Assembly: GCF_001936595.1 (NCBI RefSeq)
Contig: NZ_MLBG01000016.1
Location: 1 to 55,135, forward strand
Source of the DNA: Desulfovibrio sp. DV
Lineage (GTDB): Bacteria > Desulfobacterota > Desulfovibrionia > Desulfovibrionales > Desulfovibrionaceae
Direction of reading: 5' to 3'
DNA length: 55,135 bases
In this document: one piece after another, positions 1-55,135 of the stretch
Layout of the letters: each line of letters opens with the position of its first letter
Numbering within the stretch: position 1 is the stretch's first letter
Notes under the pieces: model-generated
The model's database searches: none
Seen by the model: the letters and a program-made list of their open reading frames with translations, nothing else
Told to the model about the DNA's origin: nothing
Made by a program: the position numbers and the translations under genes

Positions 1-342
1 CCAGCCTACAGCATTGCCGGCAAGGAGAGCATCCTTTTGACGGTCGACGCCAGGGTGACGGTCATGACGCTGGCCCCCGGGCAGAGCATCCCGGCTCACC
101 GGCACAGCCAGGTGACGGATACCACCTTCTGTCTGGCCGGCCTGGCCGCGGTACATTTCCTTGACCCGGACGAGCGCGTGCGGCTGACCACCGGCGAGCG
201 GGCCGTGGTGGCCCCGGGACGCGTCCACAGCGTGGCCAATATCGGGACCATCCCCTGCCGGTTGCTCCTCGTCCAGGGACCGGGGCACTACGATTTTTCT
301 GCCGGCCTGAGCCCGGCGCAACCGGTGTACCCGCGCCTTTAG
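1..342 (+). CDS. Cupin-domain protein, 5' end cut by the window
   Basis: The reading frame is open from base 1, so the gene starts upstream; the TTG at 37 is only the first start-like codon inside the window. The visible 113 residues form a small single-domain cupin: a HRHSQ-type histidine cluster (PAHRHSQVTD) gives the first cupin metal motif, and a PGRVHSVANIG segment gives the second. Single-domain cupins bind a metal in a six-stranded barrel and may act as sensors, isomerases or dioxygenases. Nothing here fixes a substrate. No terminator is visible after the stop, and the next gene begins 178 bases later. Confidence 0.7.
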   Translation, partial: PAYSIAGKESILLTVDARVTVMTLAPGQSIPAHRHSQVTDTTFCLAGLAAVHFLDPDERVRLTTGERAVVAPGRVHSVANIGTIPCRLLLVQGPGHYDFSAGLSPAQPVYPRL

Positions 343-520
343 GCCATGCCGCGTCTCCCGGCTTCCTGCCCCCGGCACGAACCGGCCCACAGCCGTCCCC
401 CGCAACCCGGTGACGCCCGGTTGAGACCGGTTTTTCGTCCAGACGTCATGACAATCGCCTGAGAAGCGGCTATGGTGAGCGTGATTCTCTGCGATCGCAT
501 CCAAGCCAAAGGAGCATGAC

Positions 521-784
521 ATGGGCGAAAAATCGAAGCTGTTTCACTGTGATGAAAAGATGTTGACCTACGACGCCGCCGTGGTGCTGGAAAAACTCGT
601 GGAGGGCCTCAAGCAGCGAAAGCTTGCCGCCACGGGCGAAGACGGTCCGGTGTGCGTTGATTTACCGCTGGTCGCCGAACTGGAAATCAGCTTCAAGGAC
701 AAAGCCAAATCCGGCAAAAGCAAGAAGAAGCTCTCCATTGAAATCGCCTGGAAAGAAGGCGACGCGCCCAGCCTCGACGGCTAA
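521..784 (+). CDS. Amphi-Trp domain small protein
   Basis: An 87-residue protein preceded by a good ribosome site (AAAGGAG, about 7 bases before ATG). The sequence MGEKSKLF..YDAAVVLEKLVEGLKQ..CVDLPLVAELEISFKDK..KKLSIEIAWKEG matches my memory of the small amphi-Trp family, in which an amphipathic helix is followed by strands ending in a conserved I-x-W. The role of the family is not established. The gene is monocistronic: a strong terminator follows the stop by about 25 bases and the next gene is convergent. Confidence 0.75.
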   Translation: MGEKSKLFHCDEKMLTYDAAVVLEKLVEGLKQRKLAATGEDGPVCVDLPLVAELEISFKDKAKSGKSKKKLSIEIAWKEGDAPSLDG

Positions 785-807
785 ACCGCAAGCCAGCAGG
801 CCAGTCA

Positions 808-841
808 GGCGCGCGGCACCCCTTTGGGCCGCGCGCCTTTT
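808..841 (+). terminator. Rho-independent terminator after the amphi-Trp gene
   Basis: A perfect 10-bp stem, GGCGCGCGGC (808-817) with GCCGCGCGCC (828-837), is followed at once by TTTT. The T-tract lies on the plus-strand side, so it serves the gene ending at 784. It also separates that gene from the convergent histidine kinase gene ending at 848. Confidence 0.85.
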
Positions 842-847
842 GCGTTT

Positions 848-3121
848 CTAGCCTGCCGCGCCGGGCCGGACCAGTGGATCGGCAAACAGCTGTTTGCGCG
901 GGATGGCCACGGTAAAGACGCTGCCTTGTCCCGGAGTCGATTCCGCCCAGATGCGGCCGCCATAATGGGCGACGATAGTGCGGCAGATGCTCAGGCCAAG
1001 GCCGGTGCCACCGATTACATCCTGGCCGTTGGCCGCGGCCTGGATGAAATTCTCGAAAATTCGCTCCAGGTCGGCGGATGCGATGCCCCGACCTGTGTCG
1101 GCGACCTGCATGACCCAGTCGCCGGCAGCATCCGGCGCGATGCGCAGCCGGACCTGTCCGTGGTCTGTGAACTTGCGGGCATTGGCCAGCAAATTGATGC
1201 ACACCTGCACCATACGGTCAAAATCGGCAAACAGCCTGGGCGTGGCCGGATCGATATCAAGGATAAGGGCGACAGGGCCGTCCTCAAACAGCGAGGCCGT
1301 GGCCCGCTCGGCTCGACTGGCCAGTTCCAGGGCGTCCACGGCGCTGTCGCGCCATTCCATCTTTCCGGATTCTATCTTGGACAAATCCAGGAAATCATTG
1401 ATCAGTTCGGTCAGGCGCCGGTTTTCTTCATTGATGATGTGCAGGTTGTCGCGGATGCGCCGGATGCGCGGGTGGGTCCCCAGGCCGGTGGCGCTGGAGG
1501 TCTCGATCAGCCGGTCAATATCCCGCTCGATAAGATTGGCAAAACCTCGGATGGAGGTCAGCGGGGTCCGCAGTTCGTGGGACACCGAGGACAGGATGGC
1601 GGACTTGATCCGGTCAAGCTCCAGGAGCCGCTGGTTGGCAGCTTCCAGTTCCACGGCCTTGGACCTGGCCTCCTCGGTACGTTCGGCCACCAGGGCTTCG
1701 AGGTCCCGGGTAAGAACGGCCAGGGCCTGTTCGGCCTTTTTGGCCGGGGTATTGTCCACAAGGGAGATGATGGAGGCCTCGCCGCCGGCCAGACTGGTCA
1801 AGGTCAGGAGGACAAAGCGGTGTTCACCGTCGTTGCGCACGAACCGGGTCTGCAGGGCCGGGGATTCCCCTTGGCCTCGTCCGGCCAGACCGGCCGAAAG
1901 GGCCGCCGCCATGTCCGGGCAAAATTCCGTCCATTGGCGCAGGCCTTCAAGCTTCTCCCGCGAAAGCCCGGCCAGCCGGGTAAAGGCCGGGTTGGCCAAT
2001 TCGATACAATTATCCGGACCGACCAGGACGGTGGCCGCGCCGATTCCCAGAAACAGGCTGCGATAGCGGTTTTCCGAAGCGATGAGCGACCGCTTGGCCC
2101 CTTCCAGCCGGTCGAGCATGATATTCAAGTCCAGGGCCAGCCCGGCAAGCTCGTCATTGCCGGGTAGATGGAGACGCAAGGCCGATTCGCCCTTGGCGAT
2201 GCGCCCGGAGAGGGTGCTGATATGCTGTAAAGGGCGCAGGATGCGGTGTTCCAAAAACAGCAGCAGCACCAGAAACAGGATCAGGCCGACCAAGGCAAAA
2301 AGCCCCAGGCTGGAATGAATGAGCCCCAGTCCCTGGTTGAAAAAATCCCGGCCGATAGTCACGGACATCCAGAAGGCAGGTTGGTTGAAGACATCGCGCA
2401 CCAGGCCGAGCCCGACACAGACGGCAGCATCTTCAGTCGCGGGGAGAATTTCGATTGCTGCTGCGGTTGCCGGGTCGGGCAGTCCGGGCTCGTCAAGCGC
2501 CAGCACACGCACGTCGAGAACGGTTGCCGCGGCCAGTTCGTTGACCGTGGTTGCGTCCAGCCAACTGCCCATGACCAGGGTCCCCCGGGCCGGACCTTGT
2601 CGTTCGCTGCGAAGCACGGGCAAGGCGGCCAGGAGCATGGGCCGCCCCCCGATCATGACCACCCCCTGGCGGCCTTCGTCGCTTTGAGCCTCGGCCAGCA
2701 GTCCGCCATCCGGGGCCAGAAGGGACAGGACATCCCGGGGTACGTCGACCAAACTGTCGGTTGCGGCATCATAATACCGGCCGCCAACCAGACGCCCCGC
2801 CAGATCGAACAGGCCGATAACGGCCAGACGCTGCTTGACGAAGGTTTCCCGGGTCAGATTGGAATCCAAAAACTCCTGCCCGCCCTCGGCCATGAATCGG
2901 TAAGCCTCGTCCCAGGTGGCCCAGTCGGACACCAGCAACCCGATGCGGTTGACGCTGACAGTCAAGGCATTGTGGGCGCGTTTGACGTCATTGACCACCA
3001 GTTTGCGTTCCATATCGACAAAATTGGAAAGAAAAACAAATCTGGAAACGAGATAGAGACCGACAACAGTCAGGGCTATCGTCAAACTGGTGATGCGAAA
3101 TGTCTGGTAGCGCAAACCCAT
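848..3121 (-). CDS. Membrane sensor histidine kinase (CHASE4-like, HAMP, PAS)
   Basis: The start is set at 3121 (MGLRYQTF) because GGAG lies about 7 bases upstream; a start 96 bases further out is open but has no ribosome site. The 757-residue product has a membrane helix at about 10-33, a periplasmic sensor region to about 270 whose DWATWDEAYRFM segment is typical of CHASE4 domains, a second helix at about 275-297, a HAMP linker, a PAS domain near 355-470, a coiled linker, and a full kinase core: H-box SHELRTP, N-box INLLANARKF, G-boxes DTGRGI and GGTGLGLSI. It should autophosphorylate on the H-box histidine in response to an extracytoplasmic cue. No partner response regulator is adjacent, so it is an orphan kinase. 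Confidence 0.9.
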   Translation of the reverse strand: MGLRYQTFRITSLTIALTVVGLYLVSRFVFLSNFVDMERKLVVNDVKRAHNALTVSVNRIGLLVSDWATWDEAYRFMAEGGQEFLDSNLTRETFVKQRLAVIGLFDLAGRLVGGRYYDAATDSLVDVPRDVLSLLAPDGGLLAEAQSDEGRQGVVMIGGRPMLLAALPVLRSERQGPARGTLVMGSWLDATTVNELAAATVLDVRVLALDEPGLPDPATAAAIEILPATEDAAVCVGLGLVRDVFNQPAFWMSVTIGRDFFNQGLGLIHSSLGLFALVGLILFLVLLLFLEHRILRPLQHISTLSGRIAKGESALRLHLPGNDELAGLALDLNIMLDRLEGAKRSLIASENRYRSLFLGIGAATVLVGPDNCIELANPAFTRLAGLSREKLEGLRQWTEFCPDMAAALSAGLAGRGQGESPALQTRFVRNDGEHRFVLLTLTSLAGGEASIISLVDNTPAKKAEQALAVLTRDLEALVAERTEEARSKAVELEAANQRLLELDRIKSAILSSVSHELRTPLTSIRGFANLIERDIDRLIETSSATGLGTHPRIRRIRDNLHIINEENRRLTELINDFLDLSKIESGKMEWRDSAVDALELASRAERATASLFEDGPVALILDIDPATPRLFADFDRMVQVCINLLANARKFTDHGQVRLRIAPDAAGDWVMQVADTGRGIASADLERIFENFIQAAANGQDVIGGTGLGLSICRTIVAHYGGRIWAESTPGQGSVFTVAIPRKQLFADPLVRPGAAG

Positions 3122-3355
3122 GCCGACTCCATAGCAGTACCAGCGAAGAACGTTGTTGCAAAAATGAAGCGTGTGTCTGTGCTCAAATCCGGCTGTCTGA
3201 CCAGCACGAATTCCCATTTCCTAGCACACCACATCGACCTGCGGCAATCCAAACAAAGGCCTCGCCAACCGGCGCACAAAACGCAGGCAGGCGAGGCACA
3301 TTTCGAGGCCGGGCTTTTCCCGGACCAAAGAGGCGGGACTCGCGAAATCGGGCGA

Positions 3356-4369
3356 CTACGACAGGATGGAGGGGGACACCCGGCCAACCGAGGCCGTGCC
3401 GGTCAGCAACATGGCCGCTTTGAGTTCGGCCCGCATTTTCTCCAGCAAAAAGGCCACGCCCTCGGCCCCGCCGCCAAAAGCCCCAACCACCAGCGGCCGA
3501 CCAACCAGCACGGCATCGGCCCCAAGGGCAAGGTATTTGAGCACATCGGCCCCGGAGCGCACCCCGCCGTCAACCAGAATCACCCCCCGGCCCTTGACCG
3601 CCCGGGCAATGGCCGGCAACACCTCGGCCGCTCCCGGGGTGTGGTCGAGCACCCGGCCGCCGTGGTTGGAAACCACGATGGCCGCAGCACCGGCGGCAAA
3701 GGCGATTTCCGCCTCATCCGGCGTCATGATGCCCTTGACGATGAAAGGCAGCGGCGTGGCCTGGCTGCAGGCCTTGAGTTCCTCAGGCGATTTCGGCGAC
3801 ACGGGTTGGCCTTTAAGCGCCATGACCGCCAGTCCGGCCCCGTCCACATCCATGCCAACGGCAGCCGCCCCGGTCTCGGCGGCCCGGGCGAGCAAGGCCA
3901 GCACGGCTGCCTGGCCACGTGGTTTGACAAAGGGAATGCCGTGGCCGTCGCGGGCGCTGATGGCGGCCAGTCCGCTGTCGAACATGGCCGGATCGGCCCC
4001 GTCGCCGCAGCAGCCTATGGTGCCGGCCGCAGCCGCCCCATCAATCATGCGGCGAATGAATTCCGCCTCGGTCAGCCGCCCGCCCATATTGTAGACCACG
4101 CCGGTCAGAGGGGCGGCCAGAATGGGCATGGACAGCGCGCGGCCAAAAAGCGTCAGGCTCGTGTCTGCCTCCTTGACGGAATGCAGGGTGCGCATGGCCA
4201 GACGCACCCGGGACAGCGCCTCCACATTGACCTTGAAGGCCGACCCGGTCCCCATGCCGCCCATGCCCGGGGCTTCTCCGGCGCAGGCGCGTCCGTCGCA
4301 CACCGGACAGACCCGGCAATATCCCTTCAGTTCTTCCCTGGCCGTCTTGCGAAGCGTCGAAAGATCCAT
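3356..4369 (-). CDS. FMN-dependent alpha-hydroxy-acid oxidizing protein
   Basis: The start at 4369 (MDLSTLRK) has GGGAGG 6-8 bases upstream; the longer open frame has none. The 337-residue TIM-barrel protein carries FMN-enzyme signatures: a flavin-binding lysine in FIVKGIMTPDEAEIA, the catalytic-histidine motif SNHGGRVLD, and the phosphate-binding end ILVDGGVRSGADVLKYLALGA (shown in part). These place it in the lactate/glycolate oxidase family, with oxidation of a 2-hydroxyacid as the likely reaction. Unusually, the N-terminus has cysteines at residues 18, 21, 24 and 29 (YCRVCPVCDGRACAG), which resemble a metal or iron-sulfur site and could pass electrons to something other than oxygen. The substrate is not determinable. 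No operon partner lies in the same direction. Confidence 0.85.
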   Translation of the reverse strand: MDLSTLRKTAREELKGYCRVCPVCDGRACAGEAPGMGGMGTGSAFKVNVEALSRVRLAMRTLHSVKEADTSLTLFGRALSMPILAAPLTGVVYNMGGRLTEAEFIRRMIDGAAAAGTIGCCGDGADPAMFDSGLAAISARDGHGIPFVKPRGQAAVLALLARAAETGAAAVGMDVDGAGLAVMALKGQPVSPKSPEELKACSQATPLPFIVKGIMTPDEAEIAFAAGAAAIVVSNHGGRVLDHTPGAAEVLPAIARAVKGRGVILVDGGVRSGADVLKYLALGADAVLVGRPLVVGAFGGGAEGVAFLLEKMRAELKAAMLLTGTASVGRVSPSILS

Positions 4370-4601
4370 CACAGCCTCCCGTAAAGCATCGGTAATACGA
4401 ACAGCCGGCCAGCGCCGGCCGCTCCTGGCCGTCCTACGCCGGGGCGATGGCGGAGACAAGCCCGGACCCCAATGCCGTAAAGGTGTTACGACCGGAATTC
4501 CAACTTTTTTTTCACGTGACTTGCCGATTGCCCCCATGGTAAGCGCCTGCTTCGAATGCTGGCGTTTGCGCCGCCTTCCCCAACGCACAAACGAGGAGCC
4601 T

Positions 4602-5201
4602 ATGCGGTCACTCATTGCCTGGTTTGCCATAAGCCTCATCGTCCTCAGCGGCTGTTCCGGAGGCGACAAGGATTCCTTCCGCAACGTTGATCACGACAAA
4701 AACGGCCAGATTTCCTACGAGGAATTCCTGTTCGTCTTTCCTGACGCCACCCCGGACCTGTTCGCCCGCCAGGATGCCGACGCCGACGGCGGTCTGTCCG
4801 AAGCCGAATACGCAGCCTTCATGCAGGGCGATGCCAAGACTGCCGCCAAGACGCCGGCCACGCCTTCCCAGCCCCCGGTGCGCCCGGGCGACGGCAAGCA
4901 GCTGTCCGTGCCGTTTAAAGGCGAGGAAGTCATCGAGATTCCGGCCCCGGCCAGTGAACCCGTGGCCAAGTCCAAGGCCGAAAAGGCCAAGAAAGACAAG
5001 GACCAAAAAGAGGCCAAGGCCAAGCCCGAGGCCGGCAAGAAGACCGAAGCCACGGCCTACACGGTCCTTCGCGGCGACAATCTGTCGCGTATCGCCCACA
5101 AGTTCGGGGTCACGGTGGAAGACATCACCCGGGCCAACGGCGACATGCACCCCGACACCCTGCGTGACGGCCAGGTGCTCAACATTCCGGCCCGTCCCTA
5201 G
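4602..5201 (+). CDS. Lipoprotein with two EF-hands and a LysM domain
   Basis: The ATG at 4602 has GAGGAG five bases upstream. The 199-residue product has a lipobox (VLSGC, Cys18). Two canonical 12-residue EF-hand loops lie at D30-E41 (D-x-D-x-N-G) and D58-E69 (D-x-D-x-D-G). A Lys/Glu/Ala-rich linker at about 115-155 is followed by a C-terminal LysM at about 157-197 (YTVLRGDNLSRIAHKFGVT..LRDGQVLNIP). LysM domains bind peptidoglycan, and EF-hands bind calcium. The likely role is a membrane-anchored, calcium-responsive cell-wall tether. It is followed 32 bases later by the exported TPR gene on the same strand, probably one transcript. Confidence 0.85.
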   Translation: MRSLIAWFAISLIVLSGCSGGDKDSFRNVDHDKNGQISYEEFLFVFPDATPDLFARQDADADGGLSEAEYAAFMQGDAKTAAKTPATPSQPPVRPGDGKQLSVPFKGEEVIEIPAPASEPVAKSKAEKAKKDKDQKEAKAKPEAGKKTEATAYTVLRGDNLSRIAHKFGVTVEDITRANGDMHPDTLRDGQVLNIPARP

Positions 5202-5233
5202 GACGCGGCTCTTCACCCATGAAAGGATTCGTC

Positions 5234-6100
5234 ATGCGACGGTTCGTCTTCCTGATGGCGGCATCTGCCCTGCTCCTGGCTGCAACGTCGGCCCTGGCGC
5301 TGACCCAGGAGGAGATCCTCAAACGGCGTCTGGAAAAGATGACGCAGGTCGATTCCCAGATCCGCGGCGAGGAGCAGCAGCGCCAGGAGCAGATCCAGGA
5401 AGCCACGGCCGGGGTCGGCAGCGGTGCGTCCAAACAGTCCACCGAGACCATCGTCATGCCCGATCCGATCCGCCAGCCCCACCCGGAGCCCAAGGCCGGG
5501 CTATTTGATCCCAAAAGCAAACCAGCGGCCACCCAGGCTCCCCAGGCCGCGTCGCAGCCCGCAACGCCGCAGCCGGCCCCCCAACCCGCCATGCAGCCTG
5601 CGCCGCAGCCCGTGATGCCGCCGGTGGCCCAGCCAGTCATGCAGCCCGCGCCGCAGCCGCAACCCGCGGCCGCAGCCGTGGCTCCGCAGCCGGTCAGGTC
5701 GGGGGCGCAGCAACCGGCCGTGGCGGCCGCAGGCGCTCCGCATGATCCCAAAACCGCAGCCTCCCTGGCGGCCATGGCGGCCAAGGCCCAGGCCGGCGGG
5801 GACTACCAGACCGCGTTGACCATGCTCGACGAGGCCATTGCCGCCGATCCCAACGATCCTGACTTGCGCAACAACCGGGGCAATGTCATAAGCAACCTGG
5901 GCCGGCCCAAGGACGCCCTGGCCGACTATGACCGGGCCATTGCCGCCAAGACCACGGACCCGGCCTTTTTCACCAACCGGGGACTGGCGCACGAGCGTCT
6001 TGGAAACCGGGAACGGGCCTGCACCGACTACAAGAAAGCCTGCGATCTGGGTGACTGCGAGTTTTATAAAAGCTACAAGGCCGAGGGCAACTGCCGCTGA
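5234..6100 (+). CDS. Exported TPR-repeat protein
   Basis: ATG 5234 (MRRFVFLMAASALLL) is preferred to ATG 5219, five codons upstream, because AAAGGA lies six bases before it. A signal peptide ends near ALA-LTQ (about residue 23). A charged Glu/Gln helix follows, then a long Pro/Gln/Ala-rich stretch with short degenerate PAPQP/VMQP repeats at about 80-165. TPR repeats run from about 180 to 280 (GDYQTALTMLDEAIAADPND; NNRGNVISNLGRPKDALADY). TPR arrays bind other proteins; with the LysM lipoprotein upstream, a cell-envelope scaffold role is plausible. The C-terminus has a Cys-rich end (ACTDYKKACDLGDCEF) like Sel1/TPR proteins. Confidence 0.8.
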   Translation: MRRFVFLMAASALLLAATSALALTQEEILKRRLEKMTQVDSQIRGEEQQRQEQIQEATAGVGSGASKQSTETIVMPDPIRQPHPEPKAGLFDPKSKPAATQAPQAASQPATPQPAPQPAMQPAPQPVMPPVAQPVMQPAPQPQPAAAAVAPQPVRSGAQQPAVAAAGAPHDPKTAASLAAMAAKAQAGGDYQTALTMLDEAIAADPNDPDLRNNRGNVISNLGRPKDALADYDRAIAAKTTDPAFFTNRGLAHERLGNRERACTDYKKACDLGDCEFYKSYKAEGNCR

Positions 6101-6154
6101 CAGGGCAGAAATTGCCTCCGACCTGACCATTCTTGCTGCGTCACCCTGAAAGTA

Positions 6155-6727
6155 TTGAAGTGGATCGTTTCTTGCAAGACCATAGGCAGCGACTTGCAGC
6201 CGCCTCCCTCTTTCCAGGCGGTGGCGTCGTGTGAGCCAAGGGGGGTCGCTCTGCCTGCCAGCGTACTCATCGTCTGCCCGGATTCCATGGAACTGGCGTT
6301 CCTGACCGGGGCCTTGTCAGGGTATTTTTCGGTGCTCGCCGCCCATGACGCCGACGAAGCCGCTCGCCTTGTGAAACGCTTCGGCCCCTGCCAGCTGGCC
6401 TACCTGACCCTTGACCAGGACTGTGAATCCGCCATCCGTCTGGTCCGCGACATAAGCGGCAGCGGCACTCGCGTCTACGCCCTGGTCCACCCCCCCTGTC
6501 CGGACACCGTGGGCCGGGCGGCAAGCTGCGGCAGCCTTGACGGCGTGTGCCTGCTTCCCCTGGCCCCGGAGGCGCTGCAGGCCAAAACCCGCGAATTTCT
6601 GGGCCGCGTCCCCACCGCCGCAGCCAGACCAAGTCCCTGCCGGGCCATCCTGACCCGCGAGGAAGTCGATTTCCTCATCGGTCGGCCGTTCATCAACCGG
6701 CTGCCGCCGCCTCGACCGATCTCCTAA
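6155..6727 (+). CDS. Response-regulator-like protein of unknown role
   Basis: The frame opens with TTG at 6155, and no start has a convincing ribosome site; GTG at 6221 is the alternative. From about residue 37 (VLIVCPDSMELAFLTGAL) the protein reads like a receiver-fold domain: strand, helix, then ACQ/L-YLTLDQD where an acceptor aspartate would sit, and a later VYALVHPP strand. A normal lysine and acidic pair are not clear, so it is a degenerate receiver at best. The C-terminal part (ILTREEVDFLIG) is unmatched to anything I know. Its stop overlaps the convergent decarboxylase stop by four bases. Confidence 0.5.
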   Translation: MKWIVSCKTIGSDLQPPPSFQAVASCEPRGVALPASVLIVCPDSMELAFLTGALSGYFSVLAAHDADEAARLVKRFGPCQLAYLTLDQDCESAIRLVRDISGSGTRVYALVHPPCPDTVGRAASCGSLDGVCLLPLAPEALQAKTREFLGRVPTAAARPSPCRAILTREEVDFLIGRPFINRLPPPRPIS

Positions 6728-7977
6728 ACAGACTTTTCCCGGCCAAGCCAGAACCGCACCACATCCTGCGGTTCTTCACGCTCCCGAAGCACGGAAAACT
6801 GCCCCTGGCGAATGCCCAGTACCCGGGGCATCTGTCGGCTGTTGTAGCGCGACCACATGGAGAGCGTGTAGGCCCCTACGTCCCGGACGAGGACGATGTC
6901 ACCAGCACCGATATCCGGCAACCGGGCCTGCCAGACCGGGAAATCTCCGGAAAAACACAGCGGCCCGGCCAGATGCCAGACCCCAATGCGACCGGTCTTT
7001 TCGCGTCCCGTTGGATCAAGCAGCCCGGTGCGGTGAGGCCAGGACTTGGGATTATAGCATTCCCGGACAAACAGGTCCGCCCCGAGATGCAGCACGGCCG
7101 TGCGATGCCCTTTCTGGCGCTTGACGTATTCCACCCGGCTGGCGGCCACGGCACAGGGCGCGGCCAGCATCCGGCCAAACTCCGTGACCAGGGCCGGATC
7201 GCCGGACAAAAGCCCCGGACACCGCTCAGCCAGGGCCGCAACATAGGCGGCCGGAGTCGGCGGCGTGTCGCTGTCGCGATACCCGGCCGGCAACCCGCCG
7301 CCCAGGTCAAACGTCTTGATCCGTCCCGCCCCCAATGCCCGGTCGATGTCGCGGCCCAGATCAAAAACAGCCCCCACCCCGGCCACCAGCAGGTCAAGCG
7401 GACAGCCCTGGGAGCCGACATGGACGTGGAGCCCTTCAAGCCAGGGATAGCGGGCAAAGGCGTCCAGAATGGCCGCCCGCTCTTCCAGGGGAACGCCGAA
7501 TTTCGAATAGCGCCCGGCCACGCTCGTGGCCTTGATGCGTCCAAGCCCGGCCTGGGGATTGACCCGCAACCCGGCCCGGGGCGTTACGCCCGTGGCGGCG
7601 GCCAGGCCGGCGATGCGCTCCAGTTCCGTCAAATTGTCGGCGTTGATGTAAATCCCAAGCGTCAGCGCCAGCTGCAGTTCTTCCACTGTCTTGGCCGGCG
7701 AGTCGAACACGATGCGCGCCGGGGGAAAGCCGGCGGCCAGGGCCAGATGTATCTCCGGCAGCGAAGCGGCCTCGGCCCCGAGCCCAAGCCCGGCCAGGAA
7801 GGACAGGATCGGCGGCAACGGGCAGGACTTGACGGCAAAAGCGTGGCCGGTGCGCTCCGGAAAGGCCTCAGCCAGCCGGGTCACATTGGCTTCGAGCCGG
7901 TCAAGATCATAGACAATGACCGCTGTGTCCGTTGCACGGAAGAAACCGGCCTCAAGGGCCTGTCTGACAAGGTCCAC
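6724..7977 (-). CDS. PLP-dependent decarboxylase, DAP/ornithine/arginine fold-type III family
   Basis: The start is GTG 7977, since AGGAGG lies eight bases upstream, 17 bases after the stop of the permease gene; ATG-free upstream frame overlaps that gene. The 417-residue protein shows the family landmarks: PLP lysine in HAFAVKSCP, HVHVGSQ, the glycine loop FDLGGGLP, EFGR in place of the usual EPGR, GPLCFSGDF in place of CESGD of diaminopimelate decarboxylase or CDGxD of ornithine decarboxylases, and GAYTLSMWSRYNSR near the end. The catalytic cysteine is kept but the next, substrate-reading acidic residue is Phe. This suggests a substrate other than meso-DAP or ornithine. Co-transcription with an SLC13-type permease hints that the permease carries substrate or product. 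Confidence 0.8.
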   Translation of the reverse strand: MDLVRQALEAGFFRATDTAVIVYDLDRLEANVTRLAEAFPERTGHAFAVKSCPLPPILSFLAGLGLGAEAASLPEIHLALAAGFPPARIVFDSPAKTVEELQLALTLGIYINADNLTELERIAGLAAATGVTPRAGLRVNPQAGLGRIKATSVAGRYSKFGVPLEERAAILDAFARYPWLEGLHVHVGSQGCPLDLLVAGVGAVFDLGRDIDRALGAGRIKTFDLGGGLPAGYRDSDTPPTPAAYVAALAERCPGLLSGDPALVTEFGRMLAAPCAVAASRVEYVKRQKGHRTAVLHLGADLFVRECYNPKSWPHRTGLLDPTGREKTGRIGVWHLAGPLCFSGDFPVWQARLPDIGAGDIVLVRDVGAYTLSMWSRYNSRQMPRVLGIRQGQFSVLREREEPQDVVRFWLGREKSV

Positions 7978-7994
7978 GGGCGTGCCTCCTGGGT

Positions 7995-9200
7995 TCAACG
8001 CAAAAGCCACAGGCCGGAAACGGCCAGCGTGGCCAGGGTGACGGGCAGGGCCACCCGGGCGTGGCGGCCAAAACCCAGGGAAATGCCCAGCAGCCCCGCC
8101 TGATCGGCCACGATCAGATTGGCAATGCTGCCCGGAAGAATCAGATTGCCGGCCAGGGTGCTGGAGACGGCCAGGAGCGTGGCCTGTTCCGGGCTGTTGT
8201 GGCCGGGCAGGAGCAGCATGACGGCCGGGACATTGGAGACGACGTTGGACAGGACGGCCGTCATGGTGAAAAGCCACACCGGCTGCTTCAGATCAATGCC
8301 AAGCGCCGCCACGCTCCGATAGGCCTCGTCAAGCAGGCCCACAGCCGCCACCTCGCGATTGACCACAAACAGGCCGAGAAAGAGCAGCAGCAACTGCCAG
8401 TCTACCAGGGCCAGGGTCTCGCGCGAGGCCATGCGCCGGCTGAGCAGCAAGACGGCGGCGCAGCCAAGGGCCGCGTTTTCCCTGGGTATGCCGCCCCAGA
8501 CAAAGACCACCATGCAAAGGCCAAGAGCCAGCAGGCCCTTGCCCGACTGCCAGGGGGAAAAAACCGGGGCAGGGATGGCCAGCACCACCTTGGGACCGCT
8601 GAAACGTCCCCGGAATCCCCACACCGTTCCGGCATAGGCGAGTAGCAGGCTTGCCGCCACGCAGGGCCACACGTCAAGCATGTAGCCGCCAAAGGAAAGG
8701 CGGGCCACCTGGCCGATGAGCATATTCTGGGGATTGCCGATGAGGGTGGCGGCCGAACCGATGTTGGCGGACAGGGCCAGACCGATGAGATAGGGCAAAG
8801 GGTTGAGCCCCCGGGCCAGGGTGGCTTCCACAATGATCGGCGTCATGGCCAGACAGACGATGTCGTTGGCCAACAGCGCGGATAAAACGGCGGCAGCGGC
8901 CATGAGGCGGGCCAGAAGCCCGGCCGGGCTGGCGGCGCTGGCCACAAGGACGCGGCTTACCCGGGTGTAGAAACCGCCCAGACGCAACTGGGCCGAAACC
9001 ACCATCAGCCCGAACAGCAGGGCCAGGGTCGGGACATCGGCCGCGCTCCAGGCCTCGGCCACGGTCATTGTCCCGGCCGCGACCAGGACAAGGGCCCCGA
9101 GAACGGCCGCACCGGTCCGATCCAGGGCCAGCCCAGGCAGGCGGCCAAGAATCATGGCGGCATAGACCACGATGAAAACGACGAGGACGAGGATAGGCAC
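7995..9200 (-). CDS. SLC13/ArsB-CitM-type anion permease
   Basis: A 401-residue polytopic membrane protein starting at GTG 9200, with roughly eleven hydrophobic segments and the family landmarks LANDIVCLAMTP in the middle and a matching LSNVVSNVPAVMLLLPG near residue 320, plus SANIGSAATLIGNPQNMLIG. These are the paired re-entrant-loop regions of the ion transporter superfamily (CitM, ArsB, DASS). It likely moves a carboxylate or oxyanion using an ion gradient. It is directly upstream of the PLP decarboxylase (17-base gap) and probably forms an operon with it. The ribosome site (AGGG, about 10 bases off) is weak. Confidence 0.8.
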   Translation of the reverse strand: MPILVLVVFIVVYAAMILGRLPGLALDRTGAAVLGALVLVAAGTMTVAEAWSAADVPTLALLFGLMVVSAQLRLGGFYTRVSRVLVASAASPAGLLARLMAAAAVLSALLANDIVCLAMTPIIVEATLARGLNPLPYLIGLALSANIGSAATLIGNPQNMLIGQVARLSFGGYMLDVWPCVAASLLLAYAGTVWGFRGRFSGPKVVLAIPAPVFSPWQSGKGLLALGLCMVVFVWGGIPRENAALGCAAVLLLSRRMASRETLALVDWQLLLLFLGLFVVNREVAAVGLLDEAYRSVAALGIDLKQPVWLFTMTAVLSNVVSNVPAVMLLLPGHNSPEQATLLAVSSTLAGNLILPGSIANLIVADQAGLLGISLGFGRHARVALPVTLATLAVSGLWLLR

Positions 9201-9236
9201 AGGGTATGGCCCTAATCAGGTTCGCGAAAAAAGTCC

Positions 9237-9266
9237 AAAAAAAAGGCGGCCCCCCGAGGAGCCGCC
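9237..9266 (-). terminator. Terminator after the carbonic anhydrase gene
   Basis: Read on the minus strand, GGCGGCTCC and GGGGCCGCC form a GC-rich stem followed by eight T residues (the A-tract 9237-9244 on the plus strand). It lies 19 bases after the carbonic anhydrase stop and keeps that transcript from running into the permease gene. Confidence 0.85.
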
Positions 9267-9284
9267 AAAGAACCGTTGGGCATA

Positions 9285-9998
9285 CTACTTGGCAAGCAGG
9301 GCGGCGTTGGAGGGGTGTTCCCCAAACCAGTGCACGTCCCCGGAATCGATGTCGTAAAGCGCGCCGACAACCTTGATCTTGCCGTCGGCTGCCATCTTTT
9401 TGAGCAACGGGCTTTTGGCGTAGGTGTCGGCGATGGCCTGCCACATGTTGGCCTCGATGGAACGGTTGATCAGTTCGGCCAGGTCGTCCGTGGCGAAACG
9501 GCTTTTCACGCTAGCCACGGCCGGCACGATGGGGGCCACCAGCTTGCCGATGTTCTCGGTGACATGCTCGCCCTTGACCACTGCCGTGACCGCGCCGCAC
9601 TTGGTGTGGGCCAGGACAACGACCAGGGGCGCGCCCAGGTGCTCGGCCCCATATTCCATGGTGCCGATCTCGTCGGTGTTGGCCACGTTGCCGGCCACAC
9701 GCACCACGAAGACATCGCCCACGCCCTGATCGAACAGGACCTCGACAGGAACCCGGGAATCGGCGCAGGACAGGACCGTGGCAAAGGGATGCTGGCCGCC
9801 CACCGCTGTCTCATGCCGCCGGGCGGCATCCTGGTGGGGGGCCACGGCCGCACCGGCCACATAGCGGGTGTTGCCTTCCTTGAGGCGGGCCAAGGCTTCA
9901 TCGGCCGTGATGCCGGCCCCGCCGGAAAAAGCCATGGCCGCCGTCGCCATGCACATTGTCAAAATCGCCACAGTCATCGCTGTAATGTACCGTTTCAT
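9285..9998 (-). CDS. Exported beta-class carbonic anhydrase
   Basis: The start is ATG 9998 (MKRYITAMTVAIL), with AGGAG six to eight bases upstream; the longer frame has no ribosome site. The 237-residue protein has a signal peptide cut near AMA-FSG (about residue 23), then the beta-CA zinc motifs: CADSR (Cys ligand with the Asp-Arg dyad) and HTKC (His and Cys ligands). It interconverts CO2 and bicarbonate in the periplasm. In a sulfate reducer this would help handle CO2 from formate or lactate oxidation. It is monocistronic, with its own promoter and terminator. Most beta-CAs are cytoplasmic, so the signal peptide is notable. Confidence 0.9.
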   Translation of the reverse strand: MKRYITAMTVAILTMCMATAAMAFSGGAGITADEALARLKEGNTRYVAGAAVAPHQDAARRHETAVGGQHPFATVLSCADSRVPVEVLFDQGVGDVFVVRVAGNVANTDEIGTMEYGAEHLGAPLVVVLAHTKCGAVTAVVKGEHVTENIGKLVAPIVPAVASVKSRFATDDLAELINRSIEANMWQAIADTYAKSPLLKKMAADGKIKVVGALYDIDSGDVHWFGEHPSNAALLAK

Positions 9999-10039
9999 CA
10001 CGACTCCTCCCTGCCTGGGTGTAAAATGGAAATTTTCCC

Positions 10040-10069
10040 ATCCTAACGCACAGAGCCGGTCCTGGTCAA
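10040..10069 (-). promoter_or_regulatory. Predicted sigma-70 promoter of the carbonic anhydrase gene
   Basis: On the minus strand TTGACC (10069-10064) is separated by 18 bases from TAGGAT (10045-10040), placing the transcript start about 35 bases before the ATG. A near-palindrome TGGGAAAATTTCCA lies at 10027-10040 between promoter and ribosome site and could be an operator. Confidence 0.5.
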
Positions 10070-10089
10070 AAACATTTCGCCACGGCCCC

Positions 10090-10119
10090 TTTACGTCCAG
10101 GGCGTCCGCCGGATACAAT
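10090..10119 (+). promoter_or_regulatory. Possible sigma-70 promoter of the membrane/spermidine-synthase fusion
   Basis: TTTACG, an 18-base spacer and TACAAT lie about 50 bases before the ATG at 10170. The -10 box matches five of six consensus bases; the -35 box is weaker. Confidence 0.4.
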
Positions 10120-10169
10120 CTGGCATTCCTGAATGATGCCTTGATCGTAGGGCATCGGCGGAGCCGACA

Positions 10170-11657
10170 ATGCTTCAACTCGTGGTTTTTGGCTGCGGCG
10201 CGGCGGTCATGGTCCTGGAAATTGTCGGGGCGCGCATCCTGGCCCCGTTTCTCGGGACCTCGATTGTGGTCTGGACCGGACTGATCGGCGTGGTCATGGC
10301 CAGCCTGTCCCTGGGCTACTGGCAGGGCGGGCGCATCGCCGACCGCCATCCCACGGCCCGGGCCTTGTCCGTGGTCATCCTGCTGGCCGCCATCCTGACG
10401 GCCGCCACCGCCGTCACCAAGGCCCTGCTCCTGGCCTTCCTGGCCGGGCATGGCCTGGGTCCGCGCCTGGGAGTCATTGCCGCCGCCCTGCTCCTGTTTG
10501 CCCCGGCAGCCGGGCTGCTTGGCATGGTGTCGCCCTTTGCCGTGCGCCTGACCCTGCGCGACGCGGCCACGGCCGGAGCCACGGCCGGACGCCTCTATGC
10601 CCTCTCAACCCTGGGCAGCATCGTCGGCACCTTTGCCGCCGGATTCGTCCTGGTGGCCGCCCTGGGTTCCACTACCATTTTACTGGTCACGGCCGCCTTT
10701 CTGGCCGCCCTGTCCCTGGCCGCCTCCCGCACGGACGTCCGGGCCAAGGGGGCCGCCTTCGGCATCATCCTGCTGTGCGGCCTGTGGCTGGCGGCCGAGA
10801 ATGCCATGCTGGCCGAAGCCGGCATCCACGACGTGGACACCGCTTACGGCCGGGTTCTGGTCTATCAGGGAATGGACCCGGTCTCGGCCCGGCCCATCCG
10901 GGTCATGGCCACCGGCCCGGCCCGCTGCCAATCCGCCATGTATCCCGATGCGCCGGACGAACTGGCCCTGGATTACACCCGCTTTTTCACCCTGGGCCTG
11001 GATATGGCTCCGGCTACGCCCAACGTGCTGGTCATCGGCGGCGGAGCCTTCAGCTTTCCCCGCCATGTCCTGGAGAAGCGGCCGCAAGCCTCTGTCACCG
11101 TGATTGAACTCGACCCCGGAGTGACGGAGCTGGCTTCACGGCATTTCGGCCTTGCCCCGCATCCGGGCCTGACCATCGTCCACGAGGACGCCAGAATGGT
11201 CCTCAATCGTCCGGGCGGACCCTATGATCTTATTTATCTCGACGCTTTCGGCACGGACTACGCCCCGCCTTTCCATCTGGTGACCCGGGAGGCGGCCACC
11301 CGCCTTCGCGCCCAACTCGCCCCGGACGGCGCGGTCATGGTCAATGCCATCGGCCCAATCGAAGGCGACGGGTCGCGCTTTGTCCGCTCCCTGGCCGCCA
11401 CCTTTGCCGCCGTCTTTCCCGATGTGGCCCTCTACGCCCTGGGCAGTCCCCACGAGCCCCGGACGGCCCAGAACGTTATGCTGGTGGCCAGAAACCAGCC
11501 TGGTCCCATGCCTGAGCCCAACGATTCGGAATTGCGGCGTTTTCTGGGCCAGCGCCTTGCTCCCGCCCAGGGAGCCGAGGGAGCCGGGGCCATGGTGCTC
11601 ACCGACGAGCACGCGCCGGTGGAATGGATGTGCGCCCTGCTTTTCGGCAACGACTAG
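10170..11657 (+). CDS. Membrane-anchored spermidine-synthase-like protein
   Basis: ATG 10170 has GGAG about seven bases upstream. The N-terminal 230 residues of this 495-residue protein contain about seven membrane helices (ARILAPFLGTSIVVWTGLIG start). The C-terminal half is a SAM-binding spermidine-synthase-like domain with motif I VLVIGGGAFSFP, acidic loop VIELDPGVTELA and YDLIYLDAFGTDYAPP. True spermidine synthases transfer aminopropyl groups from decarboxylated SAM to putrescine; membrane fusions of this type are widespread and their substrates are mostly unknown. A larger relative is encoded at 25734. The stop shares a CTAG with the convergent exonuclease gene. Confidence 0.85.
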   Translation: MLQLVVFGCGAAVMVLEIVGARILAPFLGTSIVVWTGLIGVVMASLSLGYWQGGRIADRHPTARALSVVILLAAILTAATAVTKALLLAFLAGHGLGPRLGVIAAALLLFAPAAGLLGMVSPFAVRLTLRDAATAGATAGRLYALSTLGSIVGTFAAGFVLVAALGSTTILLVTAAFLAALSLAASRTDVRAKGAAFGIILLCGLWLAAENAMLAEAGIHDVDTAYGRVLVYQGMDPVSARPIRVMATGPARCQSAMYPDAPDELALDYTRFFTLGLDMAPATPNVLVIGGGAFSFPRHVLEKRPQASVTVIELDPGVTELASRHFGLAPHPGLTIVHEDARMVLNRPGGPYDLIYLDAFGTDYAPPFHLVTREAATRLRAQLAPDGAVMVNAIGPIEGDGSRFVRSLAATFAAVFPDVALYALGSPHEPRTAQNVMLVARNQPGPMPEPNDSELRRFLGQRLAPAQGAEGAGAMVLTDEHAPVEWMCALLFGND

Positions 11658-12418
11658 CGGCAGTCGAGTTCAAGCCCGACCGGGCAATGGTCCGAGCCCA
11701 TGACCGAAGACTCGATCCAGGCCCGTTTGACCTTGGGCCGCAGTTCCTCGGACACGAAGAAATAGTCGATGCGCCAGCCCACGTTACGGTCCCGGGCCTT
11801 GAAGCGGTAGTCCCACCATGTATAGTGGCCGGGACCGGGCTCGAACATGCGGAAGGTGTCCACGTAGCCGGCGGCCGTGAACCGGTCGAGCCAGGCCCGC
11901 TCCTCAGGCAAAAAGCCCGACGTCTTTTCGTTGGCCTTGGCGTTTTTGAGGTCAAGGGCGGTGTGGGCAGTGTTGAAGTCGCCGCAGACCACAATAGGTT
12001 TGCGGCAGCGAAGGTCCTCGGCATGGGCCAGAAAGGCGTCGTAATAGGCAAGTTTGTAGGCCAGACGCTCGGGTCCCTGCCCACCGTTGGGAAAATAGAC
12101 GTTGAAGAAATAAAACTCTTCGAATTCCAGCTGTAAAAGCCGCCCTTCTCCGCCAAAGACGGCATCGGGCAATTCCGTGGCGATCGACAACGGCTCAACC
12201 CGATACAGGCAACCCACGCCGGAATAGCCTTTTTTCACTGTGGAACTCGACCAGACGGCCTTGTAGCCGGCTGTGCCGGGAAAATCCGCCTCATGCCCGG
12301 GCTGTATCTTGGACTCCTGCACTCCGGCCACATCCGCGCCACTGCCCGAGAGCCACTCCCAGAACCCTTTCTGCACCACAGCCCGCAGGCCGTTAACGTT
12401 CCAGCTCACTAAAATCAT
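11654..12418 (-). CDS. xth: Exodeoxyribonuclease III
   Basis: A 254-residue member of the AP-endonuclease/exonuclease III family, normal length for the family. Motifs are complete: NVNGLRA (Asn), QESKI (catalytic Glu), YFPNGGQ, CGDFNTAHTALDL (Asp/Asn), RIDYFF and SDHCPVG (Asp-His). It cuts DNA 5' of abasic sites and removes 3' blocking groups in base-excision repair. An endonuclease III gene, another step of the same pathway, lies at 25026. The HD-GYP gene lies nine bases upstream on the same strand, so co-transcription is possible. Confidence 0.93.
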   Translation of the reverse strand: MILVSWNVNGLRAVVQKGFWEWLSGSGADVAGVQESKIQPGHEADFPGTAGYKAVWSSSTVKKGYSGVGCLYRVEPLSIATELPDAVFGGEGRLLQLEFEEFYFFNVYFPNGGQGPERLAYKLAYYDAFLAHAEDLRCRKPIVVCGDFNTAHTALDLKNAKANEKTSGFLPEERAWLDRFTAAGYVDTFRMFEPGPGHYTWWDYRFKARDRNVGWRIDYFFVSEELRPKVKRAWIESSVMGSDHCPVGLELDCR

Positions 12419-12427
12419 GCAATAATC

Positions 12428-14176
12428 CTACTCCGTTTGTGCACGCTCGTTTGCGTCATCGATCCCGTCAAACATGGCCAGAAACGCTGCCGCGCAGGTC
12501 GGACAGAACTGCCGCCCGGCTTCTTCCCGAAGGATATCCAGGGCCTGGCCCAACTTCATGCCTTTGCGGTAAGGCCGGTCGGTGGTCATGGCGTCAAAGG
12601 CGTCGGCAATGGCGATGATGCGCGCCCCAAGCGGAATTTCCTCGCCCAGGATGGCCGTGGGATAGCCCTGGCCGTCCCAACGCTCGTGATGGAGCAAAAT
12701 AAGCGGCAGAACCGGGGCCAGGGAGACGATGGGACGCAGGATTTCCGCGCCGATGACGGCATGCTCCTGGATGCTGGCGTATTCCTCGGGAGTGAGCCGG
12801 CCGGGCTTCAAGAGCACCGCGTCGCGCACGCCGATCTTGCCGATGTCGTGCAGATTGGCCCCGATCTCCAGGTTGCGCAGTTCCTTGTCGTCAAGGCCCA
12901 TGGCCCGGCCCAGGCGCATGGCCATGCGCGACACCCGGGCGGTGTGGCCCTTGGTGTATTCGTCCCGGGCCTCCAGGGCAGTGATCAGGGCCGACATGCT
13001 CGACAGGACGTGCTCGTGCTCTTTTTTCAGGTGGCGGTAGCTCTCGCCGAGCAGTTGCTCCACCACGAGCAGCATCTTTTCCACGTCAAAAGGTTTGACG
13101 AAATAGCGGGACACCCCAAGGCGTTCGCCGCGTTTGATGTCACTGACATGGCCCCGGGCGCTCATGATGACCACCAGGGTGTTGCGCAATTCCGGGTGGT
13201 CCCGGATGCATTCGCACAGGGCGTAGCCGTCCATCTCCGGCATCTCGATGTCGGTCACCACCACGTCGGGTTGCTCTGCCAAAGCGATGCTCAGGGCTGT
13301 GGCCCCGTTTTCGGCCGTCAGGACACAGTGGCCGTTTTTGATGAAGCTGTGGCGCAGGAGTTCGCGAGTGAGCTTGCTGTCGTCGACGACCAGAATCTTG
13401 TTGTGGCGTTTGCGCTCAGCCACATCCAGGTGCTCGGAGACTTTGCTGGAGAGCATCTCGGCGGTAAAGGACTTAAGCAGGTAGTCGTCGGCCCCGCAGG
13501 TGAAAGCCGTGTCCATGTCAATGGGGTTGTCGCTGCTCGACAGGATGATGACCGGCAGATAGCGCCCGGGGTTGTCTTCCTTGAGGCGACGGCACAACTC
13601 GAGTCCCGACATGCCCGGGAGCAGGACGCTGGTCAGCACCAACTCAAAGGAGCGCTTGCGGCAAAGCGACAGGGCCGCTTCGGCATGATGGGCGGGCACG
13701 ACCCGGAAACCGCTTCCAGCCAGGGCCGCCCGGACCACATGGAGCAGCGTCCGGCCGCCATCGACGAACAAAATTTCCCGGGATCCGGGCACATTCGGCC
13801 GCTGGGCCAGGGTGTGTTTGAATTCGCCGATGACCTGGGCCAGATTCAGGCGATTGACCGGATGGACGTCTTCCCCCAGAGGATGGCAGGCCAGATCGCG
13901 CTCTTCCTGGGTTTCGTCAAACGGGCGCAGACACAACACCGGCAGTTCCCGCCCCAGCGTGGCCGCAGCCGCGCGAACATGTTCGAGGATCTGGCCGCAC
14001 TCGACTGCGGCATAGGAATCCTGGATGAGCACGACATCAGGCGGGGGATCAGCGGCAGCCAGGGCGGCCGGAGCCTCTTCCGGGGACAAAAAATGGTAAT
14101 CGACCTCGGTGGTGAGGTAGATCTTGCTGAGAAACGCCCGGTAAAAGACGATATCAATGATACTTACGACACGCAT
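12428..14176 (-). CDS. HD-GYP response regulator with degenerate receivers
   Basis: The start at 14176 has GGAG six bases upstream. The 582-residue protein has three receiver-like segments. The first (1-120) lacks recognisable acidic residues; the second (134-250) has Ser183 where the phospho-acceptor should be (LTSVLLPGMSG); the third (258-375) is intact, with DD265-266, acceptor Asp309 (VVTDIEMPEMDG) and Lys361. The HD-GYP domain (about 390-570) has HD443-444 and HHERWDGQGYP at 496-506, the features of active c-di-GMP phosphodiesterases. The protein likely lowers c-di-GMP on phosphorylation of Asp309. The cysteines in QFCPTCAAAF near the C-terminus are usual in this subgroup. No kinase is adjacent. 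Confidence 0.9.
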   Translation of the reverse strand: MRVVSIIDIVFYRAFLSKIYLTTEVDYHFLSPEEAPAALAAADPPPDVVLIQDSYAAVECGQILEHVRAAAATLGRELPVLCLRPFDETQEERDLACHPLGEDVHPVNRLNLAQVIGEFKHTLAQRPNVPGSREILFVDGGRTLLHVVRAALAGSGFRVVPAHHAEAALSLCRKRSFELVLTSVLLPGMSGLELCRRLKEDNPGRYLPVIILSSSDNPIDMDTAFTCGADDYLLKSFTAEMLSSKVSEHLDVAERKRHNKILVVDDSKLTRELLRHSFIKNGHCVLTAENGATALSIALAEQPDVVVTDIEMPEMDGYALCECIRDHPELRNTLVVIMSARGHVSDIKRGERLGVSRYFVKPFDVEKMLLVVEQLLGESYRHLKKEHEHVLSSMSALITALEARDEYTKGHTARVSRMAMRLGRAMGLDDKELRNLEIGANLHDIGKIGVRDAVLLKPGRLTPEEYASIQEHAVIGAEILRPIVSLAPVLPLILLHHERWDGQGYPTAILGEEIPLGARIIAIADAFDAMTTDRPYRKGMKLGQALDILREEAGRQFCPTCAAAFLAMFDGIDDANERAQTE

Positions 14177-14287
14177 CGCCAGCTCCGCAAAGGCCTTTCC
14201 CGCACTGCCGCCGCCCCACGCCGACGGATCAAAGCCACCCCTGGCCGGCTCAAGGGCACTTCCCTGGCGCTCTGGCGTCGGTGAGGG

Positions 14288-14959
14288 TCATACGATGCGG
14301 CACAGACGGGCGCTGAGGCCTTCCGGTCCCAGTTCGATGCGGGCGTAGCCGCCGGCGGCCAGGGCCCCGGGATTGACGACGACAGTGCGGCCCAGGGTGT
14401 CCATGGCCGTGGACTCGTGAATATGGCCGGTCAGGCAGACATCAGGCTGGACGCGCTCGATAAAATCCCGCACGGCCCGGCTGCCCACATGGGTCCCTGC
14501 CCCCACCCTGTCGGTTGCGGTGCCAAGGGGCGGCGTGTGGGAAACAAGCACCAGATGCGGGCAATGGGCCACTGTCTCGTAGGCCGCCTCAAGCCAGGCC
14601 CCAATCCGGTCCTCACCGGCCTCGCTCGGAGTGCCAAAGGGCGTCGGCGTGGACCAGCCGCAGCCGAAAAAGCCCACACCCTGGGCGGTGACCCGGCCGG
14701 TGGCGTGGATGTTTATGCCTTCCCCGGTGAGGTAGGCGTCCACCTCGGCCTTGTCCATGTTGCCGATCTGGGCCAGGATGACCGGGTTGACGCCGCGAAT
14801 GGCCTCGATGACCCGTTTGGCCGCAGCCACGCCGCCCTTGATGGTCAGATCGCCGCTAACGACAATGCCCGAGGCGCTGTCGAGGTCGGGGATCCGCCGA
14901 AGGAGCGAAATATCGTCGTGGATGTCGCCCATGCCTAGCCAAAATGCCCTGCCGGTCAT
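14288..14959 (-). CDS. Metallophosphoesterase (YfcE/MJ0936-like)
   Basis: The start is ATG 14959 (MTGRAFWLGMGD), with GGAGG six bases upstream. The 223-residue protein carries calcineurin-like metal motifs in order: GDIHDD, VSGDLT, IGNMD (Met where many family members have His or Cys), VSHTPPLG and TGHIHES. The Asn-x-Asp form of motif III fits the YfcE phosphodiesterase branch more than serine/threonine phosphatases. It is probably a cytoplasmic di-metal phosphodiesterase of unknown substrate. It is divergent from the folate gene at 15033 and lies 111 bases before the HD-GYP gene. Confidence 0.85.
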   Translation of the reverse strand: MTGRAFWLGMGDIHDDISLLRRIPDLDSASGIVVSGDLTIKGGVAAAKRVIEAIRGVNPVILAQIGNMDKAEVDAYLTGEGINIHATGRVTAQGVGFFGCGWSTPTPFGTPSEAGEDRIGAWLEAAYETVAHCPHLVLVSHTPPLGTATDRVGAGTHVGSRAVRDFIERVQPDVCLTGHIHESTAMDTLGRTVVVNPGALAAGGYARIELGPEGLSARLCRIV

Positions 14960-15032
14960 CACTGCCTCCATCAGCCGGGTATGCACCCCCGCCCTTCCCT
15001 TGGCGGGATTCGCTTGCTACTATGAAACGGTT

Positions 15033-15671
15033 GTGAAAACATTGCAACCAGATCAACCCGCCATAAGCGACCAGAAGCGCAGCCTATCCGCCGCCAAGGA
15101 CGACCTGCGCCGACAGATGCTGGCCGGGCGTGCCGCCTTGGCCGAGACTGATGCGTCGTTGGCCAGCCAAGCCGTGGCCGCGCAGGTGTTCTCCCTGCCC
15201 GCCTACCGCAATGCCCGGGAAATTGCCGCCTATCTGCCCATTAAAAACGAAGTGGACGCCGCACTTGTGGCCGAAAAGGCCCTGGCCGACGGCAAACGCC
15301 TGCTCCTGCCCCGCTGTCGCAACGACGCCCCCGGGCTGCTTGATCTGGGCTGTGTCTCCTGCCTGTCCGATGTCGTAGCCGGCCGCTTTGGCATCCTGGA
15401 ACCCCGGCAGGCCCTCTGTCGCCCCCCAGAAGCCTTTGCCCCGGACCTGATCCTGGTTCCCGGGCTGGCTTTCGATCGGCGCGGCAACCGGCTGGGCTTT
15501 GGCGGCGGCTACTACGACCGGCTGCTGGCCCTGCCCATGGCTGCAGCTGCCTTCGTCGTCGGCCTGGGCTACGCCTTCCAACTGGTCGACCACCTTCCAG
15601 CCGAGCCGTGGGACCGGCCGGTCAACGCCGTTGTCACCGACCGGCAAACCCTCCTCGTGCCGCCATTATGA
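15033..15671 (+). CDS. 5-formyltetrahydrofolate cyclo-ligase
   Basis: The protein converts 5-formyl-THF to 5,10-methenyl-THF with ATP, salvaging a stored folate. Family marks: the basic N-terminal helix KDDLRRQMLAGRAALAETD, PIKNEVD, and the C-terminal substrate loop LVPGLAFDRRGNRLGFGGGY followed by YDR. GTG 15033 is taken as start because it gives a 212-residue product of near-normal length, but no strong ribosome site supports any candidate. The stop overlaps the next gene as ATGA (15668-15671), showing translational coupling. Confidence 0.88.
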   Translation: MKTLQPDQPAISDQKRSLSAAKDDLRRQMLAGRAALAETDASLASQAVAAQVFSLPAYRNAREIAAYLPIKNEVDAALVAEKALADGKRLLLPRCRNDAPGLLDLGCVSCLSDVVAGRFGILEPRQALCRPPEAFAPDLILVPGLAFDRRGNRLGFGGGYYDRLLALPMAAAAFVVGLGYAFQLVDHLPAEPWDRPVNAVVTDRQTLLVPPL

Positions 15672-16387
15672 ACACCATTCCCTTTGTCTTTCCCGACATC
15701 CCGAATGTGGCCTGCGCCTTTGGCCTGGGTCCGGACACCATGGCCTTTGCCGGCGGCGCCGATCCGGCCGCTGTGACGGCGCTGCGCACCGCTCTCAAAG
15801 GCGAACTGGGCTTTGCCGCCTGGCATTCGCTGCGTCAGGTGCATGGCGTGGATATGATTTTCGAGCCGGAATTCGAGACCCTCGCCCGTCCGAGCATCGA
15901 GGCCGGCGACGGCATGACCGAAACCCGTCCGGGCCATGCCCTGGCCATCAAGACGGCCGACTGCCAGCCGGTGCTGCTCGCCCATGCCTCAGGGCGCTAC
16001 ATCATGGCCCTGCATGTGGGCTGGCGGGGCAATGTCCAGGATTTCTGCGCCCGGGCCGTGCGCTCGTTTTGCGTGCGCTACGGGCTTTCCCCGCACGAGC
16101 TTTCGGCCGTACGCGGCCCGAGCCTTGGCCCGGGGGAGTCGCAGTTCACCGCCTTTGACAGCGAATTTGGCGAGGCCTTTCGGCCCTACTACGACCACCG
16201 CACATGCCGGGTCGATCTGTGGCGTCTCACCCGGGACCAACTCATTGCCGCCGGCCTGGACCGGGATCGCATCTTTGCCCTGGACCTGTGCACCAAAAGC
16301 CTGCCGCAGTTTTTTCCTACCGCCGCGACAAAACCACCGGCCGCCAGGCCAGCCTCATCTGGATCAGGGAACAGGAAAATCCGGTGA
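15668..16387 (+). CDS. Laccase-domain (YfiH/PgeF-like) protein with probable 3' frameshift
   Basis: ATG 15668 overlaps the upstream stop as ATGA. The family acts as multicopper-type polyphenol oxidase, purine nucleoside phosphorylase or peptidoglycan amidase-editing factor, depending on member. Residues seen: HSLRQVHGVDM, KTADCQPVLL (Cys), LHVGWRGN (His). The frame ends with a C-terminus unlike the family (PTAATKPPAARPASSGSG). One added T in the T6 run 16310-16315 would give LPQFFSYRRDKTTGRQASLIWI in two steps, the normal family ending, and move the stop to 16390-16392. The working gene is therefore probably 15668-16392 with one base lost here, either in reality or in sequencing. Confidence 0.8.
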   Translation: MNTIPFVFPDIPNVACAFGLGPDTMAFAGGADPAAVTALRTALKGELGFAAWHSLRQVHGVDMIFEPEFETLARPSIEAGDGMTETRPGHALAIKTADCQPVLLAHASGRYIMALHVGWRGNVQDFCARAVRSFCVRYGLSPHELSAVRGPSLGPGESQFTAFDSEFGEAFRPYYDHRTCRVDLWRLTRDQLIAAGLDRDRIFALDLCTKSLPQFFPTAATKPPAARPASSGSGNRKIR

Positions 16388-16388
16388 C

Positions 16389-17741
16389 CTAGAGCTGGTA
16401 GCCTTCGCGCAAAAAAAGCTCCAGGCAGCAGTCGACCACGTCAGGGTCGTAGAGGCGTCCCCGGCCGGACCGTATTTCGGCCAACGACGCCTCGCGCCCC
16501 GGGGCCGCCCGGTAGGGGCGATGGGAATTCATGGCCTCGATCACGTCGGCCACGGCCAGGATGCGCGAGGCCAGAAGCACTGCGTCCGCTCCCAGGTGGC
16601 CGGGATAGCCCGAACCGTCCATGCGCTCGTGGTGTTCCAGGACCATACGGGCCACTGGCCAGGGGAAGGGGATGCTCTTGAGGATTTCGTAGCCGACGGC
16701 GCTGTGGTCGTGGACAATGCCCATTTCCATGGCATTTAAGGCCTCAGGCTTGGCCAGAATTTCGGCCGGCACATGGATCTTGCCGATATCATGGACCAGA
16801 CCGGCCACCCGGACGCCTTCGCAGGCCTCCTCGGGCAGGCCGAGCCGGACCGCCAGAGCGGCGGCCAGATGGGACACCCGCTGCTGATGCCCGGCAGTGA
16901 AGGGATCACGCTTTTCCGAGGTGACGGTCAGGGCGTTGACGGTTTCGGCCAGGGCGCAGCGCAGATTGGCCACGGAATCGCGCAAGGCCTGCTCGGCCAT
17001 GAGGCGTTGGCTGACATCGCGAAAGACCACCACCGTGCCGATACTGCCCCCCTGTGCGTCCAGGATGGGCGAGGTGGTCTGCTCCACCGGCACATCACGG
17101 CCGCCCGGACAGTGCAGCACGGCCTGCTCCCGCCCCGTCGGCCCATCGGCCTCGCCCGGGGTGGCTCGGTACACCGCCTCCAGGGGCTGGCCGACAATGG
17201 CCGCGGCCGCGACCCCCAGCAGCGTTTCAGCCGCCGGATTGACGAACACGACCTGGCCGGTTTCGTCCGTGGTGAGCAGGCCTTCGCCCAGGCACTTGAG
17301 GGTGATGGCTGTCAGCCGCTCGGTCTTGGCCAGTTTGCGTTCCATGCGCGATTTGTACAGGGCGATTTCCAGGGCGCTTTGCAGTTCGCGCTCCTCGAAG
17401 GGCTTTATCAGATAGCCGTACGGACCGGCTGCACCGGCCCGGCGCAGGGTGGCCCGGTCGGAATGGGCGGTCAAAAACACCACCGGTGCGGCGTAGCGTT
17501 CCCGGATAAGGGTCGCCGCATCCACGCCGTCCATCTTGCCGGCCAGGATGATGTCCATGAGGATCATATCCGGGGCGAGTTCCCCGACCAGCCGCACGGC
17601 TTCCTCGCCGCTATCGGCAATGCCGGCCACGGTATAGCCCAGGCGGGTCAGCCGATGGCGTACGTCGATGGCCACCACGGCCTCATCCTCGACAACGAGG
17701 ATGCGGGCTGCGCTGGTCGTGTCCGAATCGGTATCAGGCAT
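16389..17741 (-). CDS. HD-GYP response regulator with PAS domain
   Basis: The start is ATG 17741 (MPDTDSD), overlapping the end of the upstream epimerase gene by eight bases; no clear ribosome site is seen, which fits coupling. The 450-residue protein has an intact receiver (EDE at 18-20, acceptor Asp63 in LMDIILAGKMDG, Lys in YLIKPFEE), a PAS domain at about 145-260, and an HD-GYP domain with HDIGKIHVP and HHERMDGSGYP. It should be a phosphorylation-controlled c-di-GMP phosphodiesterase, the second in 5 kb. The shared CTAG at its stop faces the frame-corrected laccase gene. Confidence 0.88.
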   Translation of the reverse strand: MPDTDSDTTSAARILVVEDEAVVAIDVRHRLTRLGYTVAGIADSGEEAVRLVGELAPDMILMDIILAGKMDGVDAATLIRERYAAPVVFLTAHSDRATLRRAGAAGPYGYLIKPFEERELQSALEIALYKSRMERKLAKTERLTAITLKCLGEGLLTTDETGQVVFVNPAAETLLGVAAAAIVGQPLEAVYRATPGEADGPTGREQAVLHCPGGRDVPVEQTTSPILDAQGGSIGTVVVFRDVSQRLMAEQALRDSVANLRCALAETVNALTVTSEKRDPFTAGHQQRVSHLAAALAVRLGLPEEACEGVRVAGLVHDIGKIHVPAEILAKPEALNAMEMGIVHDHSAVGYEILKSIPFPWPVARMVLEHHERMDGSGYPGHLGADAVLLASRILAVADVIEAMNSHRPYRAAPGREASLAEIRSGRGRLYDPDVVDCCLELFLREGYQL

Positions 17742-18663
17742 GGGAGGCGTCCGGGCCGCTGAGGATGTCGGCCAGGGCAGCGGCGATGGTTGGGAAACGG
17801 AAGGAAAACCCGAGTCGCAGCAACTTCTCGGGCACGATGCGGGCACTTTGCAAAAAGAGTTCCCGGCCCATCTGGCCAAGAGTCAGGCGCAGCACCGTCT
17901 CCGGCAGCCGCAGCCGGGCCGGACGGTCCAGGGCATGGCCCAGGGCGGCGGCCAGATCGTTTTGGGTCAGGGCGTCGGGAGCGGCCAGATTATAGGGGCC
18001 CGAGGCCTCCTCGCACTCCAGGAGGAAGCGGATGGCCCGGACCTCGTCGTCGAGATGCACCCAGGGAAACCACTGGCGTCCCGATCCCAGTGGACCGCCG
18101 AGAAAAAAACGGTACGGCAGGAGCATCCGGGGCAGAGCCCCGCCGTCCCGGCCGAGGACCACGGCCGTGCGCAAAACGACCCGGCGCAGGCCAAGCGTCG
18201 TTGCGGCCGCAGTGGAGGCTTCCCACTGCCCGGCCACATCGGCCAGAAAACCGCTTCCCCGGGGAGCGTCTTCCGCGGCCGGGGCCTCGCCCGTGTCGCC
18301 GTAATACCCGACAGCCGAGCCTTGGAGCAGCACCGACGGCCTGCGCTCCACGCGGGCCAACGCGTCCATGACGGCCCGGCCGGCAGCCAGGCGGCTTTCA
18401 AGAATGCGGGCCTTCCTGGCTTCGGTCCAATAGCCCGAGGCAATGTTCTCCCCGGCCAGATTGACCAGGGCGAACGCGCCGTCAAGGTGGTGGGCAAAGC
18501 CCTGCCCGCTCTTCCCGTCAAAGGGGGCGAAGACCACGCCGCCGGCCGGCCGCCGGTTCCCGCCGCTACGCGAGACGACCACGACCTCGTGCCCTTCCCC
18601 GACCAGGGAATGGGTCAATGCCCGACCAATAAAGCCCGAGCCGCCGAGGATGACCACGCGCAT
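17734..18663 (-). CDS. TIGR01777-type NAD(P)-dependent epimerase (YfcH-like)
   Basis: The start is ATG 18663 (MRVVILGGSGFIGRAL), with GGGAGG about eight bases upstream. The 309-residue short-chain dehydrogenase/epimerase has an N-terminal GGSGFIG nucleotide motif, NLAGENIA, SAVGYYGDTGE and a C-terminal domain ending LRLGFSFRFPTIAAAL, characteristic of the family related to plant GC1/SulA. Substrate is unknown. It overlaps the HD-GYP gene downstream, so both are likely on one transcript. Confidence 0.88.
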   Translation of the reverse strand: MRVVILGGSGFIGRALTHSLVGEGHEVVVVSRSGGNRRPAGGVVFAPFDGKSGQGFAHHLDGAFALVNLAGENIASGYWTEARKARILESRLAAGRAVMDALARVERRPSVLLQGSAVGYYGDTGEAPAAEDAPRGSGFLADVAGQWEASTAAATTLGLRRVVLRTAVVLGRDGGALPRMLLPYRFFLGGPLGSGRQWFPWVHLDDEVRAIRFLLECEEASGPYNLAAPDALTQNDLAAALGHALDRPARLRLPETVLRLTLGQMGRELFLQSARIVPEKLLRLGFSFRFPTIAAALADILSGPDASHA

Positions 18664-18741
18664 ACAGGAGCCTCCCAGCCGCACTATGGCGGCTGAAGCC
18701 ATTATACGTGATCCCGGGAGGATGGCAACTGACAGGCGGGT

Positions 18742-19332
18742 TCAGTAGGTGAAGTCAAGCTGGTAGGAAACAGGGCGGGCGGCGTCGAAGGACCAGAAAA
18801 AAAGGCCGTTTTTGAGCCACGGGGAAACATCCGGGCGTCCAAGGGCCAAATCGAGGGTGAGCACATAGGTGACTCCCCGCTCCAGACGATCCCAGGAGCC
18901 GAGGTCAATCAGTATTTCATTTAAATGCTTGCGAAAAAGTGCACCCAGATCCTTGTCAGCCATGGGACCCTGGCTTGGCAGGGTGACTACGAATTCACCG
19001 CTTTTCAGTCGGCGCAATTCACTTGCCCAGGTCGCAAAGCTCACTTCCTGGTCCCAGACATAGTCGCGCTTCTGGGCCAGCCTGGCCCGGCAATAGAGCG
19101 ACAGGCGTTCGCCGGAGGCCAAAAACTGGCTGATGCGCTCAAGGCCCGACGGTTCAATGCCAAAGCGCACCCGAATGCGGCCTTCGTAGTTGTTGAGCAC
19201 CAGATTGGTCAGGAGCAGTTCCTGGGCCCAAGCCGGGGAAAGTGCGCCAGAAAAGGCGGCCATGGTCACAACCAGGGCAATGATGCCGGCAACGCACCGA
19301 AGCTTTCTGCCCATATCCACCAGAAACGACAT
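18742..19332 (-). CDS. DUF4390 exported protein
   Basis: ATG 19332 (MSFLVDMGRK) is preferred over TTG 19347 because GGGAG lies six bases before it. The 196-residue protein has a signal peptide cut near AWA-QELLL, then a single domain with alternating strands (RIRVRFGIEPSGLERISQF; YVLTLDLALGRPDVSPWLKN). This matches the DUF4390 family of deltaproteobacteria and betaproteobacteria, often found beside two-component kinase genes; its function is not known. It ends 79 bases before the epimerase start on the same strand. Confidence 0.8.
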   Translation of the reverse strand: MSFLVDMGRKLRCVAGIIALVVTMAAFSGALSPAWAQELLLTNLVLNNYEGRIRVRFGIEPSGLERISQFLASGERLSLYCRARLAQKRDYVWDQEVSFATWASELRRLKSGEFVVTLPSQGPMADKDLGALFRKHLNEILIDLGSWDRLERGVTYVLTLDLALGRPDVSPWLKNGLFFWSFDAARPVSYQLDFTY

Positions 19333-19458
19333 GCCTCTCCCGATCAACCTGTATTCATGTCAGGCGCATATCGGCCTAATCCAAGGCGGCCGCTTTGACA
19401 ACTGCCCGTCCCCTCGGCTAACACCCCGCGAAAGCCAGCCCATCGGACGCAGACCTCC

Positions 19459-19923
19459 ATGAAACCGATTCGCCTCATCGTCATCGGCCAGACCAAGGCC
19501 CCGTATTTTCGCGACGCCTGCGCCCATTACCTGGACGCCTTGCGCCGCTATCTGCCGGCCAAGGAGGAGGTGGTGCGCGACGGCAAATCCGCCGACCCGT
19601 TGCGGCGAAAGGCCGAGGAGGCCAAGAGCCTGCTGGCGCGCCTTGGTCCCCGCGATTTCCTTGTCGTCCTCGACGAACACGGCCGCTCCCTGCCTTCGCG
19701 GGAACTGGCCGGCAGACTGCAAGGCATGGTCGAGGACCCGGGCCGGGCCCCGTGCTTTGTCATTGGCGGCGCATTCGGCCTGGACGGCCCCGTCCTTGCC
19801 CGGGCCGACCTCACCCTGGCCCTGGGTCCGGGCACCTTGCCCCACGAACTGGCCCGGGTGGTCCTTTACGAACAACTCTACCGGGCAGCGGCCATCAATG
19901 CCGGCGCTCCCTATCACCACTAA
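19459..19923 (+). CDS. rlmH: 23S rRNA (pseudouridine-1915-N3) methyltransferase RlmH
   Basis: A 154-residue SPOUT-class protein of exactly the usual length. It starts MKPIRLIVIGQTKAPYF, has the knot-forming loop FVIGGAFGLDGPVL, and ends LPHELARVVLYEQLYRA followed by YHH. The family methylates the pseudouridine at position 1915 of helix 69 on the assembled ribosome using SAM. The next gene starts 21 bases after its stop. The head-to-head neighbour is DUF4390, leaving a 126-base divergent control region. Confidence 0.95.
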   Translation: MKPIRLIVIGQTKAPYFRDACAHYLDALRRYLPAKEEVVRDGKSADPLRRKAEEAKSLLARLGPRDFLVVLDEHGRSLPSRELAGRLQGMVEDPGRAPCFVIGGAFGLDGPVLARADLTLALGPGTLPHELARVVLYEQLYRAAAINAGAPYHH

Positions 19924-19944
19924 CACATCCAGGCGGTGCCAGCC

Positions 19945-20175
19945 ATGCCCCTGCCCCTCATTGATGCCAACTACCTGACCAAACTGCGCCAATATTTCGA
20001 ATCCGGCGACCTGGCTTTCGACTTTGAAAACGCCTCCGAGGCCGACAAAGGCGAAATCCTGGATTTCCTGGAAACGCTTATGGATCTGGCCGAGGTGGCC
20101 GACGCCACGGCCACCCGCCTCATCTTCAAGGACGCCTACATGGAGGCGGCCGAGGGCGTAAACAGCGACATATAG
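19945..20175 (+). CDS. Small acidic protein of unknown function
   Basis: A 76-residue acidic helical protein (LTKLRQYFESGDLAFDFENA; DKGEILDFLETLMDLAEVAD). ATG 19945 has AGGCGG nine bases upstream; GTG 19936 is an in-frame alternative. I recognise no domain. Its position directly after rlmH and its codon use make it a real gene. Its 3' end overlaps the convergent rsmG gene by 40 bases, more than any other convergent pair here. Confidence 0.65.
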   Translation: MPLPLIDANYLTKLRQYFESGDLAFDFENASEADKGEILDFLETLMDLAEVADATATRLIFKDAYMEAAEGVNSDI

Positions 20176-20831
20176 CGGGTCTTGCCGGCAACGACATAGC
20201 TCCCGGCGGCGGCCACGGCAAACTCCGGGGGCGTTTCATGGGCCGGCGTCGGCGAGCCGGTCATGGTCAGGACGGCCATGGGCCGGCGCACGAGCCCCCG
20301 GCAGATGCCCAGAAACTGCGGCCAGGGGGCAAAGGCCCGGCTCACACACAGGACAAAAATATCGGGCCGGGCGGCCAGAATCGGCGGCACCGTGGCCTCC
20401 ACCCGCCCCTCGGCCACGGTCATGCCGGCAAGGCCCAGACGGGCCACGGCCTCGCCCAGAAAAATGGAGCGCTTTTGCCTGGCCTCGAGCAGCGCATACT
20501 CCCCCCGATTGAAAAAAGCCCGCAGCGGGATGCCCGGCAAGCCGGCCCCGGCCCCGAAATCAAGCGTCAACAGGGGCTCGCCGGCCGGCGGCAGGACATC
20601 CGCTCCGGGCCCGGCGAGAAAATCGGCCACATGCCAGGAGTCGGCCACCAGGGTGGCCAGGATTTCCTGCCACTGCGACGGCCCGACCAGATTGACCTTG
20701 CTGCTCCAGCGGCCAAGCAGCGCCAGATAGCCCGCGAGCAATCCGGCTTCCTGCGGGCCCAGTTCCCGGCCGAGCCGGGCCGCCTCACGCCTGACGGCCG
20801 CTGCGTCCGGCCCCGTTTGTCCTTGCCTCAT
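20136..20831 (-). CDS. rsmG: 16S rRNA (guanine-527-N7) methyltransferase RsmG
   Basis: The start is ATG 20831 (MRQGQTGPDAAA), with GGAGG five to seven bases upstream. The 231-residue protein has the GidB/RsmG landmarks: WSSKVNLVGP near residue 50, the SAM loop LTLDFGAGAGLPGIPL, LLEARQKRSIFLGEA and CVSRAFAPWPQFL. It methylates G527 near the decoding site; loss confers streptomycin resistance in other bacteria. No parAB or mnmG neighbours are present, unlike the usual setting. Confidence 0.9.
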   Translation of the reverse strand: MRQGQTGPDAAAVRREAARLGRELGPQEAGLLAGYLALLGRWSSKVNLVGPSQWQEILATLVADSWHVADFLAGPGADVLPPAGEPLLTLDFGAGAGLPGIPLRAFFNRGEYALLEARQKRSIFLGEAVARLGLAGMTVAEGRVEATVPPILAARPDIFVLCVSRAFAPWPQFLGICRGLVRRPMAVLTMTGSPTPAHETPPEFAVAAAGSYVVAGKTRYMSLFTPSAASM

Positions 20832-20929
20832 CCGCTCCTCCCTGTCTAAATTGACCATTGCACATTTGAGCCCGTTGCTCTACCAATCGCGGCCGAAATG
20901 ACGCGAAAAGCTCTTAAGGAGAGTCGAAC

Positions 20930-21880
20930 GTGAGCGCAACCCAAAACCGCCTGGCTGTTTTGTTCCCCGGCCAGGGTTCCCAGGAAAAAGGCATGGGCCG
21001 CGCCCTGGCCGAGACTTCGGCCGAGGCGGCCGAACTGTGGCTGATGGCGGAAAAGGCGAGCGGCCTGCCGCTGCGCGAAATATATTGGGACGGCGACGAG
21101 GCGGCCATGGCCGACACGCGCTGCCTGCAGCCGGCCATGACCGCCGTGACGCTCGGCCTGTGGTTTCATCTCAAATCGAAACTGTCCCCGCTGGCGGGGT
21201 TTGCCGGCCATAGCCTGGGCGAATACGCTGCCCTGGCCGCCTCGGGTATGCTCGAGGTGCCGGCGGTATTTGAACTGACCAGCCTTCGCGGCCGGCTCAT
21301 GGCCGAGGCTGACGGCGGCGACGGCAAGATGGCCGCCGTGCTGAAGCTTTCCCTGGACGACATCGAGGACGTGGTGCGTGAGGCGGCCCGGGCCACCAGC
21401 CAGGTGCTCCTTATCGCCAATTACAATTCCCCGGGCCAGTTCGTCATTTCCGGCGCAGCCCCGGCTGTCGAGGCGGCCGGCGTCCTGGTCAAGGAGCGCA
21501 AGGGCCGGGCCGTGCCCCTGGCGGTCAGCGGCGCTTTCCACAGCCCGCTTATGGCCGAACCGGCGGCCGAACTGGAAAAAGTCCTGCGCCGCAGCGGGCT
21601 TCGCGCTCCGGTAGTGGCCCCGGTCTTTCACAACGTCACCGGCGCGCCCGAGCCGGACGGGGCCAAGGCCCTGGAACTGATGTGCCGGCAGATGACCTCG
21701 CAGGTGCGCTGGATCGACACCGTTGCCGGCTTGTGGCAGGCCGGTGCGCGCACCTTTGTCGAGCTTGGCCCCAAGGGTGTCCTGACCAAGCTTCTGGCCG
21801 CCAACCTCAAAGAGGCCGGCGAACCCTACACCGCCCTGGCCGTGGCCTCGCCTGCCGACGCCGCCGCCCTGGAGGCCTGA
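20930..21880 (+). CDS. fabD: Malonyl-CoA:ACP transacylase
   Basis: The start is GTG 20930, with AAGGAG nine bases upstream. The 316-residue protein has FPGQGSQEKGMG at the N-terminus, the nucleophile motif GHSLGEYAAL, the catalytic histidine in GAFHSPLM and the C-terminal ELGPKGVLTKL. It loads malonyl groups onto acyl carrier protein for fatty acid synthesis. No other fab genes are adjacent; argS begins four bases after the stop, so the two share a transcript. Confidence 0.93.
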   Translation: MSATQNRLAVLFPGQGSQEKGMGRALAETSAEAAELWLMAEKASGLPLREIYWDGDEAAMADTRCLQPAMTAVTLGLWFHLKSKLSPLAGFAGHSLGEYAALAASGMLEVPAVFELTSLRGRLMAEADGGDGKMAAVLKLSLDDIEDVVREAARATSQVLLIANYNSPGQFVISGAAPAVEAAGVLVKERKGRAVPLAVSGAFHSPLMAEPAAELEKVLRRSGLRAPVVAPVFHNVTGAPEPDGAKALELMCRQMTSQVRWIDTVAGLWQAGARTFVELGPKGVLTKLLAANLKEAGEPYTALAVASPADAAALEA

Positions 21881-21884
21881 TTCT

Positions 21885-23540
21885 ATGCGCGCCACCGAGA
21901 TTTTGCGGGGTTTGCTCGAAAGCGCCCTGGCGACCCACGGCATCCCCTGGCCGGCCAAGACCACCATTGAGCCGCCCCGGGACAGGGCCCACGGCGATCT
22001 GGCCACCAACGTGGCCATGATGGCCGCCAAGGCTGCCAAAAAACCGCCTCGCGAGCTGGCCGAGACCCTGCGTGAGGCTCTGGCTGCCGATCCCCGGCTG
22101 GCCGACGTCAGCGTGGCCGGTCCGGGCTTTCTCAATGTGACCCTGAGCCCGGCTTTCTGGCAGGAAACCGTCCTGGACATTGCCCGCGCCGCCGCCGGCT
22201 ACGGCCTGCTGACCATCGGCCAGGGGGTCAAGATCCAGGTGGAATTCGTTTCGGCCAACCCCACCGGACCGCTCCATATCGGCCACGGGCGCGGCGCGGC
22301 CGTGGGCGACTGCCTGGCCCGGGTGCTGCGGGCCGCCGGCTTCACTGTCGAGACCGAATACTACATCAACGACGCCGGCCGGCAGATGCGCATCCTTGGC
22401 CAGTCGATCCTCTACCGCTGCCGGGAGCTCTTGGGCGAGACCGTGGCCGAACCCGAGGATTACTACCGGGGCGACTACGTCAAGGATCTGGCCCGGGAGC
22501 TTGTCGACACCCACGGCCGCACCCTGCTGGCCATGCCCGAAGACGAGGCAACCGACCTGTGCCGCCTGCACGGCGAGCGGGAAATCCTGGCCGGCATCAA
22601 AAAGGATCTGGAAGACTTCCGGGTCCACCACGACGTCTGGTTCCCGGAATCGAACCTGCTCAAGGCCGGAGCCGTGGATGCCACCTTTGCCGAACTGCGC
22701 GACAAAAAGCTGGCCTTTGACCAGGACGGTGCCTTCTGGTTCGCCACCACCGCCTTTGGCGACGACAAGGACCGGGTGCTGGTCAAATCCGGCGGTGAAC
22801 TGACCTATTTCGCCTCGGATATAGCCTACCACGCCGACAAGTTCCGCCGGGGCTTTGATGTGGTGGTGGACATCTGGGGCGCCGACCACCATGGCTACGT
22901 GCCGCGCATGAAGGCCTGCGTGGCCGCCCTTGGACGTGATCCCGAAACGAGCCTCAAGGTCATCCTGGTCCAGCTCGTCAACCTGCTCAAAGGCGGCGAA
23001 CAGATTGCCATGTCCACCCGGGCCGGCAAGTTCGAGACCCTGGCCGACGTGGTGGCCGAAGTCGGGGCCGATGCGGCCCGTTTCATGTTCCTGTCGCGCA
23101 AATCCGACAGCCACCTGGACTTCGACCTTGATGCGGTCAAGGAAAAGTCCATGGACAACCCGGTCTACTACGTCCAGTATGCCCACGCGCGGGTGCGCTC
23201 GCTTTTTGCCAAGGCGGCCGAGCGGGGATTGACCGTGCCTGCGGCCGACAGCCAACTGTTGGCGCGCCTGACCACCACCGAGGATCTTGAGCTGTTAAAA
23301 CTCCTCGAACAGTACCCGGACACCGTGGCTGCCGCCGCCCGGTCCTTTTCGCCGCATCTGGTCAGCTTTTACCTGCGCGATCTGGCCGCCCGGCTGCACC
23401 GCTACTACACCATAAATCCGGTGCTGACCGCCGGCGACGAAGGGCTTGCCGCCGCCCGGCTGCGGCTGCTTGAGGCCGTGGCCCAGGTGCTGCGAAACGG
23501 CCTTGGCCTGCTTGGCGTATCCGCTCCGGACAGCATGTAA
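21885..23540 (+). CDS. argS: Arginyl-tRNA synthetase
   Basis: A 551-residue class I synthetase, normal length. The HIGH signature is HIGHGRGAAVGD near residue 132, preceded by EFVSANPTGPL; the second motif region is QIAMSTRAGKF, in keeping with ArgRS proteins that lack a strict KMSKS. The C-terminal DALR anticodon-binding domain ends LRLLEAVAQVLRNGLGLLGV in part. It charges tRNA-Arg with arginine and ATP. It lies four bases after fabD and is followed by a sigma-70 promoter for the next gene. Confidence 0.96.
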   Translation: MRATEILRGLLESALATHGIPWPAKTTIEPPRDRAHGDLATNVAMMAAKAAKKPPRELAETLREALAADPRLADVSVAGPGFLNVTLSPAFWQETVLDIARAAAGYGLLTIGQGVKIQVEFVSANPTGPLHIGHGRGAAVGDCLARVLRAAGFTVETEYYINDAGRQMRILGQSILYRCRELLGETVAEPEDYYRGDYVKDLARELVDTHGRTLLAMPEDEATDLCRLHGEREILAGIKKDLEDFRVHHDVWFPESNLLKAGAVDATFAELRDKKLAFDQDGAFWFATTAFGDDKDRVLVKSGGELTYFASDIAYHADKFRRGFDVVVDIWGADHHGYVPRMKACVAALGRDPETSLKVILVQLVNLLKGGEQIAMSTRAGKFETLADVVAEVGADAARFMFLSRKSDSHLDFDLDAVKEKSMDNPVYYVQYAHARVRSLFAKAAERGLTVPAADSQLLARLTTTEDLELLKLLEQYPDTVAAAARSFSPHLVSFYLRDLAARLHRYYTINPVLTAGDEGLAAARLRLLEAVAQVLRNGLGLLGVSAPDSM

Positions 23541-23545
23541 CCGTC

Positions 23546-23575
23546 TTGACATCGCCTCGCGTTTAGCCCTTATCT
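23546..23575 (+). promoter_or_regulatory. Strong sigma-70 promoter ahead of the SPOR gene
   Basis: TTGACA (23546-23551, perfect), an 18-base spacer, and TTATCT (23570-23575) lie just after the argS stop. The expected start of transcription is near 23582, leaving a leader of about 15 bases that contains GAGGAA before the ATG at 23597. Confidence 0.65.
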
Positions 23576-23596
23576 CTCGGCGAGGAACCGTGCCCC

Positions 23597-24355
23597 ATGA
23601 AGCTTTTAAGCAGACTCAACGTGTCCCGTGAAAACGGCGGACCGCGCAAGTTCACCTTCGAGATCAGCATGTCCGGCGTCATATCCGTCGGCATCGTGGT
23701 GGTCCTTGGCATGTGCTGGGTATTCATTCTCGGCATCCTGGTCGGCCGGGGCTACCGGCCCGAGGCGGCCGTGCCGCAGATCGCCCAGATGATGCCTACC
23801 ACCGAGGCCAAGATGCCGGACAATACCACGTCCCAGGCCCCGCCCTCGGTGCTTAAGCCCGAAGACCTCCAGTTCATGGAAGAGGTCCACAACCAGCCGG
23901 GTGCCGAGGCTCCCGACACTCCGGCCAAACCTGCGGCAGAGTCCAAAAAGCAGGCTGCGCCCCAAAAGCCGCATGAGCAGACCGAGGTGCGCCCGGTGCC
24001 CGGGGCGGCGGCGGCCGTGCCCCCGGCCCAGAACCGGCCGGCGGCCAAACAGGCGGCCGAGGATGCCAGGACCGCAGCCAAGGTCGATCCAAAGACACCC
24101 TTCGACAAGAAAGCGCCGCTGCGCTATACTGCCACGTATCAGGTTGCCTCGTTCCCTGGCCGGGAACAGGCCCAAGCCCATGTCAAAGCCTTGGCCAAAA
24201 AGGGCGTCACCGCTTCGGTGGCCGAGGCAAAGTCCAATAACACCCCGGTTTTCCGGGTCAATGTCCAGCTCAAAGGGTCTGACGCGGAAATCGCCGATGC
24301 CCTCAAGCGGACCGGTGAAAAAGGCCCTATACTTCTCGGCAAAAAACCCTTATGA
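23597..24355 (+). CDS. SPOR-domain membrane protein
   Basis: The 252-residue protein has a short cytoplasmic N-terminus, one membrane helix at about 25-50 (SVGIVVVLGMCWVFILGIL), a Pro/Ala/Lys-rich periplasmic linker at 60-165, and a C-terminal SPOR domain (YTATYQVASFPGREQAQAHV; FRVNVQLKG). SPOR domains bind denuded glycan strands at the division septum, so a division or cell-wall role (FtsN/DedD-like) is likely. It is transcribed from its own promoter and lies 48 bases ahead of the arginine decarboxylase gene. Confidence 0.85.
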   Translation: MKLLSRLNVSRENGGPRKFTFEISMSGVISVGIVVVLGMCWVFILGILVGRGYRPEAAVPQIAQMMPTTEAKMPDNTTSQAPPSVLKPEDLQFMEEVHNQPGAEAPDTPAKPAAESKKQAAPQKPHEQTEVRPVPGAAAAVPPAQNRPAAKQAAEDARTAAKVDPKTPFDKKAPLRYTATYQVASFPGREQAQAHVKALAKKGVTASVAEAKSNNTPVFRVNVQLKGSDAEIADALKRTGEKGPILLGKKPL

Positions 24356-24403
24356 GGATTCCCCGCTTTCGCGGCAAATCTGAGTGCATAAAGAGGACTG
24401 CCC

Positions 24404-24958
24404 ATGCTTCCAGGCTCTTCCGTTCCCACCAAGGCGTTTTTCACCAAGGGCGTCGGCCGCCACAAAAACAAGCTGCAGTCTTTCGAGCTGGCGCTTCGTG
24501 AGGCTGGCATTGAAAAGCTGAACTTGGTTTACGTGTCGAGCATTTACCCGCCCCATTGCCAGTTGCTCACCCCGGAAGAGGGCGTCAAGCTGCTAAGCCC
24601 CGGGCAGATCACCTTCTGCGTTATGGCGCGAAATGCTACCGACGAAAAAAACCGCCTTGTCGGCTCTGCCGTGGGCATGGCCTTCCCGGCTGACAAGTCG
24701 AACTACGGCTACATCTCCGAGCACACCGGCTTTGGCTCTGAAGAGCAGGAGATTGGCGACTTTGCCGAGGATCTGGCCTCCACCATGCTGGCCACCACCC
24801 TTGGCATCGACTTTGACCCCGAGACGGCCTACGACGAACGTCGCCAGACCTATCTCATGAGCGGCAAAATCATTGACTCCGCCTCCATGCCCTGCGTCAC
24901 CACCGGTGAAACAGGCATGTGGACCACGACCATTTCGGCGGTGGTGTTCATCCCCTAG
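24404..24958 (+). CDS. pdaD: Pyruvoyl-dependent arginine decarboxylase
   Basis: A 184-residue member of the small pyruvoyl decarboxylase family. The self-cleavage site is VYVSSIYPP with Ser45-Ser46; by homology to the Methanocaldococcus enzyme, the chain splits between the serines and Ser46 becomes the pyruvoyl group. Other marks are [20 protein letters not shown] and the [15 protein letters not shown] region. It makes agmatine from arginine, the first step of putrescine synthesis by the arginine route. Two spermidine-synthase-like fusions in the window would use related chemistry, but no agmatinase or SAM decarboxylase is in view. Confidence 0.92.
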
Positions 24959-25025
24959 CCCTTATGGGATTTCCCTGGGCACCCCTTGCCTGGCCGGCAG
25001 CCGCGCCCATCCGGAGACTCCGGTA

Positions 25026-25658
25026 ATGGACGCGGCTGCACGGGCCACGCTCATTCATACCCGGCTCAAGTCAGTCTACCCTGACCCCAAGCCGGCTCTT
25101 GTCCATCGCAACGCCTACGAACTCCTCGTGGCCACGGTGCTTGCCGCCCAGTGCACCGATGCCCGGGTCAATACCGTCACGCCCGAATTTTTCCGCCGCT
25201 GGCCTGACCCCGCCGCCCTGTCCCGGGCTGCGGTGGCCGAGGTCGAAGCCGTTGTCCATGCCACGGGTTTTTTTCGGCAAAAGGCCAAGAATCTGGTGGC
25301 CGCCGCCAACATCCTCGTCGCCCGCCACGGCGGCGCCGTCCCGGCCAGCATGGCCGCACTCACCGCCCTGCCCGGAGTCGCCCGCAAGACCGCCAATATC
25401 GTTTTGTCCAATGCCCTGGGCATTAACGAGGGCATCGCCGTTGACACCCACGTGCGCCGACTGGCCTTCCGTATGGGCTTGACGACATCGGAAAACCCGG
25501 TCATCATTGAAAAAGATTTGATGCCGCTGTTTGCGCGAAACGACTATGGGGAGATCAACCACCTGCTCGTCCTGTTCGGACGCGACGTGTGCAAGGCCCG
25601 CTCCCCCCGCTGCCACAGCTGCATCCTGGATGATATCTGCCCCAAAATCGGGGTTTGA
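25026..25658 (+). CDS. nth: Endonuclease III
   Basis: ATG 25026 gives a 210-residue product, the normal length, with GGAG ten bases upstream. The helix-hairpin-helix LPGVARKTANIVL holds the catalytic Lys, VDTHVRRL holds the catalytic Asp, and the C-terminus has the four-cysteine iron-sulfur loop C-x6-C-x2-C-x5-C (CKARSPRCHSCILDDIC). It is a bifunctional DNA glycosylase/AP lyase for oxidised pyrimidines. It may be co-transcribed with pdaD (67-base gap). Confidence 0.95.
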   Translation: MDAAARATLIHTRLKSVYPDPKPALVHRNAYELLVATVLAAQCTDARVNTVTPEFFRRWPDPAALSRAAVAEVEAVVHATGFFRQKAKNLVAAANILVARHGGAVPASMAALTALPGVARKTANIVLSNALGINEGIAVDTHVRRLAFRMGLTTSENPVIIEKDLMPLFARNDYGEINHLLVLFGRDVCKARSPRCHSCILDDICPKIGV

Positions 25659-25733
25659 CCGCCCTATGCCCATGCGACGACGCCCGGGACGTTCCCCCTG
25701 CCGATCCGGCGTCGGTCCACCCCGAGGCCCCCT

Positions 25734-28607
25734 ATGCCAGCCATGACCGCTTCTCCCGCTGCCTCGCGCAGCGACCGACTGGTCCTTGTCGCCGTGTTCC
25801 TGGTTTCCGGAGCATCGGCTCTTCTTTTCGAAACCCTGTGGTTCCATCTGGCCGGGTTGACCTTTGGCGTCGGCATCCATGCCAGCGCCCTGGTCCTGTC
25901 GAGCTTCATGGGCGGGCTGGCTCTCGGCAACGCGCTCATTTCCCGGTTTGGCCGCGACGTCACCGACCCGGTGCGCTTTTACGCCGTCATGGAACTGCTG
26001 GTCGGCCTGTGGGGGGCGCTGCTCGTCGTTTGTTTCCCCATGCTTTCGGTCTGGCTCGGCGCCATGCTCCATCCGGCCCTGGATACGCCGCCGCTGCTCA
26101 ACACCTTGCGGTTCGCCTTTTCCTTCCTGCTCTTCCTGCTGCCGGCCACGGCCATGGGCGTGACCCTGCCCCTTCTGGTCAAAGCCCTGGCCCGGCGTCC
26201 CGGCGAATTCGGCAAGGCGCTGGGACGGCTTTACGGCGTCAACACCCTGGGGGCCTGCCTGGGGGCGCTCCTTGGCGAGGCCGTGCTCATAGCCCCTCTT
26301 GGACTGGTCGGCACCGGGCTGTTCGCTGCCGGGCTCAATGTGCTGGCGGCGGTGGGCGCCTTGAGCATTGCCGCACGCTTCCGGGACGAACCGGTTCGCC
26401 AGGACGCCCCGGCCAAACCCGCCCCGGCCCCGCTCACCGGCCGGGCCAGACGGCTCCTTTTGGCCGGTTTCCTGGCCGGGGCCGGCTTTCTGGCCCTGGA
26501 AGTGGTCTGGACCCGCTTTTTGCAACTGTTCGTGCGCTCAACCAGTCTGGCCTTTGCCGTCATGCTGTCGGTGATCCTGGCCGGCATCGGCCTTGGCGGC
26601 ATGTTCGCCGGGTGGTGGCTGCGCCGGGAGGCTGACGGCCGGCGCATCACCGCTCCCCTGGCCCTGCTGGTGGCTGCTGCGGCCCTGGCCTCGTTCCGGC
26701 TGTTTGAAGCCGCTTCCGGGGTGTCCATCGCCGACTACCAGGCCCTGGACTGGCGGTATGTCGCCCTGCTCTCGGTCACCCTCATGTTTCCGGCCGCCTT
26801 TGTCTCGGGCATTCTCTTTACCGCCCTGGCCGAGGCCTTCCACCGCGAAGTGGGCGACCGGGCCCGGTCGGCCGGGCTGGTGGCCATGGCCAACACCCTG
26901 GGGGCCATGGCTGGACCGCTTTTGGCCGGATTTGTTCTGATCCCGGCCATGGGCATGGAAAAAACGCTGTTTCTCCTGTGCCTTCTCTATCTCCTGCCGG
27001 CGATGCTGTGCGCCGGGGACACGCCGCCCTGGCCCTCCTTTCGCACCAACCGCTTCCTGCAGGGAACTGTGGCTGCTTTCGCCCTGTTCCTGGCTCTTTT
27101 CCCGTTCGGGTCCATGCGGGACTACCTGAACCGGGCCTGCCTGGACTTCCTCAAGGACGGCGAAACCCTGCTTCGGACCGTGGAGGGCGTGGCCGGGACG
27201 CTTCAGTACCTGCGCAAGGATTACCTGGGCCAGCCGCTTTATTACCGGCTGGTCACCGACGGCTATTCGATGTCGTCCACGGACCGCAGCGCCCGGCGCT
27301 ATATGAAGCTTTTCGGCTATTTCCCCGAAGCCGTGCTGCCAAATCCCAAATCCGCCCTGCTCATCTGCTTCGGCACGGGTTCGACCGCCACGGCCCTGGT
27401 CGAGGACAAGCGCCTGGAGCGTATCGACGTGGTGGACATTTCCCGCGACGTCCTGGCCGGCAGCAAGGTGGTCTATCCCCAGCCCGGCACCAATCCCCTG
27501 GATGATCCCCGGGTCACGGCCCACGTCGAGGACGGCCGGTTCTACCTCCTGGCCACGCGCCAGAAATTCGACATCATAACGGCCGAACCGCCGCCACCCA
27601 TGATGGCCGGCGTGGTCAATCTCTATTCCCGGGAATACTTCGCACTCATGCGCGACCGCTTAAACGACGGCGGCATGGTCACCTATTGGCTGCCGGTGTT
27701 TGAGTTGTCCCCTGGCGACGCCAAGGCCATTCTCAAGGCGTTTAGCGAGGTCTTCGAGCATAGCTCCCTGTGGATGGGGGATAATTTCAACTGGATGATG
27801 GTTGGGGTCAAAAAGCCCAAAGGCCCCAAGCCGGCCGCTGATTTCCCGGCCCTGTGGACGACGGGTCCCACCGCCGAGGGGCTGCGCCAGATTGCCCTCG
27901 AGAAACCGGCCCAGCTCGGCGCGCTCTTCATGCTCGACGGCAAAGCCCTGGCCGACTACCTCGGCGACGCCAAGCCGCTGACCGACAACTATCCCAAACG
28001 CCTGACCGGCTACCCGGAAAACCCGCAAGCCCAGCAGCGCGATGTCGCCACCCACTATGCCCTTATGGACACCCTGGCCTCGCGGGAACGTTTTGCCCAG
28101 TCTGCCGAGGCCGAACTGCTCTTGCCGCCCCCGGTCAAGGCCGAAGCCGAGGGCTGGTTTGAGACGCAGCAGATCATGAATGTCTTTCTCAACAATATGA
28201 TCCCGCCGCCGCCGCCGCTGCCTGCCGTCAATTACGTGCTGACGGGAACGGAGCTGACCGTTTTGCCGCTGTGGCTCATGAAATCCGATCCCAAAAAGGT
28301 CGAGATCGTGGAGAAGGCCCTGGCCGCCGGAATGCCGCCTTCAGCCGAAACCGAGTTTCAGCTCGGGGTCAAGGCCCTGGCCGAGCGCAACTATCTGCTG
28401 GCCGAAGCCAAGCTCAAGCGTTCCCAGGACCTGGGCTACCCAAGCAATCTCGCCCCGGCCCGGGTCTATATCCTGTGCATGGCCGGGATGCTCTCCCAGG
28501 CCGAGGAACTGGCCCGGAGCGCCTTCAAGGGCGCCCAAGCCAGCCCCTCTGCCCGGACCTACATGGAATGGCTGGCCACGACCTTCGGCTTTACCAGTCC
28601 GTTTTAG
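25734..28607 (+). CDS. Large membrane/spermidine-synthase fusion protein
   Basis: A 957-residue protein with GAGG before ATG 25734. Residues 1-460 form about a dozen membrane helices (ASALLFETLWFHLAGLTFGV is the typical first block), with basic loops between. Residues about 535-690 are a SAM-binding spermidine-synthase-like domain (ALLICFGTGSTATALV, IDVVDISRDVL, DIITAEPPPPM). The final 250 residues, including a PPPPPLP stretch and helical EFQLGVKALAERNYLLAEA, look like TPR-type helices. The acidic residue of motif IV is replaced by AEPPPP, so standard aminopropyl transfer is doubtful. It is twice the length of the relative at 10170. Confidence 0.85.
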   Translation: MPAMTASPAASRSDRLVLVAVFLVSGASALLFETLWFHLAGLTFGVGIHASALVLSSFMGGLALGNALISRFGRDVTDPVRFYAVMELLVGLWGALLVVCFPMLSVWLGAMLHPALDTPPLLNTLRFAFSFLLFLLPATAMGVTLPLLVKALARRPGEFGKALGRLYGVNTLGACLGALLGEAVLIAPLGLVGTGLFAAGLNVLAAVGALSIAARFRDEPVRQDAPAKPAPAPLTGRARRLLLAGFLAGAGFLALEVVWTRFLQLFVRSTSLAFAVMLSVILAGIGLGGMFAGWWLRREADGRRITAPLALLVAAAALASFRLFEAASGVSIADYQALDWRYVALLSVTLMFPAAFVSGILFTALAEAFHREVGDRARSAGLVAMANTLGAMAGPLLAGFVLIPAMGMEKTLFLLCLLYLLPAMLCAGDTPPWPSFRTNRFLQGTVAAFALFLALFPFGSMRDYLNRACLDFLKDGETLLRTVEGVAGTLQYLRKDYLGQPLYYRLVTDGYSMSSTDRSARRYMKLFGYFPEAVLPNPKSALLICFGTGSTATALVEDKRLERIDVVDISRDVLAGSKVVYPQPGTNPLDDPRVTAHVEDGRFYLLATRQKFDIITAEPPPPMMAGVVNLYSREYFALMRDRLNDGGMVTYWLPVFELSPGDAKAILKAFSEVFEHSSLWMGDNFNWMMVGVKKPKGPKPAADFPALWTTGPTAEGLRQIALEKPAQLGALFMLDGKALADYLGDAKPLTDNYPKRLTGYPENPQAQQRDVATHYALMDTLASRERFAQSAEAELLLPPPVKAEAEGWFETQQIMNVFLNNMIPPPPPLPAVNYVLTGTELTVLPLWLMKSDPKKVEIVEKALAAGMPPSAETEFQLGVKALAERNYLLAEAKLKRSQDLGYPSNLAPARVYILCMAGMLSQAEELARSAFKGAQASPSARTYMEWLATTFGFTSPF

Positions 28608-28718
28608 GGCTGCCATCAAAACTTTCGATCAAATAGGAAAGAAAGCATCACATCATTCGATTTGACCTGGACCTGGGCTCGTCGGCTACCTTGCGGCAAA
28701 TCGTAAGGAGTGCACCCC

Positions 28719-29324
28719 ATGGACAGATCGCTTGATTGCCGGGGACTGGCCTGTCCCGGTCCGGTTCTTTGTTGCAAGGAATGCGTCGAAAAAGAGGCCC
28801 CGTCCACCCTGACCATCACGGTCGACAATGAGGCGGCCCGGGAAAACGTCGCCCGGTTCCTGGGGATGCGCGGCTACGCCGTCACCGTGGCCGAGGCCTC
28901 GGGCGGGGTGTCCGTGTTGACAGCCACGGCCGGCGCGGCCGGCCCGGACACGGCCCCTGCACCGTCTGCCGCCACGGCCGAGACCGGAGCCAGGACCGTG
29001 GCCTTTCTGACCGCCGACACCATCGGCCGGGGGGATGAGACCCTTGGGGCCAAGCTCATGGTCAACTTCCTTGGCACCTTGCCGGAACTGGGCGACCGCC
29101 TGTGGCGTATTGTCCTGGTCAATGGCGCTGTCCGCCTGGCCGTTGCCGGCAGTCCGGCCCTGGACAAGCTCAAGGCCCTGGCCGAGGCCGGTGTATCCAT
29201 CCTCGTGTGCGGCACCTGCCTGGACTTTTACGGCATTTTGGACAAGAAAGAGGTCGGCCAGACCACCAACATGCTCGATGTGGTCACGAGCCTTGACCTC
29301 GCGGACAAGATTATCCAAATTTAA
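28719..29324 (+). CDS. yedF: YedF-type sulfurtransferase-like protein (TusA plus DsrE domains)
   Basis: ATG 28719 is used because AAGGAG lies ten bases upstream; GTG 28710 is in frame but too close. The N-terminal TusA-like domain (1-75) has the CPGP motif (LDCRGLACPGPVL) with the sulfur-carrying cysteine. An Ala/Pro-rich linker joins it to a DsrE-like domain with a second cysteine pair VCGTCLDFYG. This two-domain form is annotated as selenium metabolism protein YedF, often found near selenium genes; no selD or selA is seen here. It is a candidate carrier of persulfide or selenide. Confidence 0.85.
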   Translation: MDRSLDCRGLACPGPVLCCKECVEKEAPSTLTITVDNEAARENVARFLGMRGYAVTVAEASGGVSVLTATAGAAGPDTAPAPSAATAETGARTVAFLTADTIGRGDETLGAKLMVNFLGTLPELGDRLWRIVLVNGAVRLAVAGSPALDKLKALAEAGVSILVCGTCLDFYGILDKKEVGQTTNMLDVVTSLDLADKIIQI

Positions 29325-29342
29325 CAACAGGCTCTTTGCATG

Positions 29343-29368
29343 CGGGCCGTTGTCATCCAAGCGGCCCG
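29343..29368 (+). other. GC-rich hairpin after yedF
   Basis: CGGGCCG (29343-29349) pairs with CGGCCCG (29362-29368) across a 12-base loop. No tight T-tract follows (TTATCCATCTTTT), so this is at best a weak terminator between yedF and the kinase gene. Confidence 0.35.
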
Positions 29369-29443
29369 TTATCCATCTTTTGGGGCGCAGCCCGACCCCT
29401 TGGAAGGTCGCCCCATGGCCGAAGCAGTCTTCAGGAATCAGCA

Positions 29444-30577
29444 ATGCCGGACGAAACGCCCACCACCTTTTTTTTACCGGCCGAGCGTCTCGACCAAACC
29501 AGCATCGAACGCATCTCCAGGGAAATCGCCCGATCCCCTTCGGCCGTCACCTTGTCGCTGATGCCTCTGGCCATCCTCATCATCAATGATACCCGCCAGA
29601 TCGTCTATGCCAACGCCCGCTTCCTTTCCCTGGCCAACCTGACCGACGAAAACGACGTCATCGGCCTCCGCATAGGCGAAGCCCTGGGCTGCGAACACGC
29701 CGACGACAATGCCGGAGGCTGCGGCACCACGCGGTTTTGCCAGTACTGCGGCGCGGCCCAGGCCGTTGTCAAAAGCCTGGAAGGGGATCGGGGCACCCAG
29801 GAATGTTCCATCAGCCGCACCACCAGCACCACCCTTGAAGCGCTCAATTTGCAAGTGTGGGCTGTACCCATGGTCATTGAGGGCCACAAGCTCGTCATCA
29901 ATTCCATTCTCGACATTGCCCACGAAAAAGCCCTGCGTGGTTTCGAACGCATCTTTTTCCACGACATCATCAATGCCGTCACCGGCATCAAAGGCATTCA
30001 CGACATCATGGCCTTTGACCTGCCCGTGGACTACACTGCCGAACTGGATCTGCTGCGCCGGGCCATTGACGACATCCAGGACATCGTCGAGACCCAGCGC
30101 GACTTCCTGGCGGTTGAAACCAAGGAATACCGCAACTCCTTTTCCTGGATTGAGACCCGCGAAGTCCTTACCTATCTCGCAGCCTATTGCCAGGCGTTCA
30201 ATCCGGGCGGCAAGCGTCGTCTGGTCGTTGCCCCCGAAACCGTGGCCAGGACTTTTTCCTCAGACGCCCGCATCATCCAGCGCATCATGGTCAACATGAT
30301 CAAAAATGCCCTGGAAGCCTCGGCTCCGGGCGAATGCGTGACCATCGGATGCGACGCGCCCAACGGAACCATCGTTTTCTGGGTGCACAATCCGGGGGCC
30401 TTGCCTGAGGAAACCCAAATGCGCATTTTTGAAAAAGGCTATTCCACCAAAGGTGAGGGACGGGGATTTGGCACCTACAGCATGCGTCTTTTTGCCCGAC
30501 AATGCCTGGGAGCGGATGTGAGGTTCACATCCGCCTGCAGCGCCGGCACACGTTTTGAACTTGTGGTGCCGGTCTAG
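29444..30577 (+). CDS. Soluble PAS histidine kinase with a four-cysteine motif
   Basis: ATG 29444 (MPDETPTTFF) has AGGAA eight bases upstream. The 377-residue protein has no membrane helix. A PAS domain at about 35-160 contains Cys83, Cys93, Cys99 and Cys102 (CX9CX5CX2C, around GGCGTTRFCQYCGAA), which could hold zinc, iron-sulfur or act as a redox switch. The H-box is the HDxxN type (FFHDIINAVTGI, His173). The ATPase has MVNMIKNALEAS and GRGFGTYSMRLF. It likely senses redox or metal state in the cytoplasm. No response regulator is adjacent; the pseudouridine synthase begins three bases later. Confidence 0.85.
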   Translation: MPDETPTTFFLPAERLDQTSIERISREIARSPSAVTLSLMPLAILIINDTRQIVYANARFLSLANLTDENDVIGLRIGEALGCEHADDNAGGCGTTRFCQYCGAAQAVVKSLEGDRGTQECSISRTTSTTLEALNLQVWAVPMVIEGHKLVINSILDIAHEKALRGFERIFFHDIINAVTGIKGIHDIMAFDLPVDYTAELDLLRRAIDDIQDIVETQRDFLAVETKEYRNSFSWIETREVLTYLAAYCQAFNPGGKRRLVVAPETVARTFSSDARIIQRIMVNMIKNALEASAPGECVTIGCDAPNGTIVFWVHNPGALPEETQMRIFEKGYSTKGEGRGFGTYSMRLFARQCLGADVRFTSACSAGTRFELVVPV

Positions 30578-30580
30578 CGT

Positions 30581-31420
30581 ATGGATGCACTTTCCCCCCC
30601 CATGCGCATCAACAAGGCCCTGGCTGCCGCCGGGGTCTGCTCCCGCCGCCATGCCGACGAACTCGTGGCTGCCGGCCGGGTCACGGTCAACGGGACCATC
30701 GTCACCGAGCAGGGCTTGAAGATTGATCCCGCCCGGGACAGCCTGGCCGTGGACGGCGTTCCCGTGGTCCTGGCCGCAGCCGATGCCGCGCCGCTGACCG
30801 TCATGCACCACAAAAAAGCCGGCGTGGTGACCACGGCCAACGATCCCGATGGCCGGCCAACGGTTTTTGACCAGCTGCCTGAACCCTGGCGCGGCCGACG
30901 CCTGTTTTCCGTTGGCCGGCTCGACTACTATTCCGAGGGTCTGCTGCTGCTTACGACCGACGGCGAACTGGCCTTTCGCCTGGCTCACCCCCGCTGGCAC
31001 GTGACCAAACGCTATCAGGTGGCGGTGCGCGGCCGGGTGACGCCGCAATCCCTGGACGTCATGCGAAACGGGATGCGTCTGGCCGAGGGCGAGTTGCTCG
31101 CCCCGGTGCGGACAGAACTGGTCGGCCGGCCGTCAGACGACCGTTTTGTCCTTGAAATGGAACTCACCCAGGGGATTAACCGGCAGATTCGGCGCATGTG
31201 CCGCGATCTTGGCCTGACGGTCCTCACCCTGGTGCGCATTGCCCAGGGACCGCTTATTCTCGGCGATCTGCCCCCCGGGCAGTACCGGCTGCTGACCCCA
31301 AACGAAACCGACGCCCTGTACCAGAGCGTGGAACTGGACCCAGGGGCCATGTCGGCCAACCCCGCTTCCACCCCGGCCCGGCCGGCCGCAGACGCCGCGC
31401 CTTCGCGCCGCAAAGCCTAG
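30581..31420 (+). CDS. RsuA/RluB-family pseudouridine synthase
   Basis: The frame starts at ATG 30581, with ATG 30602 possible. The N-terminal S4 RNA-binding domain (MRINKALAAAGVCSRRHADE) is followed by the synthase core with the catalytic Asp in VGRLDYYSEGLLLLT; most relatives have Thr or Thr-like residues where Ser is seen here. INRQIRRMCRDLGL is the second family motif. The target is probably 23S or 16S rRNA, with RluB most likely given the length of 279 residues. The C-terminal 25 residues are Pro/Ala-rich and non-conserved. Confidence 0.9.
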   Translation: MDALSPPMRINKALAAAGVCSRRHADELVAAGRVTVNGTIVTEQGLKIDPARDSLAVDGVPVVLAAADAAPLTVMHHKKAGVVTTANDPDGRPTVFDQLPEPWRGRRLFSVGRLDYYSEGLLLLTTDGELAFRLAHPRWHVTKRYQVAVRGRVTPQSLDVMRNGMRLAEGELLAPVRTELVGRPSDDRFVLEMELTQGINRQIRRMCRDLGLTVLTLVRIAQGPLILGDLPPGQYRLLTPNETDALYQSVELDPGAMSANPASTPARPAADAAPSRRKA

Positions 31421-31436
31421 CCCGACCGTCGCCCGC

Positions 31437-32111
31437 TTATTCGATCACCCGCCGGACATGGGACAGACAGTCCCGGTACCAGCCGGCATAGCGCCGCACG
31501 GCCACGCCGGTCTTGTGGGAATCGATGAGCTGCCCGTCGCCCAGCCACACAGCCACGTGGGAGACGCGCGAGCCGTCGCGGCTGGTGATAAAAAGCAGAT
31601 CGCCCACGGCCCAGGGTTCATCCGGGGCCAGTCGCCGGCCCGGAGCCTTGGGACCATCGGCCTGGGCCGCGATGGCAGAGGTGAAACGCAGGCCGAGGCC
31701 ATAGTTGTAGACCCAGGACGTGAAGTTGGAGCAGTCCAGCCCCGGCCCCTCGCCCGGCGGATCGTAGGCCGGGATGTGGTGGTGGCGATAGGCCAGCCCG
31801 ACATAGCGCCGGGCCACGGCAGCCACCCGCGCCCGTTTCCAGGCCAGGGCCTCGTACCCGGCCGGGACGGCCACGGGCGGATAGGCGGCGGACCTGGGTC
31901 CCCAACTGCCCAGAGCGGGATTGCCGTACCACGCCCCTGGCGGCACAGCCGACTGGGGCAGACGGTCCCGTTGCGGGAAATCCCCGGTCACCGCCTCCAG
32001 GGGAATGGCCGAGGCGGCCCTCGACGATACCGGGGCGGCAAGGCCGGGCAGCAGGAACATTCCCATCAGCAGAACCATGGTCCGGTAAAGCGTCTGAGTG
32101 GTCTTGTCCAT
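31437..32111 (-). CDS. Exported NlpC/P60 peptidase
   Basis: The 224-residue protein has an N-terminal signal peptide (MVLLMGMFLLPGLAAPVSSRA). A spacer follows, then an NlpC/P60 domain with the triad: Cys in GLDCSNFTSWVYNY, His in VSHVAVWLG, and a polar residue in LIDSHKTG. Such enzymes cut peptide stems of peptidoglycan or related amide bonds. RYVGLAYRHHHIPAYDPP is the usual entry to the fold. The ribosome site is weak. It converges with the pseudouridine synthase gene. Confidence 0.88.
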   Translation of the reverse strand: MDKTTQTLYRTMVLLMGMFLLPGLAAPVSSRAASAIPLEAVTGDFPQRDRLPQSAVPPGAWYGNPALGSWGPRSAAYPPVAVPAGYEALAWKRARVAAVARRYVGLAYRHHHIPAYDPPGEGPGLDCSNFTSWVYNYGLGLRFTSAIAAQADGPKAPGRRLAPDEPWAVGDLLFITSRDGSRVSHVAVWLGDGQLIDSHKTGVAVRRYAGWYRDCLSHVRRVIE

Positions 32112-32127
32112 GGCCCGTCATGGCATG

Positions 32128-32147
32128 GCTTGCCCGACCGGGCAAGC
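32128..32147. repeat. Perfect inverted repeat GCTTGCCCG / CGGGCAAGC
   Basis: A nine-base inverted repeat with a two-base centre lies 17 bases upstream of the NlpC/P60 start. Without a T-tract it is not a terminator; it may be an operator or an mRNA hairpin in the leader of that gene. Confidence 0.5.
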
Positions 32148-32158
32148 CGTACCCCGCC

Positions 32159-32196
32159 AAAACGCCCGCACCAGCCAAAGCCGGATGCGGGCGTTT
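32159..32196 (-). terminator. Terminator after the DUF2087 gene
   Basis: AAACGCCCGCA (32160-32170) pairs perfectly with TGCGGGCGTTT (32186-32196), 11 bp. Read on the minus strand the stem ends in TTTT. It sits 15 bases after the DUF2087 stop. Confidence 0.8.
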
Positions 32197-32210
32197 GCCT
32201 GCGCAGCGTA

Positions 32211-32789
32211 TCAGGACGCGGCAGACGGATGTGCCTGGGGCGCGCCGGACCTGGCCAACTGCCGGATCAGCTCCAGCCCAAGCGGCGTGGGCCGCCCTTC
32301 CACCCGGCGGTACTCCCGGCAGTCCGGAGTCCGTACCAGCAGGCCCGTATCGCAGAGTTGGCGACGCAGCAAGGCGGCATCGCCGAAACTGTGCTGGGCG
32401 TTTAGGTGCTCGTTGACCTCCCGTTCGTTCATGACGCGGCGAGCGGGAATGCGCGACCACAAGAGCCACAGGCAGGGTTGCTGTTCGCTGTGCTTGGCCG
32501 GCCAGCGGAGAAGCCGCCCGGCCGGGTCGAAGTGGCGCAGGAGGCGCTTTAGGCGCACGAAATCGACCGAGGCCTGCAACGGCGGCGTTGTCGGGAGCTT
32601 GGCCAGTTGTTCGCGGGCCTGGGCATTGGCCCGGAAATGCTGGAAATTGCGGCAGCCGGCCGATTTGGCCAGGATGTTGAGCAGTTCCACATGACCGGGA
32701 GTGTCCCCGGACTCGGCCAGACGAGTGCGCAAAGACTTGGCCAAAGCGGTTATGTCGTCAACATGAAAGGGAAATAAATCGCGTGACAT
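32211..32789 (-). CDS. DUF2087-domain protein, possible transcriptional regulator
   Basis: The ATG at 32789 is preceded by AAGGAT. The 192-residue protein has an N-terminal helical region (DITALAKSLRTRLAESGDTPGH; GCRNFQHFRANAQ) and a C-terminal DUF2087 domain (residues 75-165: HFDPAGRLLRWPAKHSEQQP; VNEHLNAQHSFGDAALLRRQ; REYRRV). DUF2087 proteins have a winged-helix-like form and often occur with ArsR-type regulators; a DNA-binding role is inferred, not shown. It is monocistronic, with a terminator downstream and about 300 bases of leader region upstream shared with the suf end. Confidence 0.75.
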   Translation of the reverse strand: MSRDLFPFHVDDITALAKSLRTRLAESGDTPGHVELLNILAKSAGCRNFQHFRANAQAREQLAKLPTTPPLQASVDFVRLKRLLRHFDPAGRLLRWPAKHSEQQPCLWLLWSRIPARRVMNEREVNEHLNAQHSFGDAALLRRQLCDTGLLVRTPDCREYRRVEGRPTPLGLELIRQLARSGAPQAHPSAAS

Positions 32790-33092
32790 CGCTTATCCTT
32801 GAAGCGTGCCTGTCCATGGAGGGAGTGTCGGTGGTCGCCGTCTTCCGACGCGGCACGGGATAAGGTGTCGGTACGGAATGGAAAACGCGGCAGGTTTAGC
32901 ACCCCTTGCGGGGCGGCGACGCCTGGGTGAACTGCCGACCGGGTTTCGGCTTATCCCAGGTTTGGGTCTTTGGCAACAGCCAGACGGCGCAAAAAAGCCG
33001 GAGCCCCAGCGGACTCCGGCCATGAAAACCTGGACGTACCGGCTGCCGCAAACGGCAACCGGCGATCAGGACATACCTTTCGGCCAGCCAGC
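32790..33092. other. Non-coding gap of about 300 bases with several hairpins
   Basis: No believable gene lies here; an open frame at 32806-33096 has composition and length typical of chance. The left part should hold the DUF2087 promoter. Between 32888 and 32960 there are nested pairings: CGGCAG (32888) with CTGCCG (32932), ACCCC with GGGG around 32901-32913, and CCTGGG-TGAACT-GCCGA ... TCGGC-TTAT-CCCAGG (32922-32960), a two-part stem with an internal loop. The right part contains the suf terminator. Confidence 0.5.
32991..33020 (-). terminator. Terminator of the suf operon
   Basis: GCCGGAG and CTCCGGC pair (32997-33003 with 33014-33020). Read on the minus strand the stem is followed by six T residues. 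It lies about 70 bases beyond the SufB-like stop. Confidence 0.85.
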
Positions 33093-34250
33093 CTAGAACA
33101 TGTCCTTTTCGGACTCGCTGATGGTGGCTTCGATGACGTCTTGGAGTTCCTTGGGCAGGCCCATGATGTCCACATTGAGAAAGCCGCGCACGATGGTGGA
33201 GGTGGCTTCCTCTTCGTCGAGGCCCCGGGCCATCAGGTATTCGATCTCTTCCTGGGCGATCTTGCCAACGGCCGCCTCGTGGGACAACTCCACCCCATCG
33301 ACCGAGCCAAGCAGCTCCGGGATGGCATGGATGATGCCGCCGCCGAGAATAAGCCCCTTGCACTCCAGGTGGCCCTTGGCCGGCACGGAATTGCCGCCGA
33401 TAAATCCCCGGGCGATGATGGTGCCGCCCGAGGCAATGGTGCGGGAGATGATCTCGCCCTTGGTGTCGGGGGCGTTTAATTCGATGCGGCTGCCGGTGTC
33501 CACATAGGACCCTTTGGGCGCGACGATGACGGAATTAAACCGGGCCACCGCCCCCCGGCCGTTGAGCCGGATAGCCGGATAGGACTGCAGGTCCTTGACG
33601 GGCTTAAGCAGCACGTAATTATTGACAAACACCCCACCCTCGTCCACCACGCCGCCGGTACGCGGCCGCACAACCGTGGACTCGGCCCAGTTGTGGATCA
33701 TGGTGAAGGTGAGCTTGGCGTTCTTGCCGACAAAGATTTCGGTGATGCCGAGATGGGCCGCGCCCTTGGAGCCGTGGGCCACCGAGCAGCCGGTGATGAT
33801 GTGCAGCTCCGAATCGTCGGCAACAATGATGACGTTGTGGACGTTCTGGCCGATCATGTCGCCCTTGAGAAACAGGCACGACTGGACCGGTTCGGTGATC
33901 TTGGCCCCTTTCTCGGTGCGGATGAAGTACCCGCCGTGCAGATCTCCGGCCGCAGACCGGGTGAACTCGTCCTTGTCCTTGTCCACCTGGGTCCAGAAAT
34001 AGTCAGGCAAGCCGTCGTATTTGGCCAGGGCTTCCTTGATATCCAGGACTTCGACGCCCTTTTGCAGACTCTTGCAATGGACCCGGCCGTGGTCCACCTG
34101 CAGGTACGTGCCGGCGCGTTCGCGTTCCTCGACATCAATGCCGGACATGAGCATCTCGGCCTTGTCCGCCGCATCCATGGTGCGCAGATCCGGAATTTCA
34201 CCAAGCGTCGAGCCGCTAAACCGGAAGGCTTTCAGATCGATCTTTTCCAT
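33093..34250 (-). CDS. SufB/SufD-family Fe-S scaffold component (minimal SUF, SmsB-like)
   Basis: A 385-residue beta-helix protein with GGGAGC before ATG 34250. It has the SufBD core (VIIVADDSELHIITGCSVAH, shown in part; SELHIITG; ISRTIASGGTIIARG; LSHEAAVGKI; GLDEEEATSTIVRGFL). Only one SufBD gene accompanies sufC, as in methanogens and sulfate reducers with the two-gene SmsCB form. Together they assemble Fe-S clusters. No cysteine desulfurase (SufS) gene is nearby, so sulfur may come from elsewhere or directly from sulfide. Confidence 0.88.
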   Translation of the reverse strand: MEKIDLKAFRFSGSTLGEIPDLRTMDAADKAEMLMSGIDVEERERAGTYLQVDHGRVHCKSLQKGVEVLDIKEALAKYDGLPDYFWTQVDKDKDEFTRSAAGDLHGGYFIRTEKGAKITEPVQSCLFLKGDMIGQNVHNVIIVADDSELHIITGCSVAHGSKGAAHLGITEIFVGKNAKLTFTMIHNWAESTVVRPRTGGVVDEGGVFVNNYVLLKPVKDLQSYPAIRLNGRGAVARFNSVIVAPKGSYVDTGSRIELNAPDTKGEIISRTIASGGTIIARGFIGGNSVPAKGHLECKGLILGGGIIHAIPELLGSVDGVELSHEAAVGKIAQEEIEYLMARGLDEEEATSTIVRGFLNVDIMGLPKELQDVIEATISESEKDMF

Positions 34251-34265
34251 GACAGCTCCCGTTGG

Positions 34266-35027
34266 CTAGTTGAGGCAGCGCACGCATTCCTGGTAGCCGT
34301 ACTGGCTGATGTGATCCAGGATGTTGCGGGGATTGGCCTCGCAGCACAGGTGGCCGTTGAAAAGCACCTGCCCCCGGTCGGCGTTCAAATATTCGAGGAT
34401 ATAGCCGGTGTGGGTGATGATCAGTCCGGAGACGGGACGTTTAAGCACCCGCTGCTGCTTCATGCTGGAGTTGGGCCGGGGTTCGATGCCGCCGGTCAGC
34501 ACGTCGCGCACGGTATGCCCGATCAGCTTCATGTTCTCCAGGTCGACGCCGGATTCCGGCTCGTCAAACAGCAGCAGATAGGGCTTTTGGGCCATGAGCT
34601 GGAGCAGTTCCGAGCGCTTGATCTCGCCGCCGGAAAAGCCGGCATTGACATCGCGCTCCAGGAATTCGTCCATATTGACCTTGCGGGCCAGGGCGTCCAC
34701 GTCGATTTCCGCCTCGCGGGCGCACATACGCACCATGTGGCGGGTTTTGAGGCCATGGATGGTGGGCGGACGCTGAAACGACATGCCAATACCCAGGCGC
34801 GCCCGCTCGTAGATGGGGGCGTGGGTGATGTCATGGCCGCGAAACAGGATGCGGCCCTTGGTTATTTCGTAATTGCCAAAGCCCATGAGGGTCATGAGCA
34901 AGGTGGTCTTGCCCGAGCCGTTGGGACCAAAAAGAATGAACGTTTCGTTGTCGGCGATGTGCAGGTTGATGCCGGCAAGGACTTGCCGGTCGCCGATTTT
35001 CACATGCAAATCTTCGATGCGAAGCAT
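34266..35027 (-). CDS. sufC: SufC-type ABC ATPase of Fe-S cluster assembly
   Basis: The start is ATG 35027 (MLRIEDLHVKIG), with GAGGGA six bases upstream; the longer frame lacks one. The 253-residue ATPase has Walker A GPNGSGKTT, the SUF-specific signature FSGGEIKRSELLQ and Walker B LLLFDEPESGVDLE. It drives the SufB partner encoded 15 bases downstream. An insertion around GGIEPRPNSSMKQQRVLKRP before LIITHTG is longer than in E. coli SufC and is seen in the two-gene type. No IscR or SufR gene is adjacent. Confidence 0.92.
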   Translation of the reverse strand: MLRIEDLHVKIGDRQVLAGINLHIADNETFILFGPNGSGKTTLLMTLMGFGNYEITKGRILFRGHDITHAPIYERARLGIGMSFQRPPTIHGLKTRHMVRMCAREAEIDVDALARKVNMDEFLERDVNAGFSGGEIKRSELLQLMAQKPYLLLFDEPESGVDLENMKLIGHTVRDVLTGGIEPRPNSSMKQQRVLKRPVSGLIITHTGYILEYLNADRGQVLFNGHLCCEANPRNILDHISQYGYQECVRCLN

Positions 35028-35142
35028 GATTCCCTCGCTTTTTGCGCCCAATACGGGCGTTGCTCCGCCTGGGGTCTACGGAAAAACCCCGGCAAAGTCC
35101 ACTCATCAGGTCGGAAAGCTCCGGAGGGAAAGGAGGAAGGGG

Positions 35143-35511
35143 TCAGTGGCTGTCGTAGCTGCGGATGATCGAGGCCAGTTCGTCGCAGTCATAGGGCTTG
35201 GCGAGGTAATGGCGCACGTCGAAGTGCTTGAAAAAATCCATGTGCTGCCGCACGCCATAGCCGGTCACGACCACGATGGGAATCCGGCTGACAGGCGTTT
35301 CGGCGGCCCGGATACGGCCAATGAACTCCCGGCCGTCGAGCTCGGGCAGGCGCATATCGAGGATCACAAGATCAAAGGCGTCCTTCACAACGGCTTCCAG
35401 GGCCAACCGTCCGTCGGCAACGGCGGTGATGCTGTGGCCTTCGTCTTCCAGCGTCTGGCGGGCCAGGGTGGCGTGGTTGACGTCGTCTTCGGCAAGCAGA
35501 ATGCGCAGCAT
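35143..35511 (-). CDS. Single-domain response regulator
   Basis: A 122-residue stand-alone receiver: acidic pair in LLAEDDVNHATLARQ, acceptor Asp in LVILDMRLPELDG, Thr in VVVTGYG and Lys in YLAKPYD are all present. GGAGG is about 10 bases before the ATG. It probably relays phosphate in a multistep chain or binds a target protein. It is on the same strand as sufC, 115 bases ahead, with no clear promoter between. Confidence 0.9.
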   Translation of the reverse strand: MLRILLAEDDVNHATLARQTLEDEGHSITAVADGRLALEAVVKDAFDLVILDMRLPELDGREFIGRIRAAETPVSRIPIVVVTGYGVRQHMDFFKHFDVRHYLAKPYDCDELASIIRSYDSH

Positions 35512-35660
35512 AAATGCTGGTCCTCCCTCCTGCCCACAAAGCAGGATTCGTGCCTTTGTACCATGCCTCCCAACAATCTGAAAACAAGAATCTTTCTCTT
35601 TTCCCTTCGAAGAGCAGCCCCATCCGGGCGTCCTGTTTTACGGCAAAACAGGAAAAACAA

Positions 35661-36797
35661 TCAATTGCCGCCAGCCGTTGCCCGGACTGCCACAGCCCGT
35701 CCCGGCGCGGTCCTGGCCCCAGTGGCAAAGCCGTAAGCCGCCGGCACCAATTTGGAAAGCAGTTCAGCCACAAGCCACAGGCCGATAATGGTGGACAGCC
35801 CGCTGCCGAAATAAAAGGCGATCTGCTGGGCATTGCCGACCGGCCACCAGACCGAGAGCAACCGTGTTTGCAGCACCGAGATGGTCGGCTCATGGGCCAG
35901 ATAGACAAAAAAACTGTGCCGGCCCATGCGCTGCAGCACCGTGCTGTCGCGGACCCAGGGTATGGCCGAAAACCGCCAGAAGGCTATGAGGCCGAAGACG
36001 AGGTTAGCCTTGAAGAGAAACTGCCGCACGGCCTCGTCAGTCAGGCCCAGGGATTTGGAGCAGACCAAAACAGCGGTCAGCAGGCAAAAAATCCAGGTCC
36101 CGGCTCGCTGCCACCAGGAGACCCCGGCCAGGGGCAGGCGGCACCGGGCCAGATACCCGCCAAGATAGAAGGCAAACATGTCGCCGCCGTAGGAATACGG
36201 CCCTTCCGACAGGCCGGCCCACAGGCAGAAAAAGGTCACCAGGCCGACGCCGGGGGCTTCCTTGAAAAACACCAGGAAAATCGGCGAGACCAGAAAAACC
36301 ACGAGCAGATCGCGCAGAAACCAGAGCGGATAGTTGATCGGCGTGGTGCCAAGGCCCAAGGTCTTGGTGACAAGACCCTCAGCGAGCACGAAGTTCCAGG
36401 AACCAAGCATCTCGATGCTGCCGACAAAATAGAACCAGGCCACAAGGCCGATATTGAACAGAAGATAGGGCACGAGCACCGAGACGAATTTCTTGCGCAG
36501 CATCTCGCCGTAGGCAGTCAGGGACAGCTCGAATTTGCGCAGGAACAAAAAGCCCGAAATCGTGAAAAAAAGCGGCACAGCCACAAAATCCACATGGCCG
36601 TTTAAGATATCGAGCATGAGCGCCGCGCCCGGAGCGGTCTCGCCGGCGATGCGCACAGTGATACCGCGCGCGCCGTGGGCTAAAACGATCAGACCAATGA
36701 GAACGATGCGCAGGACGTCGATGCGTTTGGATACATCGCGGTCGAGGGGTTCGCGGGCCGGCCCGAGTTTCCAGGCCGGTTTGGCGGTTTCGGTCAC
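35661..36797 (-). CDS. Acyltransferase-3 family membrane protein
   Basis: GTG 36797 is chosen because AGGAG lies eight bases upstream; the longer ATG frame has none. The 378-residue protein has about ten membrane helices and the family landmarks: RIDVLRIVLIGLIVLAHGA (the catalytic-type His), PLFFTISGFLF, and LWFLRDLLVVFLVSPI. Members transfer acyl groups to sugars of lipopolysaccharide, peptidoglycan or glucans. No sugar genes are nearby, so the acceptor is unknown. Confidence 0.85.
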   Translation of the reverse strand: MTETAKPAWKLGPAREPLDRDVSKRIDVLRIVLIGLIVLAHGARGITVRIAGETAPGAALMLDILNGHVDFVAVPLFFTISGFLFLRKFELSLTAYGEMLRKKFVSVLVPYLLFNIGLVAWFYFVGSIEMLGSWNFVLAEGLVTKTLGLGTTPINYPLWFLRDLLVVFLVSPIFLVFFKEAPGVGLVTFFCLWAGLSEGPYSYGGDMFAFYLGGYLARCRLPLAGVSWWQRAGTWIFCLLTAVLVCSKSLGLTDEAVRQFLFKANLVFGLIAFWRFSAIPWVRDSTVLQRMGRHSFFVYLAHEPTISVLQTRLLSVWWPVGNAQQIAFYFGSGLSTIIGLWLVAELLSKLVPAAYGFATGARTAPGRAVAVRATAGGN

Positions 36798-36849
36798 GAG
36801 GGGAACTCCTGGGATGGGACCGGGTAGCCGGGCGTCCGGGATCACGGCC

Positions 36850-37227
36850 TCACGGCGCGGCTCCCGGACGGGAAACGGCAGGGCACGCGCCGGACAGTCC
36901 ACGGTCCGGTGCGTCAACCGGCTTTTGGTCAAAGCCGCACACAGCCAGTGCCGCCGTCTGCCCGGGGCCGGAAGGCCCGGGGACAGATGCGGTCAGCCGG
37001 GTGTGCCACGCAACCGGTTGTGAATCAATGGGCGTAGGCGAGCATTTTTTGAGGCGGGCCGGGGTGACGGAATAGCCCTCTTCACGCAGGATGCGCACGA
37101 AACTGTCAATGATGCACTGCGTTGCGAAATCTTTCTTGGTAATGCTCGCAGAATGCATGATCTCGCGCAGGACGAGGTCAATCATATAGACGCAATGGGC
37201 AATGTCCTTGATATCCTTGTCCGCCAT
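36850..37227 (-). CDS. Small protein of unknown function
   Basis: ATG 37227 has AGAGG five bases upstream. The first 60 residues (MADKDIKDIAHCVYMIDLVL; DFATQCIIDSFVRILREEGY) are well-formed amphipathic helices and look genuine. The rest (residues 70-125) is Pro/Gly/Ala-rich and may be poorly conserved or the result of a lost stop. No family is recognised. It lies 53 bases upstream of the acyltransferase on the same strand. Confidence 0.5.
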   Translation of the reverse strand: MADKDIKDIAHCVYMIDLVLREIMHSASITKKDFATQCIIDSFVRILREEGYSVTPARLKKCSPTPIDSQPVAWHTRLTASVPGPSGPGQTAALAVCGFDQKPVDAPDRGLSGACPAVSRPGAAP

Positions 37228-37365
37228 AAAGCCTCTTCATCCAACCATGGCCCGACCATGCGCCCGGGAGCCGCATCGCCCATCGACCTCGATGGGACAT
37301 TGAGGCCGCCCTCTCGTCTGTCCTTTTCACAAGGCACACCAGACTTCTCTGTTTGGAAACAACAC

Positions 37366-37671
37366 TCAGAGAGAGAGGGAAACGCCCGGACAGGCCACGA
37401 GTTTTTTAAAATCCGCCCCGTCCACAACACCCTGGCGGTAGGCGATGGCCACGTAATCCCGGCGGATGCGGTCGATAAGCCGCTCCATGTCCTCGACCAG
37501 GACCCGGGCTTCCTCTCCGGCCTCTTCCCGGGCCAGGGCTTCCAGGGCCACCATGCGGGCCTCAAGCTCTTTCATATGAACGGCCAGTTCCCCATCGACG
37601 CCCTGGACATTGACCAGATCATCGATTCTCGACTGCACCAGTTCCGGCAAATGCGCCTTGCAATCTTCCAT
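37366..37671 (-). CDS. Small helical protein of unknown function
   Basis: ATG 37671 (MEDCKAHLPELVQSRIDDLV) is chosen because GGGGAGGA lies three to nine bases before it. The 101-residue product is almost wholly helical with heptad-like runs (MKELEARMVALEALAREEAG) and probably forms a coiled coil. No family is recognised. It lies between the ADP-ribosylglycohydrolase-like gene upstream and another small gene downstream on the same strand. Confidence 0.6.
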   Translation of the reverse strand: MEDCKAHLPELVQSRIDDLVNVQGVDGELAVHMKELEARMVALEALAREEAGEEARVLVEDMERLIDRIRRDYVAIAYRQGVVDGADFKKLVACPGVSLSL

Positions 37672-37798
37672 GTCCTCCCCCTGGCCGCCGGCAAAAGCGA
37701 CCGGTCGCGCCCGGCCATGACCGGACGGGTTTGGCACGATGCAACAGGCTATACCCCAACCCCGGGCCGCTGTAAAATCTGTTCGCCAATTGCCCGGT

Positions 37799-38710
37799 TC
37801 AGCGGGTGGCAATGACCTGCAAATCTTCCTCGATGACTTTCCTGGCGGCCAGTCCCTCGACCCAGGCCTTGGGCAGTCCGGCCAGGCCCGAGGCAGCGCC
37901 AACGACCATGCCGGCCAACAGGCCCCGGGCCGCGCTGTCGCCGCCGGCCATGACGTTGTGGGTCAGGCAGGCAGGCAAATCGCGGGGATAGCGGGCAATA
38001 AGGTGGATTACCCCCGGCATGGCCTCTTCAATGTGGCAGGTTTGGCCGAAGCCGGCTATGGCCTCCACCGTGTCCTGGCCGGCCGAGGCAAGGCCCATTT
38101 CCAGCCATTGGTTGATGGGGGCGCTGGCGTATCCGGCCTCGGCCGCCTGCATGAGCGCTGCTTCCGGGCTTTTGCCGCCAAGCACGGCCCAGGCGGTGCG
38201 GGCGAAAAATTCGGCCCCCTCAATGACCCGGGCGTGGTTGTGGGTCATCTTGGCCTGCGCCCGGGCCGCATCCACCAGGGCGGGCAGGTCGTGGCGAAGC
38301 GCGTAGACGAGTGGCGAAACCCTGGCCGCGCCGGACAGATCGCTGGAATTGGACCCGGAATTGGCCGGCCCTTCGCCGAAGTTGAAAATTTTCAGGGTCA
38401 TGCGGGTGGCACCGTCGATGTATCCGTCGTAGGCCGCAAAGAGCTGCTGCCAGCGGGTGGCAAAATCCTCCAGGTCAAACCGGCCCCGGGCGGCCAGGGA
38501 GTCGAGCAAAACCAGGGTCTGATCCCCGTAATGGGTCAGCTCCCCGGCTTTCTTGCCGGCATGGTAGCTGTCCGCGGGTGGGTCGATAAACCCGGTCACC
38601 GGCCCGAAGCGCTGGGCCAGAGCTGTCGTGTCATATTCCCAATGCGGCCCAAGGGCCAATGCATCGCCGATAAAAGAGGCCAGGACCATGGCTTTAGCCG
38701 TGTCGGACAT
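37799..38710 (-). CDS. ADP-ribosylglycohydrolase-family protein with altered metal motifs
   Basis: The start is ATG 38710 (MSDTAKAMVLASFIGDALAL), with GGAGG five bases upstream. The 303-residue all-helical protein belongs to the DraG/ARH-type family. The N-terminal GDALALGPHWEY block is conserved, but the usual (S/T)DDT metal motif reads YGDQT and the usual C-terminal GGDTDT-type motif reads GGDSAARG. It may bind magnesium differently, or have lost hydrolase activity as in some family branches. Reversal of protein ADP-ribosylation, such as on nitrogenase reductase, is the family role; no nif genes are here. Confidence 0.8.
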   Translation of the reverse strand: MSDTAKAMVLASFIGDALALGPHWEYDTTALAQRFGPVTGFIDPPADSYHAGKKAGELTHYGDQTLVLLDSLAARGRFDLEDFATRWQQLFAAYDGYIDGATRMTLKIFNFGEGPANSGSNSSDLSGAARVSPLVYALRHDLPALVDAARAQAKMTHNHARVIEGAEFFARTAWAVLGGKSPEAALMQAAEAGYASAPINQWLEMGLASAGQDTVEAIAGFGQTCHIEEAMPGVIHLIARYPRDLPACLTHNVMAGGDSAARGLLAGMVVGAASGLAGLPKAWVEGLAARKVIEEDLQVIATR

Positions 38711-38803
38711 ACCGCCTCCAGGGTTTGCCGGACAATATACCGGAGAACTAGGAAACAACCAAGCCCCGGACCGGGGAAAAGCCCTGGCGCACCCCGGCCA
38801 TCT

Positions 38804-39484
38804 TCATTCGATCAGATCGTCATCAAGATCCACAATACCCAGGCGGACAGCGTAATGCACCAGTTCGGCCAGATTGGTCAGGCCGAGTTTGCCGAAAATG
38901 TTGCCGCGATGATTTTCCACGGTTTTTTTGGAAACGAACAGCTCTGCTGCGATGGCCGCCGGAGTCCTGCCCTCGGCCAACAGGCGCAGCACCTGCTGTT
39001 CGCGTCGGGTAAGCCCCTCATAGGCCGGATCCCGGGGCCGGGTCCGACGGACGGCGTATGCATCCAGTCGCATGAGCACCTGGGGCGTTATGGCCGCGTC
39101 GAGGTAGCGCTCGCCGCGCACCACCGCTTCGATGCCGGCCAGCAGGCTCGAAGCGGCCGAATCCTTGACGACATAGCCCATGGCCCCGGCCCGGAAGCAT
39201 TCGGCCACCAGATCCAGGCGGGCATGCATGGTGACGACCAGCACTCCGGGGCGCGGCTGCAACCCAGGCAGACGGCTGAGGACCTCGACGCCGCTGCCCT
39301 GCCCAAGCCCGATATCGAGGAGCAGCACATCCGGCGTCAGCTCCCGGACGGCAGCCACTGCCGCAGCCACGTCAGCCGCCTCGCCAACCACGACATACCG
39401 GGGGTTGCCGGCCAAAAGCGCGGCCAGCCCCTGGCGCATCAGCCCGTGGTCGTCGACAATGAGAATCCTGACGCTGTCGGTCAC
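38804..39484 (-). CDS. NarL/LuxR-type response regulator
   Basis: GTG 39484 overlaps the upstream kinase stop as GTGA, showing translational coupling; GGGGG precedes it. The 226-residue protein has an intact receiver (DD in ILIVDDHG, acceptor Asp in LLLDIGLGQG, Lys in GYVVKDSAAS) and a C-terminal LuxR helix-turn-helix (LTRREQQVLRLLAEGRTPAA; SKKTVENHRGNIFGKLGL). It is the partner of the kinase at 39481-40608. Its targets may include the divergent gene at 40849, ahead of which repeated palindromic boxes lie. Confidence 0.92.
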   Translation of the reverse strand: MTDSVRILIVDDHGLMRQGLAALLAGNPRYVVVGEAADVAAAVAAVRELTPDVLLLDIGLGQGSGVEVLSRLPGLQPRPGVLVVTMHARLDLVAECFRAGAMGYVVKDSAASSLLAGIEAVVRGERYLDAAITPQVLMRLDAYAVRRTRPRDPAYEGLTRREQQVLRLLAEGRTPAAIAAELFVSKKTVENHRGNIFGKLGLTNLAELVHYAVRLGIVDLDDDLIE

Positions 39485-40608
39485 GTTGCCCCCTGGCCAA
39501 GCGGTATCTCGGCCTTTATCCGCACCCCCTGCCCCGGTCGCGACCGGATAGTCAGCCTGCCGCCAAGCAGGCGCACCCGTTCGCCCATGCTCCAAAGGCC
39601 CATGCGCTTTTGCCCCAGGGCCTCCGCCAGCCGGACCTCGGGGTCAAAACCCACGCCGTCGTCGCCAACACGCAGCAGCAGCAAGGGATGGGAAGCGATC
39701 AGGCGGACGACAATGCGCGAGCAGCGGCCGTGGCGGCAGGCATTGGCCAGGGCTTCCTGGAGCACGCGGTAGAGGTTGAGCCCGGTTTGAAAATCGACCC
39801 GCACCGCGTCCAGGCCGTCGGCGGAAAATTCCACCATCAGGCCGGTGCGGGCAGCGGTCTCGTGGCAGAGGTTCGAGGCGGCCTCGACCAGCCCCAGGCG
39901 GTCAAGGGCCGGGGGGAGCAGGTCACTGGCCAGATTGCGCAGGGAGGCAATGGCCGCCCCCAGGCGGGCGGAACTCTCCCGGACCGCTTCCTGGCCGTCG
40001 GGGCTCAGGCTGTCGGCAACGCCCGGCATGGCGGCCAACCGGTCCAGGGACAGGCGCACCAGGGACAGGTTCTGGGCCACGTCGTCATGCAGTTCCCGGG
40101 CGATGCGCTGCCGCTCGGTTTCCTGGGCCCTGATCAGTTCCCGGGAGAGCTGGCGCAGCCGCTCCTCGTTGTTGCGAGACTCGATGATGCGCCCGAGATG
40201 CTCGGCCACGGCATCAAGAAGATGGCGCTCCTCGCGCAGAAACGGGCCTTCATCAGCCTCGGCGCATTTGTCCAGATAGCCGACCTCGATGCGGCCGATG
40301 ACCTCGCCGCGACTGCGTATGGGGCTTTCCTGGCGGGCAACCGGCCGACGCCAGTTGGGCGTGGCTTGATTGCGTCCGCCAATGGTCACCCGCACGCAGG
40401 TCACGGCCGGATACTGCCAGGCCCGGGCAGCCACCCGGCACGCCCCGGCCAGGATGCCGTCCAGGGCCATGTCCTGGCACTGGGACAGGCGGGTGATCTC
40501 GTAGAGGCAATCGAGTTCCTTGATGCGTTCGCAAAGCGCGGCCACGGTTTTGGCGTGTTCGGCCTCGCGTGCGGCGGCCAGGGGATCGGGCGGTGCGGGA
40601 GCGTTCAT
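39481..40608 (-). CDS. Soluble HisKA_3 histidine kinase with GAF-like sensor
   Basis: ATG 40608 (MNAPAPPDP) gives 375 residues; no good ribosome site is seen and the open frame continues upstream, so the start is not certain. A GAF-like domain at about 20-160 follows a short coil, then the NarX-type H-box QRIARELHDDVAQNLSLVRL, N-box LQEALANACRHG and G-box VGDDGVGFDP. It phosphorylates the regulator encoded directly downstream. There is no membrane helix, so it senses a cytoplasmic signal. Confidence 0.88.
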   Translation of the reverse strand: MNAPAPPDPLAAAREAEHAKTVAALCERIKELDCLYEITRLSQCQDMALDGILAGACRVAARAWQYPAVTCVRVTIGGRNQATPNWRRPVARQESPIRSRGEVIGRIEVGYLDKCAEADEGPFLREERHLLDAVAEHLGRIIESRNNEERLRQLSRELIRAQETERQRIARELHDDVAQNLSLVRLSLDRLAAMPGVADSLSPDGQEAVRESSARLGAAIASLRNLASDLLPPALDRLGLVEAASNLCHETAARTGLMVEFSADGLDAVRVDFQTGLNLYRVLQEALANACRHGRCSRIVVRLIASHPLLLLRVGDDGVGFDPEVRLAEALGQKRMGLWSMGERVRLLGGRLTIRSRPGQGVRIKAEIPLGQGAT

Positions 40609-40716
40609 GGAGGTGTCGGATTGGAGGGTCAGACCATCTGGGGATGCCGGAGACCTAGCCTTTTTCGCTGTCCTTGTCAGCCCTGGCCGCGCCATGCCGA
40701 CCGGCCCCCCCGGCAT

Positions 40717-40767
40717 TTCGGGAGACCCTCCCGGAATACCGGGGAAACATCCCGAAGCCTTTCGGGA
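40717..40767. repeat. Cluster of alternating TTCGGGA/TCCCGRA palindromic boxes
   Basis: Five related boxes lie in 51 bases: TTCGGGA (40717), TCCCGGA (40729), CCGGGGA (40739), TCCCGAA (40750) and TTCGGGA (40761). Adjacent boxes form inverted repeats, the best being TCCCGAA-GCCT-TTCGGGA (40750-40767). They lie between the divergent kinase gene and the gene at 40849, a natural place for operator sites. Confidence 0.6.
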
Positions 40768-40848
40768 GCCGGCCTGATTGCACCGCTCCCGCCCCGTCGT
40801 AGGATGCTCCCGTATTCCGGCCCGCCTGGGGCCGGAGGGAGGTCGTTT

Positions 40849-41394
40849 ATGTCGCAGCCTGAAACCGTCGTTCCCGGAATCGATGCCGCCGAGTTTCCCA
40901 ATGGCCGTTCCGGCATCCCGGCCGGAACGCAACGCCGCGCCTCCGGCGCACCCGGCTTGTCTGTTCGACCGCTTGGCCCCGGCCGCTGGTGCGTTGTGGC
41001 GTCCGTGCCGGATGCCGATCCGGACCTGGACGTCTATTTGTCGCCGGCCGAGGGTGGCACGATCCGGGTTGTCCGCTGGCCGGGTCGCTACGATATCCGC
41101 ATCGAGGGAATGCTTGGCGAGGCGGGCATCGCCAATCTCGGCGATTGCCTGGTGGGGGCGCTTGAGGGGGGCGTCAGGCATATCGGCCTGGAGTTGCTGG
41201 ACCCTAACCAAGTGGTATTGCCAACCGCCGAAGGTCTGCTGGAGTGCTTTGGCCGCCAGTCGGCCCGGCAGGGTGGGCGGCCCGGGGTGTCGGTTGCCGG
41301 CGACGGAGCCGGGGCGCGGGCTCTTGCCCTAGCCTTTGCCCGGGGCCTTTCCCGGGCAAGCCGCACCGGTTTGGGCCAAGGAGGCCGGTTATGA
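40849..41394 (+). CDS. Protein of unknown function beside the two-component pair
   Basis: ATG 40849 has GGAGG about nine bases upstream and gives 181 residues; the very long frame that runs in from the left is a shadow of the kinase gene. The middle (RWCVVASVPDADPDLDVYLS; IRVVRWPGRYDIRIEGMLGE; GVRHIGLELLDPNQVVLP) has alternating strands and helices. There is no signal peptide and I recognise no family. Its stop overlaps the next gene as ATGA. The pair is divergent from the NarX/NarL-like genes and may be their target. Confidence 0.6.
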   Translation: MSQPETVVPGIDAAEFPNGRSGIPAGTQRRASGAPGLSVRPLGPGRWCVVASVPDADPDLDVYLSPAEGGTIRVVRWPGRYDIRIEGMLGEAGIANLGDCLVGALEGGVRHIGLELLDPNQVVLPTAEGLLECFGRQSARQGGRPGVSVAGDGAGARALALAFARGLSRASRTGLGQGGRL

Positions 41395-41561
41395 ATATGC
41401 TGTGGTGGATCATGGCTGGCTTGGCCCTGCTTGTGGCCGTCAGCCTGGGCAAGCGGGTGCGGCCCAACCGGACGCATCTGCCCGGTGATTTCAATTTCGA
41501 CGGCTATAAGACCCGGGAGATTGTCCAGCGTGGGGTGTTTGACAAGACCAAGTGGCGGTAA
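41391..41561 (+). CDS. Small single-helix membrane protein
   Basis: A 56-residue protein starting at ATG 41391 that overlaps the preceding stop (ATGA). One membrane helix at about 4-20 (LWWIMAGLALLVAVSLG) is followed by a basic, soluble tail (NRTHLPGDFNFDGYKTREIV). GGAGG-like sequence (AAGGAGG) lies seven bases before the start. Coupling to the unknown gene at 40849 suggests a joint function, such as a membrane anchor. Confidence 0.65.
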   Translation: MNMLWWIMAGLALLVAVSLGKRVRPNRTHLPGDFNFDGYKTREIVQRGVFDKTKWR

Positions 41562-41609
41562 CGTGCTCTTTGGCTATGCCCGCCGGGGCTATACCGGGAC
41601 TGGGGCAAT

Positions 41610-41653
41610 AAAAAACGGGTTGCCGCTCTCTTTCCAGACAGCGGCAACCCGTT
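41610..41653 (-). terminator. Terminator of the tRNA-Leu gene
   Basis: A perfect 14-bp stem, AACGGGTTGCCGCT (41614-41627) with AGCGGCAACCCGTT (41640-41653), is followed on the minus strand by a T-tract. It lies ten bases beyond the tRNA 3' end. Confidence 0.9.
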
Positions 41654-41662
41654 GAAATTTTC

Positions 41663-41749
41663 TGGTACCGGGAGGGGGACTCGAACCCCCAAGGCCTTGC
41701 GACCGGCGGATTTTGAGTCCGCTGCGTCTACCAATTCCGCCATCCCGGC
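41663..41749 (-). tRNA. tRNA-Leu (anticodon CAA)
   Basis: On the minus strand the sequence folds as an 87-base class II tRNA: acceptor GCCGGGA with TCCCGGT, D-arm with the GGTAGAC element, anticodon stem GCGGA/TCCGC with loop CTCAAAA (anticodon CAA, reading UUG), a long variable arm, and T-arm GGGGGTTCGAGTCCCCC. The CCA end is encoded. The first base pair is G-U. It has its own promoter and terminator. Confidence 0.97.
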
Positions 41750-41760
41750 ACGAATTGGTT

Positions 41761-41789
41761 ACACTACACGACATCCCCTCCCCCGTCAA
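41761..41789 (-). promoter_or_regulatory. Sigma-70 promoter of tRNA-Leu
   Basis: On the minus strand TTGACG (41789-41784), a 17-base spacer and TAGTGT (41766-41761) stand about 12 bases before the mature tRNA 5' end. A GC-rich discriminator suited to stringent control is not obvious. Confidence 0.65.
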
Positions 41790-41860
41790 GGTCCTTATCC
41801 CTTGTCCTGGACCGCCCAACCTGATAGCCCCTCACCTGCCCACGCGCAAAAGGAGCTGCC

Positions 41861-42547
41861 ATGTTTCCGCTCGGTCCACTCGTCAACGGCGCGGCCATCA
41901 TTGCCGGAAGCCTCCTTGGCCTCACCCTGCACGGACGATTTCCCGACCGCGTGCGCACCATCATGTTCCAGGCCTTGGGCTTGTCCATCCTGGCCATCGG
42001 CATCAAGATGGCCATGTCCATGACCTCGCCCATCCTCGTTGTCGTTGCCATGCTCGTCGGGGCCGTCGTCGGCGAAGCCCTGGACATCGAACGCCAGTTC
42101 GCCCGGGCCGGCGATGCCGTAAAGGGGATGCTGCGCTCGGACAACGCCCTTTTTACCGACGGACTGGTCACCGCCTCGGTCATCTTCTGCTCCGGCACCA
42201 TGGCCATCCTCGGCTCCTTTGACGAAGCCCTTCGAAACGACCACACCCTGCTTTTCACCAAATCCATCCTCGACGGCTGCGTGGCCATGATCCTGGCCAC
42301 CACCTACGGAGCCGGTGTGGCCCTGTCCTTTCTGCCGGTCGCCCTCTACGAGACCGGGCTGACGCTGTTTGCCGGGGCCACCCAGGCGGCCTTCACCCCG
42401 CCCCGTCTGGCCCAATTGTCAGCGGTGGGCGGCCTGCTCATCATCGCCATCGGTATCAATATGTTGGGTCTGCTCAAGATCAAGGTGTCCAATCTGCTGC
42501 CGGCCATGCTCCTGGCCGCCGTGCTGGCTCCCTTTTTCGTCGATTAG
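41861..42547 (+). CDS. DUF554 membrane protein (YdfK-like)
   Basis: A 228-residue protein with about six or seven membrane helices. It begins FPLGPLVNGAAIIAGSLLGL and contains VGAVVGEALDIERQ and FCSGTMAILGSFDEAL, marks of the DUF554 family. Members are inner-membrane proteins of unknown transport role. AAAGGAG lies about eight bases before ATG. The hypAB genes begin 60 bases later on the same strand. Confidence 0.88.
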   Translation: MFPLGPLVNGAAIIAGSLLGLTLHGRFPDRVRTIMFQALGLSILAIGIKMAMSMTSPILVVVAMLVGAVVGEALDIERQFARAGDAVKGMLRSDNALFTDGLVTASVIFCSGTMAILGSFDEALRNDHTLLFTKSILDGCVAMILATTYGAGVALSFLPVALYETGLTLFAGATQAAFTPPRLAQLSAVGGLLIIAIGINMLGLLKIKVSNLLPAMLLAAVLAPFFVD

Positions 42548-42607
42548 GCGGCAATCCGGCCGGGATTTCTTTACGTGGCCGGGGTTTTGCCGTAAAGGGG
42601 ACCGGCC

Positions 42608-42961
42608 ATGCACGAACTTTCCATCGCCCAAAGTCTGCTTGCCCTCATCGAAGATGAGATGGCCAAGCACGACCAAAAGACCCTCGTTATGGTCAAGGTC
42701 AGGCACGGCCGGCTCTCTGCCGTAGTGCCGGAAGCCCTGTCCATGGCCTTTGAAGTCCTGACCACCGACACCCGGCTGGCCGGATCGCAACTGGTCATGG
42801 AAGAAACGCCTGTGGTGCTGCGCTGCAGGACATGCCAGAGGGAGTTCTCTCCCGAGTCGCCCTCGGCCGCCTTCGCCCCCTGCCCGGGCTGTGGCGAGGA
42901 ACTGGGGCATACGGTCCTGTCCGGCCGCGAACTCTACATCGAATACCTCGAACTCGAATAG
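42608..42961 (+). CDS. hypA: Hydrogenase nickel-incorporation protein HypA
   Basis: A 117-residue protein with the nickel-binding N-terminus MHELS (Met1-His2-Glu3) and a zinc knuckle CRTCQREF..CPGCG (two C-x2-C pairs). It hands nickel, with HypB, to the large subunit of [NiFe] hydrogenases. It is followed 12 bases later by hypB. No hydrogenase structural genes or hypCDEF are in the window, which is common in Desulfovibrio. Confidence 0.94.
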   Translation: MHELSIAQSLLALIEDEMAKHDQKTLVMVKVRHGRLSAVVPEALSMAFEVLTTDTRLAGSQLVMEETPVVLRCRTCQREFSPESPSAAFAPCPGCGEELGHTVLSGRELYIEYLELE

Positions 42962-42973
42962 CGGAGACTGGCC

Positions 42974-43630
42974 ATGCAAATCCCCGTGGTGCGCAACATT
43001 CTGGAGGCCAACAGTAATGTTGCCGCGGAACTCAAGACGTTTTTCGAACAAAAAGGCATTCTCGTCTTAAACCTCATGAGCTCCCCTGGCGCGGGCAAGA
43101 CCACCGTGCTCGAACGCACGTTGACCGATCTTCGCGAAGAACTGCGCATGGCCGTAGTCGAAGGCGACCTGCAAACCGACAACGACGCCCGCCGGGTGGC
43201 CGCGACCGGTGCCCAGGCCGTCCAGATCAACACCGAGGGCGGCTGCCATCTGACCGCCTCCCAGGTTCAGGAAGCCCTCAAAAGCCTCGATCTGGCCGGA
43301 CTGGATATTCTTTTTATCGAAAACGTCGGCAACCTCGTGTGCCCGGCCGAGTTCGATGTCGGCGAAGACTTCAAGGTGACGCTTCTCAGCGTGGCCGAGG
43401 GCGACGACAAACCCGAGAAATATCCGCTCATGTTCCATATTTCCGCCGCCATGCTGCTCAATAAAATCGATCTCCTTCCCTATGTCGATTTCGACCTGGA
43501 CAAGGCCGGTCGCCACGCCCGCACGCTTAACGCCGACATCAGCCTCTTTCCGCTCTCGGCCCGCACCGGCGAGGGGCTTGGCGCATGGTACGACTGGCTG
43601 CGGGAAAAGGTCCGGGCCAAGCGGTCCTGA
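42974..43630 (+). CDS. hypB: Hydrogenase nickel-incorporation GTPase HypB
   Basis: A 218-residue SIMIBI-class GTPase with Walker A SSPGAGKTT. The dimer-interface metal site is kept: Cys-His in GGCHLTA and Cys in NLVCPAEFD. The N-terminal high-affinity CxxCGC motif and His-rich stretch found in some HypB proteins are absent. It powers nickel transfer with HypA. A terminator follows, ending the transcript. Confidence 0.95.
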   Translation: MQIPVVRNILEANSNVAAELKTFFEQKGILVLNLMSSPGAGKTTVLERTLTDLREELRMAVVEGDLQTDNDARRVAATGAQAVQINTEGGCHLTASQVQEALKSLDLAGLDILFIENVGNLVCPAEFDVGEDFKVTLLSVAEGDDKPEKYPLMFHISAAMLLNKIDLLPYVDFDLDKAGRHARTLNADISLFPLSARTGEGLGAWYDWLREKVRAKRS

Positions 43631-43685
43631 AAAGCTGCCCCTATCCCCCGGCGCGGTTTCACTTTTTTATAAAACGAAACAGGCC

Positions 43686-43723
43686 AAAGACCCGATCCGG
43701 TTTTCCCGGCCCGGGTCTTTTTT
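43686..43723 (+). terminator. Terminator after hypB
   Basis: AAAGACCCG (43686-43694) and CGGGTCTTT (43712-43720) form a 9-bp stem that ends in a T-tract. It lies 55 bases after the hypB stop. Confidence 0.85.
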
Positions 43724-43765
43724 ATGGAAGTGGCGGTATCCTTGAACAAAAGAGATCGCGCGGCG

Positions 43766-43782
43766 TTGGCACAACAATTGTA
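43766..43782 (+). promoter_or_regulatory. Candidate sigma-54 promoter of the outer-membrane protein gene
   Basis: TTGGCAC, five bases, TTGTA matches TTGGCAC-N5-TTGCA except for T instead of C in the -12 element. The -24 GG and -12 G are ten bases apart as required. The predicted transcript start, near 43794, leaves a 30-base leader containing AGGGAGAAGG. Confidence 0.5.
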
Positions 43783-43824
43783 ATGATCCCGGCGATTCCC
43801 AAATAGCTACACAGGGAGAAGGCT

Positions 43825-44406
43825 ATGGATGCGTTACTGAAAAAGATGCTGTTTGTCCTTTCCGCCGCCTGCCTGATCCTGGCCGCGACGGCCGGATGGG
43901 TCATGGCCCAGAACTTCACCGCCGGAAGTTTCAACTTCGAACCCCGGTTCAGCGCCTTCGGAACCACCAATCCGCGCGTCAATTCCATCCTGACCTACGG
44001 CGGCGCGATCAACTACTATGTCATGGACAATTTCGCCGTGGAAGCCGAAGGCATGGGCGTGTACGTGGACCAGAACAAGCGCTTTGAAACCGCCACCGGC
44101 ATGGGCAGCAAGTCTGATCCGGCCAACGGCATCGCTGGCAACTTCAACCTCCGCTGGCACTTCATTGCCACCAGCCAGGCCACCATGTTCGCCGGCGCGG
44201 GCCTCGGCGGCCTGTGGGCCGATGCCAAGGTGCCGTACAACGGCTTTGAGAACAGCGTGACCGAAAACGGTGAAATCGGTGCAACCTATGCCCTGAGCCA
44301 GCAGTTAAGCCTCAAGGGCTCGGTCAAGTACATGCATATCGGCCAGTTCAGCGACCAGGGCATCAACGCCTTCGGTGGCACGCTCGGCTTAAACGTCAGC
44401 TTCTAG
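43825..44406 (+). CDS. Small outer-membrane beta-barrel protein
   Basis: A 193-residue protein with a signal peptide (MLFVLSAACLILAATAGWVMA, cut at about residue 29), then alternating amphipathic strands (INYYVMDNFAVEAEGMGVYV; FNLRWHFIATSQATMFAGAG; SLKGSVKYMHIGQF). It ends LGLNVSF, with the terminal Phe typical of BamA substrates. Aromatic girdles suggest an eight-stranded OmpW/OmpA-like barrel; ligand unknown. It is a monocistronic gene with its own terminator. Confidence 0.8.
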   Translation: MDALLKKMLFVLSAACLILAATAGWVMAQNFTAGSFNFEPRFSAFGTTNPRVNSILTYGGAINYYVMDNFAVEAEGMGVYVDQNKRFETATGMGSKSDPANGIAGNFNLRWHFIATSQATMFAGAGLGGLWADAKVPYNGFENSVTENGEIGATYALSQQLSLKGSVKYMHIGQFSDQGINAFGGTLGLNVSF

Positions 44407-44464
44407 ATCGGGGCGGCTTGCCCGCCGCGCCAGAGTTCGGGGCCATCCCCGGATAACGGATGCG

Positions 44465-44496
44465 ACCGGCCGCCCCTGGCGGCCGGTTTCGTTTTT
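44465..44496 (+). terminator. Terminator after the outer-membrane protein gene
   Basis: ACCGGCCGCC (44465-44474) pairs with GGCGGCCGGT (44478-44487) over a tight loop and is followed by TTTCGTTTTT. It lies about 60 bases after the stop and before the fliM promoter. Confidence 0.85.
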
Positions 44497-44506
44497 GCGG
44501 CTCCCC

Positions 44507-44535
44507 TTTTCATTTCGGGCCGATAGCCCTATAGT
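44507..44535 (+). promoter_or_regulatory. Possible fliM promoter
   Basis: TTTTCA, 17 bases, TATAGT fits a sigma-70 promoter about 30 bases before fliM. A GCCGATAG at 44519-44526 resembles the flagellar sigma-28 -10 box (GCCGATAA), but no TAAA -35 element sits at the right distance. Confidence 0.35.
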
Positions 44536-44564
44536 GGTGAAATTAACGGCCGAAAGGTGCGGGC

Positions 44565-45545
44565 ATGAGCAAAATACTGGATCAGGACGAAGTTGATGCG
44601 CTGCTGCGAGGACTCTCGGGCGGCGAAATCGAGGCGGAAAACGACATCCTGGAGGACGACTCCGGGGTCGTGGTCTTCGACCTGTCCAACCAGGACCGCA
44701 TCATCCGGGGCCGGATGCCGGTTCTGGAAATCATCAACGACCGCTTTGCCCGGCTGGCCTCCAATGCCATGGCCAACGCCATGCGCAAGCGCGCCGACGT
44801 CAACCCGATCTCCATAGACATGTCCAAGTTCGGGGACTTCATGCGTTCCCTGCCCGTGCCCACCTCGATCAATATTTTCAAGCTCGACCCGCTTCGCGGC
44901 AACGCCATCTTAGTCGTTGATTCACGGCTGGTCTTTGCCATGGTCGAGAGTTTCTTTGGCGGGGCCGGGTCCCAGCCCAAGATCGAAGGCCGCGATTTCA
45001 CCCCCATCGAGCAGGCCATCATCAACCGCGTGGTGCGCATCGCCCTGGAAAACATGGAGGAATCCTGGCAGCCGGTGCACGAGGTGCACATCGAACTGGT
45101 GCGCAGCGAGGTCAACCCCCAATTCGCCGCCATCGTGCCGCCAAGCGACGTGGTGGTCGTCGTCACCTTTGAAGTGGAACTGGAAAACGCCATCGGCTCG
45201 CTGATCGTCTGCCTGCCCTACGCCACCATCGAGCCCATCCGCTCCAAGCTCTACGCCTCCTTCCAGACCGAGCGCCTGGAAGTGGACCATGCCTGGATCG
45301 CCCGGTTCAAGGAGCGGCTCATGGAGACGCCGGTGGAACTGCTGGTGCGCTTTGGCCGGTCGCAAATCACCGGCCGCCAGCTGCTGTCGCTCAAGCCCGG
45401 CGACATCCTCATGCTCAACAACGACGTGGATGACCTGCTCGAAGCCGAAATCCAGGGTGTGCGCAAGTTCAAGGGCATCCCCGGCATGGTCAAGTCCAAC
45501 AAGGCCTTCCAGATCGTCAAGGAAGAAGAAATCCGCCTGGAATAG
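44565..45545 (+). CDS. fliM: Flagellar motor switch protein FliM
   Basis: A 326-residue protein, standard length. The N-terminal CheY-P docking peptide SKILDQDEVDALLRGL is present, then the middle CheC-like domain with IFKLDPLRGNAILVVD and GRDFTPIEQAIINRVV, and a C-terminal SpoA domain (LVRFGRSQITGRQLLSLKPG). It forms the C-ring with FliG and FliN and switches rotation. It is alone; no other flagellar genes flank it, as often in Desulfovibrio where flagellar genes are split. Confidence 0.96.
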   Translation: MSKILDQDEVDALLRGLSGGEIEAENDILEDDSGVVVFDLSNQDRIIRGRMPVLEIINDRFARLASNAMANAMRKRADVNPISIDMSKFGDFMRSLPVPTSINIFKLDPLRGNAILVVDSRLVFAMVESFFGGAGSQPKIEGRDFTPIEQAIINRVVRIALENMEESWQPVHEVHIELVRSEVNPQFAAIVPPSDVVVVVTFEVELENAIGSLIVCLPYATIEPIRSKLYASFQTERLEVDHAWIARFKERLMETPVELLVRFGRSQITGRQLLSLKPGDILMLNNDVDDLLEAEIQGVRKFKGIPGMVKSNKAFQIVKEEEIRLE

Positions 45546-45684
45546 CCTGCTCCCACCCTCCCCGGAAGCAGGGCCAGGGCCGCTGGAAAAAATCTTCCTG
45601 CCTGTCAAATAATTCCAAGACCGTGCTATTCCTGAAGAAATCCGGAAACATTACAATTCGGGCCATGGTCAGCCAATCCGGCCC

Positions 45685-46449
45685 GTGCTAGTCCCCACAG
45701 TCGTGGAATCAAGCAAACTTGCCCTTTCCATCCAGGCCCAGCCCGATGACACCACCTGCGGGCCGACCTGCCTGCACGCCGTGTACGGCTACTACGGCGA
45801 CGTCCTGTCCCTCGACTCGGTCATTGCCGGCGTCACCACCCTGCCCGGCGGCGGCACCCTGGCCGCCCATCTCGGCTGCCACGCCCTGGACCGGGGCTAT
45901 GCCGCCAAGCTCTATTCCTTTGATCTGACCGTCTTTGACATCACTTGGTTTAACTCCTCGAAAATCGATATTGCCCGCAAGCTGACCGAGCAACTGCACT
46001 ACAAGACCGAACCGCGCCTTCGCGAAGCAACCTTCGCCTACAAGGCTTTTTTGCAGCGTGGCGGCAAAATCCGTTTCGAGGACCTCACCGCCGGTCTCAT
46101 CCGTTCCATCCTCAAACGCAACCGGCCCATCCTGGCCGGCCTCTCGGCCACCTATCTTTATCGCACCCCCCGGGAACGCGAGCAGAACGGCATCACCTTT
46201 TTTGACGATTTGCGCGGCCACCCGGCCGGCCATTTCGTGGTCCTAAACGGCTACGAACCAGACCGTCGCACCACCCATATCGCCGATCCGCTGCTGCCAA
46301 ATCCAATAAGCGCCAGCCAGTATTACGAGGTTACGCTTAACCATCTGGTGTGCGCCGTCATGCTTGGCATCGTCACCTGCGACGCCAATCTGCTCGTCTT
46401 GTCCCCCAAAAAGAAAAGCCGGCCCGAAGACCGGCAAAGGAGCTTGTGA
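45685..46449 (+). CDS. C39-like cysteine peptidase of an amidoligase operon
   Basis: GTG 45685 is the start used; GTG 45703 is also possible and no ribosome site decides. The 254-residue protein has the papain-like/C39 signature: Gln18 with Cys25 in QPDDTTCGPTCLHAVYGYYG, His in AGHFVVLNGYE and Asp in HIADPLLP. It lacks a signal peptide and so acts in the cytoplasm. Its stop is two bases before the ligase start, in a four-gene unit with two amidoligases and an N-formylglutamate amidohydrolase. It may cut a peptide or amide product made by the ligases. Confidence 0.8.
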   Translation: MLVPTVVESSKLALSIQAQPDDTTCGPTCLHAVYGYYGDVLSLDSVIAGVTTLPGGGTLAAHLGCHALDRGYAAKLYSFDLTVFDITWFNSSKIDIARKLTEQLHYKTEPRLREATFAYKAFLQRGGKIRFEDLTAGLIRSILKRNRPILAGLSATYLYRTPREREQNGITFFDDLRGHPAGHFVVLNGYEPDRRTTHIADPLLPNPISASQYYEVTLNHLVCAVMLGIVTCDANLLVLSPKKKSRPEDRQRSL

Positions 46450-46451
46450 GC

Positions 46452-47921
46452 GTGTCCGTTCTGGTGGTCATCGAAAACCCCGAGGACTGTTCCCTGGTTT
46501 TTTCCGGCGTCGAATCCGTTGCCGCCCGCAGCTATCTGGCCGACGAGGCCTTCACCACCCTGCGCGGCGTCAAAATCATCAATATCTGCCGTTCCTACCG
46601 CTACCAGTCCATGGGCTACTACGTCTCGCTTCTGGCCGAGGCCCGCGGCCACAGGCCCGTTCCGTCCATCACCGCCATCCAGGACATGAAGTCGGTCGGC
46701 ATCATCCGGCTGGCCTCGGAGGAACTCTCCGAACTCATGGACCGGGTGCTGGCCGAGCGGGCACCCGAAAAAACCAGCTTCTCGGCCTATTTCGGCAAAA
46801 CGCCGGAAAAGGGCCTGGAGCAATTGGCTTCGCGGCTGTTCAAGCTCTTCCCGGCTCCCTTCCTGCGGGCCGATCTCAGTTTCCAGAACGGCTGGCAGCT
46901 GCAAAACGTCTCCCCCCTGTCCGTGCGCGACATCCCCGAGGAAGAGCGCGATTTCGCCGAAGCCGTGTCCGCCGACTACTTCACCGGCAAAAAGGTCAGC
47001 ATTCCCAAACGCCAGGTCAGCCGCTACGATCTGGCCATCCTGTACGATCCCGAGGAACAGCGCGCGCCGTCGGACGCCCGGGCCATCAAGCGCTTCACCA
47101 AGGCGGCCGAGAACCTGGGGCTTGGCGTAGAGATCATCACCCGGGAGGATTCCAACCGCCTCTCCGAGTTCGATGCGCTCTTTATCCGCGAAACCACCAA
47201 CGTCGACCACCACACCTACCGCATGGCCCGAAAAGCCGCAGCCGAGGGGTTGGTCGTCATCGACGATCCGGAATCGATCCTGCGCTGCTCCAACAAGGTC
47301 TACCTGGCCGAGGTGCTCACCCGGCACAAGATACCCGCCCCGCGCACGGTCATTGCCCACTGCAAAAACATCGACCACATCCTGGAAGAACTGTCCCTGC
47401 CGTGTGTGCTCAAGCAACCCGACAGCGCCTTTTCCCAGGGCGTGGTCCTGGTGCGCGAATCCGACGCCCTGGTCCAGGAGGCCCGACGCCTCCTGGCCAA
47501 GTCCGATCTGGTCATCGCCCAGGAATACCTGCCCTCGGACTACGACTGGCGCATCGGCATCCTGGACAGGCGGCCCCTTTTCGCCTGCAAGTATTACATG
47601 GCCGCCGGCCACTGGCAGATTTTGCTCAAGGGCAAATCCGGCAAGGACATCTACGGCCGGGTGGAAACCCTGCCCGTGGCCAAGGTGCCCAAAAAAGTGA
47701 TCAATGCGGCGCTCAAGGCGGCTTCGGCCATCGGCGACGGCCTCTACGGCGTTGATCTCAAGCAGGTTGGGGAAAAGGTCTACGTCATCGAAGTCAATGA
47801 CAACCCCAATATCGATGTCGGCTACGAGGACGAAGTCTTGCAGGATGAACTCTACCTGCGGGTGATGGAAGTGTTCCTCAAACGCATTGAACGACGCAAA
47901 ACCGGGAGCCTCAATATATGA
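46452..47921 (+). CDS. RimK-like ATP-grasp ligase
   Basis: GTG 46452 is chosen since AAGGAG lies nine bases upstream; GTG 46446 overlaps the previous stop (GTGA) but sits too close to that site. The 489-residue protein has an extra N-terminal domain of about 200 residues (VLVVIENPEDC; RSYLADEAFTTLRGVKIINI) and a C-terminal ATP-grasp with CVLKQPDSAFSQGVVLV, VIAQEYLPSDYDWRIGI and the Mg-binding VIEVNDNPNIDVG. RimK relatives join glutamate or other amino acids through amide bonds. With a GCS2 ligase next door, it likely makes an amino-acid conjugate or modifies a peptide. Confidence 0.88.
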   Translation: MSVLVVIENPEDCSLVFSGVESVAARSYLADEAFTTLRGVKIINICRSYRYQSMGYYVSLLAEARGHRPVPSITAIQDMKSVGIIRLASEELSELMDRVLAERAPEKTSFSAYFGKTPEKGLEQLASRLFKLFPAPFLRADLSFQNGWQLQNVSPLSVRDIPEEERDFAEAVSADYFTGKKVSIPKRQVSRYDLAILYDPEEQRAPSDARAIKRFTKAAENLGLGVEIITREDSNRLSEFDALFIRETTNVDHHTYRMARKAAAEGLVVIDDPESILRCSNKVYLAEVLTRHKIPAPRTVIAHCKNIDHILEELSLPCVLKQPDSAFSQGVVLVRESDALVQEARRLLAKSDLVIAQEYLPSDYDWRIGILDRRPLFACKYYMAAGHWQILLKGKSGKDIYGRVETLPVAKVPKKVINAALKAASAIGDGLYGVDLKQVGEKVYVIEVNDNPNIDVGYEDEVLQDELYLRVMEVFLKRIERRKTGSLNI

Positions 47922-49183
47922 CCAAGGCCAGACCGCTTTTTTCCGCTTTCGGCATCGAGATCGAATACATGATCGTGGATCGGGAGACGCTTGACGTCAA
48001 ACCCGTGGCCGACGCCCTGCTGGCTGCTGCCGCCGGCCAGGAAGGGGCCTGCGACGCGGTCATGGGGCCGGTCACCTGGTCCAACGAACTGGTGGCCCAT
48101 GTGCTGGAGATGAAGGTGACCAAGCCGGCCAAGAGCCTCAAGGGCCTTGCCGCCACCTTTGCCAAGAGCGTGGAGAAGGCCGACAAGCTGCTTGCTCCGC
48201 TTGGCGCGCGCCTTTTGCCAACCGGCGCCCATCCCCTCATGGATCCCTTCAAGGAAACCGTGCTGTGGCCCCATGAGAACGGCGAACTCTACCAGACCTT
48301 TGACAGCATTTTCAATTGCAAGGGCCATGGCTGGGCCAACTTGCAAAGTATGCACCTGAACCTGCCCTTCAAGGGCGACGACGAGTTCGGCCGCCTCCAT
48401 GCCGCCATCCGGGTGCTGCTGCCCATCATGCCGGCCCTGGCCGCTTCCACCCCCATTCTCGACGGCAAGGCCACCGGCTTTCTCGATGCCCGCATGGAGC
48501 ACTATGCCCACAACGCCGACCGGGTTCCCTCGGTCATGGGCATGGTTATCCCGGAAGCCGTTTTTTCCATTGATGAATACCACCAACGGGTGCTTGAGCC
48601 GCTGTATCGCGACATCGCCCCCCTGGACCCCAATGGCCTGCTCCATGGCGATTTCCTCAATGCCCGGGGGGCCATTCCCCGGTTCGAGCGCTCCACCATC
48701 GAAATCCGGGTGCTCGACACCCAGGAATGTCCGGCCGCCGACTTCGCCCTGGCGGCCGTGGTCGTGGCTGCCCTGAAAGGTCTTGTTGAAGAACGTTGGT
48801 CCACCTACGAGGAGCAGAAAGCCTGGGGCACCCGGCCCCTGGCCGACATCCTGGGCAAGACCGTCCACGACGCCGGCCGCACCAAGGTTTCCGAAGACTA
48901 TGCCAAGCTCTTTGGCGTCTATGCCCCGTCGGTCATCCCGGCCAGGGTCATCTGGCGGCGGCTGGCCTTAAGCGCCCTGCCGAGCATGGATTTCGATCCG
49001 GACTGGGAAAAGCCGCTCGGCGTCCTGGTCGATCAATCGAGCCTGGCCCGGCGCATCCTGGCCGCCGTGGACGGGGATTATCGCCCGGGCACCATCAAGC
49101 GCATCTACGGCCAATTGGCGGACTGCCTGAAACAAAACGAGCCGTTTAATGTCGGCATCCTGGGCGCTTCTTATTACCTGTGA
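47918..49183 (+). CDS. GCS2-type carboxylate-amine ligase
   Basis: The start overlaps the previous stop as ATGA. The 421-residue protein is related to glutamate-cysteine ligase type 2, with FGIEIEYMIVDRETLD (metal-binding Glu-x-Glu), NLQSMHLNLPF and STIEIRVLDTQECPAADF. Members link an amine to a carboxylate using ATP through a glutamine-synthetase-like fold. Identity as a glutathione-pathway enzyme is unlikely given the operon. It acts with the ATP-grasp protein. Confidence 0.88.
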   Translation: MTKARPLFSAFGIEIEYMIVDRETLDVKPVADALLAAAAGQEGACDAVMGPVTWSNELVAHVLEMKVTKPAKSLKGLAATFAKSVEKADKLLAPLGARLLPTGAHPLMDPFKETVLWPHENGELYQTFDSIFNCKGHGWANLQSMHLNLPFKGDDEFGRLHAAIRVLLPIMPALAASTPILDGKATGFLDARMEHYAHNADRVPSVMGMVIPEAVFSIDEYHQRVLEPLYRDIAPLDPNGLLHGDFLNARGAIPRFERSTIEIRVLDTQECPAADFALAAVVVAALKGLVEERWSTYEEQKAWGTRPLADILGKTVHDAGRTKVSEDYAKLFGVYAPSVIPARVIWRRLALSALPSMDFDPDWEKPLGVLVDQSSLARRILAAVDGDYRPGTIKRIYGQLADCLKQNEPFNVGILGASYYL

Positions 49184-49868
49184 GCACGGCGGCAATGCCG
49201 TGCCCGGGGACTACTCCCCGCTTTTTGCCGACTGGGGCGAGGTCCTGGCCAGCCACCGGGGTTTCGACCTCGGCGCACTGGCCACGGCCCGGGTGCTGGC
49301 CCGGGCCGTGGCCGCGCCGCTGCTCGCCGCCACGGTCAGCCGCCTGCTCGTGGATCTCAACCGGTCGGTCGGCCATCCCCGGCTTTTCTCGGGAGTGACA
49401 AAGGGTCTGCCGCACGCAGCCCGGCAGACCATCCTGGCCGCCCACTACCATCCCCACCGCGAAGCCGTGGCCCGGTTGGCGGCCGAAGGACTGGCGGCGG
49501 GCAAAACCGTGCTCCACATTGCCAGCCACAGCTTCACCCCGCGCCTCAATGGCGTGACCCGCCACTGCGACGTGGGCTTTCTCTACGATCCCGGGCGGGC
49601 GGCGGAAAAGACGTTTTGCGGCAGATGGCTGCGCGAACTGGCCTGTCTGGACGGCGACCTCATCCTGCGCCGCAATTATCCCTATCGCGGCGTATCCGAC
49701 GGCTTGGCGACGGCCCTGCGGCGTCGTTTCGGGGAGCGGTATCTGGGCGTGGAGCTGGAGGTGAACCAGCGCTTTGCCCTGGGCGGCGAGGAGACGCTTA
49801 CGAGTGTCAGCGACCACATAGCTGACGCGCTCGTCCGGGCCTTGGGCAGGAAGACGGTCTGCCGGTAG
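49149..49868 (+). CDS. N-formylglutamate amidohydrolase-family protein
   Basis: ATG 49149 lies within the end of the ligase gene, a 35-base overlap. The 239-residue protein has the family marks TCEHGGNAVP, DLGALATARVLAR, SRLLVDLNRSVGHP and HIASHSFTP with a late VELEVNQR. FGase enzymes hydrolyse N-formyl-L-glutamate to formate and glutamate with zinc. No histidine-utilisation genes are here, so it probably works on a product of the neighbouring ligases. It is the last gene of the four-gene unit. Confidence 0.85.
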   Translation: MSASWALLITCEHGGNAVPGDYSPLFADWGEVLASHRGFDLGALATARVLARAVAAPLLAATVSRLLVDLNRSVGHPRLFSGVTKGLPHAARQTILAAHYHPHREAVARLAAEGLAAGKTVLHIASHSFTPRLNGVTRHCDVGFLYDPGRAAEKTFCGRWLRELACLDGDLILRRNYPYRGVSDGLATALRRRFGERYLGVELEVNQRFALGGEETLTSVSDHIADALVRALGRKTVCR

Positions 49869-49971
49869 GCCGGCCCAACCCACCCCGCCGTTGCGCCCGG
49901 CCGGCCTTTCGTGCCATGGGAGCCGTACCGACATCGAACATCCCGACCCGACGGAGGATCGCACACCCGCC

Positions 49972-51673
49972 ATGGCCGCCCCCTTCGCCGCATCCGACAT
50001 CCTTGGGTCGCTTCCCCGGCCGGTCGTGGCCGTGGACGCCGATGGCCGGGTGGCCAGCGCCAACCCTGCCGCCCTGGCCCTGTTCGGCCCGGAGGTGGCC
50101 ACGCCCGGCGCGGCCTTGCCCCTTATCCGCCCCGATCTCTGGCAACACCTCGCCCGCTGCCTCAAGGAGGCCGCCCCGGCCTATGACCGTCTCGACGTCG
50201 GGGCCAGAACCATTTCGCTGACCGCCTTTCCCGTGCGCCGCGACGGTCGCGTGGTCGGCGCAACGACCATCTGCCGTCCCTGTTCCGGTGAAGCCCATCC
50301 GGCCATGGAAGGGCAGTTGCGCTCCATCCTGGACTCGGTTTCCGACGGCATCTGGATCTGCGACGGCACCGGGGCCATTCTCGACATCAACGCCGCCTCC
50401 GAGCGCCTCAATTCCATTGAAGCGGCCGAGTATATTGGCAAAAACGTCGCCTGTATCGTGGCCGAACGTATGGTCGACCGCTCGGCCACCCTCGATGTCC
50501 TGGAAACCAAACGCCAGTCGAGCATGATCCAGCACATCACCAAGACCGGCAAGCAACTGCTGGTAACAGCCACGCCGGTCCTGGACGACCAGGGCAGGGT
50601 GGCCCTGGTGGTGGTCAACGAACGCGACGTGACGGAACTCCAGAACCTGCGCCAGGGCCTGCAAAACGCCCGCAAGGTGGAGGAACGCTACCGCAGCGAG
50701 CTGGCCGAACTGTCCCTTTTCGAACTGTCGCAAAAAGACATCGTGGCCCAGAGCCCGCAGATGCAACGGACCTTGCGCACGCTTTTAAAGCTCGCCCAGA
50801 TGGACGCCTCCCGGGTCCTGCTCCTTGGCGAATCCGGCACAGGCAAGGGCCTGCTCGCCAAGTTCCTGCATCAGGTCAGCCCCAGGTCGCAAAAACCCTT
50901 TATCCAGATCAACTGCCCGGCCGTACCGGAAAAACCTTTTTGAGGCGGAACTGTTCGGGTATGAGAAAGGGGCCTTTACCGGGGCCAAGGAAGACGGCAA
51001 GGCCGGGCTTATCGAGTTGGCCATGGGCGGAACGCTCTTTCTCGACGAGGTGGGCGATATTCCGCTTTCGGTCCAGGCCAAGCTGCTCAAATATCTCGAC
51101 GACCACGAACTGCGGCGTCTGGGCGGGGCTGATCCGCGCATTGTCGAATGCCGGGTGGTGGCCGCCACCAACTGCGACCTCGAAGGGCTGGTGGAACGCC
51201 GCCAGTTCCGCAAAGATCTTTACTATCGCCTCAACACCTTCGTGGTGCGCATCATTCCCCTGCGCGAACGCCGCGAGGATATCTTCGGCCTGGCCGAATT
51301 CTACCTGGCCCAGCAAAACGCCCGCCACGGCCGGGCCAAACGCCTCTCGGCCCGGGCCATGCGCCACCTTGAAGCCTACGATTTTCCCGGCAACGTCCGC
51401 GAACTCGTCAGCATCATCCAGAAAGCCTTTGTCATGAGCGACGACGACGATCTCACCGAAGCGTTGATCGAAGCCCTGGCCGGCGACATGCCCCTGCCCG
51501 CCTCCCTGCCCGGTCCCCGCCCTCTGGTCCAGTCCACCGAGCAGGCCAGTATCCGACGCCTTCGGGAAGCCATGGCTGTGTGCCGCACCACCCGGGAAAT
51601 GGCCGCCCACCTCGGGGTGAGCCAGGCCACCGTGGTGCGCAAGCTCAAGCGCTACGGCCTGTCCCGGTCCTGA
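49972..51673 (+). pseudogene. Sigma-54-dependent PAS/AAA+ activator, broken by one extra base
   Basis: The gene is in two frames. The first part (from MAAPFAASD at 49972; GGAGG lies about 14 bases before) has two PAS domains and the AAA+ start with Walker A GESGTGKG and the end INCPAVPEKPF-stop at 50943. Removing one A from the A5 run at 50930-50934 gives PENLFEAELFGYEKGAFTGA, exactly the normal sequence with the sigma-54 contact motif GAFTGA. The second part then has Walker B GGTLFLDEVGD, the sensor and FRKDLYYRLN regions, and a C-terminal helix-turn-helix (TREMAAHLGVSQATVVRKL). Corrected length is 566 residues. It likely controls the downstream aminotransferase operon. Confidence 0.85.
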
Positions 51674-51711
51674 TTCATTTCTGCATCAGCCCTTTTTGTC
51701 CAGGACCGGGA
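51662..51711 (+). other. 11-bp inverted repeat at the end of the activator gene
   Basis: TCCCGGTCCTG (51662-51672, including the stop) pairs perfectly with CAGGACCGGGA (51701-51711) across a 28-base loop that contains CTTTTT. It may aid termination or protect the mRNA end; no T-tract follows at once. Confidence 0.45.
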
Positions 51712-51850
51712 AACGCCCTTTTTCGCGTTGTCCCGATTTTGCCGTTTTTGTATCCATACGCACGGATTCATAAGCATTCGCTTCATTTTTTGCCGGACTT
51801 GCAAAAGGCGTGGCCTGGGCTGACAGGCGTTTTGCGCCTCTGGATCACCC

Positions 51851-51983
51851 TGATTCAGTCTGATTCAGAACTGCTTGTCATACAACGCACTGGTATTACA
51901 TATTTTTTACATTTTTGCTGATTCATTAAAGAATCAAATTTATTCCCCAGCAACCAACTCGACAATACAATACTCATGAATCA
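51851..51983. repeat. TGATTCA repeat array, possible activator binding sites
   Basis: TGATTCA occurs at 51851, 51861 and 51919, and as its reverse complement TGAATCA at 51977; a further copy at 51671 overlaps the activator stop. The first two are ten bases apart, about one helix turn; the next intervals are 58 and 58 bases. At 51919-51936 the site forms TGATTC-N6-GAATCA, the same 6-6-6 geometry as TyrR-class boxes. They lie upstream of the sigma-54 promoter, as enhancer sites would. Confidence 0.55.
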
Positions 51984-51998
51984 TTGGATTTAAATATC

Positions 51999-52014
51999 AG
52001 GCCCGGTTTTTGCT
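51999..52014 (+). promoter_or_regulatory. Candidate sigma-54 promoter of the aminotransferase operon
   Basis: AGGCCCG-GTTT-TTGCT has the invariant GG (52000-52001) and GC (52012-52013) ten bases apart and matches TGGCACG-N4-TTGCW except at two -24 positions. Transcription would start near 52025, giving a 68-base leader before GTG 52093. Confidence 0.5.
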
Positions 52015-52092
52015 TTGAGTGGCCATTGCCATCTATGTGCATTTTGGTACGAGGCACTGTCGCCACTCAACCGAAACATCCGAGGATGATCC

Positions 52093-53418
52093 GTGAACAC
52101 CACCGACAAGGCGCAAGAACTGCAAGCACTGCGCGACCGTTATGTCCCCAAGGGACATCCCAACGCCACGCCCTTTTTCGTTGAATCCGCCAAGGGCGCT
52201 TTGCTTCGCGACGTCACCGGACGCGAGTTCATCGATTTCGTCGGCGGCATCGGCGTGCTCAACGTCGGACACTGCCACCCCAAAGTCGTGGCCGCCATCA
52301 AGGATCAGGCCGGCCGTTACCTCCATACCTGCTCCATGGTCACCATGTACGAACCCTACGTCATGCTGGCCAAACGCCTGTCCGACGCCGCCCCGGGCGA
52401 CGGCGACAAGAAGGCCATGTTCGTCAACAGCGGCTCGGAAGCCGTAGAGAACGCGGTCAAGATTGCCCGCTGCCACACCGGCCGAAATGGCGTCGTCGCC
52501 ATGAAAAACGCCTTCCACGGCCGCACGCTCCTGGCCATGTCCATGACCAGCAAGGTCAAACCCTACAAGTTCGGCTTTGGCCCCATGGCCCCGGAAGTCT
52601 ATCAGTACCCCAACTATGCCTACTGCTACCGCTGCCCGCTGGGCCTGACCTATCCCAAGTGCGGTGTTGCCTGCGCCGACAAGCTGCGCGAGTTTTTCGT
52701 GGCCACCGCCGCCGCCGAGAACATCGCCTGCATCGTGGCCGAACCGGTCCAGGGCGAAGGCGGCTTCGTGGTCCCGCCCAAGGAGTTCTTCGAAAAGATC
52801 CGGGCCATCTGCGACGAATACGGCATCGTGTTCGTGGCTGACGAAATCCAATCCGGTTTCGGCCGCACCTCCAAGCTCTTTGCCATGGAGCACTTCGGCG
52901 TCACCCCGGACCTCATGTGCGTGGCCAAGTCCATGGGCGGCGGGCTGCCCCTGGCCGGCGTGGTCGGCAAGGCCGAGATCATGGACTCCGTGTCCCCCGG
53001 CGGCATCGGCGGCACCTATGGCGGCAACCCGCTGGCCTGCCGGGCCGGACTCGCCGTCATGGACATCTTCGAACAGGACAACCTGCTCGCCAAGGCCGAA
53101 CGCCTGGGCAACGCCATCAAACGGCGTTTTGCCGCCTTCAAGAAGCAGTATGAACTGATCGGCGACGAACGCGGCCTGGGGGCCATGCGCGCCCTGGAGT
53201 TCGTCTCCGACCGCACCGCCAAGACCCCGTGCCCGGAAGCGGCCAAGGGCGTGGCCAAGTTCTGCCAGGACAACGGCCTGCTCGTCCTCTCCTGCGGCAA
53301 CTTCGGCAACTGCATCCGGGTACTCATGCCCCTGGTCATCACCCGCGAGCAGCTCGAACGCGGCCTCGACATCATGGAAGAAGGCATCCGCGAGGTGTCC
53401 AAGACCCTCGGCAAATAG
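52093..53418 (+). CDS. Class-III aminotransferase (GABA aminotransferase family)
   Basis: GTG 52093 has GAGGAT six bases upstream. The 441-residue PLP enzyme has VNSGSEAVENAVKIAR, the FHGRTLLAMSMT region, PVQGEGGF, VADEIQSGFGRTS and the PLP lysine in CVAKSMGGGLPLAGV. It resembles 4-aminobutyrate aminotransferases, which move an amino group from GABA or another omega-amine to 2-oxoglutarate; related members use 5-aminovalerate or ornithine-like substrates. A CYRCPLGLTYPKCGVACA insert is Cys-rich and typical of the anaerobe subgroup. It is followed by a Liv-type uptake system, pointing to catabolism of an imported amino acid. Confidence 0.88.
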   Translation: MNTTDKAQELQALRDRYVPKGHPNATPFFVESAKGALLRDVTGREFIDFVGGIGVLNVGHCHPKVVAAIKDQAGRYLHTCSMVTMYEPYVMLAKRLSDAAPGDGDKKAMFVNSGSEAVENAVKIARCHTGRNGVVAMKNAFHGRTLLAMSMTSKVKPYKFGFGPMAPEVYQYPNYAYCYRCPLGLTYPKCGVACADKLREFFVATAAAENIACIVAEPVQGEGGFVVPPKEFFEKIRAICDEYGIVFVADEIQSGFGRTSKLFAMEHFGVTPDLMCVAKSMGGGLPLAGVVGKAEIMDSVSPGGIGGTYGGNPLACRAGLAVMDIFEQDNLLAKAERLGNAIKRRFAAFKKQYELIGDERGLGAMRALEFVSDRTAKTPCPEAAKGVAKFCQDNGLLVLSCGNFGNCIRVLMPLVITREQLERGLDIMEEGIREVSKTLGK

Positions 53419-53471
53419 GCTGGCAACACGACTTGACCCAGGCAACCGACAACCAACAAAGGGGTGTAGGC

Positions 53472-54719
53472 ATGAAAAACGGTTCTTTTACCTCGCTTTT
53501 AGCCGGCTGTATGGGCGTGGCCCTCTCCGCCGCCCTGTTCGCCGTCCCGGCCCTGGCCGCTGACAAAACCGTCAAAATCGGCAACGTCGAACCGCTCTCC
53601 GGCCCCTCGGCCTCGGTCGGCGTCCAGGGCAAGCAGGCCCGGGAAATGGCCGTGGAAGAGATCAACGCCGCCGGCGGCATCAAATCCCTGGGCGGCGCCA
53701 AGCTGGAGCTGGTCTACGCCGACAGCAAGTCCGACCCCACCGTCGGCGTCACCGAGACCGAGCGCCTGATCAACACCGAAAAGGTCAACCTCATGACCGG
53801 CTGCTGGAACTCCGCCGTCACCTACCCGGCCACCCAGGTGGCCGAGCGTTACGGCATCCCCTTTGTGGTGCCGGTTGCCGTGCGCGACACCATCACCGAG
53901 CGTGGCTTTAAAAACGTCTTCCGCATCGCGGCCAAGGATTCCTGGTGGGTGCGCGACCAATTCCGCTTCCTCAAGGACATGCAGGAAGAAACCGGCGTGA
54001 AGCTGAAAAAGATCGCCTTTGTCTTTGAAAACGGCGACTGGGGCACCGGTTTTGCCGAGAAATGGCGCGAACTGGCCAAGAAAGACGGCTACGAAATCGT
54101 CCTGGACGAGCCGTACCCCTCCACCGCCACCGACCTCACCCCGGTCGTGACCAAGCTCAAGTCGGCCAACCCCGACATCGTGCTGCTGGTCTCCAACGCG
54201 GCCGATGCCATCCTGTTGACCAACACCATGACCGAAATGCAGCTGAAGCCCAAAGTCGTCCTGGCCAGCGGCGGCGGCCATGCCGACCCCAAGTTCCTGG
54301 AAAATACCGACACCAACGCCCTTGGCATCTTTGACGAAGTCGAGTGGAACACCGACGTCAACAAGCCCGCGGCCAAGCCGGCCAACGAGAAGTTCAAGAA
54401 AAAGTACGGCTATGACCTGACCGGCGAGTCTGTTGACGCCTACGTCGCCATGTACGTCATCGCCGACGCCCTGGAGCGCGCTGCTTCCACCGAGCCGGCC
54501 AAGATCCGCGACGCCCTGGCTTCCACCAACCTCACCACCGGACCGGGCATGGTCGTCTCCTACGACGGCGTCCAGTTCGACGAGACCGGCCAGAACAAGA
54601 ACGCCGGCATCGTCATCGTCCAGGTGGCCAATGTGGACGGCAAGCCCGACCGCGTCACCGTGTGGCCGAAATCCGCCCGTCGCGCCGGCTACACCCCGGT
54701 CTTCCCGGCCAATAAATAG
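53472..54719 (+). CDS. Liv-type amino-acid ABC transporter substrate-binding protein
   Basis: ATG 53472 follows AAAGGGG. The 415-residue periplasmic protein has a signal peptide (ALSAALFAVPALAA, cut near residue 30) and the type I periplasmic fold: IGNVEPLSGPSASVGVQGKQ, INAAGGIKSLGGAKLELVYA, SAVTYPATQVAERYGIPFVV. It resembles LivJ and related receptors, but the ligand cannot be read from sequence. It may bring in the substrate of the aminotransferase encoded 53 bases upstream. The permease gene follows. Confidence 0.9.
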   Translation: MKNGSFTSLLAGCMGVALSAALFAVPALAADKTVKIGNVEPLSGPSASVGVQGKQAREMAVEEINAAGGIKSLGGAKLELVYADSKSDPTVGVTETERLINTEKVNLMTGCWNSAVTYPATQVAERYGIPFVVPVAVRDTITERGFKNVFRIAAKDSWWVRDQFRFLKDMQEETGVKLKKIAFVFENGDWGTGFAEKWRELAKKDGYEIVLDEPYPSTATDLTPVVTKLKSANPDIVLLVSNAADAILLTNTMTEMQLKPKVVLASGGGHADPKFLENTDTNALGIFDEVEWNTDVNKPAAKPANEKFKKKYGYDLTGESVDAYVAMYVIADALERAASTEPAKIRDALASTNLTTGPGMVVSYDGVQFDETGQNKNAGIVIVQVANVDGKPDRVTVWPKSARRAGYTPVFPANK

Positions 54720-54737
54720 TATTCATGGCACCAACGT

Positions 54738-54763
54738 CCCGGACCGGCCCGAGCCGGTCCGGG
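54738..54763 (+). other. Strong hairpin between binding-protein and permease genes
   Basis: CCCGGACCGG (54738-54747) pairs with CCGGTCCGGG (54754-54763) over a six-base loop; no T-tract follows. Such hairpins between a binding-protein gene and permease genes commonly shield the 3' end of the upstream message so that more binding protein than permease is made. Confidence 0.65.
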
Positions 54764-54785
54764 GCATAACGTCCGGAGAGGCTTC

Positions 54786-55135
54786 ATGACCGCGGTGATT
54801 CAGGCGGCGCTCAACGGCACCATGATGGGAGCCATGTACGGGCTGACGGCCCTCGGACTCACTCTGATCTTCGGAGTGATGAAGGTCGTCAACTTCGCCC
54901 ACGGCTCGCTTTTAATGGTCGGCATGTTCAGCGCGTATTGGCTGATTCGTCTCACGGGCATCCACCCGTATCTGGCCCTTGTCATTGTACCGCCCGTCCT
55001 GTTCGTTTTCGGCTATTATCTGCAGGACGTGGTCATCAAACCCGTGTTTAAAGCCGAAGGCCAGGTCCGCGAACCGCTGACGGTCATCATCGTCACCACC
55101 GGTGTCTGGTATGTCCTGGACAACCTGGCGCTGAT
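54786..55135 (+). CDS. LivH-type ABC transporter permease, 3' end cut by the window
   Basis: ATG 54786 has GGAGAGG five to eleven bases upstream. The visible 116 residues match the LivH family: an N-terminal helix then GTMMGAMYGLTALGLTLIFG, KVVNFAHGSLLMVGMF and at least three membrane helices. It is the inner-membrane permease of the branched-chain/Liv-type transporter. The rest of the operon (second permease and two ATPases) presumably lies beyond the window. Confidence 0.92.
   Translation, partial: MTAVIQAALNGTMMGAMYGLTALGLTLIFGVMKVVNFAHGSLLMVGMFSAYWLIRLTGIHPYLALVIVPPVLFVFGYYLQDVVIKPVFKAEGQVREPLTVIIVTTGVWYVLDNLAL

Follow-up and report, generated by a model that had tools for sequence, protein, structure and literature searches.

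Four adjoining genes of Desulfovibrio sp. DV very probably form a single pathway, which either produces a small amide-linked molecule and recycles it, or alters the end of a peptide. They lie in contig NZ_MLBG01000016.1, from which we analysed one stretch of 55,135 nucleotides, referred to here as the window. The genes are:

45685..46449, + strand: C39-like cysteine peptidase/transferase, 254 aa, without an ABC transporter domain (PF13529 Peptidase_C39_2, 1.7e-7)
46452..47921 (start at GTG 46452, or at GTG 46446), + strand: RLAN domain plus RimK/LysX-type ATP-grasp amidoligase (PF14401 RLAN, 2.2e-47; PF08443 RimK, 1.3e-10)
47918..49183, + strand: GCS2 carboxylate-amine ligase, 421 aa (PF04107 GCS2, 9.6e-27)
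49149..49868, + strand: FGase (N-formylglutamate amidohydrolase-like), an optional member of the cassette, 239 aa (PF05013, 6.2e-21)

An earlier note, made from the letters alone, had described a four-gene operon here, and all four open reading frames are indeed present on the + strand at the positions that it gave. The ATGA overlap between the ligase and GCS2 genes (47918-47921) and the 35-base overlap between the GCS2 and FGase genes (49149-49183) can be read directly in the sequence. At the first junction, where the C39 stop codon TGA occupies 46447-46449, the proposed 2-base gap holds if the ligase starts at GTG 46452, but becomes a GTGA overlap if it starts at GTG 46446. Hydropathy did not point to an N-terminal signal peptide in the proteins (over their first 45 aa, means of 17 residues peaked at 0.59-1.25), which is compatible with a cytoplasmic location, as had been supposed for the C39 protein. 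RLAN, GCS2 and FGase are each present in one copy, as indicated by searches of the Desulfovibrio sp. DV genome.

The genes cluster well beyond chance, and the same set recurs across phyla. Among the 66 full-flank loci drawn from the best 80 of at least 560 confirmed relatives (14 of the 80 were left out for short flanks), C39, ligase and GCS2 were found together in 62, and all four genes in 46, or 47 counting L102, whose FGase was recognized by Pfam; being the best-scoring relatives, these 80 loci lean to close kin. Gene order was kept in 47 of the 49 loci carrying all four, where presence means inside the fetched locus and not necessarily touching (gaps exceed 1 kb in L046, L108 and L078, and C39 comes last in L085 and L109). 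In a phylum sample chosen blind to neighbours, 13 of 17 RLAN genomes carried C39, ligase and GCS2. Cassette-bearing records were labelled with about 16 phyla, these assignments being the labels in record titles, mostly of MAGs. The distance matrices of the four families correlate as well (Mantel r 0.50-0.75, a level that none of 1000 permutations reached for any pair, in the 47 four-gene loci left after dropping 17 named near-duplicates), a correlated divergence that is partly common descent, as organism phylogeny was not controlled for.

The earlier note had proposed a search for this gene order across genomes, and saw its idea endangered should the genes rarely be neighbours elsewhere. They are neighbours in most loci tested, which speaks for one widely conserved functional unit, in which two enzymes form amides and two putatively cleave them. 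The conserved core consists of three genes (C39, RLAN ligase and GCS2) rather than four. FGase is an optional member: 13 of 15 checked genomes without FGase beside the cassette had none anywhere (15 of the 16 such loci were covered, L081 being left out), and inspection by eye of what follows GCS2 in 20 loci showed no recurring gene in its place. The ligase can also exist by itself, as indicated by a lone RLAN gene without cassette neighbours on a Pseudomonas aeruginosa plasmid. A scan of viral contigs returned three divergent partial relatives (L142-L144) of the ATP-grasp part only. When their ORFs were compared with the four family profiles, the ligase alone was matched; they are not RLAN loci and stand outside every count.

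A conserved small substrate gene nearby, also suggested for a search, was not seen. Clustering of the ORFs from 112 loci (BLASTP E 1e-8) showed no fifth family of at least 50 aa recurring outside close relatives among the 45 largest clusters, a scope and threshold that short divergent ORFs could escape. Neither did an exporter recur among the top clusters, nor an acyl-carrier-protein gene among the conserved neighbours. FliM, a sigma-54 regulator and a class-III aminotransferase were rejected as pathway members, because these flanks are retained among close relatives only.

Pfam confirmed the two amide-forming families, that is, an ATP-grasp ligase with an extra N-terminal RLAN domain, and GCS2. 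The first is an RLAN-type amidoligase at 160.9 bits for PF14401 (cut-off 25) and 41.7 bits for PF08443 (cut-off 21). Its closest solved relatives are LysX and RimK, and it missed the RimK S6-glutamate ligase models (TIGR00768, 69.3 of 143.4 bits; PRK10446, 26.8 of 331 bits). A single-sequence AlphaFold model of the ligase was too poor (pLDDT 34) to give the RLAN fold. GCS2 aligns with plant glutamate-cysteine ligase, and its R192, invariant among the cassette GCS2 proteins, aligns with a glutamate-binding Arg of the plant enzyme. GCS2 reached the broad PF04107 model alone; the glutamate-cysteine ligase (GshA/YbdK) models were missed, the best being TIGR02050 (63.9 of 176.4 bits).

In the C39 protein, the catalytic columns are nearly invariant among 93 sequences (Gln19 in 92, Cys25 in 92, His183 in 93, Asp201 in 93). 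Its AF2 model (pLDDT 91.9) matched, in Foldseek, a glutathione-bound structure of Alr0975, a primitive phytochelatin synthase (TM 0.50/0.61), and also double-glycine peptidases; the best E-value was 1.2e-5, with an rmsd of 8.5 Å, and the highest single TM-score belonged to a different entry, “P210 CD lyase”. All fold and family matches of the cassette proteins are distant. No match to PF11814 (DUF3335) was found in the window's C39 protein at E 0.001. In Azospirillum, a C39 homologue (DUF3335), fused to a GNAT, lies before an RLAN ligase, and its comparison by profile with the window's C39 gave a probability of 75% (E 2.4e-5). A bacteriocin leader peptidase was rejected: the protein has the catalytic Gln, Cys, His and Asp of double-glycine leader peptidases, but is a single-domain protein without the ABC exporter fusion. 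For FGase, a role as HutG in histidine catabolism was likewise rejected, since histidine ammonia-lyase (PF00221) had 0 matches in the Desulfovibrio sp. DV genome; the same search found it in 5 of 14 control genomes. Judging by family, both the C39 and the FGase proteins are predicted to cleave amides.

GCS2 alternates with a GNAT acyltransferase. Of the 29 loci where no GCS2 adjoins, 22 have a GNAT next to the RLAN ligase or fused to it, versus 2 of the 92 with GCS2, a lower bound because GNATs unlike the profile could be missed beside GCS2 (the 92 also include one duplicate, as L037 and L111 are identical in sequence). The 29 loci comprise 20 of the 112 plus L153-L155, L172-L174, L145, L147 and L148, and 16 of them, all fusions from the taxonomic order of the window, form a single group of kin. 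No GNAT was found by profile in seven (L045, L055, L058, L065, L086, L107 and L145); L045, L055 and L058 have a GCS2 elsewhere in the genome, and the sequence after the ligase spans 1.4 kb in L045 and 2.1 kb in L055. As the profile was made from fusions, L172 and L147, Pfam served as an independent test, and recognized the GNAT in all 17 fusions, L105, L147, L148 and L173. The call in L172 rests on NCBIfam GNAT models, the GNAT of L046 was seen by Pfam alone and that of L081 by profile alone, and the one in L135 is truncated by the contig end.

Among RLAN genomes of the window's order, 19 of 35 have GCS2 and 16 of 35 a GNAT-RLAN fusion without it. The fusion ligases group as one clade in the tree (13 of 13 rows), so the alternation within the order rests on this one clade and the split does not represent 35 independent events. 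These genomes are also without the cassette-type C39, and the pathway there may therefore differ. In L105, whose ligase falls within the cassette ligases of the tree (97 SH-aLRT), a GNAT occupies the position of GCS2, 14 bp downstream of the ligase. With a GNAT in the place of GCS2 in sister systems, the GCS2 step is probably the N-capping of an amine, and both enzymes would cap the same kind of amine. This alternation offers a chemical handle, as it narrows the search for the product and can be tested with few purified enzymes.

We tentatively favor, at somewhat less than an even chance, a single cytoplasmic pathway in which a short, amine-capped amide compound is assembled from ordinary amino acids, very likely including glutamate, and turned over. 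We infer its substrates, step order and product, and the action of C39 and FGase on what the ligases make, as follows. GCS2 would couple a side-chain carboxylate (gamma-glutamate, by family precedent) with an amine, and the RLAN-ATP-grasp ligase would add another amide linkage. Via an acyl-enzyme, the product could then be transferred or hydrolysed by the C39-like cysteine enzyme, while FGase, where present, may strip an amide-linked cap or salvage a building block. It is conceivable, if doubtful, that the product is a small peptide with a gamma-glutamyl or N-acyl cap, in effect another metabolite like glutathione or a compatible solute, shared by some 16 phyla and capped by GCS2 with ATP or by GNAT with acyl-CoA.

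A close rival is the modification of peptide or protein ends, a serious possibility though on balance doubtful too. The RLAN ligase, with its RimK/LysX-like ATP-grasp domain, would add an amino acid to a terminus in the manner of RimK, GCS2 or GNAT would cap an amine, and C39 and FGase would trim or reverse the mark; the likeness of C39 to double-glycine and isopeptide-cleaving peptidases fits such a role. Of four alternative GNATs compared with RimI, a protein N-terminal acetyltransferase, three reached 70-87 bits, one of them just above the cut-off of 86.4, and the fourth 41.6, although many small GNATs score alike and the likeness is thus weak evidence. A SET-domain gene directly follows 15 of the 16 GNAT-RLAN ligases of the order, as counted by a profile built from eight motif-found SET genes (Pfam SET in L130 and L133). 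The SET neighbour and RimI-like GNATs are no less compatible with protein modification than with a small product, and may suit it better. However, SET genes go with the GNAT form, since among the loci searched a single GCS2 cassette (L044) has one nearby, and no conserved substrate-protein gene of at least 50 aa was seen beside the cassette. Furthermore, GCS2-fold enzymes act, to our knowledge, on free amino acids, with the exception of Pup ligases.

A thiol cycle resembling that of glutathione and phytochelatin, in which GCS2 makes gamma-Glu-Cys, the ATP-grasp ligase adds a residue and C39 acts as phytochelatin synthase, is unlikely. It would agree with the alignment of GCS2 to the plant ligase, with the Alr0975 structures among the C39 matches (TM on query 0.40-0.50) and with a weak match of glutathione synthetase to the ATP-grasp domain (E 0.0034). 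Yet the phytochelatin synthase family is absent from the Pfam matches at E 0.001, glutathione-pathway NCBIfam matches are far under their cut-offs (besides TIGR02050, for example, 47.7 of 408 bits), and the GNAT alternation would be left unexplained. RiPP or graspetide maturation of a precursor peptide, which the pairing of an ATP-grasp ligase with a C39 peptidase brings to mind, is very improbable given a C39 without a transporter domain, no recurring exporter among the top clusters, and no conserved ORF of at least 50 aa besides the four in the 45 largest clusters. Four independent housekeeping enzymes, neighbours by chance, could account for the lone plasmid ligase and the dispensable FGase, but this reading, also raised in the earlier note, is in effect refuted by the conserved co-location in the 66 full-flank loci and the Mantel correlation, with set and order kept over about 16 labelled phyla, single gene copies, an FGase that cannot serve histidine breakdown and no independent substrate visible for any of the enzymes. 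That two ligases and two putative amidases have stayed neighbours across such distances makes it almost certain that they produce or modify something useful which textbooks do not yet list.

Full-text literature searches surfaced no paper giving a product, in agreement with the earlier note. Its term “undescribed system”, in contrast, was too strong, as Pfam already names an RLAN domain and neighbourhoods of this sort were reportedly predicted in 2009; the cassette would be a neighbourhood of a known kind. Iyer et al. reportedly predicted, in their 2009 survey, RLAN-ATP-grasp / GNAT-C39 (DUF3335) neighbourhoods. These share the RLAN-ATP-grasp ligase with the cassette, and their C39 domain is a homologue of its C39 protein, whereas in the window C39 is free-standing, GCS2 occupies the position of the GNAT, and FGase is added. 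A 2023 paper cites the 2009 survey for GNAT-DUF3335 fusions (PMC10318531).

The RimK and LysX alpha-amino-acid ligases have the ATP-grasp domain in common with the window's ligase, but not the extra RLAN domain, and its 69.3 bits fall short of the 143.4 that the RimK-family model requires. HutG has the PF05013 domain of FGase, which, in contrast, belongs to a cassette in a genome without histidine ammonia-lyase. Alr0975 (C83) applies a papain-like fold to a gamma-glutamyl peptide and matches the C39 model with a TM of 0.50/0.61 at best, but identity is 10-12% and C39 has no match to its Pfam family.

The trio for the osmolyte NAGGN (N-acetylglutaminylglutamine) consists of Ngg, an amidotransferase and a peptidase. 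The cassette would follow a similar logic of an acyl cap, an ATP-grasp dipeptide ligase and a peptidase, but is without the amidotransferase; TIGR03103 (Ngg, cut-off 569) is absent from the matches of the window's ligase, and elsewhere its hits are confined to the GNAT portion, with 18 and 24 bits in two RLAN fusions and 36 bits in the GNAT-C39 protein. The protecting-group chemistry of butirosin (BtrJ/BtrH/BtrG) employs an ATP-grasp ligase and a transferase related to C39, and hydrolyses a gamma-glutamyl cap. The cassette resembles it in its ligase, its C39-like enzyme and its proposed gamma-glutamyl cap, but no acyl-carrier-protein gene was seen among the conserved neighbours.

The four-gene set claimed in the earlier note was recovered as four ORFs on the + strand at 45685-49868, assigned by Pfam to a C39-like Cys peptidase (C39), an RLAN and RimK-type ATP-grasp ligase, a GCS2 ligase and an FGase. 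It is preceded 5' by fliM; genes for a PAS/sigma-54 activator and for an aminotransferase of class III follow on its 3' side:

45685-46449, + strand: Peptidase_C39_2 (Pfam), ORF
46446 or 46452 to 47921, + strand: RLAN and RimK ATP-grasp ligase (Pfam), ORF
47918-49183, + strand: GCS2 (Pfam), ORF
49149-49868, + strand: FGase (Pfam), ORF
49891-50943: first ORF of the PAS/sigma-54 activator, with part of the Sigma54_activat domain (Pfam)
50825-51673: second ORF of the activator, with the other part of that domain (Pfam)

The ligase shares 96% identity with its counterpart in Solidesulfovibrio aerotolerans DSM 16695. The two overlapping activator ORFs (49891-51673) lie in differing frames and correspond to one intact 566-aa ORF in a related locus, L112, which points either to a broken gene or to an assembly error.

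Contrary to the refuting case set in the earlier note, the four genes are regularly neighbours in other genomes. A ligase search with one genome per species gave at least 560 confirmed relatives, the best 80 of which were used as loci; 66 of these had at least 1.1 kb before and at least 2.2 kb after the ligase. All four families were present in 46 of the 66, and a further 16 had C39, ligase and GCS2 only, although one locus scored in the latter way (L102) carries an FGase by Pfam that our own FGase profile missed. Of the other four loci, one lacked GCS2 and FGase, one lacked C39 and FGase, and two had the ligase alone. The order C39-ligase-GCS2-FGase was kept in 47 of 49 loci with all four genes, C39 being last in two Chlamydiia MAGs. 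Record labels in the ligase tree span 16 phyla, one of them archaeal. The label of L082, titled as a Klebsiella pneumoniae MAG, is possibly wrong, as it clusters with uncultured gammaproteobacteria.

Among 395 genomes of the phylum, chosen irrespective of neighbours, 17 carried RLAN, and 13 of these had C39, ligase and GCS2 (four from the family of the window). The other four comprised a broken ligase ORF with GCS2 and no C39 found (one), a separate GNAT (two) and a GNAT fusion (one). In G443 (L175, L176), the RLAN ligase adjoining the GCS2 gene is broken by a TGA or a frame change. Over 47 thinned loci, the four proteins show correlated pairwise distances (r 0.50-0.75; 0/1000 permutations as high), due in part to shared descent. 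A conserved small substrate gene, suggested earlier as something to look for nearby, did not emerge: when ORFs of at least 50 aa were clustered, the 45 largest clusters held no fifth gene that recurs beside the cassette outside close relatives, antisense and overlapping frames inside the four families being set aside. The cassette is real, widely conserved and of an already predicted kind.

That each enzyme might have an independent housekeeping substrate was the counter-case raised beforehand, and it failed. The genome of the window has one RLAN, one GCS2 and one FGase, all inside the cassette, and no PF00221 histidine ammonia-lyase; the cassette enzymes are not housekeeping. Across 199 genomes of the order, GCS2 matched in 26, 20 of them strongly (E below 1e-17), and 19 of these 20 were in RLAN cassette genomes, as were 16 of the 17 genomes with FGase. 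The sole strong orphan GCS2 (G190, L151:6691-8052), in a genome without RLAN or C39, has a changed active-site motif (WSNE..H..E stretch) and is perhaps a relic left by cassette loss.

FGase is an optional member. Of 15 checked genomes without a cassette-adjacent FGase, 13 had none anywhere and two (L036, L091) had it elsewhere, while all four control genomes with a cassette FGase gave a match. None was found in two genomes of the order, G082 and G149. Such absences may be overcounted, because many of the genomes checked are MAGs. FGase-NUDIX domain fusions occur at L048:10880-12133 (by Pfam) and L050:5478-6728 (read from the sequence), and at L069:10699-11955 an HD-like domain under the Pfam cut-off follows FGase in frame.

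In the remaining 16 RLAN genomes of the order (L129-L141, L153-L155), a GNAT domain is fused to the N-terminus of the ligase, Pfam-confirmed in all 16. None is among the genomes of the order with GCS2 or FGase, and cassette-type C39 gave only two weak partial matches there, within ORFs over 1000 aa. Directly 3' of the fusion ligase lies a small SET-domain gene in 15/16 (exception L129), as detected with a profile built from eight of these loci and confirmed by Pfam in L130 and L133, a pairing unusual for bacteria. A related SET-domain ORF lies about 0.6 kb upstream of C39 in L044, the sole such GCS2 cassette locus in the set.

Elsewhere, GNAT is a separate neighbour of the RLAN ligase (L172, L173, L105, L148), and in Azospirillum it is fused to the C39 domain DUF3335, just upstream of the RLAN ligase. 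The alignment of DUF3335 with the C39 of the window (probability 75%, E 2.4e-5) takes in the catalytic Cys, His and Asp, and the Azospirillum form therefore joins the RLAN ligase to a related C39 enzyme. Among the 29 RLAN loci in which GCS2 is not adjacent, 22 have a fused or adjacent GNAT, whereas only two of the 92 GCS2 loci have one beside or inside the cassette (L081, detected by profile, and L046, by Pfam). Exceptions among the 29 number seven: L065, L086, L107, L145 and three Planctomycetota loci (L045, L055, L058), in which C39 and ligase are together and GCS2 lies elsewhere in the genome. In L046, a Pirellulaceae MAG, C39 is separated from the RLAN ligase by a GNAT-carbon-nitrogen hydrolase fusion gene (6305-7858). 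The lone RLAN ligase of L145, a P. aeruginosa plasmid locus (5905-7494), is flanked by an SDR gene on one side and a pyridoxal-phosphate aminotransferase gene on the other, with a glutamate/aspartate transporter and ggt close by.

In the midpoint-rooted tree, all 13 fusion ligases included group as a single clade (100 SH-aLRT), and the GNAT/GCS2 contrast is therefore mostly one old split. The strongest case of an independent GCS2-to-GNAT swap is L105, nested in the cassette clade (97 SH-aLRT), with GNAT 14 bp after the ligase; its contig stops 665 bp past the ligase, but a search of its 1.5 Mb genome gave no GCS2.

The earlier description of the cassette as a candidate for an undescribed system goes too far. 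No product for this gene set appeared among the matches listed, for some searches the top ones only, in a full-text literature with few subscription journals, searched in several cases with narrow terms. Its kind, however, was reportedly predicted in the 2009 amidoligase survey of Iyer et al., and RLAN is an existing Pfam family. From gene order, we take PA1345 to be the lone RLAN ligase of P. aeruginosa. Within a section on Cpx regulation, PA1345 is among the promoter sites as a 'hypothetical ATP-binding protein' (PMC12802237), and a passage of a 2023 paper refers to Iyer et al. 2009 regarding GNAT-DUF3335 fusions (PMC10318531). Three features offer new handles: GCS2 alternates with GNAT, the GNAT form is linked to a SET gene, and FGase is optional.

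All four proteins lack an N-terminal hydrophobic stretch. Conserved are Q19, C25, H183 and D201 in C39 (92-93/93), E14, E16, E57 and E64 (91/92, else gaps) and R192, R250, R258, E262 and R264 (89/92, else gaps) in GCS2, E12, H13, H36, N71, R72, H127 and R138 in FGase (64/64), and K287, K326, R372, D440, E452 and N454 (alignment numbering) in ATP-grasp (conservation 1.00 over 112 rows), which we take, from family knowledge, to be catalytic or ligand residues.

GCS2 and GNAT both acylate amines, the former with an ATP-activated carboxylate and the latter with acyl-CoA, and given this common chemistry the simplest reading of their step is amine capping. GCS2 (or GNAT) would cap an amine, the RLAN-ATP-grasp ligase would make a second amide, the C39 enzyme would transfer or cleave via an acyl-enzyme, and FGase would take off the cap or salvage the building block. 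Modification of protein ends stays a close rival, because the SET gene adjoins the GNAT form and most of the GNATs tested resemble RimI, the protein N-terminal acetyltransferase.

All likenesses to known proteins are remote, and none of them fixes the substrate. The ATP-grasp domain is closest to LysX and RimK. For GCS2, the closest solved structure is plant glutamate-cysteine ligase, where an invariant GCS2 Arg aligns with an Arg that presumably binds glutamate. The predicted C39 model (pLDDT 91.9) resembles the primitive phytochelatin synthase Alr0975, as well as a pseudomurein endoisopeptidase, double-glycine peptidases and a 'P210 CD lyase'.
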